The translations under genes and the position numbers were made by a program. A stretch of 64,000 nucleotides of DNA from Novosphingobium sp. GTDB taxonomy: Bacteria; Pseudomonadota; Alphaproteobacteria; Sphingomonadales; Sphingomonadaceae. The notes under the pieces are model-generated. The model was not told the origin of the DNA and ran no database searches. It saw nothing but the letters and a program-made list of their open reading frames with translations. Positions 1-64,000 of the stretch are shown in pieces; within the stretch, counting starts at the first letter, position 1; every line of letters starts with the position of its first letter. The stretch spans positions 62,001 through 126,000 of the forward strand of contig JAGIAR010000001.1 of the NCBI GenBank assembly GCA_017744735.1, in the 5' to 3' direction.

Positions 1-408
1 GACGTTGATGATGCCGATCGTCACCACCAGCGCGATTCCGGCCCAGACCGGCACCCGGCCAGAGGATGCGACCGCGACCGATCCGGCGAAGGTGCACAGC
101 AGGAACAGCGCCTGCAGCATCAGCAGTCGGCGGAACGCCGTCTCGCCGATCCCGTCGTCGAAACTGTAGTTGCGCTTGCCGAGGAAATGGTCCGCCAGCG
201 GCACCGCGCCAAGCAGAATCCCGGCGATGATCAGCACCGGCCAGGCCGCACTCAGCGAATACATCAGCCACATCGGCACCGCCTGCGCGGCGAAGTTGAG
301 CACCACCAGCAGCGGGCGCGCGAAGGACGGAAGGCGGACGATCCGGTCCCCCGGCGCCTCATCGGAAGCCGTGTTGCGATCGATCGCTGCGGATTGCGCA
401 GTGCCCAT
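1..408 (-). CDS. N-terminal part of an AlkB-like membrane monooxygenase / fatty acid desaturase-type protein (runs off window start)
   Basis: Open frame from ATG at 408 to the window edge, not in the supplied ORF list: MGTAQSAAIDRN...WPVLIIAGILLGAVPLADHFLGKRNYSFDDG...WAGIALVVTIGIIN. The TM/'PLADHFLGK' layout resembles the AlkB N-terminus. Confidence 0.5.
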   Translation of the reverse strand, partial: MGTAQSAAIDRNTASDEAPGDRIVRLPSFARPLLVVLNFAAQAVPMWLMYSLSAAWPVLIIAGILLGAVPLADHFLGKRNYSFDDGIGETAFRRLLMLQALFLLCTFAGSVAVASSGRVPVWAGIALVVTIGIINV

Positions 409-594
409 GTTGATCTCCGAAACTCGCAAAAGCCGGGCAAACCGCCCGTTACGCCAGAATCTACCATGGTAAATGAAAGGTCAACAGGGGGTTCTACGGG
501 ATTTTTCGCTCTGTCCCGTTAGCTGACGCCTCGACGTGCAGGAGAGGAACGGCACCGCTCAAAACCCGTTGCTTGCCTTGGAAGGAGCGTTTTC

Positions 595-990
595 ATGGCC
601 CACAATCCCCAGCTAATCGCCGACCTCGAGACCCGTTTCTGGCAGTCGATGGTCGACAAGGATGCCGATGCCGCGATGAAGATGATCGCGCAGGAATGCC
701 TGATCGCAGGCCCTACCGGCACCATGAAGATCGATCCGGAAGAGTATGGCGAGATGACCCGCGACGGCCAATGGTCGCTCGAAAAGTTCGAACTCAAGGA
801 CACCGCCGTCGTGTTCCCGGCGGAGGATGTCGCAGTGATCGCATACAAGGTCCATCAGACCGGCGAGATGAAGGGATCACGGATGGACCTGAGCTGCGCC
901 GATACCAGCACCTGGGTGCGGCAGGACGGCGAATGGAAATGCTCGGCCCACACCGAGACGATCCTCGACCAGATGCCGCGCGCGGCCTAG
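595..990 (+). CDS. NTF2-like / DUF4440 family protein
   Basis: 131 aa ORF with SnoaL/NTF2-type pattern (DLETRFWQSMVDKDADAAMKMIAQECLIAGPTG...STWVRQDGEWKCSAHTET); upstream ggaagga. Confidence 0.75.
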   Translation: MAHNPQLIADLETRFWQSMVDKDADAAMKMIAQECLIAGPTGTMKIDPEEYGEMTRDGQWSLEKFELKDTAVVFPAEDVAVIAYKVHQTGEMKGSRMDLSCADTSTWVRQDGEWKCSAHTETILDQMPRAA

Positions 991-1232
991 TTCGGATCGC
1001 GCGGGCGGTTCATCGCCATGCAGGCGAGCGCCAGCACGCTCACCGGAAGCGCGATCGGCAGCCACCATTGCAGGAACGCAACATAGAGATGGAGCGTCCA
1101 GCGGCCGGTCTGCATATCCACGAACTTGCCGAGCGGGTTGCGCGCGATCCGGTCGGCGGCGGTCCACAGGGCCGGAAGCGCCGAAGCGGCCAGCGCGAAC
1201 AGCCAGCCGCCGACGATCCAGCCGGTCTTCAC
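987..1232 (-). CDS. Small two-TM membrane protein, function unknown
   Basis: GTG start overlapping the recR stop by 4 nt (GTGA); 81 aa [23 protein letters not shown]...[18 protein letters not shown]. Confidence 0.55.
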
Positions 1233-1825
1233 CCGACCGGCCGCCTTGCCCGCAGGGCTTGGGCCAGAGTGCCCTCGTCGAGATAGTCGAGCTCCCCACC
1301 CACCGGCAGTCCGTGGGCGAGCTGGGTGATCCGCACCGGGAAGCCTTCGAGCCGTTCGGCGACGTAATGCGCGGTCGTCTGGCCTTCGAGCGTGGCGTTC
1401 ATCGCCAGCACCACCTCGTCGATCCCGCCCGCCTCGACCCGCGCCAGCAGGCGGTCGATCGTCAAATCCTCCGGCCGCACCCCGTCGAGCGCCGACAAGC
1501 GCCCGCCGAGCACATGATACTTGCCGGTGAACAGCCGCGCGCGGTCGAGCGCCCACAGGTCCGCAACGTCCTCCACCACGCACAACTGGCGCGCATCGCG
1601 CCGCGGGTCGGAACAGATGCCGCAAGGGTCGCGCGTGTCTATATTGCCGCAGATGCTGCATTCGACCAGCGTTTCGCGCACGGCGGTCAGCGCGTCGAGC
1701 AGTTGCACCAGCGAGGTCTCGCGCCGCTTCACCAGCCACAGCACCGCCCGCCGCGCCGAACGCGGCCCAAGCCCCGGCAGCCGGGACAGCGCCGCCGAAA
1801 GCGCCTCGATCTCTTGCGATGCCAT
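1229..1825 (-). CDS. recR: Recombination protein RecR
   Basis: [34 protein letters not shown]..., Cys4 zinc motif [16 protein letters not shown] and Toprim domain. Confidence 0.95.
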
Positions 1826-1877
1826 GGGGTGGGAGATAGGGCTTGACGCATTCGATAGGAACCCGCCGCCAGCCGCT

Positions 1878-2786
1878 ATGCGCATAATCTTCATGGGAAC
1901 CCCGAGCTTCGCGGTGCCGACGCTCGAAGCACTGGTCGCCGCGGGGCACGAGGTGGTCGCGGTCTATACCCAGCCGCCCCGCCCCGGCGGCCGCCGCGGC
2001 AACGAACTGACCCCGACGCCGGTCCACCAGGCGGCCGAGAAGCTCGGGCTGGAAGTGCGCTGTCCGACGAAACTGCGGGATCTCGCCGCCGAGGCCGATT
2101 TCGCCGCCTGCGACGCCGATGTCGCGGTGGTCGCCGCCTATGGCCTGATCCTGCCGCAGCTGATCCTCGATACGCCGAAGCATGGTTGCCTCAACGTCCA
2201 TGCCTCGCTGCTGCCGCGCTGGCGCGGCGCGGCGCCGGTGCAGCGCGCGATCCTTGCGGGCGACAGCATGACCGGGGTCACGATCATGCGGATGGAAGCC
2301 GGGCTCGACACCGGGCCGATGCTGGCGAAGGCGAGCACGCCGGTGGAAAGCAAGACCGCCGGCGAACTCACCGAGGAGCTCGGAGAAATCGGCGCGCATC
2401 TGATGGTGGAAGTGCTGGCCAACCCTGCGATCCACCCCGGCGAGGCGCAGAACGAGCTCGAAAGCAGTTATGCAAAGAAGATCGACAAGGCCGAAACCCG
2501 GATCGATTTCGCGCGCGACGCCGAATTCATCGAGCGCCAGACCCGCGCCTTCGCGCCGGCTCCCGGTGCGTGGTTCGAGTTCGAGGGCGAGCGCTACCGC
2601 ATCCTGTCCGCCCACGCGATCGGGCTCGAAGGTTATCCCGCGACCGTGCTCGACGAGCGCCTGACCATCGCCTGCGGCCACGGCGCGATCCGCCCGCTGC
2701 GCATCCAGCGCGCGGGCAAGCCGGCGATGGACACGGCCGACCTGCTGCGCGGCAAGCCGATCCCGCCGGGCACCGTGATCCGGTGA
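1878..2786 (+). CDS. fmt: Methionyl-tRNA formyltransferase
   Basis: [39 protein letters not shown]...; [22 protein letters not shown] signature. Confidence 0.96.
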
Positions 2787-3532
2787 CCCGCTTCGCCCTG
2801 ACCCTGGAATTCGACGGCGGCCCCTTCGCCGGCCTGCAGCGGCAGGCGGAAGCGCCGAGCGTGCAGCAGGCGGTCGAGGAGGCGATCCAGGCGGTCACCG
2901 GGGAGAGCGTGACGATGCACGCCGCCGGGCGCACCGACGCCGGGGTTCACGCGCTGGCGATGCGCGCGCATGTCGATGTCGCGAAGGACCTGACCCCGTT
3001 CCGCCTGATGGAAGCGATCAACGCGCTGCTGCGCCCCGCCCCGATCGCGGTGATCGCCTGCGCGATCGTGCCCGACGACTGGCATGCGCGCTTCTCGTGC
3101 ATCGGGCGGCGCTATCTCTACCGCATTGCGAACCGCCGCGCTCCGCTGACGCTGGAGAAAGGGCGCGCGTGGCACGTCGGCAAGCCGCTCGACGCCGCAG
3201 CGATGCACCGTGCGGCGCAGGTTCTGGTCGGCAGCCACGATTTCACCACCTTCCGCTCGGTCCACTGCCAGGCGAAGGATCCGGTCAAGACGCTCGACCG
3301 GCTGGCCGTGCGCCGCGAGGGAGACCTGGTGCTGGTCGAGGCCGCCGCGCGCAGCTTCCTGCATCACCAGGTCCGCTCGATGGTCGGTACGCTGGCGCTG
3401 GTCGGCCAGGGCCAGTGGGCGGTGGAGGACGTCGCCAGGGCGCTCGAGGCGCGCGATCGCGCCGAGCTGGGGCTCAATGCGCCTCCCGAAGGCCTGTATT
3501 TCGTCGAAGCACTGTATCCAAATCCGGATTGA
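2783..3532 (+). CDS. truA: tRNA pseudouridine(38-40) synthase
   Basis: GTG start overlapping fmt stop (GTGA); [19 protein letters not shown]...[19 protein letters not shown]. Confidence 0.95.
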
Positions 3533-3586
3533 AGCGTTGCGTGCATGCGGGCGCTGCCCGCGGGATCGGTTTAGGGAGGAATATCC

Positions 3587-4702
3587 ATGTCCGTAATGGG
3601 CCGCCAGGTCATCTCTACCCTCGCGAGCGACGGCACGCTGACCGTCGAGATCGTGCCCGAGGAAGTCCCCTCGCCGCGCGCGAACGAGGTGCTGATCGAG
3701 ATCGGCGCGGCGCCGATCAATCCCTCGGACCTGGCGCTGCTGTTCGGCCCGGCCGATCTCGCCAATGCCGAGTTTTCGCCCGGCAAGGTCGTGGCCCGCA
3801 TGCCCGAGGCCGCGGTGCGGGCGATGGCCGGGCGCCTCGGCCAGCGCATGCCGGTGGGCAACGAGGGCGCGGGCACGGTGATCGCCGCGGGCGACGATCC
3901 GGCGGCGCAGGCGCTGGTCGGCAAGCGCGTCGCCTGCGCGCCCGGCGGCACCTATGCGACCCACCGCCTCGCCGACGCACGCATGTGCATGGAACTGCCC
4001 GACCGGATCGGCGCCGAAACCGGCGCCGCCTCCTACGTCAATCCGCTGACCGCGCTCGGCTTCGTCGAAACGATGCGCAAGGAAGGCTTCACCGGGCTGG
4101 TCCACACCGCCGCCGCGTCGAATCTCGGGCAGATGCTGGTGAAGCTCTGCGCGGCCGAGCAGATTCCGCTGGTCAATATCGTGCGCAAGCCCGAGCAGGT
4201 TGCGCTGCTGCGGGACCTCGGCGCCCAGCATGTGGTCGATAGCTCGGACCCGGCCTTCATGGCCCAGCTCGTCGCCGCGATCGAGGCGACCGGCGCCCGG
4301 CTCGGCTTCGACGCGATCGGCGGCGGCCCGCTCGCCGGCCAGATCCTCACCGCGATGGAGGCGGTCGCGGCCAAGCGCCTGTCGACCTACAGCCGCTATG
4401 GTTCGTTCGAGCGCAAGAAGGTCTATATCTACGGCGCGCTCGACCTCGGCCCGACGATCCTGAACCGCGCCTTCGGGCTCACCTGGGATGTCGGCGGCTG
4501 GCTGCTGATCCCGTTCCTTTCCCAGCTTCCGCCCGAGGAATCGCTCCGCCTGCGCCAGCGCGTCGCCGCCGGCATCACCACGACCTTCGCGAGCAGCTTC
4601 AAGGCCAAGGTCGGGCTGGAGGAGATGCTGACCAAGGAGATCGCGCTGGCCTACAACGCGAAGGCCACCGGCGAGAAATATCTGGTGTTGCCGAACGGGT
4701 GA
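3587..4702 (+). CDS. MDR-family zinc-type alcohol dehydrogenase / quinone reductase-like protein
   Basis: 371 aa ORF MSVMGRQVISTLASDGTLTVEIVPEEVPSPRANEVLIEIGAAPINPSDLALL...; RBS-like agggagga. Confidence 0.85.
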   Translation: MSVMGRQVISTLASDGTLTVEIVPEEVPSPRANEVLIEIGAAPINPSDLALLFGPADLANAEFSPGKVVARMPEAAVRAMAGRLGQRMPVGNEGAGTVIAAGDDPAAQALVGKRVACAPGGTYATHRLADARMCMELPDRIGAETGAASYVNPLTALGFVETMRKEGFTGLVHTAAASNLGQMLVKLCAAEQIPLVNIVRKPEQVALLRDLGAQHVVDSSDPAFMAQLVAAIEATGARLGFDAIGGGPLAGQILTAMEAVAAKRLSTYSRYGSFERKKVYIYGALDLGPTILNRAFGLTWDVGGWLLIPFLSQLPPEESLRLRQRVAAGITTTFASSFKAKVGLEEMLTKEIALAYNAKATGEKYLVLPNG

Positions 4703-4706
4703 AACC

Positions 4707-4732
4707 TTCTTCCCCCATCGATGGGGGAAGAA
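4707..4732. terminator. 26-bp perfect palindrome between convergent genes, probable bidirectional terminator
   Basis: TTCTTCCCCCATCGATGGGGGAAGAA lies between the stops of the MDR gene (+) and the PBP gene (-). Confidence 0.6.
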
Positions 4733-4737
4733 CAGGC

Positions 4738-6933
4738 TCAAGGCCCCGCCCCCGATGCCGCCACGCTGGGCTTGGCGCTCGGCTTGGGGCTCGGCTCGAT
4801 CCGCACCCCGTTCTGGTCGATCCGGACGTCGACCGGATTGCCGTTGATCGAGGTCGAGATCGATGCGCCCTGCGGATCGACGTTCAGCTTGGTATCGCCG
4901 ATCGGCAGATCGTCGAGGTTCGGGATATCGAGCGGCTGGATCGGGCCGCTCGGATTGGGCGACGGGCTCGGCCGTGCCGGTGCCGGGGCCGCCTTGCCGC
5001 CGAGCGCCTGGACCATGAAGTCGCGCCAGATGCGCGCGGGGACGCTGCCGCCGTGGACGTCGCCCAGCGGGCTGTTGTCGTCGTTGCCGATCCACACGCC
5101 GACCACCAGATCGCCGGCATAGCCGATGAACAGCGCGTCGCGATTGTCCTGCGTCGTCCCGGTCTTGCCGAAGTTCGCGACACCGAGCCGGGCGCTGCGG
5201 CCCGTGCCCCGGTTGACCACCCCGCGCAGCAGCTCCTCGATATCGTCGTGCTCGCGCGAGGAGAGGCTGCTCTTCGAGCTCCACAGCCAGTCGAACCAGC
5301 CGGGCTTGTCGGCGGTGAAGGCGCGCGGCTGGACGGGAAAGCTGTTCGCAGCGACGCCGGCATAGGCGGCGGTCAGCTCCATCAGGTTCATTGTCGAGGT
5401 TCCGAGCGCGAGACTCGGGTCGCCCTCGGCCAGTGGCGAGGTCACGCCGAGCTTGCGCGCGACGCGGATCACCGAGGCATCGCCCACGTCGCGGAACAGC
5501 CGCACCGCCGCGACATTGCTCGACCGGGCGAAGGCGTCCTCCAGCGTGATCGTCGGCGAATAATTCCCGCTCGCATTGGCCGGGCGATAGGAGCCGGTGG
5601 TGATCGCGGTGTTGTCGATCGTGTCGCTGGGCCGCCAGCCCTTCTCCAGCGCGGCGAGATAGACGAACAGCTTGAAGGTCGATCCCGGCTGGCGCTGCGC
5701 CTGGGTCGCCCGGTTGAACGGCGATTTCTCGTAGTCCTTGCCGCCGATCATCGCGACGACTTCGCCATTGGGCCGCATCGCGACCAGCGCGACCTGCGCC
5801 TTGCCCAGCGGAGCGCGCTCGATCGCCCGGCGGGCCGCAGCCTGCAGGCGGGAATCGAGCGTGGTGGTGATCGTCTGGCGCTGGTAACTGACCTCGCTGA
5901 GCCGCCGCGCCTGCGGCAGCGCCCAGTCTGCGAAATAGGTGCCGGTGGGGAGATCGTCGCCGGTCTCGCGCACGTCGACCCGCGGGGTCGGCAGCTTGTC
6001 GACCTCGGCCTGGGTCAGATAGCCGGTCTCTACCATCGTGCGCAGCACCACGCGCATCCGCCGCTCGGCCGCCTGCGGGTGCTGGGTCGGCGCGTAGGAG
6101 CTCGGGGCCTTGAGCATGCCGGCCAGCATCGCCGCCTGCTCGGGCCGCAGCTTCTCGGGCTGGCGGTAGAAATAGTGCAGCGAGGCGGCCCGCAAGCCAT
6201 AGCAATTGTCGCCGAAATAGGCGTTGGAGAGATAGCGCTCCAGGATCTGGTCCTTGGTCAGCCACGCCTCCAGCCACAGCGCGATCAGCGCCTCGCGCGC
6301 CTTGCGGCCGAGGTTCTGTTCTGGGCTGAGGAAGGTGAACTTGGCGAGCTGCTGGGTGATCGTGCTGCCGCCCTCGGTCTTGCCGCGGGTGATGTTGCTC
6401 CACACGGCGCGCGCAATCCCGCGCGGATCGATCCCCCAATGGCTGTAGAACCGCCGGTCCTCGATCGCGATGAAGGCATCGACCACATGCGGCGGCAGCT
6501 TCTTCACCTCGACCGGCGCCGCTACGACCGCCCCGTTGCGCGCGATCGGCGTGCCGTCCGCGGCGAGCAGCGTGATCTCCGGGGGCGCGATCGGCTGGAG
6601 CGATTTGCTCAGCGGCGCGGTGACCAGCAGCCAGCCGACCGTCAGGATGAACAGGAACAGCAGCGCGGCAACGCCGCGGCTGATCCACCACCAGCGGGTG
6701 CGCTTCTGCGGCGCCGGGGGAAGCGGCAGGGTCTCGCCCGCGACGGCAAAGGGCGGATAGAGGTGCGGCTGCCGGGGGTCAGGCTGCGGCGCGAAATCGC
6801 GATCGTCCTCGTCGCGATCGTAGAGCGGCGAGAGCCAGGATTCCTCGTAATCGATATGGCGCGGCGGCTGCGGTTCCGGCTTGCGGCGGAACAGCCTGCT
6901 GAGAAGACCCGGTGGACGTGACACGCTCGCCAT
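4738..6933 (-). CDS. Penicillin-binding protein 1A-type bifunctional transglycosylase/transpeptidase
   Basis: GT51 motifs EDRRFYSHWGIDPRGIARA and GGSTITQQLAK; transpeptidase QPGSTFKLFVYLAALEKG and GKTGTTQDNRDALFIGY. Confidence 0.92.
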   Translation of the reverse strand: MASVSRPPGLLSRLFRRKPEPQPPRHIDYEESWLSPLYDRDEDDRDFAPQPDPRQPHLYPPFAVAGETLPLPPAPQKRTRWWWISRGVAALLFLFILTVGWLLVTAPLSKSLQPIAPPEITLLAADGTPIARNGAVVAAPVEVKKLPPHVVDAFIAIEDRRFYSHWGIDPRGIARAVWSNITRGKTEGGSTITQQLAKFTFLSPEQNLGRKAREALIALWLEAWLTKDQILERYLSNAYFGDNCYGLRAASLHYFYRQPEKLRPEQAAMLAGMLKAPSSYAPTQHPQAAERRMRVVLRTMVETGYLTQAEVDKLPTPRVDVRETGDDLPTGTYFADWALPQARRLSEVSYQRQTITTTLDSRLQAAARRAIERAPLGKAQVALVAMRPNGEVVAMIGGKDYEKSPFNRATQAQRQPGSTFKLFVYLAALEKGWRPSDTIDNTAITTGSYRPANASGNYSPTITLEDAFARSSNVAAVRLFRDVGDASVIRVARKLGVTSPLAEGDPSLALGTSTMNLMELTAAYAGVAANSFPVQPRAFTADKPGWFDWLWSSKSSLSSREHDDIEELLRGVVNRGTGRSARLGVANFGKTGTTQDNRDALFIGYAGDLVVGVWIGNDDNSPLGDVHGGSVPARIWRDFMVQALGGKAAPAPARPSPSPNPSGPIQPLDIPNLDDLPIGDTKLNVDPQGASISTSINGNPVDVRIDQNGVRIEPSPKPSAKPSVAASGAGP

Positions 6934-6998
6934 CGGCTACTGTGTTAGCGAAGTGATACAGCGGTGGCGAGCGAAATCACACAAGCTCTCCCGGCCCC

Positions 6999-7089
6999 GT
7001 CATGCTGAACGTGTTTCAGCATCCATCGAGCAACCGAGGCCAGACCTGAGAATGACGAGAAATGGATCCTGAAACAAGTTCAGGATGAC
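6999..7089. repeat. Paired palindromic repeat (REP/BIME-like, 'RHPELVSGS' type)
   Basis: Inverted arms gtcatgctgaacgtgtttcagcatccat (6999-7026) and atggatcctgaaacaagttcaggatgac (7062-7089), 25/28 identical after reverse complement; each arm is itself a hairpin. Confidence 0.8.
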
Positions 7090-7107
7090 GGGTGGAGTAA
7101 GCGAGGC

Positions 7108-8103
7108 CTACCCCTTGCCCACCACGCTCTCGGGCAGGTCGACCCCGAACACGCGCTGGTAGTATTCCGCCACCAGCATCCGCTCGGCCTCGTCGCACTT
7201 GTTGAGGAAGGTCAGGCGGAAGGCGAAACCGACGTCCTTGAAGATCTGGGCGTTCTGCGCCCAGGTGATCACGGTGCGCGGGCTCATCACGGTCGAGATG
7301 TCGCCGCTGATGAAGCCCTGGCGGGTGAGGTCGGCGACGCGGATCATCTTGGCGACCGTGTCCTTGTCGGTCTCCGGGCTCTTGGCGCCGACGATCTCCC
7401 GCTCGGTTTCCTCGGGCAGGTAGTTCAGCCCGACGACGATGTTCCAGCGGTCCATCTGGCCCTGGTTGATCGCCTGCGTGCCGTGATACAGCCCGCTGGT
7501 GTCGCCGAGGCCGACCGTGTTGGCGGTCGCGAACAGGCGGAAGTAGGGGTTCGGGCGGATCACGCGGTTCTGGTCGAGCAGGGTCAGCTTGCCCTCGGTC
7601 TCGAGCACGCGCTGGATCACGAACATCACGTCCGGACGACCCGCGTCGTATTCGTCGAACACCAGCGCGACCGGGTGCTGCAGCGCCCAGGGCAGCAGGC
7701 CTTCGCGGAATTCGGTGACCTGCAGCCCGTCGCGCAGCACGATCGCATCGCGGCCGATCAGGTCGATACGGCTGATATGCGCATCGAGGTTGATGCGGAT
7801 GCACGGCCAGTTCAGCCGCGCGGCCACCTGTTCGATGTGGGTCGACTTGCCGGTGCCGTGATAGCCCTGCACCATCACGCGGCGGTTGTGGGCGAAGCCG
7901 GCGAGGATCGCGAGCGTGGTGTCCGGATCGAACACATAGGTCTCGTCGAGATCGGGCACGCGCTCGTCCGCCTCGCTGAAGGCCGGAACCTCCATGTCGA
8001 CATCGATCCCGAACGTCTCGCGCACGCTGACCGTCTTGTCGGGCGCGGCGAGCCGCGTCGTGCCGCCGGGCTGTTCGGAATGCTTGTTGGTCATCTCGTT
8101 CAT
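7108..8103 (-). CDS. cobS: CobS-type cobaltochelatase AAA+ subunit
   Basis: 331 aa; Walker [45 protein letters not shown], Walker [11 protein letters not shown]. Confidence 0.9.
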
Positions 8104-8190
8104 CGCGCCGTTCGACTAGACGGGCATCAACGCGGCTGCAACATGCAATCCCGATAGAAGACGCAGATTCGTTTCACTGTGGAGAGAGAC

Positions 8191-8832
8191 ATGATCCTTT
8201 ACGGCTTCCCGCTTTCGCCCTTCGTCCGCAAGGTGCTGATCGCGATCAAGGAAAAGGGCATCGAAGCCCGGATGGTGCCGTCGAACCCGAACCAGCCCGA
8301 CGAAGCATTCCTGCGCGCCAGCCCGTTCCGCAAGATCCCGGCGATCGAGGACGGCGACTTCCGGCTGGCGGATTCCACTGCGATCGTCGCCTATCTCGAC
8401 GCCAAGTTCCCCGAGCCGGCGCTGATCCCGGCCGAGCCCGAGGCGCGCGGGCGCGCGGTGTGGTTCGAGGAAGTGGTCGACACCATCCTGATCCCGGCCG
8501 GCGCGCCGATCGTGGTCAACCGGTTCTTGAAGCCGGTGATCTTCAAGACCGAGGGCGATGAGGAAGCGGCCAGGGCAGGCGAGGAAGCGATCCTCAAGCC
8601 GCTCGACTATCTCGAAAGCGTGCTGTCGACCGGCGGCTGGCTGGCCGGGGACTATTCGGTCGGCGATCTCTCCCTCGCCAGCTCGGCAAAGACGCTCGGC
8701 TATGCCGGCTGGACGATCGACGCGGATCGGCACCCCTCGCTCGCAAACTGGTATGCGCGGGTGTGCGACCGTCCGGCGTGGCAATTGGCGGCTGAGCAGG
8801 AAGCGGCGGTGTTCGCGTCGCTGGGCGGCTAA
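8191..8832 (+). CDS. Glutathione S-transferase family protein
   Basis: MILYGFPLSPFVRKVLIAIKEKGIEARMVPSNPNQPDEAFLRASPFRKIPAIEDGDFRLADSTAIVAYLDAKFPEP; ggagagag RBS. Confidence 0.9.
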   Translation: MILYGFPLSPFVRKVLIAIKEKGIEARMVPSNPNQPDEAFLRASPFRKIPAIEDGDFRLADSTAIVAYLDAKFPEPALIPAEPEARGRAVWFEEVVDTILIPAGAPIVVNRFLKPVIFKTEGDEEAARAGEEAILKPLDYLESVLSTGGWLAGDYSVGDLSLASSAKTLGYAGWTIDADRHPSLANWYARVCDRPAWQLAAEQEAAVFASLGG

Positions 8833-9554
8833 GCGACCTTCGGCGGCAGCGAGAAGGCGGCAAACACCTTCTTCGCCAGCACGACGTCGCCGGTTATCCG
8901 CAAGCCCCCTTCCGCTTCCAGGGCGGCCAGATCCTGCCTGCCGTAAACGAAGCGCAGGAAAGCCAGCGGTTTCCCGACCCAGACGGTGAAATCGGGCGCG
9001 GGATCGCTATCGTCCGCGCGCGCCAAAACCAGCTCGCCCTTCGTCAGACGAGCTGTGAAACGGTCCCCCTGGTCAGCCGGGCCGATCTCGAAGCGCATGC
9101 TTGCCGACAGGGCCTGCGCCGCCGCGCGGTCCATCGTGGTGCGCAGGTTGAGCATCAAGGCGACCGGCGAAAGCGACAGGGTCGGGTCGTGCCGCGGCGA
9201 GCGCAGCGCCCAGCGGCTCAGTTCGATGATCGCGGGTTCGGCGTAGCGCCCCCATTCGGTGAGCTCGTAGAGCTGCGCGGGCGCCGGCGGGCCAAGCTGC
9301 CGCCGTCCGACGACGCCCGCCGCTTCGAGCCGGGCCAGCCGTTCGGTGAGCACCTTGGCGCTTATCGCCGGCAGCGCCCGCCGCAGGTCCGAGAAGCGGC
9401 GCCCCCCCAGCAGGAGTTCGCGGACGAGCAGGATCGACCACCGTTCGCCGACCAGCTCCATCGCAAAGGCGGTGCCGCAGGCATCGCCATACCACCGGCC
9501 GTGCGCGGACTCGGACGGATCGTCCGAAACGGTGGTTTCTTTTGGTAACTCCAT
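8829..9554 (-). CDS. HxlR-family transcriptional regulator
   Basis: CGTAFAMELVGERWSILLVRELLLGGRRFSDLRRALPAISAKVLTERLARLEAAGVVGRRQ winged-helix HxlR signature. Confidence 0.9.
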   Translation of the reverse strand: MELPKETTVSDDPSESAHGRWYGDACGTAFAMELVGERWSILLVRELLLGGRRFSDLRRALPAISAKVLTERLARLEAAGVVGRRQLGPPAPAQLYELTEWGRYAEPAIIELSRWALRSPRHDPTLSLSPVALMLNLRTTMDRAAAQALSASMRFEIGPADQGDRFTARLTKGELVLARADDSDPAPDFTVWVGKPLAFLRFVYGRQDLAALEAEGGLRITGDVVLAKKVFAAFSLPPKVA

Positions 9555-9571
9555 AGTTGCTTTCAGTAACT
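9545..9571. promoter_or_regulatory. Putative HxlR operator / divergent promoter element
   Basis: GTAACT-ccat-AGTTGC-tttca-GTAACT over the HxlR start, in the divergent HxlR/VOC region. Confidence 0.4.
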
Positions 9572-9620
9572 CAAACGAGCATCACCGCGCAACAACGATT
9601 CGCGAGGGATGGAGAACGCG

Positions 9621-10055
9621 ATGCCGAAGATGATTTTCGTGAACCTGCCGGTCACCGACCTGGCGAAGTCGATGGCGTTCTACGAAGCGATCGGGTTCAC
9701 CAACAATCCGCAGTTCACCAACGAAGCCGCGGCCGCGATGGTGTGGTCCGACACGATCTACGTGATGCTGCTGACCCACGACTTCTGGAAGACCTTCACT
9801 ACCAAGGAGATCCCCGACGCCCATGTCTCGGCTCAGGTGGCGCTCTGCGTGACCTTCGACAGCCGCGGGGAAGTCGATGCGATCACCGAAACGGCGGGGC
9901 GGAGCGGCGGCAAGGCCGACAGCAGCCCGCCGCAGGACCACGGGTTCATGTACCAGCGCAGCTTCGAGGATCCCGACGGCCATGGCTGGGAACCGGTGTG
10001 GATGGACCCGGCGGTTGCCAATGGCGAACGACCGGTCGAGCATATCTCGGGCTGA
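9621..10055 (+). CDS. VOC (glyoxalase/bleomycin resistance) family protein
   Basis: MPKMIFVNLPVTDLAKSMAFYEAIGFTNNPQFTNEAAAAMVWSDTIYVMLL...FEDPDGHGWEPVWMDP. Confidence 0.9.
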   Translation: MPKMIFVNLPVTDLAKSMAFYEAIGFTNNPQFTNEAAAAMVWSDTIYVMLLTHDFWKTFTTKEIPDAHVSAQVALCVTFDSRGEVDAITETAGRSGGKADSSPPQDHGFMYQRSFEDPDGHGWEPVWMDPAVANGERPVEHISG

Positions 10056-10084
10056 AAACGGCGGCAAAGAGGGGGAGAGGTGCC

Positions 10085-10479
10085 ATGTCGGATAAAGCGA
10101 TGATCCGCACCGGATGGGTGCTCAGCGGCCTTGTGATCCTGTTCCTGCTGATGGACGCCGGGATGAAGCTGGCGGTGCCGAAATAACCGCGGCGAACAGT
10201 CCCGAGATCGGATGGCCGCTCGACGCGGGCACCATGCGGATGCTCGGCACGCTGCTGCTGATCCCGACCCTGCTCTACATCTACCCACGCACCAGCGTGC
10301 TCGGCGCGGTCCTCGTCACCGGCTATCTCGGCGGGGCGATCGCAACCCACCTGCGGATCGGCAGCCCGCTGCTCAGCCACACGCTGTTCGGCGTATATCT
10401 TGGGCTGTTTCTATGGGGCGGCCTCTGGCTGCGCTCCCCCGCCCTGCGCGGCGTGTTTCCTCTCAAACCGAAGGATTGA
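10085..10479 (+). pseudogene. DoxX-like small membrane protein gene, interrupted by a frameshift at ~10181-10184
   Basis: Frame 2 MSDKAMIRTGWVLSGLVILFLLMDAGMKLAVPK* continues in frame 1 as ITAANSPEIGWPLDAGTMRMLGTLLLIPTLLYIYPRTSVLGAVLVTGYLGGAIATHLRIGSPLLSHTLFGVYLG; one added A (AAA to AAAA) restores the frame. Confidence 0.75.
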
Positions 10480-10483
10480 TGTC

Positions 10484-11152
10484 ATGACGGACCTTCCAAC
10501 TGTGACTGCGTTCGACTGGGTGCCCGATTTCGCCAAGGGACTTGTGCGCGACCTGCGCGTGCGCTGGGCGTTCGAAGAGGTCGGCCTGCCCTACGCCACC
10601 GAGACATTCGGCGCGGCGTCGCCGCGCCCCGAAGGCTACGTGCAATGGCAGCCGTTCGAGCAGGTCCCGGCCTTCCGCGACGGGGAGCTCGAACTGTTCG
10701 AGACCGGAGCGATCCTGCTCTACGTCGCCGAAAAGCACGGTTCGCTTCTACCCGAAGAAGAGCAGGCCCGCTGGCAGGCGATCGCGTGGCTGTTCGCCGG
10801 GCTGAACAGCGTCGAGCCGGCCTGCACCCGCTATTTCGCCTATGCGGTATTCAACGCCGGCAAGGACTGGGCAGCGGGAGCGAAGGAGGCAGTCGAGCCA
10901 CTCGTACGCCAGAAGCTCAAACGCGTCAGCGACGCGCTGGGCGAGCGGGATTGGCTGGCGGGCGAATTCTCGATCGCCGATATCATGATGGTGACCGTGC
11001 TGAACGGCCTCAAGTCGTCCAGCTTCGTCGCCGAATTCCCCAATCTCGCCGCATACCACGCGCGGGGTACGGGACGGCCGGCCTACAAGCGCGCGCTCGA
11101 CGCCCAACTGGCCGATTTCGACGGACCGGCGCCCGCGCCGCAGGGAGCCTGA
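10484..11152 (+). CDS. Glutathione S-transferase family protein
   Basis: MTDLPTVTAFDWVPDFAKGLVRDLRVRWAFEEVGLPYATETFG..., GST fold; paralogous to 13347..14006. Confidence 0.88.
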   Translation: MTDLPTVTAFDWVPDFAKGLVRDLRVRWAFEEVGLPYATETFGAASPRPEGYVQWQPFEQVPAFRDGELELFETGAILLYVAEKHGSLLPEEEQARWQAIAWLFAGLNSVEPACTRYFAYAVFNAGKDWAAGAKEAVEPLVRQKLKRVSDALGERDWLAGEFSIADIMMVTVLNGLKSSSFVAEFPNLAAYHARGTGRPAYKRALDAQLADFDGPAPAPQGA

Positions 11153-11155
11153 TCC

Positions 11156-11512
11156 ATGTATATCCAGGGCTTTGTAATCCCGGTGCCGGAAGACAAGCAG
11201 GACGCCTACCGCGACATCGCGCTGCGCTTCACCGATATCATGAAAGACCACGGGATGATCGAAGTGGTCGAGGCGTGGGAAGCCGACGTGCCGGACGGCG
11301 TCCACACCGACTTCCGCAGAGCGGTGGCGCTTGAGCCGGGTGAGAAGGTCGTCTTTTCCTGGGTCGTATGGCCCGACAAGGCTACCTGCGACGCCGCCCA
11401 TGCCTCGATGATGGCCGGCGAAATGGCCGAGGACATGGCCGCCATGGCGCCGTTCGACGGCAAACGCATGATCTTCGGCGGGTTCGAACCCATCGTGAGT
11501 TGGAGGAAGTAA
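11156..11512 (+). CDS. DUF1428 family protein
   Basis: MYIQGFVIPVPEDKQDAYRDIALRFTDIMKDHGMIEVVEAWEADVPDGVHTDFRRAVALEPGEKVVFSWVVWPDKATCDAAHASMM. Confidence 0.88.
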   Translation: MYIQGFVIPVPEDKQDAYRDIALRFTDIMKDHGMIEVVEAWEADVPDGVHTDFRRAVALEPGEKVVFSWVVWPDKATCDAAHASMMAGEMAEDMAAMAPFDGKRMIFGGFEPIVSWRK

Positions 11513-12306
11513 TGGCTGGAGAACCCATCTGGTATGAGCTGATGACGCCCGACGCTGCAGCGGTCATCCCCTTCTACAAGTCCGTCGGCGGCTGGAACAT
11601 CCAGCAAGACGGCAACATGATGCCCAACGGCAGCGAATATCGCACGATCCAGCGGGCCGACGGCGGCAATCTCGGCGGGCTGCTCAAGCTCACCGAGGGC
11701 ATGGTGGCAGGCGGCGCGAAGCCGGGCTGGCTCGCCTATTTCCACGTCGAAGACGTCGATGCGGCGGTGGCCAAGGCGCAAGACCTGGGCGCGACCGTCC
11801 CGATGCCCGCGGTCAGCATGGGCGCCGGGCGGATGGCGATGCTGTCCGACCCGCAAGGCGCGCCGTTCTACGTCATGAAGCCGGTCCCGCCGGCCGACCA
11901 GCCCGACGCCAAGAGCGACGTTTTCGACGTGAAGAAGGCCGGCCACTGCCGCTGGATGCAGCTGGATACCACCGACGCTCCGGCCGCCAACGAATTCTAC
12001 AAGGCCCTGTTCGGCTGGAGCACCGAGAACACCATGCCGATGGGTCCGGCGGGCGACTATCGCTTCATCGAAGCGGGCGGCGTGCCGATCGGCGCGTTCA
12101 ACCCGATGATCCGCGAAGGTCAGCATCCGGCGTGGCAGCTCTACCTCGGAGTCGACGACATCGAGCGCGCGAAGGGCGCGGTTCTCGCCCATGGCGGCGA
12201 GGTCACGCACGACATCCACCAGGTGCCTGGCGGCGACTGGATTTTCATGGCCAAGGATCCCGCCGGCGCGGCGGTCGCCTTCGTCGGCTCGAAAGGAGAA
12301 GCGTGA
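11512..12306 (+). CDS. Two-domain VOC family protein
   Basis: TAATG coupling; MAGEPIWYELMTPDAAAVIPFYKSVGGWNIQ... and second VOC unit CRWMQLDTTDAPAANEFYKALFGWSTENTMPMG. Confidence 0.88.
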   Translation: MAGEPIWYELMTPDAAAVIPFYKSVGGWNIQQDGNMMPNGSEYRTIQRADGGNLGGLLKLTEGMVAGGAKPGWLAYFHVEDVDAAVAKAQDLGATVPMPAVSMGAGRMAMLSDPQGAPFYVMKPVPPADQPDAKSDVFDVKKAGHCRWMQLDTTDAPAANEFYKALFGWSTENTMPMGPAGDYRFIEAGGVPIGAFNPMIREGQHPAWQLYLGVDDIERAKGAVLAHGGEVTHDIHQVPGGDWIFMAKDPAGAAVAFVGSKGEA

Positions 12307-12785
12307 TGGGCAATCAAGCGGTCGTCTGCCTGTGGTATGAGAAGGACGCCAAGGCGGCGGCGGAATTCTATGCCGCAACCTTTCCCGACAGCTCGGTCGG
12401 CAGCGCGCACAAGGCACCCGGCGACAATCCCAGCACCGAGGAAGGCGCCGAGTTGACCGTGAACTTCACCGTCTGCGGCATCCCGTGCCTCGGCCTCAAC
12501 GGCGGGCCGCATTTCAAGCAGAGCGAGGCCTTCTCGTTCCAGGTCTATACCGACGACCAGGAAGAGACCGACCGGCTGTGGAATGCGGTGGTCGGCAACG
12601 GCGGGCAGGAAAGCCAGTGCGGCTGGTGCAAGGACAAATGGGGCGTCTCGTGGCAGATCACGCCGCGTGCGCTGATGAAGGCGATGTCCAACCCCGACAA
12701 GGCCGCCGCCAAGCGCGCCTTCGAAGCGATGATGACGATGCAGAAGATCGATATCGCCGCGATCGAGGCCGCGGTGAAAGGGTGA
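12306..12785 (+). CDS. PhnB-like VOC family protein
   Basis: TGATG coupling; VVCLWYEKDAKAAAEFYAATFPDSSVGS...CGWCKDKWGVSWQITPRALMKAM, typical PhnB/3-dmu-9_3-mt pattern. Confidence 0.9.
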   Translation: MGNQAVVCLWYEKDAKAAAEFYAATFPDSSVGSAHKAPGDNPSTEEGAELTVNFTVCGIPCLGLNGGPHFKQSEAFSFQVYTDDQEETDRLWNAVVGNGGQESQCGWCKDKWGVSWQITPRALMKAMSNPDKAAAKRAFEAMMTMQKIDIAAIEAAVKG

Positions 12786-12789
12786 GGCG

Positions 12790-13350
12790 ATGGCCGGCTC
12801 GCACACGGTCGGCTGCGCCTGCGGCGCGCTGGAACTCGAATTGCAGGGCGAGCCCTTCGGCGTGGTCGAATGCCTGTGCGGCGATTGCCGCACGGCCGGC
12901 GCGCTGATCGAGAGCCTGCCTGGCGCTCCGCCGGCGCTGGACGAACGGAGCGCCAGCCGCTTCGTGCTCTACCGCAAGGACCGCGTCGCCTGCCGCAAGG
13001 GCGGGGAGCATCTGCGCGACCATCGCCTGACGCCGGCCTCGCCGACCCGGCGGCTGGTGGCAACCTGCTGCAATTCGGCGATGTTGCTCGATTTCACCAA
13101 GGGTCACTGGGTCAGCCTCTACGCCCCGCGCTGGCCCGAGGCCGAACGTCCCAGGGCAGAGATGCGCATCCAGACCGCCAGCCTGCCCGATCCCAGCGCG
13201 CTGCCCGGCGACATTCCGAACCATCGCGGCTTCGGATTGGGCTTTGCGTTCCGCATGCTGCGCGCCTTTGCGGCCATGGGCTTCAGAAACCCCGGCCTGC
13301 CGCTGGGCGGCGCGCCGATCGAGATCCCTACCCCACCGGGAGCTGCATGA
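12790..13350 (+). CDS. GFA-like (glutathione-dependent formaldehyde-activating enzyme-like) / DUF6151-type protein
   Basis: VGCACGALELELQGEPFGVVECLCGDCRTAG - Cys-rich zinc-type motif C-x-C-G...C-x-C-x2-C. Confidence 0.7.
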   Translation: MAGSHTVGCACGALELELQGEPFGVVECLCGDCRTAGALIESLPGAPPALDERSASRFVLYRKDRVACRKGGEHLRDHRLTPASPTRRLVATCCNSAMLLDFTKGHWVSLYAPRWPEAERPRAEMRIQTASLPDPSALPGDIPNHRGFGLGFAFRMLRAFAAMGFRNPGLPLGGAPIEIPTPPGAA

Positions 13351-14006
13351 TGCCACCCATCGTCACCGCCTTCGCCACCTCGCCCGACCGCGGCCGGGGG
13401 CTTGCGCGCGACGTCCGGGTACGCTGGGCGCTCGAGGAGGTCGGCGAGCCCTACGACATCCGGCTGCTCGGCTTCGCCGAGCTGAAGCAGCCCGCGCATC
13501 TTGCACGCAGCCCCTTCGGACAGATCCCGACCTATGAGGAGGATGGGCTGGCCCTGTTCGAAACGGGGTCGATCGTGCTCCACATCGGGCAGTCGCGGGC
13601 CGAGCTCCTGCCGGCCGATCCGGCGGCACGCGCGCGTGCGATCAGCTGGATCTTCGCGGCGGTCAACACGGTCGAGCCGCCGGTGATCGAGCTCCAGAAC
13701 GCAGTGCTGCTCGAACACGACCGGCCCTGGCACGGCGAGCGCCTGCCCGCGGTCAAGGACCGGGTGCGCGACCGGCTGGAGCAGCTTTCCGCGCATCTCG
13801 GCGATGCCGAATGGCTCGATGGCGCCTTCAGCGCGGGCGACCTGATGATGGTCCATGTGCTGCTGCGCCTGAGGCCATCGGGCCTGCTCGACGAATTTCA
13901 CAACCTCGCCGCCTATGTCGCGCGCGCCGAGGCCCGGCCTGCCTATCAGCGGGCCTTCGCGGCACAATTGGCGGTGTTCGAAGCCGCGTTGCAAGGGAAC
14001 CCATGA
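13347..14006 (+). CDS. Glutathione S-transferase family protein
   Basis: ATGA overlap with previous gene; VTAFATSPDRGRGLARDVRVRWALEEVGEPYDIRLLG...SPFGQIPTYEEDGLALFETGSIVLHIG. Confidence 0.88.
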   Translation: MMPPIVTAFATSPDRGRGLARDVRVRWALEEVGEPYDIRLLGFAELKQPAHLARSPFGQIPTYEEDGLALFETGSIVLHIGQSRAELLPADPAARARAISWIFAAVNTVEPPVIELQNAVLLEHDRPWHGERLPAVKDRVRDRLEQLSAHLGDAEWLDGAFSAGDLMMVHVLLRLRPSGLLDEFHNLAAYVARAEARPAYQRAFAAQLAVFEAALQGNP

Positions 14007-14650
14007 TGCTGGCGCTCTACGGACATCTGTTTTCGTCCTATACCTGGAAGGGCCTGATCCCGCTCTACGAGCTGGGCCTGGACTTCGAGTTCCGCGAGGC
14101 CTCTCCGGCCTTCCCTGAGAATGGCGCCTTCCTCGCGGGTGCGCATCCGGCAGGCAAGTTTCCGGTGCTGGTCGATGGCGACACCACCATCGTCGAGGCG
14201 ACCGCGATCATCGAATATCTCGCGGTGAAACATCCCGGCTCGACCCTCATCCCCGCCGATCCCATGCAGGCGGTGACCACGCGGATGCTCGACCGGGTGT
14301 TCGACAATTACGTGATGCACAACATGAACCGGGTGGTGATGGCGCACATCCTCGGCGGCGAAAATCCCGATCAGGGCGAGATCGCAAACGCCAGGGAGGC
14401 GCTGCGCCGCGCCTATCGCTGGCTGGAGGAATGGCTGGAACACAACCGGCTTCCACCGCACGTCTCGCTGGTGAGCTGCGCCGCCGCGCCCTCGCTGTTC
14501 TATGCCGACTGGGTCGAGCGGATTCCCGAAGGCAGCCGCCTCGCCGCGCTGCGCGCCGAGCTGCTCGCGCTGCCCGCGGCGAGTCGGTGCGTCGAGGATG
14601 CCCGCCCGTTCCGCGGCTATTTCCCGCCCGGCGCGCCTGACCGCGACTGA
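14003..14650 (+). CDS. Glutathione S-transferase family protein
   Basis: ATGA overlap; MMLALYGHLFSSYTWKGLIPLYELGLDFEFREASPAFPENGAFLAGAHPAGKFPVLVDGDTTIVEATAIIEYLAVKHPG. Confidence 0.88.
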   Translation: MMLALYGHLFSSYTWKGLIPLYELGLDFEFREASPAFPENGAFLAGAHPAGKFPVLVDGDTTIVEATAIIEYLAVKHPGSTLIPADPMQAVTTRMLDRVFDNYVMHNMNRVVMAHILGGENPDQGEIANAREALRRAYRWLEEWLEHNRLPPHVSLVSCAAAPSLFYADWVERIPEGSRLAALRAELLALPAASRCVEDARPFRGYFPPGAPDRD

Positions 14651-14669
14651 TTTCGAGAGGAGCCTGACA

Positions 14670-15128
14670 ATGACCGACAGCCACGAACTGACCGTCACCG
14701 AATATATCGAAGCCGCGCCCGGCAAGGTGTGGGACATCCTGGCCAACCGGCAGGAGGAATGGTGGTGCCCGACCCCGTGGCGCGTCGAAATCGACCACCA
14801 GGACCGCCGGGCCGGCGGCCGCTGCGCGATGACGATGTACGGGCCCAACGGCGAGGTGATGCCCAATGAGGGCATCTATCTCGAATACACCGAGGGCAGA
14901 CGCTACGTCGTGACCGACGCTTTCACCCTCGCCGATGGCGAATACGCGCCGACCGGCCCGTTCATGCTCGGCATCTGGGAAATCGCGCCCGAAGGCAGCG
15001 GCACCCGCTTCACCGGTCGTGCGCGCCACTGGACCGCGGAAGCGCGGGATCAGCACGAGAAGATGGGTTTCACCGAAGGCTGGGGCGTCGTCGCGCAACA
15101 ACTCAAGGCGCTGTGCGAGAAGGGCTGA
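14670..15128 (+). CDS. SRPBCC (AHSA1-type) family protein
   Basis: TVTEYIEAAPGKVWDILANRQEEWWCPTPWRVEIDHQDRRAGGRCAMTMYGPNGE; good RBS gaggag. Confidence 0.87.
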   Translation: MTDSHELTVTEYIEAAPGKVWDILANRQEEWWCPTPWRVEIDHQDRRAGGRCAMTMYGPNGEVMPNEGIYLEYTEGRRYVVTDAFTLADGEYAPTGPFMLGIWEIAPEGSGTRFTGRARHWTAEARDQHEKMGFTEGWGVVAQQLKALCEKG

Positions 15129-15162
15129 GAAACGGCTTTCCTACACCGCGAAGGCCAGTCAT

Positions 15163-15190
15163 GCTGCTCGCGAAAGGGGCGACGAGCAGC
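15163..15190. terminator. Hairpin after the SRPBCC gene (8-bp stem, no U-tract)
   Basis: GCTGCTCG (15163-15170) / CGAGCAGC (15183-15190). Confidence 0.4.
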
Positions 15191-15468
15191 GAGAGGCATC
15201 GTGAAATACCGTCATGAGCGGAAGGTCACAATTCCCGCTGGAAGTATGGCGCTTAACTGGCTGTTTCTATTGGGATAAAGTTCGCATCTCGCCCGCGTTT
15301 CGCCCCTCGTTCCGCGTCAACCTAAAGGTCACACATCGCCGGACGCAGGTTCTTGGCCGACACGCTGGCGGGCGGGCCGATCGGCCGCCGGCGGTTGCCC
15401 GCAGCGGCGGCGATCCGGGCCGGTCTCGCGCAAAGTATCCCTGCAAGCCGGTGATCGCCGGGATGGGT

Positions 15469-16065
15469 TCAGGCGAAAGCGCGGCTCTTTCTGAGCAGCT
15501 GATAGGCCTCGACCACCTGCCCCAACCGCCCTTCCTGGCTGCGGTCCCCGCCGTTGCGGTCGGGGTGATACTTGCGGACGAGTTGCGAATAGCGTTTGCG
15601 CAATCCCGCCCGGTCGGTCTCGCCGCCCAGCCCCATCACGCCGAGCGCCTCGCGCTCGCCGGGAGTGAAGCGGGCGAACGCCGGATCGGCCGCATGAGCG
15701 CGCGCGGCGCGGCTGCGGATGCTTGCGGCACGGGCACCGATGGCATCGAGCGGATCGTCGAAATCAGCCCACCGCGGACCGTCTCCGATCCCGGCGTCGG
15801 GCCTGAACGCACGGCTCTCTCGCCGCCAGCCGAACACCGGATGCTGTGCCTCGAGGATCTCGTCCGCGCTCATGCCCTTGAACCAGTCGTAGCCCGAGTT
15901 GAACTCGCGCACGTGGTCGAGGCAGAACCAGCGGCTGTCGCCCGGTCCGTCGAAACCGGACGTGCGCTCGCCCGGCGCGCGAAACTCGCCCGCCTCTTCG
16001 CATCCGTCCGCTTCGCATTGTCGGCCGCTGTTTGCGACCCGTCCCTGAAATCTGTCGTGCTTCAC
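15469..16065 (-). CDS. J domain-containing protein
   Basis: C-terminal GETDRAGLRKRYSQLVRKYHPDRNGGDRSQEGRLGQVVEAYQLLRKS with HPD. Confidence 0.9.
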   Translation of the reverse strand: MKHDRFQGRVANSGRQCEADGCEEAGEFRAPGERTSGFDGPGDSRWFCLDHVREFNSGYDWFKGMSADEILEAQHPVFGWRRESRAFRPDAGIGDGPRWADFDDPLDAIGARAASIRSRAARAHAADPAFARFTPGEREALGVMGLGGETDRAGLRKRYSQLVRKYHPDRNGGDRSQEGRLGQVVEAYQLLRKSRAFA

Positions 16066-16125
16066 GCCCTTTAGAATGGGAAATCATCGCCTATAAGGAA
16101 ACCCCCAAAAGGAGATTCCAGCATC

Positions 16126-16398
16126 ATGGCAGGCCCGCTTCAACGTGAAATGGAGGAGCTGTTGCAGCACGCTTTCATCCCCACCCGGCTCGCGGTGATG
16201 AACGATTCCGCCAAGCACCACGGCCACGCAGGCGACGACGGCAGCGGGGAATCGCACTTCAGCATCGTCATCGAAAGCCCCGCCTTCAGCGGCAAGAACC
16301 GGGTCGAACGCCAGCGCATGGTCAACCGCGCCCTGGGCGACATCCCCGGCAACCGGGTCCACGCAGTGGCCATCAAGGCCATGGCCCCGGGAGAATGA
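16126..16398 (+). CDS. BolA family protein
   Basis: LQREMEELLQHAFIPTRLAVMNDSAKHHGHAGDDGSGESHFSIVIESPAFSGKNRVERQRMVNRALGDI. Confidence 0.93.
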   Translation: MAGPLQREMEELLQHAFIPTRLAVMNDSAKHHGHAGDDGSGESHFSIVIESPAFSGKNRVERQRMVNRALGDIPGNRVHAVAIKAMAPGE

Positions 16399-16399
16399 T

Positions 16400-17287
16400 G
16401 TGAGCAATATCCTCCAGACCATCACCCCGGTCACCCACGATCTCGGACAGTTCCAGGTCCGCCGCGCATTGCCGGCGAAGGAGCGGACCATGGTGGGGCC
16501 GTTCATCTTCGTCGATCAGTTCGGCCCGGCCCAGCTCGATATCGGGCAGGCGATGGACGTGCGGCCGCACCCCCACATCGGGCTCGCCACGGTGACCTGG
16601 CTGTTCGAGGGCGCCATCGACCACCGCGACAGCCTGGGCAGCTTCGCCACGATCCGCCCCGGACAGGTCAATCTGATGACCGCCGGCAGCGGGATCGTGC
16701 ATTCCGAGCGCAGCCCGCAGAGCGAGCGCGACGTCGGCCCGAAGATGTACGGGATGCAGACCTGGCTCGCCCTGCCCGACGGCAAGGAGGAACTGGCCCC
16801 GGCCTTCGAGGCGGTGACCGACCTGCCGCTGCTCGAAGACCAGTGCGTCACCGCGCGGGTGATCATGGGCGAGTTGTGGGGTCTCAAGGCCAAGACCACC
16901 ACCTATGCCGAGACGATCTACGCCGAGATTCTGCTCGGGCCCTCCGGGGCGATCCCGATCGAGGCCGATGCGGACGAGCGTGCGGTGATGCTGGTCGGCG
17001 GCGAGGCGAGCCTCGATGGGCGGGCGCTCAACCTCTACGAACTGGTCGTGCTGCGCCCCGGAACCGAGATGGTCCTGGCTTCCGGCCACGGCGGACGCGT
17101 GATGCTGATGGGCGGAGAGGCCTTCTCGACCAGGCGCCACGCCTATTGGAATTTCGTCGGATCGAGCAAGGAGCGGATCGAGCAGGCCAAGCAGGACTGG
17201 ATCGCCGGACGCTTCCCCAAGGTGCCGGGCGACGAGGTCGAGTTCATCCCCTTCCCCGAACGCCCGCTCACGCGCAGCGAGGATTAG
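16400..17287 (+). CDS. Pirin family protein
   Basis: GTG start; RPHPHIGLATVTWLFEGAIDHRDSLGSFATIRPGQVNLMTAGSGIVHSERSP pirin core. Confidence 0.93.
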   Translation: MSNILQTITPVTHDLGQFQVRRALPAKERTMVGPFIFVDQFGPAQLDIGQAMDVRPHPHIGLATVTWLFEGAIDHRDSLGSFATIRPGQVNLMTAGSGIVHSERSPQSERDVGPKMYGMQTWLALPDGKEELAPAFEAVTDLPLLEDQCVTARVIMGELWGLKAKTTTYAETIYAEILLGPSGAIPIEADADERAVMLVGGEASLDGRALNLYELVVLRPGTEMVLASGHGGRVMLMGGEAFSTRRHAYWNFVGSSKERIEQAKQDWIAGRFPKVPGDEVEFIPFPERPLTRSED

Positions 17288-17292
17288 GAGCG

Positions 17293-18207
17293 ATGGAGGG
17301 GGAGGAGCTCACCAAAGTCGCGCTGGCCAACGGGCTTGAGCTCGCGGTCTGGGACAGCGGGCCGAAAGACGCGCCGGTGCTGATCTTCCTCCACGGCTTC
17401 CCGGAATCGCACCGCAGCTGGCGCCACCAGATCCGGCATTTCAGCAAGACCTACCGCTGCATCGCGCCCGACCAGCGCGGCTACGGCCAGTCCTCCAAGC
17501 CGCAGGAGGTCGTCAGCTACACCGCGGACAGGCTGGTCGGCGATATCTTCCAGCTCGCCGACGCGCTCGGGATCGACCATTTTACCATCGTCGGCCACGA
17601 TTGGGGCGGCGCGATCGCCTGGCCGCTGGCGATGTTCGGCCAAGCGAGCGGCCGCGTGACCCGCGCAGTGATCGCCAACGCTCCCCACGCCGCGCTGTTC
17701 CAGAAATTGCTGTGGCTGGATCCGGTGCAACGCGCGGCAAGCCAGTATATGCGCGCCTTTCGCGATCCGGCAAACGATGCACTAGTGCGCGAACATGGGC
17801 TTGCGGCGCTGCTGATGAAGGCGCTGAACTGGAAGCAGTCGCCAGCGCTGGAGCCCGAGGAGCGCGATTTCATGCTCGCGGCCTGGCAGGATCGCGCGGC
17901 CTGTTTCGGCATGCTCAACTGGTATCGCGCCAGCGCGATCGAAGTGCCCCCGCTCGACGCGCCCTATGCGCTGCCGGAGGACTGGGCGCCGCCGCCGCTG
18001 CCGAAGCTGACCATCCCGACGCTGGTGATCTGGGCGCTCGACGATCTCGCCCTGCCGCCCGGCAATCTCGAAGGGCTGGACGACCGGGTCGAGGACCTGA
18101 CGCTGGTGACGATCCCCGGCAGCGGCCACTTCGTGCAATGGGAGAAGCCCGCCGACGTCATCGCCGCGATGGACGACTTCCTCGGCCGGACCGCCGATGC
18201 CGCCTGA
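17293..18207 (+). CDS. Alpha/beta hydrolase (epoxide hydrolase-like)
   Basis: APVLIFLHGFPESHRSWRHQIRHFSKTYRCIAPDQRGYGQSSKP...FTIVGHDWGGAIAW. Confidence 0.92.
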   Translation: MEGEELTKVALANGLELAVWDSGPKDAPVLIFLHGFPESHRSWRHQIRHFSKTYRCIAPDQRGYGQSSKPQEVVSYTADRLVGDIFQLADALGIDHFTIVGHDWGGAIAWPLAMFGQASGRVTRAVIANAPHAALFQKLLWLDPVQRAASQYMRAFRDPANDALVREHGLAALLMKALNWKQSPALEPEERDFMLAAWQDRAACFGMLNWYRASAIEVPPLDAPYALPEDWAPPPLPKLTIPTLVIWALDDLALPPGNLEGLDDRVEDLTLVTIPGSGHFVQWEKPADVIAAMDDFLGRTADAA

Positions 18208-19489
18208 ACGCCGCAGCCTGCTGCGCGACCTGTCGCACGGCCATGCGGCGGTCAGCTATCTCGAGCTGTTCCTCGATCTCGTCTACGTCTTCGCGATCAC
18301 CCAGCTTTCGCATTTCCTGCTCGAGCACCTGACCCCGCTCGGTGCGCTGCAGGCGGTCATCCTGTTTCTCGCGGTGTGGTGGGCGTGGATCTACACCACC
18401 TGGGCGACCAACTGGCTCAACCCCGAGCGCGGGCCGGTGCGCTTCCTGATCGGCGGAGTGATGATCGGCAGCCTGATGATGTCGAGCGCGCTCCCGCACG
18501 CCTTCGAACGCGACGGCGGCCTGCCTTTCGCGCTCGCCTATTGCGGGATCCAGATCCTGCGCACCGGCTTCACCGCCTGGGCGATGCGGCGCGACGACCG
18601 CGTGAACAGCCGCAACCTGGCGCGCGCGACGGTCTATTTCTGCCTTGCCGCGCCGTGCTGGATCGTGGGCGGCCTGAGCCCCGATCCGGCGCTGCGGATG
18701 GCACTGTGGGTACTCGCGCTGGGCATCGAATTTTCCGGCCCGGCGGCGGGTTTCTGGGTCCCGTGGGTGGGTCGCGCGCAGACCGGCGACTGGGCGATCT
18801 CGGGCGGACACATGGCCGAACGCTGCGCGCTGTTCATCATCATCGCGCTGGGCGAAGGGATCGTCGTTACCGGCAGCCAGTTCGCCCGGGTCGCACCGCC
18901 CGACCCGGCAACGCTGGCCGCCTTCTTCACTGCCTTCACCGGCTCCTTCGCGGTGTGGTGGGTTTATTTCGATCTCGGCGCGCGGCGCGGGGCCGAGCAT
19001 ATCGAGCACCATGCCGATCCGGGCCGCGTGGCGCGCGACGCCTTCACCTATTGGCACATCCCGATCGTGGCGGGAATCGTGGTGCTTGCGGTGATCGACG
19101 AGCAGACGCTGGTCCATCCGCTCGCGCCCTCGCACCCGGACTTCGTGCTCACGCTGCTGGGCGGGAGCATCCTGTTTCTCGGCGGCACCATGGTGTTCAA
19201 GCGGATCACCAGCGGCAATCCGTGGTTTCCGTCGTCGCATATCTACGGCCTGTGGATGTGTGCGGGCGTGGCGCTGTGGGGGTGGCTGGCGCATCCGACC
19301 CACCTCGCCCTCGCCAATGCCCAAACCGTGGTTTTCGTGGCGGTCGCGGTATGGGAATGGCGCAGCTTCCACGGCGGATGGATCGACGCGGTGGTAAAAT
19401 ACGGCGGGCCGTTCGGCCGCTGGCTCAAGCGCCGGGCAGACCACATCCGGGATGCACGGCTGGCGGGACGGGACCGGCCGTCCGAGTAG
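18197..19489 (+). CDS. Low temperature requirement protein A (LtrA) family membrane protein
   Basis: AAVSYLELFLDLVYVFAITQLSHFLLEHLTPLGALQAVILFLAVWWAWIYTTWATNWLNPE. Confidence 0.92.
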   Translation: MPPERRSLLRDLSHGHAAVSYLELFLDLVYVFAITQLSHFLLEHLTPLGALQAVILFLAVWWAWIYTTWATNWLNPERGPVRFLIGGVMIGSLMMSSALPHAFERDGGLPFALAYCGIQILRTGFTAWAMRRDDRVNSRNLARATVYFCLAAPCWIVGGLSPDPALRMALWVLALGIEFSGPAAGFWVPWVGRAQTGDWAISGGHMAERCALFIIIALGEGIVVTGSQFARVAPPDPATLAAFFTAFTGSFAVWWVYFDLGARRGAEHIEHHADPGRVARDAFTYWHIPIVAGIVVLAVIDEQTLVHPLAPSHPDFVLTLLGGSILFLGGTMVFKRITSGNPWFPSSHIYGLWMCAGVALWGWLAHPTHLALANAQTVVFVAVAVWEWRSFHGGWIDAVVKYGGPFGRWLKRRADHIRDARLAGRDRPSE

Positions 19490-20569
19490 CTATTGGCCGA
19501 CCCACTCCACCCACGCCCCGTGCGGATGCGCCTGGGTCAACTGCGTCCATTCCCTGCTGCTGCCGGGCCAATACTTGACCGTCAACTCGTGCGCGAAAGT
19601 CTCGCGGTTGGTCTCGAGCCGGATCCAGGCGAGCGGCCGGTCCGGCGTTGCGGCCTGCCCCGCCGCTTCCATCAGCTTCGCGATGGCATCGCGGGTCGCG
19701 ACGGGAAGATATTGCCACATGACCGAATGGTAGAGCACCCGGGTGACGCCCGCCGCCTGCGGACGCTCGACCAGTTCGGCCACGAACGCGCCCGCATCCT
19801 GCTCGACCAGATCGGGGCGTTTTTCGCTCGCCAGACGGATGGCCGCGTCGATCCGCTGCATCCGCTCCTTCGCGTCGGCCCAGACATAGGCCTTGAGCCG
19901 GAGCGCCTGCGCCGGATCGGCCAGATCGACCGGGGCGATGTCGCTGCCGCGGATCGACACGATCTCGACCTTGCCCGCGAGCGGCAGACCGCCGCGCCAT
20001 TTGGGCGCGATCCGCATCGGCGAATCCGCCGGGCCGACCTCGACCCCGCCGAGATCGTAGAAATAGCGCTCCATCATCGTGTTGACGCCCGCGCTGGCGC
20101 CGATCTCGTTGAGCTCGAACCGCGGCCCCAACCGCCGCGACAGCCACAGCAGCCCCGCCATGATGCTGGCCGAGCGGCCGGCCTCATTGGTCTGCGGCGG
20201 TCCGTCGAGCCACGGCGACAGCCGCGCATCAAACCGTTCGACCAGCCCGACCACGATCCTGTCGACCGCGTCCTGATCGGTCACCTCGCCCGCATAGACC
20301 GCCGCGAGCTCGGGCGCATCGCCGGTCAGGAACAGGTGGTGGATCCCGCCCGCGATCCGCAGCGGCATCGCCGCTTCCAGCGTCAGCCCTTCCCACTCGC
20401 GGATACGGCGGCCGACTTCGGTGGCGGTTTGCATCATCGCGCGCTCGGACCGCACGATCCGCCCCGTGCAGGGCGCCCCGGCCTTCTCGGCATGCGCAGC
20501 CTGCCACTCGATCGCGACGTCGACCTCCGGAATCGCCATCACCCCGGTCTTCCCGCCATCATCCGCCAT
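19490..20569 (-). CDS. DUF2332 family protein
   Basis: 359 aa; [50 protein letters not shown] and [15 protein letters not shown]. Confidence 0.85.
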
Positions 20570-20610
20570 TATCGTTGCCCTTTCCGGCCGCCTTCCTTAA
20601 GGCGCGCGCC

Positions 20611-21252
20611 ATGTCGCAAGCGCTTACCTTCGCCGTGCCCAAAGGCCGTATCCTCGACGAGGCCCTGCCGGTGATGGCGCGCGCCGGCGTGGTGCCCGAA
20701 GCCGGCTTCCACGACAAGGACAACCGCGCGCTCAGCTTCGCCTGCGAAAACGCGGACATGCGGATCATCCGCGTGCGCGCTTTCGACGTTGCCACCTTCG
20801 TGGCGCATGGCGCGGCGCAGGCGGGGATCGTGGGCTCCGACGTGGTCGAGGAATTCGACTATCCCGAACTCTATGCGCCGGTCGATCTCGACATCGGCCA
20901 CTGCCGTCTGTCGGTGGCGGAACCAAGGGATTCCGGGCTCGAACCGCTCGGCAAGATCAGCCATCTGCGGATCGCGACCAAATATCCGAGCCTCACCCGG
21001 CGCTATTTCGAACGGCAGGGGATCCAGGCCGAATGCGTCAAGCTCAACGGCGCGATGGAACTCGCGCCGAGCCTCGGCCTGTCGCAGCGCATCGTCGACC
21101 TGGTCTCGACCGGGCGGACGCTGGCCGAGAACGGGCTGGTCGAAACCACCGTGCTGATGCCGGTCTCGGCGCGGCTGATCGTCAACCGCGCGGCGATGAA
21201 GACCGATCCGCGCGTGGCCGCGCTGGTCGAAGCCTTCCGGGGGCAAGGCTGA
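20611..21252 (+). CDS. hisG: ATP phosphoribosyltransferase catalytic subunit, short form
   Basis: [26 protein letters not shown]...[12 protein letters not shown]...[15 protein letters not shown]; ~213 aa, no C-terminal regulatory domain. Confidence 0.95.
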
Positions 21253-22547
21253 TGCAGCGGCTCAGCAGTTCGGCCCCCGATTTCGCGAAGAAGTTCGCCC
21301 GGCTGGTCGAGGACCGGCGCGAGACCGACATCGACGTGACCCAGGCGGTTTCGACGATCCTGGGGGAAATTCGCGCCCGCGGCGACGATGCGCTGGCCGA
21401 ATTCACGATGCGCTACGACGATTTCGCGCTGCCCCAGGGCGAATGGCGGATCGATCCGGAACGCTGCAAGGCGGCGTTCGAAGCGCTCGACCCCGATCTG
21501 CGCGACGCGCTGACCCTCGCCGCGGACCGCATCCGCTCGTATCACGAAGCCCAGCTGCCCAAGAACCGCGACTATACCGACGATGCCGGCATCCGCCTCG
21601 GCGCGCGCTGGAGCCCGGTCGACGCCGCCGGGCTCTACGTTCCGGGTGGGCGCGCGTCCTATCCTTCGTCGCTGCTGATGAACGCGATCCCGGCGAAGGT
21701 CGCCGGGGTGAAGCGTCTCGCGATCTGCACCCCGACGCCGAAGGGCGCGATCAACGAGCTGGTGCTCGCCGCCGCGCATCTTGCCGGAGTGGACGAAATC
21801 TGGCCGGTCGGCGGCGCGCAGGCGGTCGGCGCGCTGGCCTATGGCACGAGCCGGATCGCGGCGGTCGACGTCGTGACCGGACCCGGCAACGCCTATGTCG
21901 CGGAGGCCAAGCGCCAGCTCTACGGCGTGGTCGGCATCGACATGGTCGCCGGGCCCAGCGAGATCCTGGTGATCGCCGACGGCAAGAACGATCCCGACTG
22001 GATCGCCGCCGATCTCCTCAGCCAGGCCGAGCACGATCCTTCGGCCCAGTCGATCCTGATTACCGACGACGCCGGTTTTGCCGATCAGGTCGGCGACCGG
22101 GTCGATGTGCAACTCGCGATGCTTGCGACCAACCGGACAGCGCAGGCCAGCTGGGACCAGTACGGGCTGATCGTGGTGGTCGGCGACCTAGCCAAGGAAG
22201 CCCCCGGCCTCGCCAACGCTCTCGCCGCAGAGCATATCGAGCTCGCGATCGACGAGCCCGAAAAGATGTTCAAGCACATTCGCCACGCGGGCAGCGTGTT
22301 CCTTGGCCGGATGACGCCCGAGGCGATCGGCGATTATGTCGCCGGACCCAACCACGTCCTCCCGACCGGGCGCCGCGCGCGCTTTTCCTCGGGGCTCTCG
22401 GTCCTCGACTTCATGAAGCGCACCAGCTTCATCGCCGTCGGTGACGAGGGCCTCAAGGCGATCGGCCCCGCGGCGGTGCGGCTGGCCGAAATGGAAGGCC
22501 TGCCTGCCCACGCAAAATCGGTTCAATTAAGGCTCAAGAAATCATGA
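21252..22547 (+). CDS. hisD: Histidinol dehydrogenase
   Basis: VPGGRASYPSSLLMNAIPAKVAGVKRLAICTPTP...GPSEILVIAD...GPNHVLPTGRRARFSSGLSVLDFMKRTS; TGATG coupling with hisG. Confidence 0.97.
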   Translation: MQRLSSSAPDFAKKFARLVEDRRETDIDVTQAVSTILGEIRARGDDALAEFTMRYDDFALPQGEWRIDPERCKAAFEALDPDLRDALTLAADRIRSYHEAQLPKNRDYTDDAGIRLGARWSPVDAAGLYVPGGRASYPSSLLMNAIPAKVAGVKRLAICTPTPKGAINELVLAAAHLAGVDEIWPVGGAQAVGALAYGTSRIAAVDVVTGPGNAYVAEAKRQLYGVVGIDMVAGPSEILVIADGKNDPDWIAADLLSQAEHDPSAQSILITDDAGFADQVGDRVDVQLAMLATNRTAQASWDQYGLIVVVGDLAKEAPGLANALAAEHIELAIDEPEKMFKHIRHAGSVFLGRMTPEAIGDYVAGPNHVLPTGRRARFSSGLSVLDFMKRTSFIAVGDEGLKAIGPAAVRLAEMEGLPAHAKSVQLRLKKS

Positions 22548-22993
22548 GCGGACGCTCCAAATCCCGTTCCTCCGCACGGCTTTCTGCCGTTCAGGCGCTG
22601 TACCAGCACGAGATGGAAGGCACGCCGGCGGCAAAGCTGATCGACGACTTCCATCAGCATTACATCGGCCGCGAGATCGACGACGAGGGCGAGATCGCCG
22701 AAGCCGAGATCGCGTTCTTCGACGACATCGTGAAGGGCGTGCTCGCGCGCCGCGACGAGATCGACGGGATCATCGAAGAGCGGCTCTCTGCCGGCTGGAA
22801 CCTCAAGCGCCTCGACAAGACGATGCTGCAGATCCTGCGCGCCGGCACCTACGAACTCCTCGCCCGCCCCGACGTCCCGCTCGGCAGCGCGATCAGCGAA
22901 TACGTCGACGTCGCGCACGCCTTCTTCGACCGGCCCGAGCCGAGCTTCGTCAACGGGGTGCTGGACGGGGTGGCGAAGGCGGTGCGGAGCTGA
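22544..22993 (+). CDS. nusB: Transcription antitermination factor NusB
   Basis: RSSARLSAVQALYQHEMEG...LDKTMLQILRAGTYELLARPDVPLGSAISEYVDVAHAFF; ATGA overlap with hisD. Confidence 0.95.
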   Translation: MSGRSKSRSSARLSAVQALYQHEMEGTPAAKLIDDFHQHYIGREIDDEGEIAEAEIAFFDDIVKGVLARRDEIDGIIEERLSAGWNLKRLDKTMLQILRAGTYELLARPDVPLGSAISEYVDVAHAFFDRPEPSFVNGVLDGVAKAVRS

Positions 22994-23865
22994 CGGGCGA
23001 GACCGCCTTCATCGACCGCCTTCGCGCTCTCGCGACCTCGCCCGCCGCGCGCGGACTGAACGACGATGCGGCCGTGCTCGAGATCGGCGGCGAGAGCATC
23101 GTGCTGACCCATGACATGCTGGTCGAAGGCATCCATTTCCTGCCCGACGCCGACCTGGCGGACGTCGCGTGGAAGCTGGTCGCGACCAATATTTCCGATC
23201 TGGCCGCCAAGGGCGCCGAGCCGATCGGAGTGCTGCTGGGGCACATGCTGTCAGCCGACGACGAGCGCTTCCTCGAAGGGCTGGCCGAGGTTCTCGCATA
23301 CTATCGCGTACCCTTGCTGGGCGGCGACACCGTGTCGGGCAGCCCGCCGCGCGCCTTCGGCCTCACCGCGATCGGCCGCGCGGTCCATTCCCCGGTCCCT
23401 TCGCGCGCCGGCGCACGAGTGGGCGATGCACTCTGCCTGACCGGCAAGGTCGGCGCGGCCATGTTGGGGTTCGAGGCGCTGCGCGACGGCACCGGCGCGG
23501 ACAGCATCGTCTACCGGCGGCCGATGGCGCGGCTGCGCAAGGGCAAGCTGCTCGCACCGCTGGTCACGGCGATGATGGACGTATCGGACGGGTTGCTGCT
23601 CGATGCCGCGCGGATGGCGCGCGCGAGCGGCGTCACCCTGGCGATCGACCGCGCCGCGGTTCCGATCGCCACGCCGGAAGACCGGCGCGACGACGCGCTG
23701 CGCTGGGGCGACGACTACGCGCTGCTGTTCACCGTGCCGCCGGGGATCGCGCTGCCGATCCGGGCGCATCGCATCGGTGTGGCCGAAGCCGCGTCAGCCA
23801 CGCCGATCCTGCTGGATGGAAAGCCACTCACCGAGACCGACGGCCTCGGCTACCAGCATCAGTGA
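22990..23865 (+). CDS. thiL: Thiamine-phosphate kinase
   Basis: TGETAFIDRLRALATSPAARGLNDDAAVLEIGGESIVLTHDMLVEGIHF... The conserved N-terminus lies upstream of the first ATG (23074); best start is CTG at 22990 (CTGA overlap with nusB). Confidence 0.88.
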   Translation: MTGETAFIDRLRALATSPAARGLNDDAAVLEIGGESIVLTHDMLVEGIHFLPDADLADVAWKLVATNISDLAAKGAEPIGVLLGHMLSADDERFLEGLAEVLAYYRVPLLGGDTVSGSPPRAFGLTAIGRAVHSPVPSRAGARVGDALCLTGKVGAAMLGFEALRDGTGADSIVYRRPMARLRKGKLLAPLVTAMMDVSDGLLLDAARMARASGVTLAIDRAAVPIATPEDRRDDALRWGDDYALLFTVPPGIALPIRAHRIGVAEAASATPILLDGKPLTETDGLGYQHQ

Positions 23866-24830
23866 GCCGAAACGTCGACGCCCTGGCGTCGCAGCACGTC
23901 CTTCAGCGCATGGAACGCCTCGCGCTGGCGGTGGTTCGGGATACCCGGATAGAGGTGATGGATCAGGTGGTATTCCATCGCCATCGACGCCCAATAGCCC
24001 AGCCGCGCCTTGAAGATGCGGGTGTTCTGGTAGCGCCCCTGCTCCTGCGGATGATGCGGGGCCCAGCTGAGCCAGTAGCGGATCCATGACAGGCCGAGCT
24101 GGCGCGGCAGCCACCACAGCAGCGCGACCTCGATCGCGTAGCCGCTCCACGCCATGCCGAAGAAGGTGCCGAGCATCACCAGCTGAAGCAGGGTGGTTTG
24201 CATCGCCGCGCGGCGCGAGGCCGGCGTGTCCATGTCCACCATCATGCGCTTGTAGCGCATCACCGAGCCTTCGACTCCGGGTTGGCGGTTCCACCAAGTC
24301 TTGAGGATCGCCTGCCACCAGTTCGGCGCGCCGTCGGTATAGTCCGGGTCGAGCTCGGCGTGATTGGTGTATTTGTGGTGTTCCATGTGGGTCAGCCGGG
24401 CGACCCCGAAGCCGAGCGCGATCGGCACGGTCGAGAGATGGCCGGTCAGCTCGTTCGCCCAGTAATGCTTGTGCCCGCGCGGATAGATGTTCGAATGCAT
24501 CGCCTCGTGGCTGGGAATGAAGCCGTAGGCGGCGCAGAAGGTCGCGAAAACGCAGCCGAGCGCGAGGCCGACCGGGCCGAGCAGGCCCATGATCGCGAGG
24601 GGAAACAGGCTGACCCAGACGAGGAAGCAGCCGACCGTGAGCGCAGCATAGACCCACATCCGCCCGCCATGGAACTTCATCGCGATGTCGCGCTCTTCCT
24701 TGCGCAGCGAACGGCGGGCCTCGCGGTCGAGTTCGTCATCCGCCAGCAGCGGGATCGCAAGCGCGTCGCCACCCGGCGCATCCAGCACCTCGCGCAGCAG
24801 CGCGTCGTCTTCCTTCAGCGGCCCGTCCAT
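23859..24830 (-). CDS. Fatty acid desaturase / beta-carotene hydroxylase-like membrane protein
   Basis: His boxes HEAMHSN, HMEHHKYTNH and HLIHHLYPGIPNH. Confidence 0.85.
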   Translation of the reverse strand: MDGPLKEDDALLREVLDAPGGDALAIPLLADDELDREARRSLRKEERDIAMKFHGGRMWVYAALTVGCFLVWVSLFPLAIMGLLGPVGLALGCVFATFCAAYGFIPSHEAMHSNIYPRGHKHYWANELTGHLSTVPIALGFGVARLTHMEHHKYTNHAELDPDYTDGAPNWWQAILKTWWNRQPGVEGSVMRYKRMMVDMDTPASRRAAMQTTLLQLVMLGTFFGMAWSGYAIEVALLWWLPRQLGLSWIRYWLSWAPHHPQEQGRYQNTRIFKARLGYWASMAMEYHLIHHLYPGIPNHRQREAFHALKDVLRRQGVDVSAH

Positions 24831-24846
24831 CACGCCCCCATCCCCT

Positions 24847-25041
24847 TCACAACCAGCGGCCCTTGATATTGGCATAGAGCCCCCAGGCTCCGCCGAAGGC
24901 GAGTCCGAAGGCGATCGGGCTCAGGCCGAACGGCCCCGGAATGCCCCACAGCTTCATCAGTTGCGCGGTCAAAGGCGCGATGAAACCGATGCCGAACAGG
25001 AACGGCATCACGGCGAACAATTTGCGGATCGCTTCGGTCAT
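24847..25041 (-). CDS. Small membrane protein, function unknown
   Basis: 64 aa MTEAIRKLFAVMPFLFGIGFIAPLTAQLMKLWGIPGPFGLSPIAFGLAFGGAWGLYANIKGRWL, immediately upstream of the desaturase. Confidence 0.65.
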   Translation of the reverse strand: MTEAIRKLFAVMPFLFGIGFIAPLTAQLMKLWGIPGPFGLSPIAFGLAFGGAWGLYANIKGRWL

Positions 25042-25124
25042 GTGGGTTAATCTATTATAAACCAGTGAAGGGCGCAAGATTCCTTGGTTTTTAGGTAGTT
25101 TGACTGTCGCACTTGTGCCGCTGC

Positions 25125-25185
25125 GGGACCGTTGGGGGTCCCCGGGCCAAACTGACCCGTTCCGGGCCTGTGGGAACGGGGCTTT
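25125..25185 (+). terminator. Two tandem hairpins in the hppA leader, second terminator-like
   Basis: GGGACC(25125-25130)/GGTCCC(25137-25142), then CCCGTTCC(25156-25163)/GGAACGGG(25173-25180) followed by GCTTTT. Confidence 0.5.
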
Positions 25186-25290
25186 TAAGCTTGCCTCGCC
25201 GGGCGCGGGCCGATAGCCACACTGCAAACTGCGGTTATCGGGGAAAATCCGAAGCCGTCCGATGGGATCCTTTGAGAGGGGGAAAGTTTC

Positions 25291-27429
25291 GTGAGCCTGG
25301 TAGAAATTTCAATCGTGTTGGGGTTGCTGGCCATCGTCTATGGCTTCGTGACCAGCCGTCAGGTGCTGGGCGCCAGCGCCGGCAGTGAAAAGATGCAGGA
25401 GATCGCCGCGGCGATCCAGGAAGGCGCCCAAGCCTATCTGAAGCGCCAGTACACCACCATCGGCATCGTCGGGGTGGTCGTGGCACTGCTGGTCACCTAC
25501 TTCCTCGGCCCGATCTCGGCCGCCGGCTTCGTGATCGGCGCGGTACTCTCGGGCGTCGCGGGCTTCATCGGGATGAACATCTCGGTCCGCTCGAACGTCC
25601 GCACCGCGGCGGCGGCGCAGAACGGCCTGCAGGCCGGGCTGACGCTGGCGTTCCGCGCGGGCGCGATCACCGGCATGCTCGTGGCGGGCCTGGCCCTGCT
25701 CGCGATCGCGGTGTTCTACTGGTACCTCACCAGCGTCTCGGGCTACACCGTGGGCGGGCAGGACCGCACCGTGGTCGAGGCGCTGACCGCCCTCGCCTTC
25801 GGCGCCTCGCTGATCTCGATCTTCGCACGCCTCGGCGGCGGCATCTTCACCAAAGCGGCCGACGTCGGTGCCGACCTGGTCGGCAAGGTCGAAGCCGGCA
25901 TCCCCGAGGACGATCCGCGCAACCCGGCGGTGATCGCAGACAACGTCGGCGACAATGTCGGCGACTGCGCCGGCATGGCCGCCGACCTGTTCGAGACCTA
26001 CGTCGTCACCGTGGGCGCCACCATGGTGCTCACCGCCCTGCTGCTCAACGGCGTGGGAAGCCTGCTGCCGAACCTGATGGCGCTTCCGCTTCTGATCGGC
26101 GGCGCGTGCATCGTGACCTCGATCATCGGCACCTATTTCGTGCGCCTCGGCAGCTCGAACAACGTAATGGGTGCGATGTACAAGGGCTTCCTCGTCACCG
26201 CCGTGCTGTCTGTGCCGCTGATCTATTTCGCGATCCAGTATGCGGTCGGCGATATCCACGCGGTCATCGGCGGCGACGCCGCGGCCTCGGGTGCGCTCGA
26301 TGCCCAGGCCAGCACGCTCAAGTCCTTCACCGGCATGGATCTGTTCTATTGCTCGTTGCTGGGCCTGGTGATCACCGGGCTGATCATCTGGATCACCGAA
26401 TACTACACCGGCACCAATTTCCGTCCGGTGAAGTCGATCGCCAAGGCGTCGGAAACCGGCCACGGCACCAACGTCATCCAGGGGATCGCGGTCAGCCTCG
26501 AAGCGACCGCACTGCCGACCATCGTGATCGTCGCGGGCATCATCATCGCCTACCAGCTCGCCGGCCTGATCGGGATCGCCTACGGCGCGACCGCCATGCT
26601 GGCGCTTGCCGGAATGGTGGTGGCGCTCGACGCTTACGGCCCGGTCACCGACAATGCCGGCGGGATCGCCGAAATGGCGGGGCTGGACGACAGCGTGCGC
26701 GAGAAGACGGACCTGCTCGACGCGGTCGGCAACACCACCAAGGCGGTCACCAAGGGCTATGCGATCGGTTCGGCCGGGCTTGCCGCGCTGGTGCTGTTTG
26801 CGGCCTATACAACCGACCTCAAGCAGTTCTTCCCCGACCTGACGGTGGACTTCAGCCTTGAGAACCCGTTCGTGATCGTCGGCCTGCTGCTGGGCGCGCT
26901 GCTGCCCTACCTGTTCGGTTCGATGGGCATGACCGCGGTCGGCCGCGCGGCCGGAGACGTGGTGATCGACGTTCGCGACCAGTTCAAGAACGACCCGGGC
27001 ATCATGGCGGGCACCTCCAAGCCGAATTACGCCAAGACGGTTGACCTGGTCACCAAGGCGGCGATCAAGGAGATGATCGTCCCCTCGCTGCTGCCGGTGC
27101 TGGCCCCGATCGTGGTCTATTTCGTGATCAGCTGGGTTGGCGGGCAGGAGAACGGCTTCGCCGCGCTCGGTGCGCTGCTACTGGGCGTGATCGTGGGCGG
27201 GCTGTTCCTGGCCATCTCGATGACCGCGGGCGGCGGCGCGTGGGATAACGCCAAGAAGTACATCGAAGACGGCCACCACGGCGGCAAGGGCAGCGAAGCC
27301 CACAAGGCCGCGGTGACCGGCGACACGGTCGGCGATCCCTACAAGGATACGGCCGGCCCGGCGGTGAACCCGATGATCAAGATCACCAACATCGTGGCGC
27401 TGCTGCTGCTCGCGGCACTCGCGAGCTGA
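25291..27429 (+). CDS. hppA: Membrane-bound proton-translocating pyrophosphatase
   Basis: GTG start; [47 protein letters not shown]; ~712 aa. Confidence 0.97.
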
Positions 27430-27454
27430 CGGGCCCTTGCCGAAGCTTTGGGTT

Positions 27455-27490
27455 GGCCCCGTCCGGTAACACACCGGGCGGGGCCTTTCC
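27455..27490 (+). terminator. Intrinsic-type terminator after hppA
   Basis: GGCCCCGTCCGG(27455-27466) loop CCGGGCGGGGCC(27474-27485) then TTT. Confidence 0.75.
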
Positions 27491-27602
27491 CTTTACGGGA
27501 CACTGCTGTCACGCCTCTCCCCGCTTAGGAATTCCTTCGCCATAGGCTGTTAGATCGAGCTTTCAGCGGCATTCCCCGCCGCCTTTCTAGGGTTAACGCG
27601 CT

Positions 27603-28769
27603 TTGGCGAGCGAGCCGCTTCCTGTGCCGGATTCGCCCGGTTCCTTTCCGGCCACGGCGCAGCGCGCGCCGGAAATCCGGGCCGCGGCCCGCGAATGGCG
27701 CGATCTCGCCGCGCCCGGCGAGGTAACGCGCTGGGATGCCTTGGCGCAATGGGCCAGCACCGCCAACCCGTTCTTCGAAAGCTGGTATCTGCTTCCCGCC
27801 CTTGAGGCCTTCGATCCCGCGGGCCGCGTCAAGCTCGTCTGCGTCGAAGCCGACGGCGAACTGGCCGGGCTGATGCCCGTATCGCTCGAGGACCGCTATT
27901 ACGGCCACCCGCTGCCGCAGTGGTGCAACTGGATGCACGGCAATTGCTTCCTGGGGGCGCCGCTGGTCGCCCGCGGGCTCGAGCGGGCATTTTGGCGCGC
28001 CCTGCTCGGCTGGGCCGACCGTCAGGCCGGCAAGGGGCTGTTCTTGCACCTTGCGCGCATGCCGCTCGACGGCGCGCTCGACGACGCGCTGCGCGCGGTC
28101 CTCGCCGAACAGGGCCGCCCGGTCGCCCTGGTGCATCGCGAGGAACGCGCCCTGCTCCGCTCCGACCTGTCCCCCGACGCCTATCTCGAAGCCGCGCTGT
28201 CGGCCAAGAAACGCAAGGAACTGCGCCGCCAGTTCAACCGCCTGGCCGAGGAAGGCACGCTGCGCTTCGAACGCCGCCGCGACGCCGAAGCGATCGCCGA
28301 ATGGACCGAAGCCTTCCTGTGGCTCGAAGCCTCGGGCTGGAAAGGCAAGACCGGCCATGCGATGGCCAACGACCGCGAGACCACCGCGCTGCTCATCGCC
28401 GCTCTGGAAGGCGCGGCCGAGCGCGGCCGGCTGGAACGCCTCACGTTGTCGCTCGACGGCGCGCCGATCGCGATGCTGGCCAACTTCCTCGCTCCGCCCG
28501 GCGCCTTCTCATTCAAGACCGCGTTCGACGAACGCTATGCGCGCTTCTCCCCCGGCGTGCTGCTGCAGCGCGAGAACCTTGCGCTGCTCGACCGGACCGA
28601 AACGGACTATTGCGACAGCTGCGCCAGCGCGGATCATCCGATGATCGACCATTTCTGGCGCGAGCGCCGGGCAATCGGGCGCTATTCGATCGGTATCGGC
28701 GGCACGCTGCGCCGGGCCCTTTTCCGCACGATCGCGTGGGCCGAGACCCGCAAGCAAGCGAAGGATTGA
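27603..28769 (+). CDS. GNAT/FemAB-like (CelD/BcsL-type) acyltransferase
   Basis: TTG start; KKRKELRRQFNRLAEEGTLRFERRRDAEAIAEWTEAFLWLEASGWKGKTGHAMANDRETTALLIAAL...FKTAFDERYARFSPGVLLQREN. Confidence 0.8.
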   Translation: MASEPLPVPDSPGSFPATAQRAPEIRAAAREWRDLAAPGEVTRWDALAQWASTANPFFESWYLLPALEAFDPAGRVKLVCVEADGELAGLMPVSLEDRYYGHPLPQWCNWMHGNCFLGAPLVARGLERAFWRALLGWADRQAGKGLFLHLARMPLDGALDDALRAVLAEQGRPVALVHREERALLRSDLSPDAYLEAALSAKKRKELRRQFNRLAEEGTLRFERRRDAEAIAEWTEAFLWLEASGWKGKTGHAMANDRETTALLIAALEGAAERGRLERLTLSLDGAPIAMLANFLAPPGAFSFKTAFDERYARFSPGVLLQRENLALLDRTETDYCDSCASADHPMIDHFWRERRAIGRYSIGIGGTLRRALFRTIAWAETRKQAKD

Positions 28770-28772
28770 GCA

Positions 28773-29651
28773 ATGAGCATCGAGACCGACCCGCCGGCAA
28801 AGGGCGAAGCGATCGACCTGCTGACCCCGGAATCGCGCGCACGCTTCTCCGCGTCCTATCCGGAGGTGCCGCACCGGCTGCAGCACAACCTGCATCACCA
28901 TCCGCTGCTCGAATTCGACCGGTTGGCCAAACTGGCTGAGGCACTGCCGAAGGAATCGGTCGAATACAATCTCGCCGACCTGCCCATCGCGGTCGATGGC
29001 AAGCCTGACCGCCCCGACATGACGATCGGCGAGATGATCCGCCAGATCGGCACCGCCGGCAGCTGGTGCGTGCTGCAGAACATCGAGCAGGATCCGGAAT
29101 ACGCGCAATTGCTCAACGATCTGCTCGACGACGTGATGCCGCAGGTCGAGGCGAAGACCGGCCGGATGATGCACCGGGTCGGCTTCATCTTCGTTACCTC
29201 GCCCGGCGGCGTGACCCCGTGCCACTTCGATCCCGAACACAATATCCTGCTGCAGATCCGCGGCTCCAAGGTGATGACCCAGTTCCCGGTGACCGACACC
29301 GCCTATGCGAAGGACGAAGCCCACGAAGGCTATCACACCGGCGGCCCGCGCGAGGTGCCGTGGAACGAACGACTGGAGCGCGACGGCACCGAGATGCCGC
29401 TCGCGCCGGGCGAAGGGCTGTTCGTGCCGGTGATGGCGCCTCATTTCGTCAAGAACGGCCCCGAGCCGTCGATCTCGCTGTCGATCACCTGGCGTTCGGA
29501 CTGGAGCTACGAAGAGGCCGATGCGCGCGCCTTCAACAGCCTGCTGCGGAAGCTCGGCCTCAATCCGAAGGCGCCGGGGCGGTGGCCCAAGCGCAACAGG
29601 GTTAAGGCAATCGGCTGGCGGCTTTATCGGAAATTCGTCAAGTCGAATTGA
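28773..29651 (+). CDS. Cupin-like / JmjC-like domain protein
   Basis: MMHRVGFIFVTSPGGVTPCHFDPEHNILLQIRGSKVMTQFPVTDTAYAKDEAHEGYHTGGPREVPW (HxD metal motif). Confidence 0.8.
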   Translation: MSIETDPPAKGEAIDLLTPESRARFSASYPEVPHRLQHNLHHHPLLEFDRLAKLAEALPKESVEYNLADLPIAVDGKPDRPDMTIGEMIRQIGTAGSWCVLQNIEQDPEYAQLLNDLLDDVMPQVEAKTGRMMHRVGFIFVTSPGGVTPCHFDPEHNILLQIRGSKVMTQFPVTDTAYAKDEAHEGYHTGGPREVPWNERLERDGTEMPLAPGEGLFVPVMAPHFVKNGPEPSISLSITWRSDWSYEEADARAFNSLLRKLGLNPKAPGRWPKRNRVKAIGWRLYRKFVKSN

Positions 29652-29682
29652 CTTGCGCGCAAGCCGGCCCAAATGGTTTTAA

Positions 29683-30585
29683 ATGGCAACCAGCGCAGCC
29701 CCCACGCCCGAAGCCCTCGTCGCCGATCTGGTCCTGCTGCTCGATCTTGAGCCGCGCGGGAACGACCGTTTCGTCGGGCGGCGCAAGAAGGGCGGCAGCG
29801 GCCGCGTGTTCGGCGGACAGGCGATCGCGCAGGCGCTGGGTGCGGCCGAGCGGACGGTGGACGAGGATCGCCACTGCCATTCGCTGCACTGCTATTTCCT
29901 GCGCGGCGGGAGCGAGGATTACGAGATCGACTTCAAGGTCGAGCGCGATTTCGACGGCGGCAGCTTCTCGAACCGCCGGGTCGTCGCCAGCCAGCAGGGC
30001 CAGCCGATCCTCAACCTCACCGCCTCGTTCCAGACCACGCAGCACGGGCTGGAGCACCAGCTTCCCGTGATGCCTGCGGTACCCGGGCCCGACGAGCTCA
30101 AGTCCGACGCGACACTGCGCCGCGAATTGTCCGAACTGCTGCCGAACCATTATCGCGACCGGCTGCTGACGCCCTGGCCGATCGACACCCGCCCGGTCGA
30201 GCCGCGCGACTGGATGGAGCCGCGCAAGAGCGATGCGGTAACCCATAGCTGGTTCCGCACCGTGGCCGAACTGCCGGACGATCCGCGCGTCCACCGCGCG
30301 GTGCTGGCCTATGCCAGCGACATGCACCTGCTCTCCACCAGCACCCGCCCGCACGGGGTCAACTGGTACCGGGGCGAGATCAAGGCGGCGAGCCTCGACC
30401 ACGCGATCTGGTTCCATGAGCCGTTCCGCGCCGACGAATGGCTGCTGGCGGTGACCGACAGCCCATGGGCCGGCGGCTCGCGCGGGTTCAACCGCGGGCA
30501 GATCTTCTCGGCCGACGGGCGGCTGGTCGCGAGCACCGCGCAGGAAGGCCTGATCCGCCTGGTCGAGCCGAAGGCGAAGGGCTGA
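29683..30585 (+). CDS. tesB: Acyl-CoA thioesterase II
   Basis: GRVFGGQAIAQALGAAERTV...LHCYFLRGGS...SLDHAIWFHEPFRADEWLL. Confidence 0.9.
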   Translation: MATSAAPTPEALVADLVLLLDLEPRGNDRFVGRRKKGGSGRVFGGQAIAQALGAAERTVDEDRHCHSLHCYFLRGGSEDYEIDFKVERDFDGGSFSNRRVVASQQGQPILNLTASFQTTQHGLEHQLPVMPAVPGPDELKSDATLRRELSELLPNHYRDRLLTPWPIDTRPVEPRDWMEPRKSDAVTHSWFRTVAELPDDPRVHRAVLAYASDMHLLSTSTRPHGVNWYRGEIKAASLDHAIWFHEPFRADEWLLAVTDSPWAGGSRGFNRGQIFSADGRLVASTAQEGLIRLVEPKAKG

Positions 30586-30591
30586 TCCCGA

Positions 30592-32271
30592 TTAGACCAG
30601 CGTGACTACCCCGTCGCGCTTCTCGACCCCGAAGCGCTGCAGGATCGAGGCCCGGTAGTCGGGGCTCAGCAGCGTGTCGATCGTGATGAAGCTGGCCGTG
30701 CCGCGCTCGCGCGTCAGTTCCAGCCGCACATATCCCTGGTGCAGCCCGTCGGTCCACAGCACCTCGGGATTGTGGTCGGCCAGCGCCTTGTCGATCCCGG
30801 CGACCTGGCTGGCCTGCAGCCCTTCCCCGATCAGGCCCCCCGGCGACGATATTCCCGCCGTGCCCAGCTCGACTCCCGCAGGCCGGCCCTCGCCATCGGC
30901 GAGCTGGTTGGCCCAGAAGCTGTGACTGTCGCCCGAGAGGAAGATCAGGTCCCCCGCCCCTGCGGCGCGGCTGAGCGCGTAGAATTTCTCGCGCGCCCAG
31001 CCATAGCCATCCCAGCTGTCGGGCAGATAGGGCAGGTTCCACTTGCCTTCGAAGGCCAGCGGGCCATCCTCCGCCTGCGGCATCAGCCCCATCCCGACCA
31101 CATCCGGAACGCGAATCCGGGCAATAATGATCTGGTTGCCGATCAGGCGCCACGGCTGCCCGGCGGCGACCGAGGCTTCGAGCGAGGCGGACAGGTCGCT
31201 TTCCAGCTCGGGCGGCACCAGCAGCCGCGCCGGCGCCCCCACCGCCTCGTCGACCAGCCGGGTGACGTCTTCGGCGGTGCGGCCGGTGAAATCGTCGTAG
31301 TCGACCTGCTTGGCACGCGCCGTGTGGCGGGTTTCGAGCGTGCATAGCGTCGCGAGGTCGCCGAAGCTGTAGCTGCGCCAGAACTGCATCCGGCTGCGCC
31401 CCTTGACCTCGAGCCACTCCGGCTCGCGCACCGGCATGTATTCGAAATAGGCCTGGATCGAATTGGCCCGGCGCACGGTCCATTCGCCCTGAGTGGCCGG
31501 GTGATGGTTTTCCGCCCCGCCGGTCCAGGGATTGTTTGCGCTCTCGTGATCGTCCCAGCAGGCGAGCAGCGTATGCGCCGCATGCATCGCCTGCGATCCG
31601 GCGTCGGTCTTGTACTGTGCATGCCGCATCCGATAGTCCGCCACGCTGACGATGTCGTTTGCCGGCTCGTGCAGCCTGCCGAGCTTCGCACCCGTCTCGG
31701 CGCCCCAGCCTGCCGCCCCATATTCGTAGATGTAGTCGCCGACGTGCAGCACGAAATCGACCGCCGGATCGCGCGCGATCGCGTCATAGGCGTTGAAGAA
31801 GCCGAACGGGTAGTTCGAACACGAGGCCAGCGCGATGCCGAGCCGTTCGGTCTTCCCGACCGGCAGCGTCCGCGCTCGGCCGGCAGGCGACAACGCGTTG
31901 CCCAGGCGGAAACGGTAATACCATGTCTCGCCCGGCTCGAGCCCGTCCGCGAGCAGCTTCACCGTATAGTCGCGCTCGGGCCCGGTGGTCACGCTGCCGC
32001 GGCGGTCGATGGTGCCGAACTGCGGATCGCGCGACAGTTCCCATGCGACCTCGGCCGTGGGCGCCCCGGAACTGACACGCGTCCACAACACCACGCTGTG
32101 CGCGTCCGGATCGCCGCTGGCGACCCCCTGGCGAAATACCGCATCCGGCCCGGCGGCCTGGGCGCGCGCCTGCCAGGGGAGCGCCGCCAGCGCGGCGGTG
32201 CCGGCGAGTCCGGTCAGCGTAGCGCGGCGGGAAACGGGTTGCAGCGTCAGGGTACGGTCGATCGATGTCAT
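30592..32271 (-). CDS. phoD: Alkaline phosphatase D family protein (PhoD-type)
   Basis: Tat-like N-terminus SRRATLTGLAG; FRQGVASGDPDAHSVVLWTRV...DFVLHVGDYIYEYG...WDDHESANNPW...FLSGDSHSFWANQL. Confidence 0.92.
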   Translation of the reverse strand: MTSIDRTLTLQPVSRRATLTGLAGTAALAALPWQARAQAAGPDAVFRQGVASGDPDAHSVVLWTRVSSGAPTAEVAWELSRDPQFGTIDRRGSVTTGPERDYTVKLLADGLEPGETWYYRFRLGNALSPAGRARTLPVGKTERLGIALASCSNYPFGFFNAYDAIARDPAVDFVLHVGDYIYEYGAAGWGAETGAKLGRLHEPANDIVSVADYRMRHAQYKTDAGSQAMHAAHTLLACWDDHESANNPWTGGAENHHPATQGEWTVRRANSIQAYFEYMPVREPEWLEVKGRSRMQFWRSYSFGDLATLCTLETRHTARAKQVDYDDFTGRTAEDVTRLVDEAVGAPARLLVPPELESDLSASLEASVAAGQPWRLIGNQIIIARIRVPDVVGMGLMPQAEDGPLAFEGKWNLPYLPDSWDGYGWAREKFYALSRAAGAGDLIFLSGDSHSFWANQLADGEGRPAGVELGTAGISSPGGLIGEGLQASQVAGIDKALADHNPEVLWTDGLHQGYVRLELTRERGTASFITIDTLLSPDYRASILQRFGVEKRDGVVTLV

Positions 32272-32419
32272 GAGTGGGTTCCGCCTGTGCGAGTCCGATC
32301 CCGATCCTTCGCACCGTCACATGTCAGATTCGTGCAACGACATCGGCGCCGCGTGGGTTTCCCGCGCGCAAGCCTGTATCCTGAAATCCACACCTGAGCG
32401 CGATCGGTTGCGGGCCGCT

Positions 32420-32443
32420 TGCTATATTTCTCTGTATATAGCA
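32420..32443. promoter_or_regulatory. AT-rich inverted repeat upstream of TonB receptor
   Basis: TGCTATAT-TTCTCTGT-ATATAGCA, perfect 8-bp arms, in the phoD/TBDR divergent region. Confidence 0.45.
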
Positions 32444-32503
32444 TGGGCTCGGCGTCGCATTGAGCCGCTCGCACAGCGAGGGCGCCATGAGGGAAACCGT
32501 TCA

Positions 32504-34588
32504 ATGAAACTCCGCCTGCTGGCTTCGGCCTGCCTGCTCGCCTACCTGCCGACCGCCGCCCACGCCGAGGACGCCTCGACCGACACCGCCGACAAGGCGT
32601 TCACCCTCGGCCAGATCCTCGTCACCAGCGACCGCGCCCCGGAGAGCGACGTCACGATCGGCAGCGGCACGCTCGACCAGAAGGCGATGGAAGCGTTCCA
32701 GGCCAACACGCTCGACGATGCGGTCAACATGATCCCGGGCGTGATAGCCGGCAACAGCGGCGGTTCGCGCAACGAGCGGCTGATCTTCGTGCGCGGCTTC
32801 GACCGGTTCCAGGTGCCGCTCTCGATCGACGGCATCCGCGTCTATCTCCCGGCCGACAACCGGCTCGACTTCGGCCGCTTCCTGACGCCCGACATCGCCG
32901 AGGTGCAGGTCGCCAAGGGCTACGCCTCGGTGCTCGACGGGCCCGGCGGCATGGGCGGGGAAATCAATCTGGTGACCCGCAAGCCGACCCAGGCGCTCGA
33001 AGCCGAAGTGCGCGGCACGCTCGAGCTCGACCGCAGCCTCGACTATGCGGCCTACACCGTGTTCGGCCTGCTCGGCACCAAGCACGACCAGTGGTATGCG
33101 CAGGCGAGCTTCGCCCGTTCCTCGCGCGATCACTGGAAATTGCCGGCCAGCTTCACCCCGACCGTCAACGAGAACGGCGGCGACCGCGACTTCTCCGACA
33201 GCAGCGACTGGCGCGTGAACGTCAAGGCCGGCTTCACTCCGAACGCGACCGACGAATATTCGATCAGCTACACCCGCCAGGAAGGCGCGAAGGAAGCGCC
33301 GATCCACCTGACCTCCACCGTCAATTCGGTGCGCCGCTACTGGACCTGGCCGGAGTGGAACATCGAGAGCATGTATTTCCTCTCGTCGACCGCGATCAGC
33401 GATGCGATCACGCTGAAGACCAAGCTCTACAAGAGCAATTACTACAACATGCTGCGCAGCTTCGACAGCGCGGCCGAAAACACCCAGACCACCCCGCGTT
33501 CGTTCGACAGCCCCTACAGCGACACTGCACTGGGCGGCTCCGGTGAGTTCGATTTCAAGCTGGCCGATGCCGACCATCTGAGCCTTGCCGCCTATTACCG
33601 TCGCGACGAGCATAACGAGAGCCAGACCTCCGCCCCAGACCTGGCCGGCGCCTCCGCAGAGCCGAACCAGCGCAGCCTGGAGAAGACCTACAGCGTCGCC
33701 GCCGAGAACCGTTACGACATTACCGGCGCGCTGCGGTTCACCGTCGGCGTCAGCTACGACTGGCGCGATCTGATCGAGGCGCAGGAATACAATTCGACCA
33801 CCCACACGCTCTTCAGCTTCCCGCTGAAGGATGCGCATGGCTGGAACGCGCAGGGCCGGCTCGACTGGACCGGCGCCGACGGCACCAGCGCCTACGCCAG
33901 CGTCTCGTCTCGGATCCGCTTCCCGACCCTGTTCGAGCGGTTCAGCAGCCAGTTCGGCACCGCCGACCCGAACCCCGGCCTCGAGCCCGAGCGCGCGACC
34001 AATTTCGAGATCGGCGGCGTCAAGCAGTTCGGCCCGCTACGCGCGAGCGGCGCGGTGTTCTACAGCGCGCTCAACAACGCCTTGGTCACGGTCCGCACCA
34101 CCGGCGGGCTCAACCGCCGCGAGAACATCGGCTCGGCCGACTATTACGGCGCCGAGATTTCGCTCGAAGGGCAGATTACTCCCTCCCTCTCGGCGGGGGT
34201 GAACTACAGCTACATCCACCGCAGCTTCGATGTGGGCACGCCTCCGTCGGGCGACTTCATCCGCGACTTCCAGCTGACCGACGTGCCCGCACACAAGGGC
34301 ATGGCGTGGGTCCGGTGGGAACCGGTCAAGCGGCTGACGATCATGCCGAGCCTGGAGTTCACCTCGGACCGCCCGACCATCCAGGCGGCCACGGTTAACA
34401 ACGACGCGCCGGTCTATTACGACCTCTCCGGCTACGTCGACGTCGCCCTGCGCGCGGACTACGCGATCAACGACCGGATCAAGCTCGGCGTCGGAGCGAA
34501 GAACCTGTTCGACAAATATTATCTGCTGACCGACGGCTTCCCCGAGCCCGGCCGCAGCTTCTACGCGACGATCCAGGCGAAGTACTGA
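32504..34588 (+). CDS. TonB-dependent receptor
   Basis: Signal peptide MKLRLLASACLLAYLPTAAHAED; plug DAVNMIPGVIAGNSGGSRNERLIFVRGFDRFQVPLSIDGIRVYLPADNRLDFGRF; terminal Y/F-rich strand. Confidence 0.93.
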   Translation: MKLRLLASACLLAYLPTAAHAEDASTDTADKAFTLGQILVTSDRAPESDVTIGSGTLDQKAMEAFQANTLDDAVNMIPGVIAGNSGGSRNERLIFVRGFDRFQVPLSIDGIRVYLPADNRLDFGRFLTPDIAEVQVAKGYASVLDGPGGMGGEINLVTRKPTQALEAEVRGTLELDRSLDYAAYTVFGLLGTKHDQWYAQASFARSSRDHWKLPASFTPTVNENGGDRDFSDSSDWRVNVKAGFTPNATDEYSISYTRQEGAKEAPIHLTSTVNSVRRYWTWPEWNIESMYFLSSTAISDAITLKTKLYKSNYYNMLRSFDSAAENTQTTPRSFDSPYSDTALGGSGEFDFKLADADHLSLAAYYRRDEHNESQTSAPDLAGASAEPNQRSLEKTYSVAAENRYDITGALRFTVGVSYDWRDLIEAQEYNSTTHTLFSFPLKDAHGWNAQGRLDWTGADGTSAYASVSSRIRFPTLFERFSSQFGTADPNPGLEPERATNFEIGGVKQFGPLRASGAVFYSALNNALVTVRTTGGLNRRENIGSADYYGAEISLEGQITPSLSAGVNYSYIHRSFDVGTPPSGDFIRDFQLTDVPAHKGMAWVRWEPVKRLTIMPSLEFTSDRPTIQAATVNNDAPVYYDLSGYVDVALRADYAINDRIKLGVGAKNLFDKYYLLTDGFPEPGRSFYATIQAKY

Positions 34589-34606
34589 CGCAAACGCGAA
34601 GACGCG

Positions 34607-34637
34607 AAAGGGCGGGACGCAATTCCCGCCCTTTTTT
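34607..34637 (+). terminator. Intrinsic terminator after TonB receptor
   Basis: AAAGGGCGGGA CGCAAT TCCCGCCCTTTTTT. Confidence 0.9.
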
Positions 34638-34645
34638 GCGCCCGA

Positions 34646-34672
34646 TGTCACATCCCGCACCGCTGCCTCGTC
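34646..34672 (+). promoter_or_regulatory. ECF41-type promoter
   Basis: TGTCACA (34646-34652), 16-nt spacer, CGTC (34669-34672), 31 nt before the CMD gene start. Confidence 0.8.
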
Positions 34673-34702
34673 ATGTGACTGTCTCCAACGAAAGGAACAG
34701 TC

Positions 34703-35152
34703 ATGGGCACCCGCCTCAACCCCTTCGCCGCCGCCCCGCACCTGATGCAGGACTTCCTCGGCTTTTCCGAACAGGTCGCCGCCAGCGGTCTCGAGCCGAG
34801 CCTGCTCGAACTGGTCAAGATCCGCGCCTCGCAGATCAACGGCTGCGCCAACTGCCTCAACATGCACACCGCCGAGGCGCGCAAGGCTGGAGAGACCGAG
34901 CAGCGCATCCACCTGCTCGCCGCATGGCACGAAGCGCCCTGCTACAGCGAGCGCGAGCGCGCCGCGCTCGCTTGGACCGAGCACATGACGCTGATTGCCA
35001 CTCAGCGCGCGCCGGAAGTGGCCTATGCCGCGCTTGACGCGCAGTTCACGAAAGAGGAGCAGGTCAAGCTGACCATGGCGATCATCGTGATCAACGGCTG
35101 GAACCGCATCGCAGTCGGGTTCGACCTCTACGACGCGAGCCGCGGCTGGTGA
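34703..35152 (+). CDS. Carboxymuconolactone decarboxylase (AhpD-like) family protein
   Basis: LVKIRASQINGCANCLNMHTAEARKAGETEQRIHLLAAWHEAPCYSERERAALAWTEHMTLI (CxxC). Confidence 0.93.
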   Translation: MGTRLNPFAAAPHLMQDFLGFSEQVAASGLEPSLLELVKIRASQINGCANCLNMHTAEARKAGETEQRIHLLAAWHEAPCYSERERAALAWTEHMTLIATQRAPEVAYAALDAQFTKEEQVKLTMAIIVINGWNRIAVGFDLYDASRGW

Positions 35153-35158
35153 GCCGCG

Positions 35159-36022
35159 ATGCGTGACGCGGCGGCCGATCCGGCGTTCGAGGCCCAGCGG
35201 CCGATGCTGCTGCGGGTCGCCTACCGCATGCTCGGCTCGATGAGCGATGCAGAGGATGTGTTGCAGGACGCCTGGCTGCGCTGGGCGGTCGGCGATCGCG
35301 ACGAGGTGCGCTCCCCTGGCGCCTTCCTGCGGCGGATGGTAACCCGGCTGTGCCTCGACCAGCTCAAATCCGCCCGCACCCGGCGCGAGGAATACGCGGG
35401 CCCGTGGCTGCCCGAGCCAGAGGTAGAGAGCGAGCCGGTCGATGACGTGACCCTGCCGCTGATGCTCGCGCTCGAACGCCTCTCCCCCCTCGAGCGCGCG
35501 GCCTTCCTGCTGCACGACGTGTTCGGCGAGAGCTTCGAGGAGATCGGCGCCGCGCTCGGCCGCGACGCCGCGGCGTGCCGCCAGCTCGCCAGCCGGGCGC
35601 GGCGCAACGTGCAGGCCGAACGCCCTCGCTTCCCGGTCGAAAGGGACGACGGGCGCCGGATCGTCGATGCCTTCTTTGCCGCGTCGCGCAGCGGCGATAC
35701 CGCCGCGCTCGGCGCCCTGCTCGCGCAAGACGTCAGCTTCCACGCAGACGGCGGCGGCAAGCGTCCGGCGGTCGGGCGCATAATGCGCGGCAGCGACGAG
35801 GTGATCCGCGCGCATGGCGCGATCGCCCGTATCGCCAGCCGGTTCGGACGCGCGGAGCTCTTGCAATACGCCTTCGTGAACGGCCTTCCGGGCTTCGTCA
35901 CGCGCGAGCCCGACGGCGAGATCCAGACCACCGCCCTGCTGATCGAGGGCGGCCGGATCAGGGCGATCTACGTGATGCGCAACCCGGACAAGCTCCAACG
36001 GCTGAAAGCACGGCTTCACTAG
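35159..36022 (+). CDS. ECF41 (SigJ-type) RNA polymerase sigma factor with SnoaL-like C-terminus
   Basis: Sigma2/sigma4 regions plus ECF41 motifs WLPEPE, DGGGK and NPDKL. Confidence 0.93.
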   Translation: MRDAAADPAFEAQRPMLLRVAYRMLGSMSDAEDVLQDAWLRWAVGDRDEVRSPGAFLRRMVTRLCLDQLKSARTRREEYAGPWLPEPEVESEPVDDVTLPLMLALERLSPLERAAFLLHDVFGESFEEIGAALGRDAAACRQLASRARRNVQAERPRFPVERDDGRRIVDAFFAASRSGDTAALGALLAQDVSFHADGGGKRPAVGRIMRGSDEVIRAHGAIARIASRFGRAELLQYAFVNGLPGFVTREPDGEIQTTALLIEGGRIRAIYVMRNPDKLQRLKARLH

Positions 36023-36073
36023 CGGCACGTGGCTGTGGTATCGGCGCTCGCGAACGGGATGGGGGTCGGCACG

Positions 36074-37104
36074 ATGTTCTTCGAAAGCTTCAAGGACGGC
36101 GAAGGGTGCAAGTCCTATATCGTCGCTTGCGAGGAAACCTGCTCCGCCGCGATCATCGACCCCGCGTTGGGCCTGGTCGACCGCTACATCGGCCAGATCG
36201 CGATGCACGGCCTCAGGGTCCGCTACATCGTCGATACCCATACCCACGCCGATCACTTCTCCGGCGCGCAGGCGCTCAAGGCCGAGTTCCACGCGCCGAT
36301 CGTGATGCACCGCTTCTCGCCCTCGCCCTATGTCGATCTGCATGTCGAGGACGGGCACACGCTGCCGCTGGGCGAATTGCGGATGCGAATCTTCCACGTT
36401 CCCGGTCACACGCGGGATTCGATGGCGGTGCATATCGGCGACCGCGTGTTCACCGGCGACACGCTGCTGATCGGCGGCACCGGGCGCAGCGACCTGCCGA
36501 GCGGCGATGCGGACCAGCTCTACGACAGCTGTTCGGCAAGCTGCTGGCGCTGCCCGACGAAACGCTGGTGTTCCCCGCGCACGACTACAAGGGCCGCGAG
36601 CATTCGACGATCGGCGACGAGCGCGCGAACAACCCACGGCTGCAGAAGACCGTGCGGGCCGAGTTCGTCGAGCTGATGAACGGCCTCAACCTCGCCGCGC
36701 CGACCCATCTGACCGAGGCGCTGCGGACCAATATGTCGGGCGGCAAGACCGTGCGGCAATTGCTGGCCGAGGCGGGCGCGAAGATTCCGTTCATGGCGAT
36801 GGACGAGCTGTCCGGCCGGCTCGACCGCCGCCCGAACGATTTGGTGATCGTCGACGTGCGCGAGAAGGACGCTTTCGAGGCCGGCCGGGTCCCCGGCGCG
36901 GTCCACCTGCCGCGCGGGCAGCTGGAATTGCGGGTCAACGAGATGCTGCCCGATCCCTCGGTCGAAATCCTCACCGTGTGCGAATTCGGCAAGGTCTCGA
37001 CCCTGGCCGCGGCGACCCTGCGCGAGCTCGGCTTCCTGCGCGCGACTGCGCTCGACGGGGGAATGGCCGCGTGGCGCGAGGCCGGCCGAGCCATCGAAAC
37101 CTAG
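36074..37104 (+). pseudogene. MBL-fold metallohydrolase with C-terminal rhodanese domain, frameshifted at ~36529
   Basis: Frame 2 MFFESFKDGEGCKSYIVACEE...THTHADHFSGAQALK...DQLYDS then frame 1 LFGKLLALPDETLVFPAHDYKGREHSTIGDERANNPRL...rhodanese DLVIVDVREKDAFEAGRVPGAVHLPRGQLELR; one inserted base near 36529-36530 restores the frame. Confidence 0.8.
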
Positions 37105-37862
37105 CGCAGCTTGCCGAGAGCCGCGATCCGCGCCCGGGTCTCGGCCAGCGCAGCGCTACCCAGCTCGGCGACCGACCTGGCGCTCGGCGGCGCGCATTGC
37201 GGCTCGGCGAGCGAATCCTGATAGACCTGGTCGGACCGCGCGACATCGAAATCGATCGCCTGCGGCCGCCCTTCGAGCTCCTGCCTGAACCCCGCGAGTT
37301 CCCGCTGCGCCGCTGCAAGCACCGTGTCATTGCCCGCCCGCGTGGAAACGGGGCAGGCCGGATCGGTAAATTCCACCAGCGCGCGCACCGCCTTGCGGAA
37401 CCGCGCGGATGCGGGCGACGGCGCGCGCGGGGCAAGGAAGCCGCGGCCGATCTCCGGCGCGAGCTGCGTCATCCGCGCCAGGCCTTGCGTCACTTCGGTC
37501 CGCGCAAGCCGAACATGGATCCTGGCGACCTCGGGATCGCCGTCCGCCCAGCAGCCCAGCCCGAGCGCGGCATCGTCTTGCGCCATCTGCAACTGCGCGC
37601 GCAGCGGACCCGGATGGCTGCTTTCGAACTCCGCCAGCGCCTGCCGTTGCCGCGCCAGGAAACGCGTCCGCGGCCACTCCTTCACCGGCGGGCAGGATTC
37701 CATCGACGCGGCGCGATAGGCCGCGCGCGCGGCGAAGCGGAACTCGGCCGCTCGGGGGGAGGCGAGATCGGGCGGGGTCGCAGGCACCAGTGCGACCGCC
37801 GCAATCACGCCCGCGGCGGCCATTGCCGCGAGCACCAGCTTGGTGCGGTCGCTCATCGCCAT
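37101..37862 (-). CDS. Membrane-anchored/secreted protein, function unknown
   Basis: 253 aa with N-terminal hydrophobic segment; overlaps downstream end of the cyclo-ligase gene (translational coupling). Confidence 0.6.
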   Translation of the reverse strand: MAMSDRTKLVLAAMAAAGVIAAVALVPATPPDLASPRAAEFRFAARAAYRAASMESCPPVKEWPRTRFLARQRQALAEFESSHPGPLRAQLQMAQDDAALGLGCWADGDPEVARIHVRLARTEVTQGLARMTQLAPEIGRGFLAPRAPSPASARFRKAVRALVEFTDPACPVSTRAGNDTVLAAAQRELAGFRQELEGRPQAIDFDVARSDQVYQDSLAEPQCAPPSARSVAELGSAALAETRARIAALGKLR

Positions 37863-38500
37863 TGCACGCCCTCCTCGGTCACCACCGCATCCATCGGGAT
37901 GTCATATCCCTGCGGATGGATCGTCGGGATGGCTTGCAGCGCATAACCGACCCCAAACAGCCTTGGTTTATGCGGCAGCAAGGCGGCGAGCGTGCGGTCG
38001 AAGAACCCGCCCCCATAGCCCAGTCGGAAACACGCGGGATCGAAGCCGACCACCGGCGCGATGGTGATGTCGGGCACCACCAACTCGGCGCCCGCCGCCG
38101 GGACCGGGATGTTCCACACCCCGCGTTCGACCGGATCGCCCGATTTCCATGCGCGGAATTCGAGCGGCTGCCCCTTGGCGACAACCACCGGCAGTGCGGT
38201 GCGCGCACCGCGCTCGGCCAGCCGGGAAAGCAGAGGCCGCAGATCCTGCTCGGCGCGAAACGGCCAGTACGCGCTTACCACCAGCCCCGAAGGATCGCCG
38301 ATAAGCGATTCCAATTGCTCGGAAATCCGCGCATCCCGCTCCGCGCGGTCGGCCGCAAGCAGCGCCATGCGCGCGGCAATGATCCGCTCTCGCTCGGCCT
38401 TGCGCCAGGCCCTGAGATCGAGTGAACCGGCATAGGCGGGATTGACCTGCGCCAGCGAACAGGGCGGCGATGCGAATTCGCGCTCTTCCTCCTCTTCCAT
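37853..38500 (-). CDS. 5-formyltetrahydrofolate cyclo-ligase
   Basis: DPACFRLGYGGGFFDRTLAALLPHKPRLFGVGYALQ signature. Confidence 0.9.
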   Translation of the reverse strand: MEEEEEREFASPPCSLAQVNPAYAGSLDLRAWRKAERERIIAARMALLAADRAERDARISEQLESLIGDPSGLVVSAYWPFRAEQDLRPLLSRLAERGARTALPVVVAKGQPLEFRAWKSGDPVERGVWNIPVPAAGAELVVPDITIAPVVGFDPACFRLGYGGGFFDRTLAALLPHKPRLFGVGYALQAIPTIHPQGYDIPMDAVVTEEGVQWR

Positions 38501-38522
38501 CGCCCCTCCCTTCCCCGGGCCG

Positions 38523-40463
38523 TCAGCCGCCCGGATGGTAGAAATCGTAGACCGCCTGTGCGACCTGCCCGCTGACCCCCGGCGCGCGCTGGAGATCGTC
38601 GAGGCTGGCCGCGCGGACCTTTCCAGCGGTTCCGAAGTGCAGCAGCAAGGCGCGTTTTCTTGCCGGGCCGATACCCGGAATTTCGTCGAGCGGGCTCGCG
38701 GTGATCGCGCGGCTGCGCTTGGCCCGGTGTGCGCCGATCGCGAAGCGGTGCACCTCGTCGCGCAAATTCTGGAGATAGAACAGCAGCGGCGAATTGACCG
38801 GCAGCATCTTCTCGCGCCCGTCGGGGAAATGGAACACTTCGCGCCCCTCGCGCCCGTGGTGCGGGCCCTTGGCGATCGCGATCAGCGGCACGTCCTCGAT
38901 CCCCAGCTCCTCCAGCGTGTCCCTGACCGAGGACATCTGCCCCTTGCCCCCGTCGAGCAGCACCAGGTCGGGCCACTGCCCGCCATCGCGGTCCGGGTCT
39001 TCCTCGAGCACCCGCGCGAAGCGCCGCGCCATCACCTCGCGCATCATCGCGAAATCGTCGTCGGTCTGCGCGCTCTTGATGTTGAACTTGCGGTACTGGT
39101 TCTTGAGAAAGCCTTCCGGCCCCGCGACCACCATCGCGCCGACCGCCTTGGTCCCCTGGATATGGCTGTTGTCGTAAATCTCGATCCGCTCGGGCAGTTC
39201 GGGCAATTCGAGGAATTCGGCCAGTTCGCGCAGGATCTTGAGCTTGGTGCTGCTTTCCGCCAGCCGCCGGTCGAGCGCCTCGACCGCGTTGCGCGAGGCC
39301 TGGTCGATCAGCCGCCGGCGGTCGCCCCGCTGCGGCACCGAAATCTCGACCTTGTGCCCGGCGATCTCGCCCAGCGCCTCCGCCAGCAGATCGCCTTCGG
39401 ACAGCGCGCGGTCGACCAGCACCAGCCGCGGCGGCGGGACTTCCTCATAGAATTGCGCCAGCACGCCGCTGAGCACCGCCTCTTCCGCGAGGTCTTCGGT
39501 ATGCGCCGGGAAGAACGCGCGGTGGCCCCAGTTCTGTCCCCCGCGGATGAAGAAGGCCTGCACCGCCACGTGCCCGCCCTTGCTGGAGATCGCGAAAATA
39601 TCGGCATCGGCGATCCCGCTGGCATTGATCGCCTGGCTGCCCTGGATCGCGGTCGCCGCGCGCAGCCGGTCGCGCAGCAGGGCCGCGCGCTCGAAATCGA
39701 GCGCGGCGGAGGCCTGCTCCATCTGGGCGGCAATTTCCTGCTGCACCGCGGTCGACTTGCCGCCGAGGAAATCCTGCGCCTGCCGGACCAGCTCGGCGTA
39801 ACCCCCGGCGTCGATCCGGTCGACGCAGGGGGCCGAACAGCGCTTGATCTGGTAGAGCAGGCACGGCCGGTCGCGGCGCGAGAAAAAGCTGTCAGTGCAG
39901 GATCTTAGCAGGAACAGCTTCTGCAGCGCATTGATCGTCGTATTGACCGATCCGGCGCTGGCGAAGGGGCCGTAGTAATTCCCCTTGGCCTTGCGCGCGC
40001 CGCGATGCTTCATGATCCGCGGGAAATCGTGATCGGCGCGCAACAGGATGAAGGGGAAGCTTTTGTCGTCGCGCAGATTGATGTTGTAGGGCGGTCGGAA
40101 GCGCTTGATCAGCTGGGTTTCCAGCAGCAGCGCCTCGGCCTCGGAGTTCGTGGTGACGATCTCCATGCTGCGCGTCTGGCTGACCATCCGCCGCAGCCGG
40201 TTGGTGAGGTTGGCCACCTGGGTATAGTTCGCCACCCGGTTCTTGAGCGCGCGCGCCTTGCCCACATAAAGCACGTCGCCCCGGGCATCGAGCATCCGGT
40301 AGACGCCCGGCTTGGGCTTCAGCACCTTCACCGTCGCCCGGATCGCAGCCACGCCCGCATCGAGATCGGGCGTGCTGCCGCGCACGGTATAGGCCGCGCG
40401 CTCCTCGTTGAAGCGCTCGGGTCCCTTGGGGTGCGTGGGGGTTCCGGCGGGGGTGCGGGACAT
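38523..40463 (-). CDS. uvrC: Excinuclease ABC subunit C
   Basis: GVYRMLDARGDVLYVGKARALKNRVANYTQ GIY-YIG; IEIYDNSHIQGTKAVGAMVVAGPEGF; HhH C-terminus. Start taken as MSRTPAG; the ORF extends to 40490. Confidence 0.96.
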   Translation of the reverse strand: MSRTPAGTPTHPKGPERFNEERAAYTVRGSTPDLDAGVAAIRATVKVLKPKPGVYRMLDARGDVLYVGKARALKNRVANYTQVANLTNRLRRMVSQTRSMEIVTTNSEAEALLLETQLIKRFRPPYNINLRDDKSFPFILLRADHDFPRIMKHRGARKAKGNYYGPFASAGSVNTTINALQKLFLLRSCTDSFFSRRDRPCLLYQIKRCSAPCVDRIDAGGYAELVRQAQDFLGGKSTAVQQEIAAQMEQASAALDFERAALLRDRLRAATAIQGSQAINASGIADADIFAISSKGGHVAVQAFFIRGGQNWGHRAFFPAHTEDLAEEAVLSGVLAQFYEEVPPPRLVLVDRALSEGDLLAEALGEIAGHKVEISVPQRGDRRRLIDQASRNAVEALDRRLAESSTKLKILRELAEFLELPELPERIEIYDNSHIQGTKAVGAMVVAGPEGFLKNQYRKFNIKSAQTDDDFAMMREVMARRFARVLEEDPDRDGGQWPDLVLLDGGKGQMSSVRDTLEELGIEDVPLIAIAKGPHHGREGREVFHFPDGREKMLPVNSPLLFYLQNLRDEVHRFAIGAHRAKRSRAITASPLDEIPGIGPARKRALLLHFGTAGKVRAASLDDLQRAPGVSGQVAQAVYDFYHPGG

Positions 40464-40672
40464 GGCAATCAGATAGTGCATGCCGCACAAGGCGACACCC
40501 CTTGGCCGGGGGGGTGTGACACATGTGACAGGGTTATAGAGGGAAAAGATGCCGTTCCCTTGATGGCCGTTTCACGTGGGGCGAACCGGGGCGTCGAGGG
40601 GCTGGCGGAAAGCATGGCGCGCTTATGACAAGAGCACGCGGGGTAGGAAAACGAAAACGCGCACGGCCGGCC

Positions 40673-41713
40673 CTATTCGCGCCCGGGCAGTTCCACCGGC
40701 GTATCGAGCACCTCCTCCACATAAAGCCGCTTGACCAGCACGAAGGCCACGATCAGCAGCGGAGCAGCCAGGATCAGCCCGAGCGGCCCGAACAGCACGC
40801 CGCCTGCCACCACCCCGAAGACCGACACGGCCGGGGGCAGCGAGACGACCTTCTTGTGGACATAGGGCGTCACCAGGCTTCCTTCGACCTGCTGCACCAC
40901 GACCACCACCGCCAGCGCGAGGAACATGGTCCGCTCGTCGACCGTTGCCGCCATAGCAAGCACCGGCAGCGCCGACAGGATCGGCCCCAGATAGGGGATA
41001 GCCTCGAGGAAAGCGGCCATCAGGCCCAGCGCGGCCGCGGCGGGGACCCCGACCAGCCACAATCCCAATCCGGTGAGCAGGCCGATGAACGCCATGGTGA
41101 AGAACTGCCCCACCATCCATTGCCGCAGCGCGGCGCCCGCGGTGTCGAGCGCATCCCCCGCCAGATCGCGCCTTCCCTTGGGCACGAGCATGACCAGGCC
41201 GCGGCGATAGAGCCCCGGATCGCTCGCGATGAACACCGCGCCGAACAGCAGCAGGACGACATCGGTGATGCCGGTCGTTAGCACCCCCAGCGCCGAGGAG
41301 AGGCGCGGCAGGATGTCCTTGCCGGACAGCGAGATGTCCTGCAGCGCCTCGACCATACCCTGCCCGCCCGGCAACTGCGCGATCCGGGCAGCCAGGCTGT
41401 CCCACGCGGATCCGAGCGTGTCGGTGAGTTGCGAGACGTCGGCCGAGAAGCGGGATCCGAACAGCCATACGACGCCCGTCACCACCGCCACTATCGACAG
41501 CAAGGCGGCATAGAATGCCGGCCGGTCTCCCAAATGGGCCCGGGCGTCGATGGCGTCTGCAAGCGCACGGATCAGCGTCGCCGCTACCACGGCGCCAAAG
41601 GCAAGCAGGAGCAGGCCCAGCAATTTGAGCAAGGCGAGCAGGAGCAGCCCCAGCAACATCGCCAGGATCAAAAACCGGACCATAAGGCGATACGGATCGA
41701 ACGATGTCCGCAT
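40673..41713 (-). CDS. AI-2E family transporter
   Basis: Polytopic; FLEAIPYLGPILSALPVLAMA...VVVVQQVEGSLVTPYVHKKVVSLPPAVSVFGVVAGGVLFGPLGLILAAPLL. Confidence 0.9.
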   Translation of the reverse strand: MRTSFDPYRLMVRFLILAMLLGLLLLALLKLLGLLLLAFGAVVAATLIRALADAIDARAHLGDRPAFYAALLSIVAVVTGVVWLFGSRFSADVSQLTDTLGSAWDSLAARIAQLPGGQGMVEALQDISLSGKDILPRLSSALGVLTTGITDVVLLLFGAVFIASDPGLYRRGLVMLVPKGRRDLAGDALDTAGAALRQWMVGQFFTMAFIGLLTGLGLWLVGVPAAAALGLMAAFLEAIPYLGPILSALPVLAMAATVDERTMFLALAVVVVVQQVEGSLVTPYVHKKVVSLPPAVSVFGVVAGGVLFGPLGLILAAPLLIVAFVLVKRLYVEEVLDTPVELPGRE

Positions 41714-41727
41714 GCCTGGAGAATGGC

Positions 41728-41748
41728 CGGAACCCGGTGCGGGTTCCG
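41728..41748 (-). terminator. 9-bp perfect hairpin after TonB receptor stop
   Basis: CGGAACCCG GTG CGGGTTCCG; no U-tract. Confidence 0.5.
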
Positions 41749-41752
41749 CCGC

Positions 41753-44700
41753 TCAGAACATCTTGCGGAACTGCACCTTGATCACCCGGCCGTTGGGGTC
41801 GATCAGCCCGGCCTGGTAGCGCAGTGGCACGTCCCCGTTCTCGTCGGTGACCTTGCGGATGCTGTCGAAGACGTTGTCTACCCCCACGCTGACCCGGGTG
41901 CCCTTGAAGAACGGCACCTTCTCGACCAGCTTCGCCTGCTGGCCGAGATCGGCGAACAGCTGCAGGTCGAAGGTGGTCAGCGGGTGGAAGTGGAGATCGG
42001 TGGTGGTCCCGTTGAGGTCGCTTGCCCCCGAATAAGTCCCCGAATAGCGCAGGCCGATACCGTGGTAGAACAGCCCGCCCTGGAGCTGCGCCGAATTGCG
42101 CACCACCGCGCCGCCGCTGAGCTGGTCGCCGTCGAGCTGGTCGAGCACCGGCAGGCCCTCGGCGATCAGCACCTGGTTCTCGAGTTCGAGCGTATAGGTC
42201 AGGTTGAGGAACCAGCGGCCGCGGCCGTCGGCGCCCGGCCCGCGGAAGCCGCCGCGCCCGCCGCCACGCGGAGGCGGGCCGCCCGGCCCGGCCCCCGGAG
42301 GAGGCCCGCCGGCACCCATCGGCGGCGGACCGCCCGCATCGCCGCCCTGGCCCCGGCCGCCCTCGCCCGACCCGTTCGGGCTCGGCGCGACGGTGGGCAT
42401 CGAGCAGATGCGATCCTTGAATTCCTTGAAGCGGGCCGGATCGACCTTGCCGTCCGGGCCCTTGAGCCGGTCCTGGAACCGTTCGGGCAGCGCCGAGAGA
42501 TCGGGCGGCGTGTCGCCGGGTGCACAAAGCTTCTGGCGGAATTCCTGGAACTGCTGCGGATTGAACGCACCCGCGCCGCCACTGCACACGCGCTGCTTGA
42601 ATTCGGCGAACTTCGCCGGATCGAGCTTGCCGTCTGCGCCTTTCATGCGTTCCTGCATCGGTTCGGGCAGGGTCGAGATATCCGGGGTCTCGGCACCGTC
42701 GGCACACAGCTTCTGGCGCATTTCCTGGAACCGCTGCGGATCGAAGGCGCCGCCCGGGGGCGCGAAGCCACCGCCCGTACCGCCTGGGGCTGCGGGGGCG
42801 ACCGGCGAGGCAGACCCGACCGGGCCCTGTGCTCCTGCGCCCGGCGTGCTGACCGGTGCGGCAGGGCGCGCCGGGGCACCGCCATTGGCGCCCTGCCCAC
42901 TCATCGCGCTGCGGACCGCGCCGAACAGGCCGAAGCCGCCGCCGGCCGTGGCGCTCTTCTTGCCGAACGGGCCGGTGAGGTTGAGCCCGAAACGCAGCCG
43001 CGCGGAGTTCTCGGAGGCGAAGGTCACCGGCCGCTCGTCGATCTGGGTCAGCACGCCGTCGACGCGGGTCACGCGGTCGGGGAAGGCCGCCTCGATGTCG
43101 GCGGTCAGGTCGGGGAACGCGGCGCTGACATTGCTCGAATGGTTGTGAAAATAGTCGACCGAGATGTTCGAGCCGTCGAGGAACGGCAGCTGGTATTGCG
43201 CGCCCAGGGTGTAATCGCGCTGCTTCTGCTTCTCGAGATCGGGATTACCGCCGCCGAGCACGCTCACCAGCACGGTCTGGCCGGTGGTGAGATCGTAGAC
43301 CGGCACGTTGAGGGTAAGCGTCTGCGGGCTGTTGAGCTGGGCCAGCGTCGGCGCGGCATCGCTCGCGAAATAGGTCGCCTTGAAGCTCAGCGTATCCAGC
43401 GGACGCCACGAGAGGCCGGCGGTCCAGTTGGTCAGCGTGCCGAAGTCCGAGAGCTGGTCGATCCCGGCATTGAGGTTGAGGTTGAGGTCGCCGATGAAGC
43501 CGAGCGAACCGCCGCGCTCGGCGAGCGGAATGCCGACATTGACGCCCGCGGTGAGATCGCCGCGGGTGAGGGTGGTCTTGCCCGTCGTGCTGCGGGTATC
43601 CTCGGTCTGCACCCGGTTCCAGCTGTAGCCGCTGTGGAGCGTCATCGAGACCTCGCCCGCCGGCAGCGAGAAGGGCGAACCCATCGCGGTGACCTTCGAG
43701 GTCGCGGAATCGGTGACGGTCTTTGCCGTATCGTAGCCCGGATCGGCGACCGCCGGCAGCGGATCGTCGAGCTGCAGCGTGCCGGCATCGACCGCGTCCT
43801 GGAGCGCCTGCGTATCGGCGTAGCGGTCGATCCTGCTGACGCTGTTGGCGTGGCTGGCATCGACCGTGGCATTGACTTGCCAGCTCCCGAGCGGGGCGTT
43901 GAGCGTGCTCCCGAACGACACCGTGTCGGTGTGGGTGACGCGCTGCAGCGGGTCGTCGGAACCGAAGGTGCGGTATTGGGTGACGGTATCGTCGTCCGGG
44001 TCGACCAGCGTCACGCTGTTGAGGCCCGACAGAGCGGTCGTATGATCGCGTTCGTACTGGCCGTTGACCGAGAGCGCGCTGCCGTTGTCGGCCAGCTTGG
44101 TGGTCCAGTTGCCGGTCAGCTGCAGATCCGAATTCTTCGACACCAGGCTGCGGTAATCGGCCGGGTCGGGATCGCCGGCGAGCGGATCGGGCGTCGACTG
44201 GACGACGCCGCGCTCGGCCTCGGTCAGCAGGCTGGTGCCGCTCCATTCGGCGTGAATGTTCATCCGGCTGGGCCCGGAAATCCGCAGCATCGTGCCTTCG
44301 AGCTGCTCGGTCGAGGTCCCGCCGGCCCAGGGCTGGCTGTATTCGGCCTCGGCCACCCGGCTGGCGAAATTGTCCTTCAGAATGATGTTGATCAGCCGCT
44401 GATCGGCCGAGAAGCCGTATTTGAGCGCCACTTCCTCGGGCAGGATCTCGACCTTCTTGATCGATTCCGGCGGGAAGTTGGCCATCTCGCGGAAGCTCGA
44501 CACGCGCACACCGTTGATCAGCAGCGCCGGCGGGCCCGAACCGCGGCCGCGGCCGGAGCTCGTCTGCGGGGCGAGCGCGGCGATCAGGTCGGTGATCGAG
44601 CCCGCGCCATAGGCCGCGATGTCCTCTTCGCTCAACTCCTGCACCGGCGGGATCGCGGTATCGACCTGGCCGCGGACGTTCTGGGCGGTGACGATGATCT

Positions 44701-44848
44701 CGTTGGCGATGTCGCCGCCGTCCTCGTCGCCCGGGGTCGTGTCGCCGGCGGCGGCAGGCGCCTTCGCCTCCTGCGCGGCGGCCGGCATCGCGGCGAGCAC
44801 GGCAAGGCTCGAAATGGCGGACAACAGGGTTACGCGAGCACGGGCCAT
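41753..44848 (-). CDS. TonB-dependent receptor with large Cys-containing, Gly/Pro-rich repeat insertion
   Basis: MARARVTLLSAISSLAVLAAMPAAAQE; plug ESIKKVEILPEEVALKYGFSADQRLINIILKDNF; terminal VIKVQFRKMF. Confidence 0.9.
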   Translation of the reverse strand: MARARVTLLSAISSLAVLAAMPAAAQEAKAPAAAGDTTPGDEDGGDIANEIIVTAQNVRGQVDTAIPPVQELSEEDIAAYGAGSITDLIAALAPQTSSGRGRGSGPPALLINGVRVSSFREMANFPPESIKKVEILPEEVALKYGFSADQRLINIILKDNFASRVAEAEYSQPWAGGTSTEQLEGTMLRISGPSRMNIHAEWSGTSLLTEAERGVVQSTPDPLAGDPDPADYRSLVSKNSDLQLTGNWTTKLADNGSALSVNGQYERDHTTALSGLNSVTLVDPDDDTVTQYRTFGSDDPLQRVTHTDTVSFGSTLNAPLGSWQVNATVDASHANSVSRIDRYADTQALQDAVDAGTLQLDDPLPAVADPGYDTAKTVTDSATSKVTAMGSPFSLPAGEVSMTLHSGYSWNRVQTEDTRSTTGKTTLTRGDLTAGVNVGIPLAERGGSLGFIGDLNLNLNAGIDQLSDFGTLTNWTAGLSWRPLDTLSFKATYFASDAAPTLAQLNSPQTLTLNVPVYDLTTGQTVLVSVLGGGNPDLEKQKQRDYTLGAQYQLPFLDGSNISVDYFHNHSSNVSAAFPDLTADIEAAFPDRVTRVDGVLTQIDERPVTFASENSARLRFGLNLTGPFGKKSATAGGGFGLFGAVRSAMSGQGANGGAPARPAAPVSTPGAGAQGPVGSASPVAPAAPGGTGGGFAPPGGAFDPQRFQEMRQKLCADGAETPDISTLPEPMQERMKGADGKLDPAKFAEFKQRVCSGGAGAFNPQQFQEFRQKLCAPGDTPPDLSALPERFQDRLKGPDGKVDPARFKEFKDRICSMPTVAPSPNGSGEGGRGQGGDAGGPPPMGAGGPPPGAGPGGPPPRGGGRGGFRGPGADGRGRWFLNLTYTLELENQVLIAEGLPVLDQLDGDQLSGGAVVRNSAQLQGGLFYHGIGLRYSGTYSGASDLNGTTTDLHFHPLTTFDLQLFADLGQQAKLVEKVPFFKGTRVSVGVDNVFDSIRKVTDENGDVPLRYQAGLIDPNGRVIKVQFRKMF
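42386..42745 (-). repeat. Two tandem 60-aa repeats inside the TonB receptor
   Basis: FDPQRFQEMRQKLCADGAETPDISTLPEPMQERMKGADGKLDPAKFAEFKQRVCSGGAGA followed by FNPQQFQEFRQKLCAPGDTPPDLSALPERFQDRLKGPDGKVDPARFKEFKDRICSMPTVA. Confidence 0.9.
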
Positions 44849-45048
44849 CGGGGTCTTTTCTTGCACTGGAACTGGATGCAGCCGGATATGGGGGCAGCGG
44901 AGCGCCCTCAAGCCGCATATCGTAACAAATCGTCGCAGTTATCTGAACGCGGTCTGAGCCGCCGGATCGTCGGCGGGCTTCCCTTTTTCCCGTTCGACCG
45001 CTATGGCGCGCGCCGGAACGACAACTGCTCCCGGAAATTGACTGGTTT

Positions 45049-45294
45049 ATGGCTAAAGAAGAACTCCTCGAAATGCGCGGCAAGGTGGTGGAACTGCTGC
45101 CCAACGCGATGTTCCGGGTCGAGCTCGAGAATGGCCATGAAGTCCTCGGTCACACCGCCGGCAAGATGCGCAAGAACCGCATCCGCGTGCTGGTCGGCGA
45201 CGAAGTGCTGTGCGAACTCACACCCTACGACCTGACCAAGGCCCGCATCACCTACCGCTTCATGCCCGGCCGCGGCGGACCCGGCCCGCAATAA
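45049..45294 (+). CDS. infA: Translation initiation factor IF-1
   Basis: [71 protein letters not shown]. Confidence 0.97.
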
Positions 45295-45297
45295 GCC

Positions 45298-45873
45298 TTG
45301 GGCGCCCCCGCCCTCATCCTCGCATCCGCCAGCCCGCGCAGGCGCGACCTGATCGCGCGGCTGGGCGTGGAGCCGTTCGCGATCCGCGCCGCCGATATCG
45401 ACGAGACTCCACTGCCCGGCGAGCTCCCCCGCGCCTATGCCGAGCGCATGGCGCGCGAGAAGGCCGAAGCGGCGCGTGACGACCACGCCTTCGTCCTAGC
45501 GGGCGACACGGTGGTCGCGCTCGGCCGCCGGATCCTGCCCAAGGCCGAGGACGAGGCGACCGCGCGGCGCTGCCTCGCGCTGCTTTCCGGCCGCCGCCAC
45601 CGGGTGCTTTCGGCGGTGGCCCTGCGCGCGCCCGACGGAACGCTGCGCGAGCGCCTCAGCGAAACGATCGTCCGCTTCAAGCGGCTCAGCGAGGCCGAGA
45701 TCGCCGCCTATTGCGCCGGCGGCGAATGGCACGGCAAGGCCGGCGGCTATGCGATCCAGGGCGCGGCCGAAGGGCTGATCGCATGGATTTCGGGCAGCCA
45801 TTCGGGGGTGATGGGACTGCCGCTGTTCGAAACCCGCGCGCTGCTCAAGGCGGCAGGGTTTCCGCTTGGCTGA
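45298..45873 (+). CDS. maf: Maf-like nucleotide pyrophosphatase
   Basis: TTG start; [22 protein letters not shown]...[13 protein letters not shown]...[11 protein letters not shown]...[30 protein letters not shown]. Confidence 0.95.
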
Positions 45874-46819
45874 GTGGCTGGTCGAACAGGGGATCGGCGA
45901 GGAGCGCGCGATCCTGCGCGAAGGCGACGAGATCCTCGCGGCCCGGCTGTACTGGCCGGGTGCGCTGACCGCGGGCCAGGTCGAGGAGGCGAAGCTGGTG
46001 TTCCGCACGGCGGGTAGCAGGCGCGGCACCGCGCGCTTTGCCAGCGGCGAGGAAGCGCTGGTCTCGGGCCTTTCGCGCGATGCCGGCGAAGGCGCAACCC
46101 TGCGGCTGAAGGTGACCCGCGCGGCGATTGCCGAGGCCGGCCGGACCAAGCTTGCACAGGCCCGGCCGAGCGACGAAGCCCCCCGCTCCGCCCCATCGCT
46201 CGCCGAAGCGCTCGGTGCCCGGATCGTCCCCCGCTTCGAAGGCTGGGACGAGTTGATCGCCGACGCCTTCGCCCGGAAAATCGAGTTCGACGGCGGCGCA
46301 TTGTGGCTCAGCGCAACCCCGGCGATGACCCTGCTGGACATCGACGGCCCGCTGGCTCCGCCGCAGCTCGCGCTGGCTGCGATCCCGGCGATCGCGGCGG
46401 CGGTGAAACGGCTCGACATCGGTGGGTCGGTCGGGATCGACTTTCCGACGCTGTCCGACAAGGCTCACCGCCGGGCCGTCGACCGGGCCTTGGCCGAAGC
46501 GCTGGACGATTGGCCGCACGAGCGCACCGCGATCAACGGCTTCGGCTTCGTGCAGCTGGTCGCACGGCTGGAGGGGCCCTCGATCCTCCAGCGGATCGCC
46601 GCCGACCGCGCGGGCGCCGCCGCGCGGCTGCTGCTGCGCCGGGCCGAGGCGGTCGCCGGACCGGGCGCCTTGCTGCTCAGCTGCCATCCGGCCGTCGGCG
46701 CGAAACTGGGGGAGGAATGGCGCGCCGAGCTTGCCCGCCGCACGGGGCGCACCATATCGGTCGAGACCAATCCCGCCCTCCCGCTCGAAGGCGGCCATGC
46801 ACAGACGATATCCCGATGA
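45866..46819 (+). CDS. Ribonuclease E/G family protein (short)
   Basis: TTG start overlapping maf; [52 protein letters not shown]...[28 protein letters not shown]...[12 protein letters not shown]. Confidence 0.85.
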
Positions 46820-46998
46820 TCGAACCCAAACGCGAAAAGCCCTGCCCGATCTGTCGCAAGCCGCGCGCCGCGGAATTCGCGCCGTTCTGCTCGAGCCGCT
46901 GCCGCGACCGCGACCTGGGCCAGTGGCTCAGCGACGGATACGCGATCCCGGGCCCGCCCACCGAACCCGAAGACATCGTTCGTGACGACGACGACTGA
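46816..46998 (+). CDS. yacG: DNA gyrase inhibitor YacG
   Basis: EKPCPICRKPRAAEFAPFCSSRCRDRDLGQWLSDGYAIPG; ATGA coupling. Confidence 0.93.
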   Translation: MIEPKREKPCPICRKPRAAEFAPFCSSRCRDRDLGQWLSDGYAIPGPPTEPEDIVRDDDD

Positions 46999-47082
46999 TT
47001 CCCGCTTGCCATAGCGCGCGGGCTTCGCCATAGGCCCGCACTCCAACCGCTCGCCGGCCCCAAAGGCCGCCGCCGCAGCGAA

Positions 47083-47158
47083 GCCCGGGTAGCTCAGTTG
47101 GTAGAGCACATGACTGAAAATCATGGTGTCGGTGGTTCGATTCCGCCCCCGGGCACCA
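47083..47158 (+). tRNA. tRNA-Phe (GAA)
   Basis: gcccgggtagctcagttggtagagcacatgactGAAaatcatggtgtcggtggttcgattccgcccccgggcacca; closed cloverleaf, encoded CCA. Confidence 0.97.
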
Positions 47159-47388
47159 CTGCCGCCGGGCCCGGAATCAGCACATCGCCTTACGGGCCCG
47201 ATTGCCGTATTTAACCGGCGGCCGCCGAGTCCGGCCCGCATCGCTTTTCATGCCCCTTGTGCAGTGTCACTCCGGCGAGGGGCAAAATACGGGTTCACGG
47301 CAGGCATGCATTCCCACTCTCACCATCCCACGGGCGAAACCCAGGCACTGCCGCCGCTCGCGCGCGGGACGACCGAAATCTGCCGGGC

Positions 47389-48288
47389 ATGAACCGCCGC
47401 ACGCTCCGCTCTGCCGTGCTCGCGGGCGCGGTGCTCGTCTGCCTTCCGCTCGCCTGCCTCGGCGCCGCGCGGGCCGGTCGTGCACCCGAACCGGACAGCG
47501 GCGCGCACAAGCCGCAACGGATCATGTCGACCAATTTGTGCTCCGACATGCTGCTGCTGATGCTGGTGCCGAGAGAGCGGATCGCCTCGATCACCTATCT
47601 TGCCCACGATCCCGTGGAAGCCTTGCTCCCGGGCGCGGACCGCGGCGTCGCGATCAATCACGGCTCCGCGGAAGAAGTGGTGCGCGACCGGCCCGACCTG
47701 ATCCTTGCAAGCCCGTGGAGCGGCGCGACGATGCGCAAGCTCGCCGCGCAGGTCGGCGCGCCGGTCGCCGAGATCGATTCCGCCGACAGTTTTGCCGACA
47801 TCCGCCGGATCGTCCGCCAGACCGGCCGGCTGGTCGGCGAGCCCGCGCGCGCCGAGGCCCTGATCGCGGGAATGGACCGCACGCTGGCGCGGCTCGACGC
47901 GAACAGGCCGGCGCGGGCGATCGACGTCGCAGTATGGGATGGCTCCGGCTCGGTCCCCGGCCGAGGAACGCTGACCGATGCGATCATCCGCGCCGCCGGG
48001 GCGCGCAACATCGCCGCGAAATTTCCCGACAGCCGCCATTCGAGCTACAGCCTGGAGGAACTGCTGGTCGCCCGGCCCGGCGCGCTGATGCGCGGAACCG
48101 ACGGCTACGAAGCCCCCTCGCTGCGCGATTCGGCCGCAGAGCACCCGCTGATCCGCGCGGCCTACCGGGACCGGCGGGTGACCTATCCCGATTCGCTGTA
48201 TTCTTGCGGCCTCCCGCAATCCGCCGATGCCGCCGCCCGACTGCGCGCGGCGCTGATGAAGACCGCTGCCGGGAAAGTGCCATGGTGA
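47389..48288 (+). CDS. ABC transporter substrate-binding protein (B12/siderophore, BtuF-like)
   Basis: PQRIMSTNLCSDMLLLMLVPRERIASITYLAHDP..., TroA/BtuF-type fold, signal peptide; next to FecCD permease and ATPase. Confidence 0.85.
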   Translation: MNRRTLRSAVLAGAVLVCLPLACLGAARAGRAPEPDSGAHKPQRIMSTNLCSDMLLLMLVPRERIASITYLAHDPVEALLPGADRGVAINHGSAEEVVRDRPDLILASPWSGATMRKLAAQVGAPVAEIDSADSFADIRRIVRQTGRLVGEPARAEALIAGMDRTLARLDANRPARAIDVAVWDGSGSVPGRGTLTDAIIRAAGARNIAAKFPDSRHSSYSLEELLVARPGALMRGTDGYEAPSLRDSAAEHPLIRAAYRDRRVTYPDSLYSCGLPQSADAAARLRAALMKTAAGKVPW

Positions 48289-49268
48289 GCCGGATCGGCT
48301 GGCCGCTGGCGGCGGCGGTACTGCTGACGGCCGGCATCCTCCTTTCGCTCGGAACCGGGCGTGTCTGGCTCGACCCGCGCGCGCTGATCGACGGCATCGT
48401 CCAGCCCAAGCCCAACCTCGCCTGGCTGATCCTGGCCGAGCTGAGGGTGCCGCGCACGATCCTCGGCCTGCTGGTCGGTGCGACGATGGGCCTGTCGGGC
48501 GCGGTGCTGCAGGGGCTCTTGCGCAATCCCCTGGCCGAACCCGGCCTGCTCGGGGTTTCGGCGGGTGCCGCGCTCGGTGCGGTGATCGCGATCTATTTCG
48601 GGCTGAGCGCCGCCTTCTTCCTCGCCACCCCGCTGCTGGGGATCGCCGGAGCGCTGCTTGCCGCGGCGCTGACGATGCAGCTCGGCCGCGGCGGAACGCT
48701 GACGATGATTCTGGCCGGCGCCGCGGTGTCGGGCCTGATGGGGGCCGGGCTCAACCTGGCCCTGAACTTCGCGCCCAACCCCTACGCCGCCTACGAAATG
48801 ACCACCTGGCTGCTCGGCTCGCTCGCCGACCGGGACTGGGACCAGACCCTGCTCGCCCTGCCCTTCATCCTCGCCGGCTGGGTCTGCCTGATCCTGACCC
48901 GGCGCGATCTCGACGCACTGACCCTGGGCGAAGCGCAGGCCGAAAGCCTGGGAATCGACCTTGCGCGCACACGCCTGCTTGCGCTGGCCGGGACCGCGCT
49001 GGCGGTCGGCGCGGCAACCGCGGTGACCGGCGCGGTGAGCTTCATCGGGCTGATGGCGCCGCATCTCGTGCGGCCCTTCGTCGGCCATCAGCCGAGCCGG
49101 GTGCTGCTGCCCTCGGCGCTGTTCGGGGCGATCCTGCTGGTCTTCGCGGATGTCGCGACCAAGCTCGTCCCGACCGCGCAGGAGCTCAAGCTCGGCGTGC
49201 TCACCAGCCTGGTGGGGGCGCCGTTCTTCTTCTGGCTGGTCGGCCGGTTGCGGAGGATGTCGCCGTGA
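48282..49268 (+). CDS. FecCD-family ABC permease (BtuC-like)
   Basis: ELRVPRTILGLLVGATMGLSGAVLQGLLRNPLAEPGLLGVSAGAALGAV...GAVSFIGLMAPHLVRPFVGHQPSRVLLPSALFGAILL. Confidence 0.93.
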   Translation: MVSRIGWPLAAAVLLTAGILLSLGTGRVWLDPRALIDGIVQPKPNLAWLILAELRVPRTILGLLVGATMGLSGAVLQGLLRNPLAEPGLLGVSAGAALGAVIAIYFGLSAAFFLATPLLGIAGALLAAALTMQLGRGGTLTMILAGAAVSGLMGAGLNLALNFAPNPYAAYEMTTWLLGSLADRDWDQTLLALPFILAGWVCLILTRRDLDALTLGEAQAESLGIDLARTRLLALAGTALAVGAATAVTGAVSFIGLMAPHLVRPFVGHQPSRVLLPSALFGAILLVFADVATKLVPTAQELKLGVLTSLVGAPFFFWLVGRLRRMSP

Positions 49269-50038
49269 CCCGCCTGACTGCCGAGCGTGTGACGGTGCGG
49301 CGCGGCGGCCGCGCGATCGTGGACGATGTCTCGCTCACCCTCGAGAGCGGGAGTTTCGTCGGTCTGCTCGGACCCAACGGTGCGGGCAAGTCGACGCTGA
49401 TGGCGGCGCTGGTCGGCCTGCTCCGGCCCGAGGAGGGCAGCGTGCTGCTCGACGGCGCACCGATCGCCGGAATGGATCGCCGCGCGCTTGCACGCACGCG
49501 AGCGTACCTGCCGCAAAACCCGCGCGCCGAATGGCCGATCTCGGTCGAACGGCTGGTGGCGCTGGGCCTGACTCCGCAGCTTCCGGTGTTCGGCCCGCTG
49601 TCGGGCACGATGCAGGCACAGGTCCATGCGGCAATCGCGCAATTCGACCTCGCCCAGCACCGCGACCAGCCGGCTACCACGCTGTCGGGCGGGGAACTGG
49701 CGCGGGCAATGCTCGCGCGCGCGCTGGTCGGCGAACCGGACCTGCTGCTGGCCGACGAGCCGCTGGCCGGGCTCGACCCGCGCCATGCGCTCGACGGCGT
49801 CCGCCGCCTGCGCGGGCTTGCCGACGACGGCCGGCTGGTGATGGCATCGATCCACGAGCTGACCCTCGCCGCGCGCTACACCACCCATGTCGCCGTGATG
49901 CTGGAGGGCGAGTTGATCGCCTTCGGCCCGACCGCGACCACCCTGACTTCGGCCCTGCTGGCCGAGGTGTTCGAAGTGAACGCCTGCATCACCGGCGCCG
50001 GGACGCCGGCCGCGATGGTGGATTTCGTCGCCGCCTAG
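49265..50038 (+). CDS. ABC transporter ATP-binding protein (BtuD/FecE-like)
   Basis: LLGPNGAGKSTLMAALVGLL...TTLSGGELARAMLARALVGEPDLLLADEPLAGLD; GTGA coupling. Confidence 0.93.
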   Translation: MTRLTAERVTVRRGGRAIVDDVSLTLESGSFVGLLGPNGAGKSTLMAALVGLLRPEEGSVLLDGAPIAGMDRRALARTRAYLPQNPRAEWPISVERLVALGLTPQLPVFGPLSGTMQAQVHAAIAQFDLAQHRDQPATTLSGGELARAMLARALVGEPDLLLADEPLAGLDPRHALDGVRRLRGLADDGRLVMASIHELTLAARYTTHVAVMLEGELIAFGPTATTLTSALLAEVFEVNACITGAGTPAAMVDFVAA

Positions 50039-50047
50039 GGCCCGTGC

Positions 50048-52051
50048 TCAAAAGCGCGCGCGCACCCCGCCGTAGATCGCCCTTCCCGGCGCCTTGAACG
50101 TGAAGACTTCCTGGTAGCGCTCGTCGAACAGGTTCTCGGCGCGGGCGTAGAGCTCGAGCGCGTCCGTGATCCGGTAACGCAGGCTGAGGTTGACCAGCGT
50201 GTAGGCGGGGATGTCGGCGATCAGCGAACCGGCGTAGCCGGCCACATAGACCACGTCCTTCATCTCGCCGTTGTAGCGCACGGTCAGCGTGCCCGAGACC
50301 GGCAGGCCGGAAGGCGTATAGGTGAGATTGAAGCTGGCGGTATCCTTCGGTCGGCGCACCGCCTGCGTCACGACTACTTCCGTGTCAAAGGAGTCGGGAT
50401 CTTCGGGGTCGCTCAGCACGTTGCGGCTCTGCGGCGCCTTGAGCCGGGTGTAGGCGGCGTCGACCGAGACGTCGCCGAAAGCTGCCCGGCCGGAAACCTC
50501 GATCCCGTGCATCTTCGTCACCGTGGTGCGGTTGAGCGAGGTGCCGAGGTAGTCGGGCGGCAGATAGTCGACGTAGATCTCATTGTGCAGGCGGCTCTGG
50601 AAATAGGTCGCACCGAGCGTGACCCGGCCGCCCGCAAAGCTCTGGTCGATGCCGGCTTCCCAGCCCCGGGACTCTTCCGGCTCGAGGTTCGGATTGCCGA
50701 TATATTCGCCGGTGTAATAGCCGAACAATTCCGAGCTCACCGGGTTCTTGACGCCGGTTCCGGCGGCGGCGTGCGGCCGGGTGCCGGATGGGAACAGATA
50801 GCTCCCGTCGACATGCCAGGTGGTCGAATTCTTGAAGTAGTCGTTGTCGTCGTGCCGCACCGACGCGCCGAGCGACAGCCGTTCGTCGACCAGCAGATTG
50901 TATTCGGCGACCAGCCCAAGGCGGTCGAGCGTGTGGGTGGCGGTATCGGGCGCCGGTGCCATCGCGCGGAAGCGTTCGCTTTCGAAATCGGCCGCGACCG
51001 TCACGGTATGCTTCACCCGTTCGCTGCCGAAGCGCAGCGTATCGACCAGCGAGCCGAGATAGCGGGTGCCGCGGTCGCCGTAGGAATAGCCGAAGCCGGT
51101 ATAGGCGTCGCGGGCGGTGTCGGCGAACTGCCCCGAGAGCGAGGTGCTCATCCTTCCGCCGAAGCTCGACAACTCGGCCTTGACCAGGCCGTAGAGGGCT
51201 TGATTCGTGAAATAGGACCCGGGCGTGTCGATCGCGGTCACGATCTGGCGGCCGCGCAGCACGGGCGAATCCGCGGTCACGTCCTGATCGAGGCTGTCGC
51301 CCCTGGTCCAGGTGTAGCGCAGCACGGCGCTGAGCCTGAAGGTCTCGGTCGGGGCGAAGTTCACCTTGCCCGACGCGCCCCGGTTGGTCGATCCGACATC
51401 CTCCGAACCGCCCGGCGCGACCGGGTAGCCATCGGTATGGACGTAGTTTCCCGAAAAGGCATAGTCGAAGCGGTCGCTGGCCCCCGCCACGCGCGCGCTT
51501 GCGTTGTAGGAACCGAACGATCCGCCTTCGGCGCGCATGCGGATGCCCGGCGCCTCGCGGCCCGACAGGGTGATGTAGTCGATCACCCCGGCGATCGCAT
51601 CGGAGCCGTAGAGCGCCGACTGCTGGCCGCGCAGCACTTCGACGCGCGCCGCGTCGTCGGCGGTCAGCGTCGCGAAGTCGAATTCGCCCTGGTAGGGATC
51701 GCTGGCCTTGATCCCGTCGATCAGGACGAGAACGTGATTGCCCTCCCCGCCGCGGATGCGGACCTGGGTCAGGCCGCCGATCGCCCGGTTGACCGCGACC
51801 CCGGGAACGTCGCGCAAGACGTCCGAGACGTAGCGCGTCTCGCGGTCCTCGACTTGCTGGTCGTCGATGACGGTGGCGGAACTGCCGATCTGGTCGAGCC
51901 GCTGCTCGTCGCCCGAACGGCTGGCGGAAACCATGATGCCGTCGTCGTCGGCGGCGGCCGCATCGGCCGCCATGGCCGGCGATCCGGCCGCAAGCATTCC
52001 GGCTGCGAGGCCCGCGCAAAGCATCGCGCGCCGCGAAATTGCAGACTCCAT
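50048..52051 (-). CDS. TonB-dependent receptor, BtuB-like
   Basis: RYVSDVLRDVPGVAVNRAIGGLTQVRIRGGEGNHVLVLIDGIKASDPYQGEFDFATLTADDAARVEVLRGQQSALYGSDAIAGVIDYIT; ~667 aa; convergent with the btuFCD-like operon. Confidence 0.9.
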   Translation of the reverse strand: MESAISRRAMLCAGLAAGMLAAGSPAMAADAAAADDDGIMVSASRSGDEQRLDQIGSSATVIDDQQVEDRETRYVSDVLRDVPGVAVNRAIGGLTQVRIRGGEGNHVLVLIDGIKASDPYQGEFDFATLTADDAARVEVLRGQQSALYGSDAIAGVIDYITLSGREAPGIRMRAEGGSFGSYNASARVAGASDRFDYAFSGNYVHTDGYPVAPGGSEDVGSTNRGASGKVNFAPTETFRLSAVLRYTWTRGDSLDQDVTADSPVLRGRQIVTAIDTPGSYFTNQALYGLVKAELSSFGGRMSTSLSGQFADTARDAYTGFGYSYGDRGTRYLGSLVDTLRFGSERVKHTVTVAADFESERFRAMAPAPDTATHTLDRLGLVAEYNLLVDERLSLGASVRHDDNDYFKNSTTWHVDGSYLFPSGTRPHAAAGTGVKNPVSSELFGYYTGEYIGNPNLEPEESRGWEAGIDQSFAGGRVTLGATYFQSRLHNEIYVDYLPPDYLGTSLNRTTVTKMHGIEVSGRAAFGDVSVDAAYTRLKAPQSRNVLSDPEDPDSFDTEVVVTQAVRRPKDTASFNLTYTPSGLPVSGTLTVRYNGEMKDVVYVAGYAGSLIADIPAYTLVNLSLRYRITDALELYARAENLFDERYQEVFTFKAPGRAIYGGVRARF

Positions 52052-52073
52052 TAGCCCCCCCTTGCCGCGACCG

Positions 52074-52943
52074 CTAGGCCTGCCCGGCCGGCCGATCTGC
52101 GGACGCGTGTGCAGCCGGCGCGACCTGTGCCGGCTTCTCCGCCGGGGTGGAGACCTTTTGGAACAATTGCCACGACGAAATCGCCAGCACCGCCGCCAGC
52201 AGGGGGCGCAGGAATTTCTCGGGTGCGCGGGTCGAAAGCAGGCTGCCCGCAATCACGCCCGGGATGGAGCCGATCAGCAGATTGGTCAGCAGAACCCCGT
52301 CGACGTCGCCGATCAGCCAGTGGCCAAAGCCCGCGACCAGCGCCAGCGGCACCGCATGGGCGATGTCCGAGCCGACGATGCGCACGATCGGCAGGCGCGG
52401 ATAGAGCAGCAGCAGCGCGGTCACTCCGATCGCCCCCGCCCCGACCGAGGTCAGCGACACCGCCACGCCGATCACCGCGCCCAGCCCGACCGTGCCCACC
52501 ATCGCCTTGACCGGCGGCCGCAGCGGATCGAGGTCGGCCGCGAATTTGGTCAGCCAGCCGCGGAACACCACCGTCAGCGAGGTGAAGGCCAGCAGGCAGG
52601 CCAGCGCGAACAGCGTCACATGTTCGGTGCTCGGCGACGGCTTGCCGATCAGCGACAGCAGCACGATGGTGACGATCGCGGCGGGCACGCTGCCGAGCGC
52701 GAGGCGGCGCACGATCGGCCATTCGACGGTGTCGCGCCAGCCGTGGACCGCCGAGCCGACGATCTTGGTGATCGAGGCGTACAACAGATCGGTGCCGACC
52801 GCGGTTTGCGGGCTGACCCCGAACAGCAGCACCAGCACCGGAGTCATCAGCGCACCGCCGCCGACCCCGGTCATCCCGACCAGGAAGCCGACCAGCAGGC
52901 CGGCGAAGGCATGGAGCGCATCGATCTGCTGCAGAAGGTTCAA
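52074..52943 (-). CDS. Sulfite exporter TauE/SafE family protein
   Basis: FAGLLVGFLVGMTGVGGGALMTPVLVLLFGVSPQTAVGTDLLYASITKIVG. Confidence 0.9.
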   Translation of the reverse strand: MNLLQQIDALHAFAGLLVGFLVGMTGVGGGALMTPVLVLLFGVSPQTAVGTDLLYASITKIVGSAVHGWRDTVEWPIVRRLALGSVPAAIVTIVLLSLIGKPSPSTEHVTLFALACLLAFTSLTVVFRGWLTKFAADLDPLRPPVKAMVGTVGLGAVIGVAVSLTSVGAGAIGVTALLLLYPRLPIVRIVGSDIAHAVPLALVAGFGHWLIGDVDGVLLTNLLIGSIPGVIAGSLLSTRAPEKFLRPLLAAVLAISSWQLFQKVSTPAEKPAQVAPAAHASADRPAGQA

Positions 52944-53157
52944 GCGGTTCTCCGTTGCGTAAGCGGCAGGGCGCCTGCGGCCATGCAGACGTGAGACGTC
53001 GGTCTGTCCAGCATGCCGATATCCCGTGCGCCGTCCACCGCCTTGTGATGAAAACTATCCGCGCCCCAAGTATCGCCCTGCCCCTTCGCGCAACGCGCTT
53101 GTCGGCCCAGGCCGCGCTATATATGGCGGGATACGGAACAGCTTTCGAGGATCTACC

Positions 53158-53691
53158 ATGCGTACTCCGCTTCTCGCCGTCGCCCTTGCCGCCCTCGCCT
53201 TGCCCGGCGCGGCCTTCGCGCAGGAGGAAGGCAGCATGGATCATGCCGCATGCCCGGCCACGGCGGCCCCGCTGCCGCCGGAACTGGCAAGCTTCGCAGC
53301 GCGCGTGCCGCTCGCGGCGGCCAAGGCGGCAGACAAGCTCGGCAAGGCGACCCTCACCGTGGGCCAGGCGGCCGACGGCACGCTGGTCGCGACCCCTGAG
53401 GTCAAATACCCGCTGCGGCCCGCGAAGCCCGGCGGTTCGGTCAGCTACGGCGGACTGTTCGGCTTCACCGTCACCGAGGCCGGAACCTACCGGGTCGCGC
53501 TGGGCTCGGGCGCATGGATCGACGTGGTGAAGGACGGCGTCGCGATCGAATCGAGCGCGCACGGCCACGGCCCCGATTGCAGCGAGGTCCGCAAGATGGT
53601 CGATTTCCCGCTCGAACCCGGCAGCTACACGCTGCAGGTCGCCGCGAACGGCCAGCCGAGCCTGCCGCTGCTCGTCACCCGCGTGCCCTGA
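53158..53691 (+). CDS. Secreted protein of unknown function
   Basis: 177 aa with signal peptide MRTPLLAVALAALALPGAAFAQ; HAACPAT, SSAHGHGPDC. Confidence 0.75.
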   Translation: MRTPLLAVALAALALPGAAFAQEEGSMDHAACPATAAPLPPELASFAARVPLAAAKAADKLGKATLTVGQAADGTLVATPEVKYPLRPAKPGGSVSYGGLFGFTVTEAGTYRVALGSGAWIDVVKDGVAIESSAHGHGPDCSEVRKMVDFPLEPGSYTLQVAANGQPSLPLLVTRVP

Positions 53692-53696
53692 GGCCG

Positions 53697-54671
53697 ATGC
53701 GCCGGGCCACGGCCGCGCTGCTCGCGCTGGCGGCGCTTGCGCTGCTGGTTGCGGCGAGTCCGGCGGGGTGGATCTGGACCCTTCCCGGCGGCGCCGCGCC
53801 GCCGCCGGTCCCGGCAGGCAATCCGATGAGCGCCGCAAAGGTCGAGCTCGGCCGGCGGCTGTTCTACGATGCGGATCTCTCGATCGACGGGACGATGTCC
53901 TGCGCGACATGCCACGAGCAGCGCCGGGGCTTTGCCGACGGCAACCGCACCATGCCGGGCGTCCACGGCGATCCGGGGCGGCGCAATGTGCCGGGGCTTG
54001 CCAATGTCGGCTATCTCGCTCCCCTGACCTGGGCCGATCCGCGGCTGACCGGGCTGGAGGCGCAGGTTGCGGTGCCGATGTTCGGCGAGGCACCGGTCGA
54101 AATGGGCATGAAAGGCGCCGAGGCCGAACTGCCAAGGCGGCTCGGGAGCGATACCTGCTACCGCAAGATGTTCAAGGCCGCCTTCCCCAGGGAACGCGGG
54201 CGGATCGATGCGGCGACCGTCGCCATGGCGCTGGCCGCGTTCCAGCGCACCCTGATCTCCTACGGCTCACCCTTCGACCGAGGCCAGCTCTCGCCCTCGG
54301 CGCAGCGCGGCAAGGCGGCATTCGCAGCTGCCTGCGCCGAATGCCATTCGGGCCGGAACTTCACCGACGGGCAGTTCCACGCGCTCGAAACCGCCACGAA
54401 AGACGGCGGTCTGGCCGAGATCACCGGGCGGAAGGACGACGCGGGGAGCTTCCGGACCCCGAGCCTGCGCAACGTCGCCCTGACCGCGCCCTATTTCCAC
54501 GACGGCAGCGCCGCAACGCTGGACGAAGCCATCCGGCGGCATGGCGGGATCGCGCTGACCGGCGAAGAACGCGGCGACATCCGTGCTCTGCTCGAAGCGC
54601 TGACCGACAAGGGCTTCGTCACCGATCCCGAATTCGCCTATCCCGAAACCGCCTGCGGAAAAGCGCTCTAG
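53697..54671 (+). CDS. Di-heme cytochrome c peroxidase / MauG-like protein
   Basis: Two heme motifs CATCH and CAECH; MSCATCHEQRRGFADGNRTMPG...FRTPSLRNVALTAPYFHDGS. Confidence 0.93.
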   Translation: MRRATAALLALAALALLVAASPAGWIWTLPGGAAPPPVPAGNPMSAAKVELGRRLFYDADLSIDGTMSCATCHEQRRGFADGNRTMPGVHGDPGRRNVPGLANVGYLAPLTWADPRLTGLEAQVAVPMFGEAPVEMGMKGAEAELPRRLGSDTCYRKMFKAAFPRERGRIDAATVAMALAAFQRTLISYGSPFDRGQLSPSAQRGKAAFAAACAECHSGRNFTDGQFHALETATKDGGLAEITGRKDDAGSFRTPSLRNVALTAPYFHDGSAATLDEAIRRHGGIALTGEERGDIRALLEALTDKGFVTDPEFAYPETACGKAL

Positions 54672-54738
54672 CTGGCATCTTGCGCGGACCGGGACCGAGA
54701 CCATATCGGCGCGAGACTTCCAAGCGAAAGGCCGCCTC

Positions 54739-55437
54739 ATGACCGACACTCCGACACTTCTGCTGGTGGGGGCATCCCGTGGGCTGGGCCTGGCTATTGC
54801 AGAGGAATTCGCCAAGCGCGGCTGGTCGGTGGTCGGCACCGTCCGGGGCGAAGGCCGGACCGCGCTGCACGAGCTTGCCGAACGCTATCCCGGGCGGATC
54901 GAGATCGAGCGGCTCGACGTGACCGACGCCGGCCAGATTTCCGCGCTGCGCGAACGGCTGGACGGTCGCCGGTTCGACATCCTGTTCGTCAACGCCGGGG
55001 TCGCGAGCAGCGATCGCGACGAAACCGCCGGCAGCGCCGAAACCGACGAGTTCGTGCGGCTGATGGTCACCAACGCGCTCGCGCCGATGCGGGTGATCGA
55101 ACGGCTGGACAATCTCGTCGAGCCTGACGGCCTGATCGGCATCATGTCCTCGGGCCTCGGCAGCGTCGCCAACAACGAGACCGGCGGGTTCGACGTCTAT
55201 CGCGGCACCAAGGCGGCCGTGAACACCTATATGCGCAGCTACGCCGCGCGCCGGAACGCCACCGACCGCGCGCTGCTGCTGCTCGCCCCCGGCTGGATCC
55301 GCACCGAGATGGGAGGCGCGGACGCGCCCTTCGGCATCGAGGAAACCATCCCCGACATCGTCGGCACGATCATCGCCAAACGCGAGCGGCCGGGCCTCGA
55401 ATATCTCGACCGCTTCGGCGGCACGGTTCCGTGGTAG
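54739..55437 (+). CDS. SDR family oxidoreductase
   Basis: TLLLVGASRGLGLAIAEEFAKRGWSVVGTVRG...ILFVNAGVAS...YRGTKAAVNTYMRSYA. Confidence 0.92.
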   Translation: MTDTPTLLLVGASRGLGLAIAEEFAKRGWSVVGTVRGEGRTALHELAERYPGRIEIERLDVTDAGQISALRERLDGRRFDILFVNAGVASSDRDETAGSAETDEFVRLMVTNALAPMRVIERLDNLVEPDGLIGIMSSGLGSVANNETGGFDVYRGTKAAVNTYMRSYAARRNATDRALLLLAPGWIRTEMGGADAPFGIEETIPDIVGTIIAKRERPGLEYLDRFGGTVPW

Positions 55438-55447
55438 ACCCTCAAGC

Positions 55448-56158
55448 CTAGCGCGCCCGGCTGGGGCGATAGCCGGCCGCCTGCGCGGCTTCCTCGGTGC
55501 AGAACCGCTCTTCCGGCCGGGTCTGCTCGTAATAGGGCTGGCCCGGCAGGTAATAGATGAAATCGCCGCGGTAGCTCCAGTTGCCCTTGATCGTGCAGCC
55601 GTACCGGTCGCGATACACCTTGGGCTTTCCCGCTGTGGCCGCCCTGGCGATCGGCTTTGGCGCGGCTTCGGGATGCGCCCCGCGCCACTGGGAAGGCGTC
55701 TGGAATTCGGCCGCCCAGATGCCTTGCCCGAACCGGCGGGCCCGGCCCTCGACCTCCGAATAGTCGGCAGCCGCCTCCGGCAGCGAAACCGCGAATCCGG
55801 ACAGCGCCATCATCTCGGCTAGGTCCAGCGAACCTGCGAGGCAGCGGGCGACCAGGCGTCCTTGCGCGTCGGACTGCTCGCCGATGCATTCGACCTGCGC
55901 ATCTCGCACGAACTCGCCGAGCCGGCTGCGGGCGTCGTCGCCGCAATTCCATTCCGCGCCGTCGCGCAGGCAAATCTGTCCGCGCTCCACCGCATCCACC
56001 CCTTCGAGCCGGACCAGCGTCCCCGAAAAAGACAGCGTGTCGCCGTCGATCGCCTCGGCCGGGCCACTGATGGTCCGCCCATGAGCCACGCCGCTGCCGA
56101 GCAGCACGAGCGTGACAAGTACACATGAAACGCTTCGGAACATGCCCGCTTGTCGCAC
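55448..56158 (-). CDS. Secreted thermonuclease (SNase-like) family protein
   Basis: ISGPAEAIDGDTLSFSGTLVRLEGVDAVERGQICLRDGAEWNCGDDARSRLGEFV; signal peptide. Confidence 0.88.
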   Translation of the reverse strand: MRQAGMFRSVSCVLVTLVLLGSGVAHGRTISGPAEAIDGDTLSFSGTLVRLEGVDAVERGQICLRDGAEWNCGDDARSRLGEFVRDAQVECIGEQSDAQGRLVARCLAGSLDLAEMMALSGFAVSLPEAAADYSEVEGRARRFGQGIWAAEFQTPSQWRGAHPEAAPKPIARAATAGKPKVYRDRYGCTIKGNWSYRGDFIYYLPGQPYYEQTRPEERFCTEEAAQAAGYRPSRAR

Positions 56159-56218
56159 GAAAGGAATTTACCGATTCCTATCGCGCATGTCCGGCATTCC
56201 GCGCATCCGCGGCCGTTG

Positions 56219-56884
56219 TCACCAGGGATCCGGCCCCAGCGTGATGTCCTGGCTGGTGCGCGGGGGGAGCGGGGTGGGCGAATGGAGCGCCATCGGCTGC
56301 GGATCGGCGACGAACCACAGCAGCCGGTCCAGCAGATGCAGGCCGTAGGGCCAGTTGCCGATCCCCGAATCCGCGTTGATGTGGCCGATCCAGCCGGCGT
56401 CCACCAGCCGGCTGCCCCACAGACGCGCCATCTTCCGCGAATGGCCGAAGCTGGCATAGGGATCGTCCTGGCTCGCGACGAGGATGCTCGGGAAGGCGAG
56501 CTTTTCGCGCGGCATCGGGGCAAAGGCGCCAAGGCGGCCATCGAGCGGAGCACGGTCGATCACCGGCGGCGCGACCAGCAGCGCGCCCGCCACCTTGCCG
56601 TTCTCGCCCGGCCGTTCGAGCGCGTTCCACCATGCAACGGCATGGCAGCCGAGACTGTGCGCTACCAGAACGACCGGGCGATCCGCATCCGCCACCGCCT
56701 GGTTGAGCTTGTTGACCCAGGTGTTGCGGTGGGGCCGGTCCCACATGCCGAGATCGACCTTGCGGCAATCGTCGCGCTCGCGCTCCCAGATGCTCTGCCA
56801 GTGCCTGCGGCCGCTGTCGCCGAGACCGGGAACGATGAGCAGCAAGGGAGACTTACGCGGCGGATGGATTGCGGGATGGGCCAT
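56219..56884 (-). CDS. RBBP9/YdeN family alpha/beta hydrolase
   Basis: LLLIVPGLGDSGRRHWQSIWERERDDCRKVDLGMWDRPHRNTWVNKLNQAV...VVLVAHSLGCHAVAWW; SD cgaaggagcg. Confidence 0.9.
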   Translation of the reverse strand: MAHPAIHPPRKSPLLLIVPGLGDSGRRHWQSIWERERDDCRKVDLGMWDRPHRNTWVNKLNQAVADADRPVVLVAHSLGCHAVAWWNALERPGENGKVAGALLVAPPVIDRAPLDGRLGAFAPMPREKLAFPSILVASQDDPYASFGHSRKMARLWGSRLVDAGWIGHINADSGIGNWPYGLHLLDRLLWFVADPQPMALHSPTPLPPRTSQDITLGPDPW

Positions 56885-56970
56885 GATACGCTCCTTCGGG
56901 AGGGAACAGGACACTGGCGCGGTCGCCCCGTATCGCTTGAAATCGCTGGAGCGGAGCGAGTCCGCATCCA

Positions 56971-56995
56971 TTTCCCTATCTATATAGTAGGGATT
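56971..56995 (-). promoter_or_regulatory. Putative Rrf2-family operator (site A, upstream of RBBP9-type hydrolase)
   Basis: TTTCCCTATCTATATAGTAGGGATT (rc AATCCCTACTATATAGATAGGGAAA). Confidence 0.6.
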
Positions 56996-57057
56996 AAAGA
57001 TCAAGCCGGCGGATGGTTCCCGTGGCCGAGCCGCCCGGCGATTGCGGCAGAGCGTGA

Positions 57058-57082
57058 AAACCCTATCCGCATGACAGGGAAT
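57058..57082 (+). promoter_or_regulatory. Putative Rrf2-family operator (site D, upstream of SLC13 transporter)
   Basis: AAACCCTATCCGCATGACAGGGAAT; shares CCCTATC-n3-AT-n3-AGGGA with site A. Confidence 0.4.
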
Positions 57083-57134
57083 GACGCGGGCATAAAGCCG
57101 GGCTAGACGGAGTCGGCGCAGGTGAGGAGAGTGC

Positions 57135-58835
57135 ATGAGCTTCGACCAAGTGGCGATCGTCGGCATCCTGCTGGTGATGCTCGTCACCTATGCGACCGAG
57201 CGCCTGCGGGTGGAACTGGTCGCGATGGCCGGGCTTGCCGCCGGCTTCGCGCTGGGCGTGGTGCCGGCCGGCGAGGTGTTCCGCGGCTTTGCGACTCCGG
57301 CGGTGATCACCGTGGCAGAGGTTCTGCTGATCGTCTCCGCGCTTTCCTCCAGCCGCGCGGTGGACGATTTCGCGCGCCGCATCCTCGCGCGCACGCAGAG
57401 CCATACCGCGGTGCTGGCGATATTGTGCGGCACCGGGGCTTTCGTCTCGATCTTCATGAACAACATCGGCGCACTGGCGCTGATGTTTCCGGTGACCCTG
57501 TCGGTCTGCGCGCGGCTCAACATCGCGCCGGGGCGGATGCTGATGCCGCTCAGCTTCGCGACCCTGCTGACCGGCACCTGCTCGCTCACCGGAACGCCCG
57601 CGAACCTGATCGTCAACCAGTGGCTGGCGCAGGAGACCGGGCGCGGGTTCGGCTATTTCGAGCTTGCGTGGCTCGGCGGGCCGGTCGCTCTGACCGGGCT
57701 CGCCTGGCTGGTGCTCGCTGCCCCGCGCTATTTCCGCGGCATGGCGCCGGCCGCCGCGCCGTTCGATTCCGGGCCGGTGGATTTCCTGGTCGAACTGACG
57801 GTCGGCGAAGACCTCGCCGGGCTACCCCTGCCGGAGGCCGAAGAGCGTCACGCGATCGCGATTCACGGCGTGCTCCGCAACGGCGCGCATGTCTTCGCCC
57901 GGCGTGCGGAGATCGTACTCCAGCCCGGCGACCTGATCGTTGCCGAGGGAACCATGGCGCAGCTCGACGCGCTGCGCGATGCCCCGGGGGCCGAGGAGCG
58001 CGCAGAGGCAGTGGTGATGCCCGAAAGCCTTGCGATCGGATCGCGGCTGGGCGACATCCTCGCGCTCGAGGAACGCGGGGTACACATCACCGGCCTCGCA
58101 AGCCGCAGGCACCGGGTCGAAGGACGGTTCGAGGAACTGCTGATCGGTACGGGCGATGTGCTGGTTCTGAGCGGCGAGCGCGAGGCGCTGCGCGAGGCGG
58201 TGGCCGAATGCGGGCTGCTGCCCCTGTCCGGGCGCCGCCCGGCGGCGCCGCGCAGCCGCGCGATCACCAGCGTCGCGATCTTCGGAGTGGGCGTACTGGT
58301 GACCGCGCTGAACCTGCTGCCGACCGAGATCGCCTTCGGCGCGGTGGTGCTCGCGCTGGTGCTGCTCGGCAATCTCAACCTCCGCTCCGCCCTCTCCGAC
58401 ATCAACTGGACGATCGTGATCCTGCTCGCCTGCATGATCCCGCTGGGCAGCGCGGTGGAGAACACCGGCGCGGCGGCACTGATCGCCAAGGCGATCGCCG
58501 GCCAGTTGCCGAGCAATGCGCCGCTGGTGGTCGCTGCAACCATGCTGCTGGTATCGGTGACGATCACCCCGTTCATCGACAACGTCTCGACCGCGGTGAT
58601 CCTGAGCCCGATCGCGGCCGGCCTGTCGGCCCGCACCGGGGTCGCGCTGGAGCCGCTGCTGATGGCGGTGGCGGTGGGCGCCTCGCTCGACTTCCTTACC
58701 CCCTTCGGCCATCACAACAACACGGTGGTGATGGGCGCGGCGGGCTATCGCTTCCTCGACTATCCGCGATTCGGCGCGCCGTTGCTGGCGGTGTGCGTCG
58801 CGACCGGCATTTTCACCCTCGCCTGGCTCCTGTGA
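57135..58835 (+). CDS. SLC13 / anion permease with RCK_C (TrkA_C) domains
   Basis: AILCGTGAFVSIFMNNIGALALMFPVTLSVCARLNIAPGRMLMPLSFATLLTGTCSLTGTPANLIVN; two RCK_C-like central segments; 566 aa. Confidence 0.88.
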   Translation: MSFDQVAIVGILLVMLVTYATERLRVELVAMAGLAAGFALGVVPAGEVFRGFATPAVITVAEVLLIVSALSSSRAVDDFARRILARTQSHTAVLAILCGTGAFVSIFMNNIGALALMFPVTLSVCARLNIAPGRMLMPLSFATLLTGTCSLTGTPANLIVNQWLAQETGRGFGYFELAWLGGPVALTGLAWLVLAAPRYFRGMAPAAAPFDSGPVDFLVELTVGEDLAGLPLPEAEERHAIAIHGVLRNGAHVFARRAEIVLQPGDLIVAEGTMAQLDALRDAPGAEERAEAVVMPESLAIGSRLGDILALEERGVHITGLASRRHRVEGRFEELLIGTGDVLVLSGEREALREAVAECGLLPLSGRRPAAPRSRAITSVAIFGVGVLVTALNLLPTEIAFGAVVLALVLLGNLNLRSALSDINWTIVILLACMIPLGSAVENTGAAALIAKAIAGQLPSNAPLVVAATMLLVSVTITPFIDNVSTAVILSPIAAGLSARTGVALEPLLMAVAVGASLDFLTPFGHHNNTVVMGAAGYRFLDYPRFGAPLLAVCVATGIFTLAWLL

Positions 58836-58883
58836 CCGGTCCGTGAAGGGGCACAGGGTTGAAAGAAATTTTGTTTCCGGCTA

Positions 58884-58908
58884 AATACCGACTAATTCAC
58901 TAGGGAAA
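58884..58908 (+). promoter_or_regulatory. Putative Rrf2-family operator (site C, upstream of rrf2 gene)
   Basis: AATACCGACTAATTCACTAGGGAAA, ends 13 nt before the start codon. Confidence 0.55.
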
Positions 58909-58921
58909 GCGACGGACGGCA

Positions 58922-59380
58922 ATGATTTCCAACAAGGCCAAATATGCCTTCCGTGCCTTGCTGGCGATCGCCGCCGAGCCCGAGGGCAGCGCGCTTACCA
59001 GCGCCGAGATCGCGCGCCGACATGCGATCCCCCACAAGTTCCTCGAACAGATCCTGCTCGATCTCAAGAAGGCCGGCGTGCTCGACAGCCGCCGCGGCAA
59101 GACCGGCGGCTATGTTATGCTGAGACCCGCGGATACCGTGAGTTTCGGGGAAATCCTGCGCCTGTTCGAAGGGCCGCTGGCGCCGCTCCCCTGCCTTTCG
59201 CGCAACGCCTATCGCCGCTGCGAGGATTGCGAGAGCGAGGCCAATTGCGAGATCCGCCGCGAGTTCGCCCGCGCTTATGACGCAAGCCGGCTGGTGCTCG
59301 ACACGCGCACCCTCGGCGACGCGCTGGCGAACAACCCTTATGGCGGTGATATGGGGCACGAAGTGCGCAAGGCGGGATGA
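58922..59380 (+). CDS. Rrf2 family transcriptional regulator
   Basis: MISNKAKYAFRALLAIAAEPEGSALTSAEIARRHAIPHKFLEQILLDLKKAGVLDSRRGKTGGYVM...CEDCESEANCEIRREF. Confidence 0.93.
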   Translation: MISNKAKYAFRALLAIAAEPEGSALTSAEIARRHAIPHKFLEQILLDLKKAGVLDSRRGKTGGYVMLRPADTVSFGEILRLFEGPLAPLPCLSRNAYRRCEDCESEANCEIRREFARAYDASRLVLDTRTLGDALANNPYGGDMGHEVRKAG

Positions 59381-59402
59381 GCCGCAAAAAAACCCGCTTG
59401 CC

Positions 59403-59427
59403 AATCCCCACTAAATAGATAGAGATT
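59403..59427 (+). promoter_or_regulatory. Putative Rrf2-family operator (site B, upstream of yezD-like gene)
   Basis: AATCCCCACTAAATAGATAGAGATT, close match to site A reverse complement. Confidence 0.6.
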
Positions 59428-59486
59428 ATAGGGCATCGACGAGATGCCGGGGCGAGACTCGCTCCGCATCCTGCAACCGGAGCCCA

Positions 59487-59678
59487 ATGATGACTTCCAG
59501 GACCAGCTTCGAGCCCACCCGGCAGACGCCCGACGCACAGCGCCTGCTGGAAGACGGCATCAACTCGGTACGCGAGGCCCTGCAGGGTCTCCGCTTCGGG
59601 AGTGTTTCGCTGACCGTCCACGAAGGCCGCGTCGTCCAGATCGACGTGACCGAGAAGCGGCGGCTGTTTCCGAACTGA
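59487..59678 (+). CDS. YezD-like (DUF2292) small protein
   Basis: LLEDGINSVREALQGLRFGSVSLTVHEGRVVQIDVTEKRRL. Confidence 0.88.
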   Translation: MMTSRTSFEPTRQTPDAQRLLEDGINSVREALQGLRFGSVSLTVHEGRVVQIDVTEKRRLFPN

Positions 59679-59802
59679 GCCCACTCCCGGCCCGCCGGGA
59701 AAGGAACCGCACCCGCGGGTGCCGGCGGACGTCACCATTCCATCAAAACATCCGAAGGGCTGGCCGGACAACCGGAAGCTCCTGACGCAACAGGAGGAAC
59801 CA

Positions 59803-62280
59803 ATGATCTCGCGCACCACCCTCTTCGCCGGCGTTGCCCTCGGCGCCCTGCTCGCAGCCCCCGTCCTGGCTGACGAGCCAGCCGGCGACGCTTCGGCAAA
59901 GGCTTCGACCGGCGCCGCCGCGGCCGCCGACGACGGCGGCCTGCCCGACAACGTGATCATCATCACCGCGCGCCGCCGCGACGAGCAGGCGCAGGAAGTG
60001 CCGCTGGCCATCGGCGTGCTCGACCAGCGCGCGATCAACGACACCGGCGCGTCGAGCATCTACAAGATCCAGACGCTGGCCCCGAGCCTGCAGATCTACT
60101 CGCAGAACCCGCGCAACACCTCGGTCAACATCCGCGGCATCGGCCTGCCCTTCGGCCTGACCAACGACGGCGTCGATCCGGCGGTCGGAATCTATGTCGA
60201 CGATGTCTATTACGCCCGCCCGGCGAGCGCGGTGTTCGATTTCCTCGACGTCCACCAGATCGAGGTGCTGCGCGGCCCGCAAGGCACGCTCTATGGCAAG
60301 AACACCACGGCGGGCGCGATCAACATCCGCACCAACCAGCCGACCTTCGACTTCGAAGGCAATGCCGAGCTCAGCCTGGGCGACTACGATTTCAAGCAGT
60401 TCAAGGGCGCGATCTCGGGGCCGCTGAGCGATACGATCGCCGCCCGCATCGCGGTGACCGGCAGCAATCGCCGCGGCACGATCTACAACACCGCGACCGA
60501 CACCTGGGAGAACGAGCAGGACAACCTCGGCGTGCGCGGCCAGTTGCTGTTCCGGCCCAGCGACGATCTCAACATCACCCTGTCGGGCGATTTCAGCGCG
60601 CAAAGCCCGGAATGCTGCGCGACCGTCTATGTCGGCTACGGCCCGACCCAGAAGGCGGCGTCGTCGCAATATCCGGCGCTGGCGGCACTGTTCCCGGGCT
60701 ATTCGGCAACGGTCAATCCCGACCCCTTCGCCCGCGAGACCAATCTCGATGCCCCGCTCAACGCCGGCAACAAGACCGGCGGCGCCTCGCTGCGCGCGGT
60801 GTGGAACCTCGACGACCACAACACCTTCACCTCGATTACCGCCTGGCGCTTCTGGGACTGGAAGCCGGAGAACGATCGCGACTACACCGGGCTCGACATC
60901 GTCAGCAAATCGCAGAACCCGTCGCAGCAGGATCAGTACTCGCAGGAATTCCGCTGGAGCTACGACAGCAGGAAGATCGACTTCACGCTGGGCGCCTTCG
61001 GCTTCTATCAGCGGGTCGACATCCAGGGCACCGAGCAGCAGGGCTCGGATTCCGCCAAATGGAACAAGAACACCGCGCCCAATCTCGACGGGCTGACCGC
61101 GTACAACACCCAGTATCTCAAGAACACCAGCTTCGCCCTGTTCGGCCAGCTCAGCTACCACCTGACCGACCGCCTGACCCTACAGCCGGGCGTTCGCCTG
61201 AACTACGACAAGAAGGAAGGCCTCTACGATCGGACCGTGTTCGATGGGGCGGGCAACGAGGTTCCGGCCAGTGGCGGCACTTCCGCGATCAGTCCGGCCG
61301 ATGCGGCCAGCCTGCGCAAGATCTATGCGCCGCAGCATTACGAGCCGGAATTCAGCGCCTGGAACTTCAGCTACGACTTCACCGCGAGTTACCAGCTGGC
61401 GGACGATGTGCTGCTCTACGGCACCTATGCGAGGAACTTCCGCACCGGCGCGATCAACAACAACGGCGTTCCGTCCGACAGCTCGGGCAATCCGATCCTG
61501 GCGCTGGCCACGATCAAGCCGGAAAAGGTCAATCACTTCGAAGGCGGCCTGAAAACCCAGTTCTGGGGCCGCCAGATCACCTTCAACCTGTCCGCCTTCC
61601 GCACCACGATCGACAATTTCCAGACGAGCGTGGTCGCCACCGGCTCGGGCCTGCCGCGCAACGCCTATATCGCCAACGCGCAGCAGGCGCGCACCCAGGG
61701 CGTGGAAGTCGATTTCTCGATCCGTCCGAGCGAACGCTTCAACGCCTATTTCAACGGCGCCTATACCGATGCGACCTTTACCAAGTTCACCAACGCGCCG
61801 CCCCCGCCCGAACTCTCGGGCGGCACGGCGCTGGGGATCGACGGTGATGGCAATATCATCGGCACACCCAGCGCGCCGGGCACGCCGGGCGGCTTCAGCC
61901 CGCCGTTCGTGGACATTTCGGGCTCGGTGCTGCCGGGCGTCTCGAAATGGTCGTTCTCCTACGGTGCCGAAGGCAATGTGCCGGCCAAGCTGTTCGGCAA
62001 GGAAGGCGAGATCTATCTCGGCGTGGACGGCAACTACCGTTCGAAATTTTCCTCGAACCCCACCCCCTCGATCTACACCTGGGTCGACGGCTACAATCTG
62101 ACCAACTTCCGCCTCGGTTTCCGTGCGGCTGACGGGTTCAACGTCTACGGCTGGGTCCGCAATGCGTTCGACGCGCATTATTACGACCAACTCGTGCTGG
62201 GGCCGAGCAACACCGGCCTGATCGCCGGCTTCCTCGGCGATCCGCGCACCTGGGGCGGCACGGTCAGGGTAGAATTCTGA
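59803..62280 (+). CDS. TonB-dependent receptor
   Basis: caggaggaaccaATG; plug KIQTLAPSLQIYSQNPRNTSVNIRGIGLPFGLTNDGVDPAVGIYVDDVYYARPASAVFDFLDVHQIEVLRGPQGTLYGKNTTAGAINI; terminal TWGGTVRVEF. Confidence 0.95.
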   Translation: MISRTTLFAGVALGALLAAPVLADEPAGDASAKASTGAAAAADDGGLPDNVIIITARRRDEQAQEVPLAIGVLDQRAINDTGASSIYKIQTLAPSLQIYSQNPRNTSVNIRGIGLPFGLTNDGVDPAVGIYVDDVYYARPASAVFDFLDVHQIEVLRGPQGTLYGKNTTAGAINIRTNQPTFDFEGNAELSLGDYDFKQFKGAISGPLSDTIAARIAVTGSNRRGTIYNTATDTWENEQDNLGVRGQLLFRPSDDLNITLSGDFSAQSPECCATVYVGYGPTQKAASSQYPALAALFPGYSATVNPDPFARETNLDAPLNAGNKTGGASLRAVWNLDDHNTFTSITAWRFWDWKPENDRDYTGLDIVSKSQNPSQQDQYSQEFRWSYDSRKIDFTLGAFGFYQRVDIQGTEQQGSDSAKWNKNTAPNLDGLTAYNTQYLKNTSFALFGQLSYHLTDRLTLQPGVRLNYDKKEGLYDRTVFDGAGNEVPASGGTSAISPADAASLRKIYAPQHYEPEFSAWNFSYDFTASYQLADDVLLYGTYARNFRTGAINNNGVPSDSSGNPILALATIKPEKVNHFEGGLKTQFWGRQITFNLSAFRTTIDNFQTSVVATGSGLPRNAYIANAQQARTQGVEVDFSIRPSERFNAYFNGAYTDATFTKFTNAPPPPELSGGTALGIDGDGNIIGTPSAPGTPGGFSPPFVDISGSVLPGVSKWSFSYGAEGNVPAKLFGKEGEIYLGVDGNYRSKFSSNPTPSIYTWVDGYNLTNFRLGFRAADGFNVYGWVRNAFDAHYYDQLVLGPSNTGLIAGFLGDPRTWGGTVRVEF

Positions 62281-62326
62281 CCGTTCCGCGATTGGCCATT
62301 CGAATGCCGACTGAGAGGACCACCTC

Positions 62327-63106
62327 ATGTTCGATTTATCCGCACTCAGCCCCGCCGACATCCTGCCGTTCGTTCTGGTGGGATTCGCGGCGCAGATCGT
62401 GGACGGGGCGCTGGGCATGGCTTTTGGGGTCCTTACCCAGACGATGCTCGTGAGCGTGCTCGGCGTCCCACCGGCGACGGCTTCGGCCAGTGTCCACCTG
62501 GTCGAGCTGTTCACCACCGGGGCGTCGGGCGCGAGCCACATCGCCCACCGCAACGTCGATTGGAAGCTGTTCTGGCGGCTCGCCCCGACCGGGATCGTCG
62601 GCGGGGCGGCAGGCGCCTATCTGCTCTCGAGCATCGACGCGAGCGCGGCCAAGCCGTTCGTGATGATGTATCTCGCCGCGATCGGGGTCTACCTCGGCTA
62701 CAAGGCGCTCAGGCTCAACACCGCGCCCCATTTCAGGGATCCGATGATGACCGCGCCGCTGGCGGCAGCGGGCGGTTTCCTCGACGCGGCGGGCGGCGGC
62801 GGCTGGGGCCCGGTCGTGACCTCCAACCTGCTGGTCCAGGGCGGCGATCCGCGCCGGACGGTCGGGACGGTCAACTCGGCCGAATTCCTCGTGACGCTGA
62901 CGATCTCGGCGACCTTCCTGCTGACGCTCGGCTGGGCGGCGTTTACGCAGGCCGTGATCGGGCTGATCATCGGTGGCGTGGTCGCGGCCCCGTTCGGCGC
63001 CTATTTCGCCAAGCGGCTTCACCCGCGTGCGCTGCTCGGCGCGGTGTCGGCGCTGCTGATCGCGACCAGCATCTTCACCATCTACAGGTCGTGGCCGATC
63101 CTCTGA
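62327..63106 (+). CDS. Sulfite exporter TauE/SafE family protein
   Basis: FVLVGFAAQIVDGALGMAFGVLTQTMLVSVLGVPPATASASVHLVELFTTGASGASH. Confidence 0.92.
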   Translation: MFDLSALSPADILPFVLVGFAAQIVDGALGMAFGVLTQTMLVSVLGVPPATASASVHLVELFTTGASGASHIAHRNVDWKLFWRLAPTGIVGGAAGAYLLSSIDASAAKPFVMMYLAAIGVYLGYKALRLNTAPHFRDPMMTAPLAAAGGFLDAAGGGGWGPVVTSNLLVQGGDPRRTVGTVNSAEFLVTLTISATFLLTLGWAAFTQAVIGLIIGGVVAAPFGAYFAKRLHPRALLGAVSALLIATSIFTIYRSWPIL

Positions 63107-63136
63107 GCTTGGGCTAGAACCGCAGCCGGAGGCGCA

Positions 63137-63940
63137 ATGGACGGCAATCTCATCACGATCTGCCTGCTGACGGCGGCGATCAACCTGATCGGCGCGCTGG
63201 CCTATGCCGCGCGCATCGCCGGGGTGCGCACGCGGCGGATCGCGATGAGCTTCGCGCTGTTCAACGTGCTGATCCTGGGCTCGCGGCTTGCAAACGGCTT
63301 CCTCGGGCCGCTGCTGGCCAAGCGGGTCGAGCGCGCGATCGCGAGCGGCGGCACACACGACCTCAAGCTCGATTTCCACCTGATGCTCGCTTCGTCGAGC
63401 GCGGCGGTGCTGCTCGGCATCATTCTCGTCCCGACCGGCCAACGGATCTTCTCGGTCGCGATCGAGAAGCTCAAGCATTCGCGCTCGCTGGCGAAATTGC
63501 TGCTCAGCAGCGCCACGCCCTCGGGCGCGCGAGTGATCTACCAGTCGCTCGCCTTCCCGCGCCTGCATCTCGCCCATGCCTTGGCCAAACCGGGCGAACT
63601 CGGCTGGGGGATCGTGATCGCCAACTGCCTGGCGCAGGCGGTGCTGGCGGTGGGGGTGTTCGCTTCGATCTATGCCGGCTATCTCAATCCCGAATACCGG
63701 GTCACCGCCTCGCAGCTCAGCTCGGTGATCAACGGCTTCGCGACCATCCTGCTGTTCGCCTTCATCGACCCGCATCTTTCGGTCATCACCGACGACGCGG
63801 TCGACGGGCGAGTGAGCGAAAGCGCGTTCCGCCGGGTGGTGGTGTGGATTTCGGCCAGCCGCCTCGCGGGCACGGTGCTGGCACAGCTGTTGTTCCTCCC
63901 CGCCGCCCAGGCGGTGGCGTGGATCTCGAACTACGTGTGA
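63137..63940 (+). CDS. Amj-like lipid II flippase family protein (DUF2837)
   Basis: INLIGALAYAARIAGVRTRRIAMSFALFNVLILGSRLANGFLGPLLAKRVE...LSSVINGFATILLFAFIDPHLSVITDD...ISASRLAGTVLAQLLFLPAA. Confidence 0.8.
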   Translation: MDGNLITICLLTAAINLIGALAYAARIAGVRTRRIAMSFALFNVLILGSRLANGFLGPLLAKRVERAIASGGTHDLKLDFHLMLASSSAAVLLGIILVPTGQRIFSVAIEKLKHSRSLAKLLLSSATPSGARVIYQSLAFPRLHLAHALAKPGELGWGIVIANCLAQAVLAVGVFASIYAGYLNPEYRVTASQLSSVINGFATILLFAFIDPHLSVITDDAVDGRVSESAFRRVVVWISASRLAGTVLAQLLFLPAAQAVAWISNYV

Positions 63941-64000
63941 GGCTTGCCAAGCCGGACGCGGCGGGGCAGCATCTCCCGAAAATTGCCGGAGAGAGACCAT

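Follow-up and report, generated by a model that had tools for sequence, protein, structure and literature searches.

The promoters around an Rrf2 regulator gene in Novosphingobium sp. contain similar sequences, which raises the question of whether these are operators of that regulator and to which signal the genes behind them respond. The window analyzed here, a stretch of 64,000 nucleotides, had been described in a first-pass annotation as carrying four intergenic copies of a ~25-bp motif that form a local Rrf2 regulon. Judging from the sequence, three of the copies (A, B, and C) are very probably operators bound by the Rrf2 protein whose gene they surround. This protein would be a CymR-like repressor of sulfur acquisition that acts on two distant operons as well.

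Operator A (56971..56995, minus strand) is located 84 nt upstream of a gene for an RBBP9-type serine hydrolase (56219..56887, minus strand; Pfam Ser_hydrolase, E=2e-56), which is operator-linked in several genera. The gene for the Rrf2-family regulator (152 aa; 58922..59380, plus strand; Pfam Rrf2, E=4e-35) has a predicted promoter, TTGAAA-N17-TAAATA (58859..58887, plus strand), overlapped by operator C (58884..58908, plus strand), which covers the -10 box and the predicted transcription start. An SLC13/CitMHS-type anion permease with TrkA_C domains (57135..58835, plus strand) is encoded beside rrf2 in nearly all close orthologs and is likely a sulfate importer. A weak and doubtful candidate, site D (57058..57082, minus strand), lies 5′ of this permease gene. 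Operator B (59403..59427, plus strand) precedes the gene for a YezD/OscA-like small protein (DUF2292; 59487..59678, plus strand; Pfam DUF2292, E=2e-16), followed by genes for a TonB-dependent receptor (59803..62280, plus strand), found behind yezD in several relatives too, a TauE/SafE-type permease 3′ of it (62327..63106, plus strand), and an Amj-type protein (63137..63940, plus strand; Pfam Amj, E=6e-86).

The motif is an inverted repeat of 25 bp, WWTCYCTAY-N7-RTAGRGAWW. The consensus of A, B, and C, AATNCCNACTWNNTNNNTAGGGAWW, matched the window at exactly these three sites when up to 3 mismatches were allowed; shuffling gave an expectation of 0.01, and 3 matches were reached in 0 of 100 shuffles. 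In the whole 3.53-Mb genome the same consensus returned these three places and one more, E (C10:422478-422502). The palindromic pattern WWTCYCTAYNNNNNNNRTAGRGAWW (up to 1 mismatch) returned exactly A, B, E, and a further site F (C11:265934-265958), with 0 matches in the control and operator A as its sole 0-mismatch match in the genome. The random genome-wide spread of hits that would have spoken against the motif was thus not observed, A, B, C, E, and F being the only places returned by the patterns used. Both patterns were composed once the sites were already known; a position weight matrix (PWM) built only from sites of other genera is therefore the independent and fairer test. Its four best scores in the window were those of A (33.5), B (32.9), C (18.6), and D (16.2), and the next best was 5.1.

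All four sequences of the first-pass annotation are present at the positions it gave, and D is the weakest of them, as it had noted (16.2 against 18.6-33.5). Conservation at orthologous promoters separates D from the rest: A, B, and C recur across Sphingomonadales and are kept in both genomes of the same genus (L034, L035), with operator C conserved across L034-L038, but no site scoring at least 10 with the PWM was found at the D position in L034 or L035. D is doubtful for this reason, despite its fourth rank; it appears to be a real sequence outlier whose membership in the regulon is not secure, and A, B, and C can be taken as confirmed sites as far as sequence comparison goes. Weak sites 5′ of SLC13 and Amj genes are present in several other genera. 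A D-like palindrome, TTTCCCTGTTATGCCCGTAGGGAAT (G113, G046), was considered as support for D and rejected, as it stands 5′ of a ParB/methyltransferase-like gene and not of sulfur genes.

The two distant sites extend the regulon beyond the locus: the grouping around rrf2 proposed at first is supported, and its restriction to the neighborhood is not. Site E lies 5′ of a TonB-MFS-TauD-sulfatase-DUF1254-radical SAM/SPASM operon, plausibly serving the scavenging of sulfate esters and sulfonates. Site F adjoins a second CymR-like Rrf2 gene (C11:264467-264877), whose product keeps the four cysteines discussed below. Besides this paralog, which shows about 40% identity, the genome studied and several relatives encode a third protein of the Rrf2 family.

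The order SLC13-rrf2-cysPTWA-yezD, often with tonB next, was observed in many related genomes; the close relatives known by name are Altererythrobacter sp. CC-YST694, Sphingomonadales bacterium 63-6, and Croceicoccus estronivorus. In relatives, rrf2 is followed by transporter genes that encode a solute-binding protein, two permeases, and an ATPase, and the name cysPTWA is given from this arrangement alone. In the genus of the window (G000, G071, G140) cysPTWA is absent beside rrf2 and the SLC13 permease is retained; the best CysA relative in the genome studied shows 48% identity. Site B, whose equivalent in most relatives stands 5′ of cysPTWA, is therefore found here directly before yezD-tonB-tauE-amj. 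A site behind rrf2 scored at least 15 in 25 of the 26 orthologous rrf2 loci, and in 17 of 26, window included, a TTGnnn-N17-TAAA promoter had its -10 box overlapped by the site before rrf2. The operator before cysP or yezD was found immediately behind a TTGC -35-like element. The pattern was present in 30 of 75 genomes with a CymR-like Rrf2 and in 10 of 76 without one (Fisher p=2e-4), or in 24 of 69 against 10 of 76 when the genomes of the training set were left out (p=0.003), p-values that are indicative only because the genomes are related. In the 10 genomes without a CymR-like Rrf2 the pattern matched 13 places, at least some of which represent another motif, located 5′ of a ParB/methyltransferase-like gene. 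Many of the more distant Rrf2 homologs (43-49% identity; L041-L046, L049-L052) had no such site nearby. With sites on both sides of rrf2 and this enrichment across genomes, control of the divergent genes and of itself by one regulator, as suggested at the outset, is the best reading of the sequence.

The sites found in relatives precede rrf2, cysPTWA-yezD, RBBP9-cysK-GATase, Amj, and TonB/sulfatase/TauD operons. RBBP9 genes are preceded by a site in the window and in L090-L092, L099, L079, L081, L084, L085, and L094, and in L079, L081, and L084 the gene belongs to an RBBP9-cysK-GATase cluster. Sites were also found before Amj in L084 (G063) and before TonB-MFS-TauD-type operons in L057, L080, L082, and L083. 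Among genomes outside the training set, matches were located before cysP (L206, L209), before TonB receptor genes (L196, L198, L200, L203-L205), near a TauE-like gene (L210), and between rrf2 and a gene read by eye as serine acetyltransferase (L207).

The regulator belongs to the Rrf2 family (121 bits for the domain; Pfam gathering score 30). CymR was the best-scoring of the specific NCBIfam models, at 62.1 bits with an equivalog cut-off of 195, and solved CymR structures were among the best matches; the scores for IscR (59.3 bits; cut-off 207.55) and NsrR (46.8 bits; cut-off 182) were also below their thresholds. Like CymR of Bacillus and Staphylococcus, the protein combines an Rrf2 fold with sulfur/cysteine targets, including cysK behind the operator in relatives. 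It differs in host phylum and in its target set (TonB receptors, sulfatases, RBBP9, and Amj), and in four invariant cysteines (91, 100, 103, and 109; CX8CX2CX5C) in the aligned alphaproteobacterial members. The CymR-CysK complex senses O-acetylserine, and the RBBP9-cysK-GATase cluster adjoining the paralog in G071 and G140 provides the one genomic hint in that direction. IscR is an Rrf2 protein with an inverted-repeat operator of about 25 bp as well, with the cysteine spacing CX5CX5C and not the CX8CX2CX5C found here. CymR binds no Fe-S cluster (PMC9338935) and has CysK as a partner (PMC2940859). The lack of candidate Fe-S ligands that goes with CymR does not apply to the sphingomonad proteins, given their four cysteines, and a metal or Fe-S cofactor may be inferred for them. 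By the tests made, this Rrf2 group would be CymR-like in its targets, yet neither CymR nor IscR.

We propose that with sufficient sulfur (cysteine or a derivative) an Rrf2 dimer would occupy the inverted repeat of 25 bp within the core promoters of rrf2, yezD-tonB-tauE-amj, and the RBBP9 hydrolase gene, and at two distant operons, TonB-MFS-TauD-sulfatase-rSAM/SPASM and a GATase gene, and would block RNA polymerase; upon sulfur shortage the repressor would be released, with rrf2 being autorepressed. Structurally characterized Rrf2 proteins were crystallized on operators of 23-39 bp (PMC9338935). The local Rrf2 as the binder, repression as the sign, and sulfur status as the signal are what we infer from the sites, their conservation, their gene neighbors, and their position within core promoters. 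Genes for sulfur metabolism are prominent among the targets (cysPTWA, cysK, the sulfatase operon, TauD, TauE, and the DUF2292 protein). RBBP9 and Amj, which have no obvious sulfur role, count against the model. In Pseudomonas, the OscA/sbp-cysTWA sulfur-starvation clusters join the gene for a small DUF2292 protein to those for a sulfate ABC transporter. The sphingomonad loci share this pairing and differ in the Rrf2 operator, in the missing close CysA in the genus studied, and in a DUF2292 protein below the NCBIfam OscA cut-off (43.8 bits; cut-off 85).

Lying between genes and rich in AT within a GC-rich genome, the sites look as chance resemblance among AT-rich promoter sequences would make them. 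For A-C this explanation is refuted by the 0.01 matches expected in the window, the lack of any place in 3.53 Mb beyond these and E and F, and the conservation across genera, leaving it a negligible probability overall; for D it may hold. An IscR-type Fe-S or iron operator is highly improbable. The first-pass annotation had likened site C to IscR sites; its half-site CCGACTA resembles the IscR type-1 half-site, the regulator has a cysteine cluster, and well-scoring PWM palindromes precede iscS-iscU-rrf2 in Clostridia. That likeness is superficial, because the regulator scores 59 bits where the IscR equivalog cut-off is 207, and because the alphaproteobacterial sites that were inspected had no isc or suf gene behind them; the targets there are sulfate, sulfonate, and sulfate-ester genes.

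Two other readings keep sulfur control and change the actor or the sign. The second and third Rrf2 proteins could bind some of the sites, with E and F as candidate targets of the paralog. That the second CymR-like Rrf2 is the main binder, leaving the local protein a lesser or another role, seems unlikely: it keeps the four cysteines and is encoded beside operator F and, in G071/G140, beside RBBP9-cysK-GATase with operators, but A-C flank the local rrf2, this flanking is retained across genera, and G063 and G135 have sites and no paralog-like protein among the matches listed. Activation by the local Rrf2 at some sites, such as A and B, in place of simple repression is rather unlikely as well. 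Both sites stand behind TTG-rich -35-like elements and their -10 matches are weak; at site A, a TTTAAT -10 box 17 nt from a -35 element was dropped for that weakness. Operator C, however, overlaps the -10 box. Repressors typically bind within the core promoter, and the placement of C appears to be that of an autorepressor. Repression by the local Rrf2 is the reading retained here. No sphingomonad Rrf2 sulfur regulon was found in the literature searched, and a survey of proteobacterial regulons contained no mention of Rrf2, sulfur, or cysteine (PMC5343134). Rrf2-type repression by sulfur or cysteine is the known part of this system; the family-wide sphingomonad variant of the regulon is new.

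The most novel part is an RNA element behind the same operators. A conserved SAM-II-like leader follows operator E ahead of the TonB gene; the genome has two copies, at E and F (C10:422325-422439 and C11:265784-265894, minus strand). The leader RNA was also seen in L057 and L160, and a model (R1) was built. The P1 stem and the conserved SAM-II core elements occur in order, and the leader shares CCGnGG..UUUGA..GCUUGC..CCnCGUUA..GCUAAAG with SAM-II. It differs from SAM-II in a two-base deletion in the core, in its sulfur-scavenging operons, and in standing nearly always behind an Rrf2 operator. No Rfam family reached its cut-off with this leader; SAM_alpha (RF00521) aligned over the whole model (1-79) at 14.1 bits, below the gathering score of 36. 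With up to 2 mismatches, the core CCGCGTTACCAACNGCTAAAG was matched 31 times, in 23 of the 151 genomes of the family. In 28 of the 30 loci examined, a site scoring at least 12 with the other-genera PWM was located 35-150 nt 5′ of the leader, against 1 of 623 control windows. The same was found in 12 of 12 further loci with convincing RNA matches, with one site at 169 nt and at least one locus (L186) from an already sampled genome. An arrangement of operator and SAM-II-like leader was found neither in Rfam nor in the literature searched.

Genes 3′ of the leader include those for TonB receptors, GATase, TauD, and RBBP9. The core is invariant across the sequences. RNAalifold returned only the P1 stem and a 2-bp stem for the alignment of 30 sequences, with no covariation, since P1 is invariant in all of them. 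Individual folds gave a 3′ hairpin in 30 of 30 despite changed sequence, and in most a hairpin over the Shine-Dalgarno region. A short ORF after the leader was read by eye in several loci (MRMTKTV*, MRMHTDKF*). In L102 and L108, an ORF of ~80 codons, possibly encoding a membrane peptide, is located between the leader RNA and RBBP9. The SAM-II element of S. meliloti metA has a GAGG Shine-Dalgarno sequence and an early AUG too (PMC9373788).

In the window, the leader of the RBBP9 gene (56890..56936, minus strand) consists of a hairpin, GATAC..GGCGACCGCGCC..GTGTC, and a second hairpin expected to cover the ribosome-binding site. Aligned with L090-L092 and the operon-E leaders, it is similar to the SAM-II-like leader in the 3′ half only, with the aptamer core missing, and it was assigned to no Rfam family. 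Locus L183 has a degenerate aptamer before RBBP9. The degenerate aptamer there and the 3′ hairpins alone in the window suggest that the element has decayed at RBBP9. At gathering level, the sole Rfam match in the window was a tRNA; matches to snoRNA, miRNA, and sRNA families at lax thresholds were judged to be chance.

A two-layer control of sulfur genes in sphingomonads is conceivable, and we put it forward tentatively, at somewhat less than an even chance. The four-cysteine Rrf2 would act at the promoter, and a divergent SAM-II-like riboswitch, possibly with a changed ligand preference, would act on translation of scavenging operons through the Shine-Dalgarno hairpin and the short upstream ORF; the RBBP9 hydrolase and Amj would then be part of the sulfur response. 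Sphingomonadales include degraders used in bioremediation, and the regulator is a concrete genome-wide candidate for controlling their response to sulfur starvation, and its 25-bp operator is accessible to direct testing. A tie to sulfur limitation offers a route to the function of RBBP9-type hydrolases, Amj, and DUF2292 proteins. The conserved, unannotated leader makes its ligand and the two-layer logic testable.

Related palindromes were observed in other settings. An operator variant with CTCAAC-type half-sites is present in some genera (L141, L142, L162, L169, L180) and could be a sign that the paralog Rrf2 binds there. Palindromes of the type TTCCCTGTT-N6-GTAGGGAA occur 5′ of a ParB/DNA-methyltransferase-like gene in L191 and L193 (G113, G046) and in weaker form in L089 (G063). 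In uncultured Clostridia (L118-L123), the palindrome AATTCCTATGAATTTAGTAGGAATA before iscS-iscU-rrf2 is very close to the sphingomonad operator.
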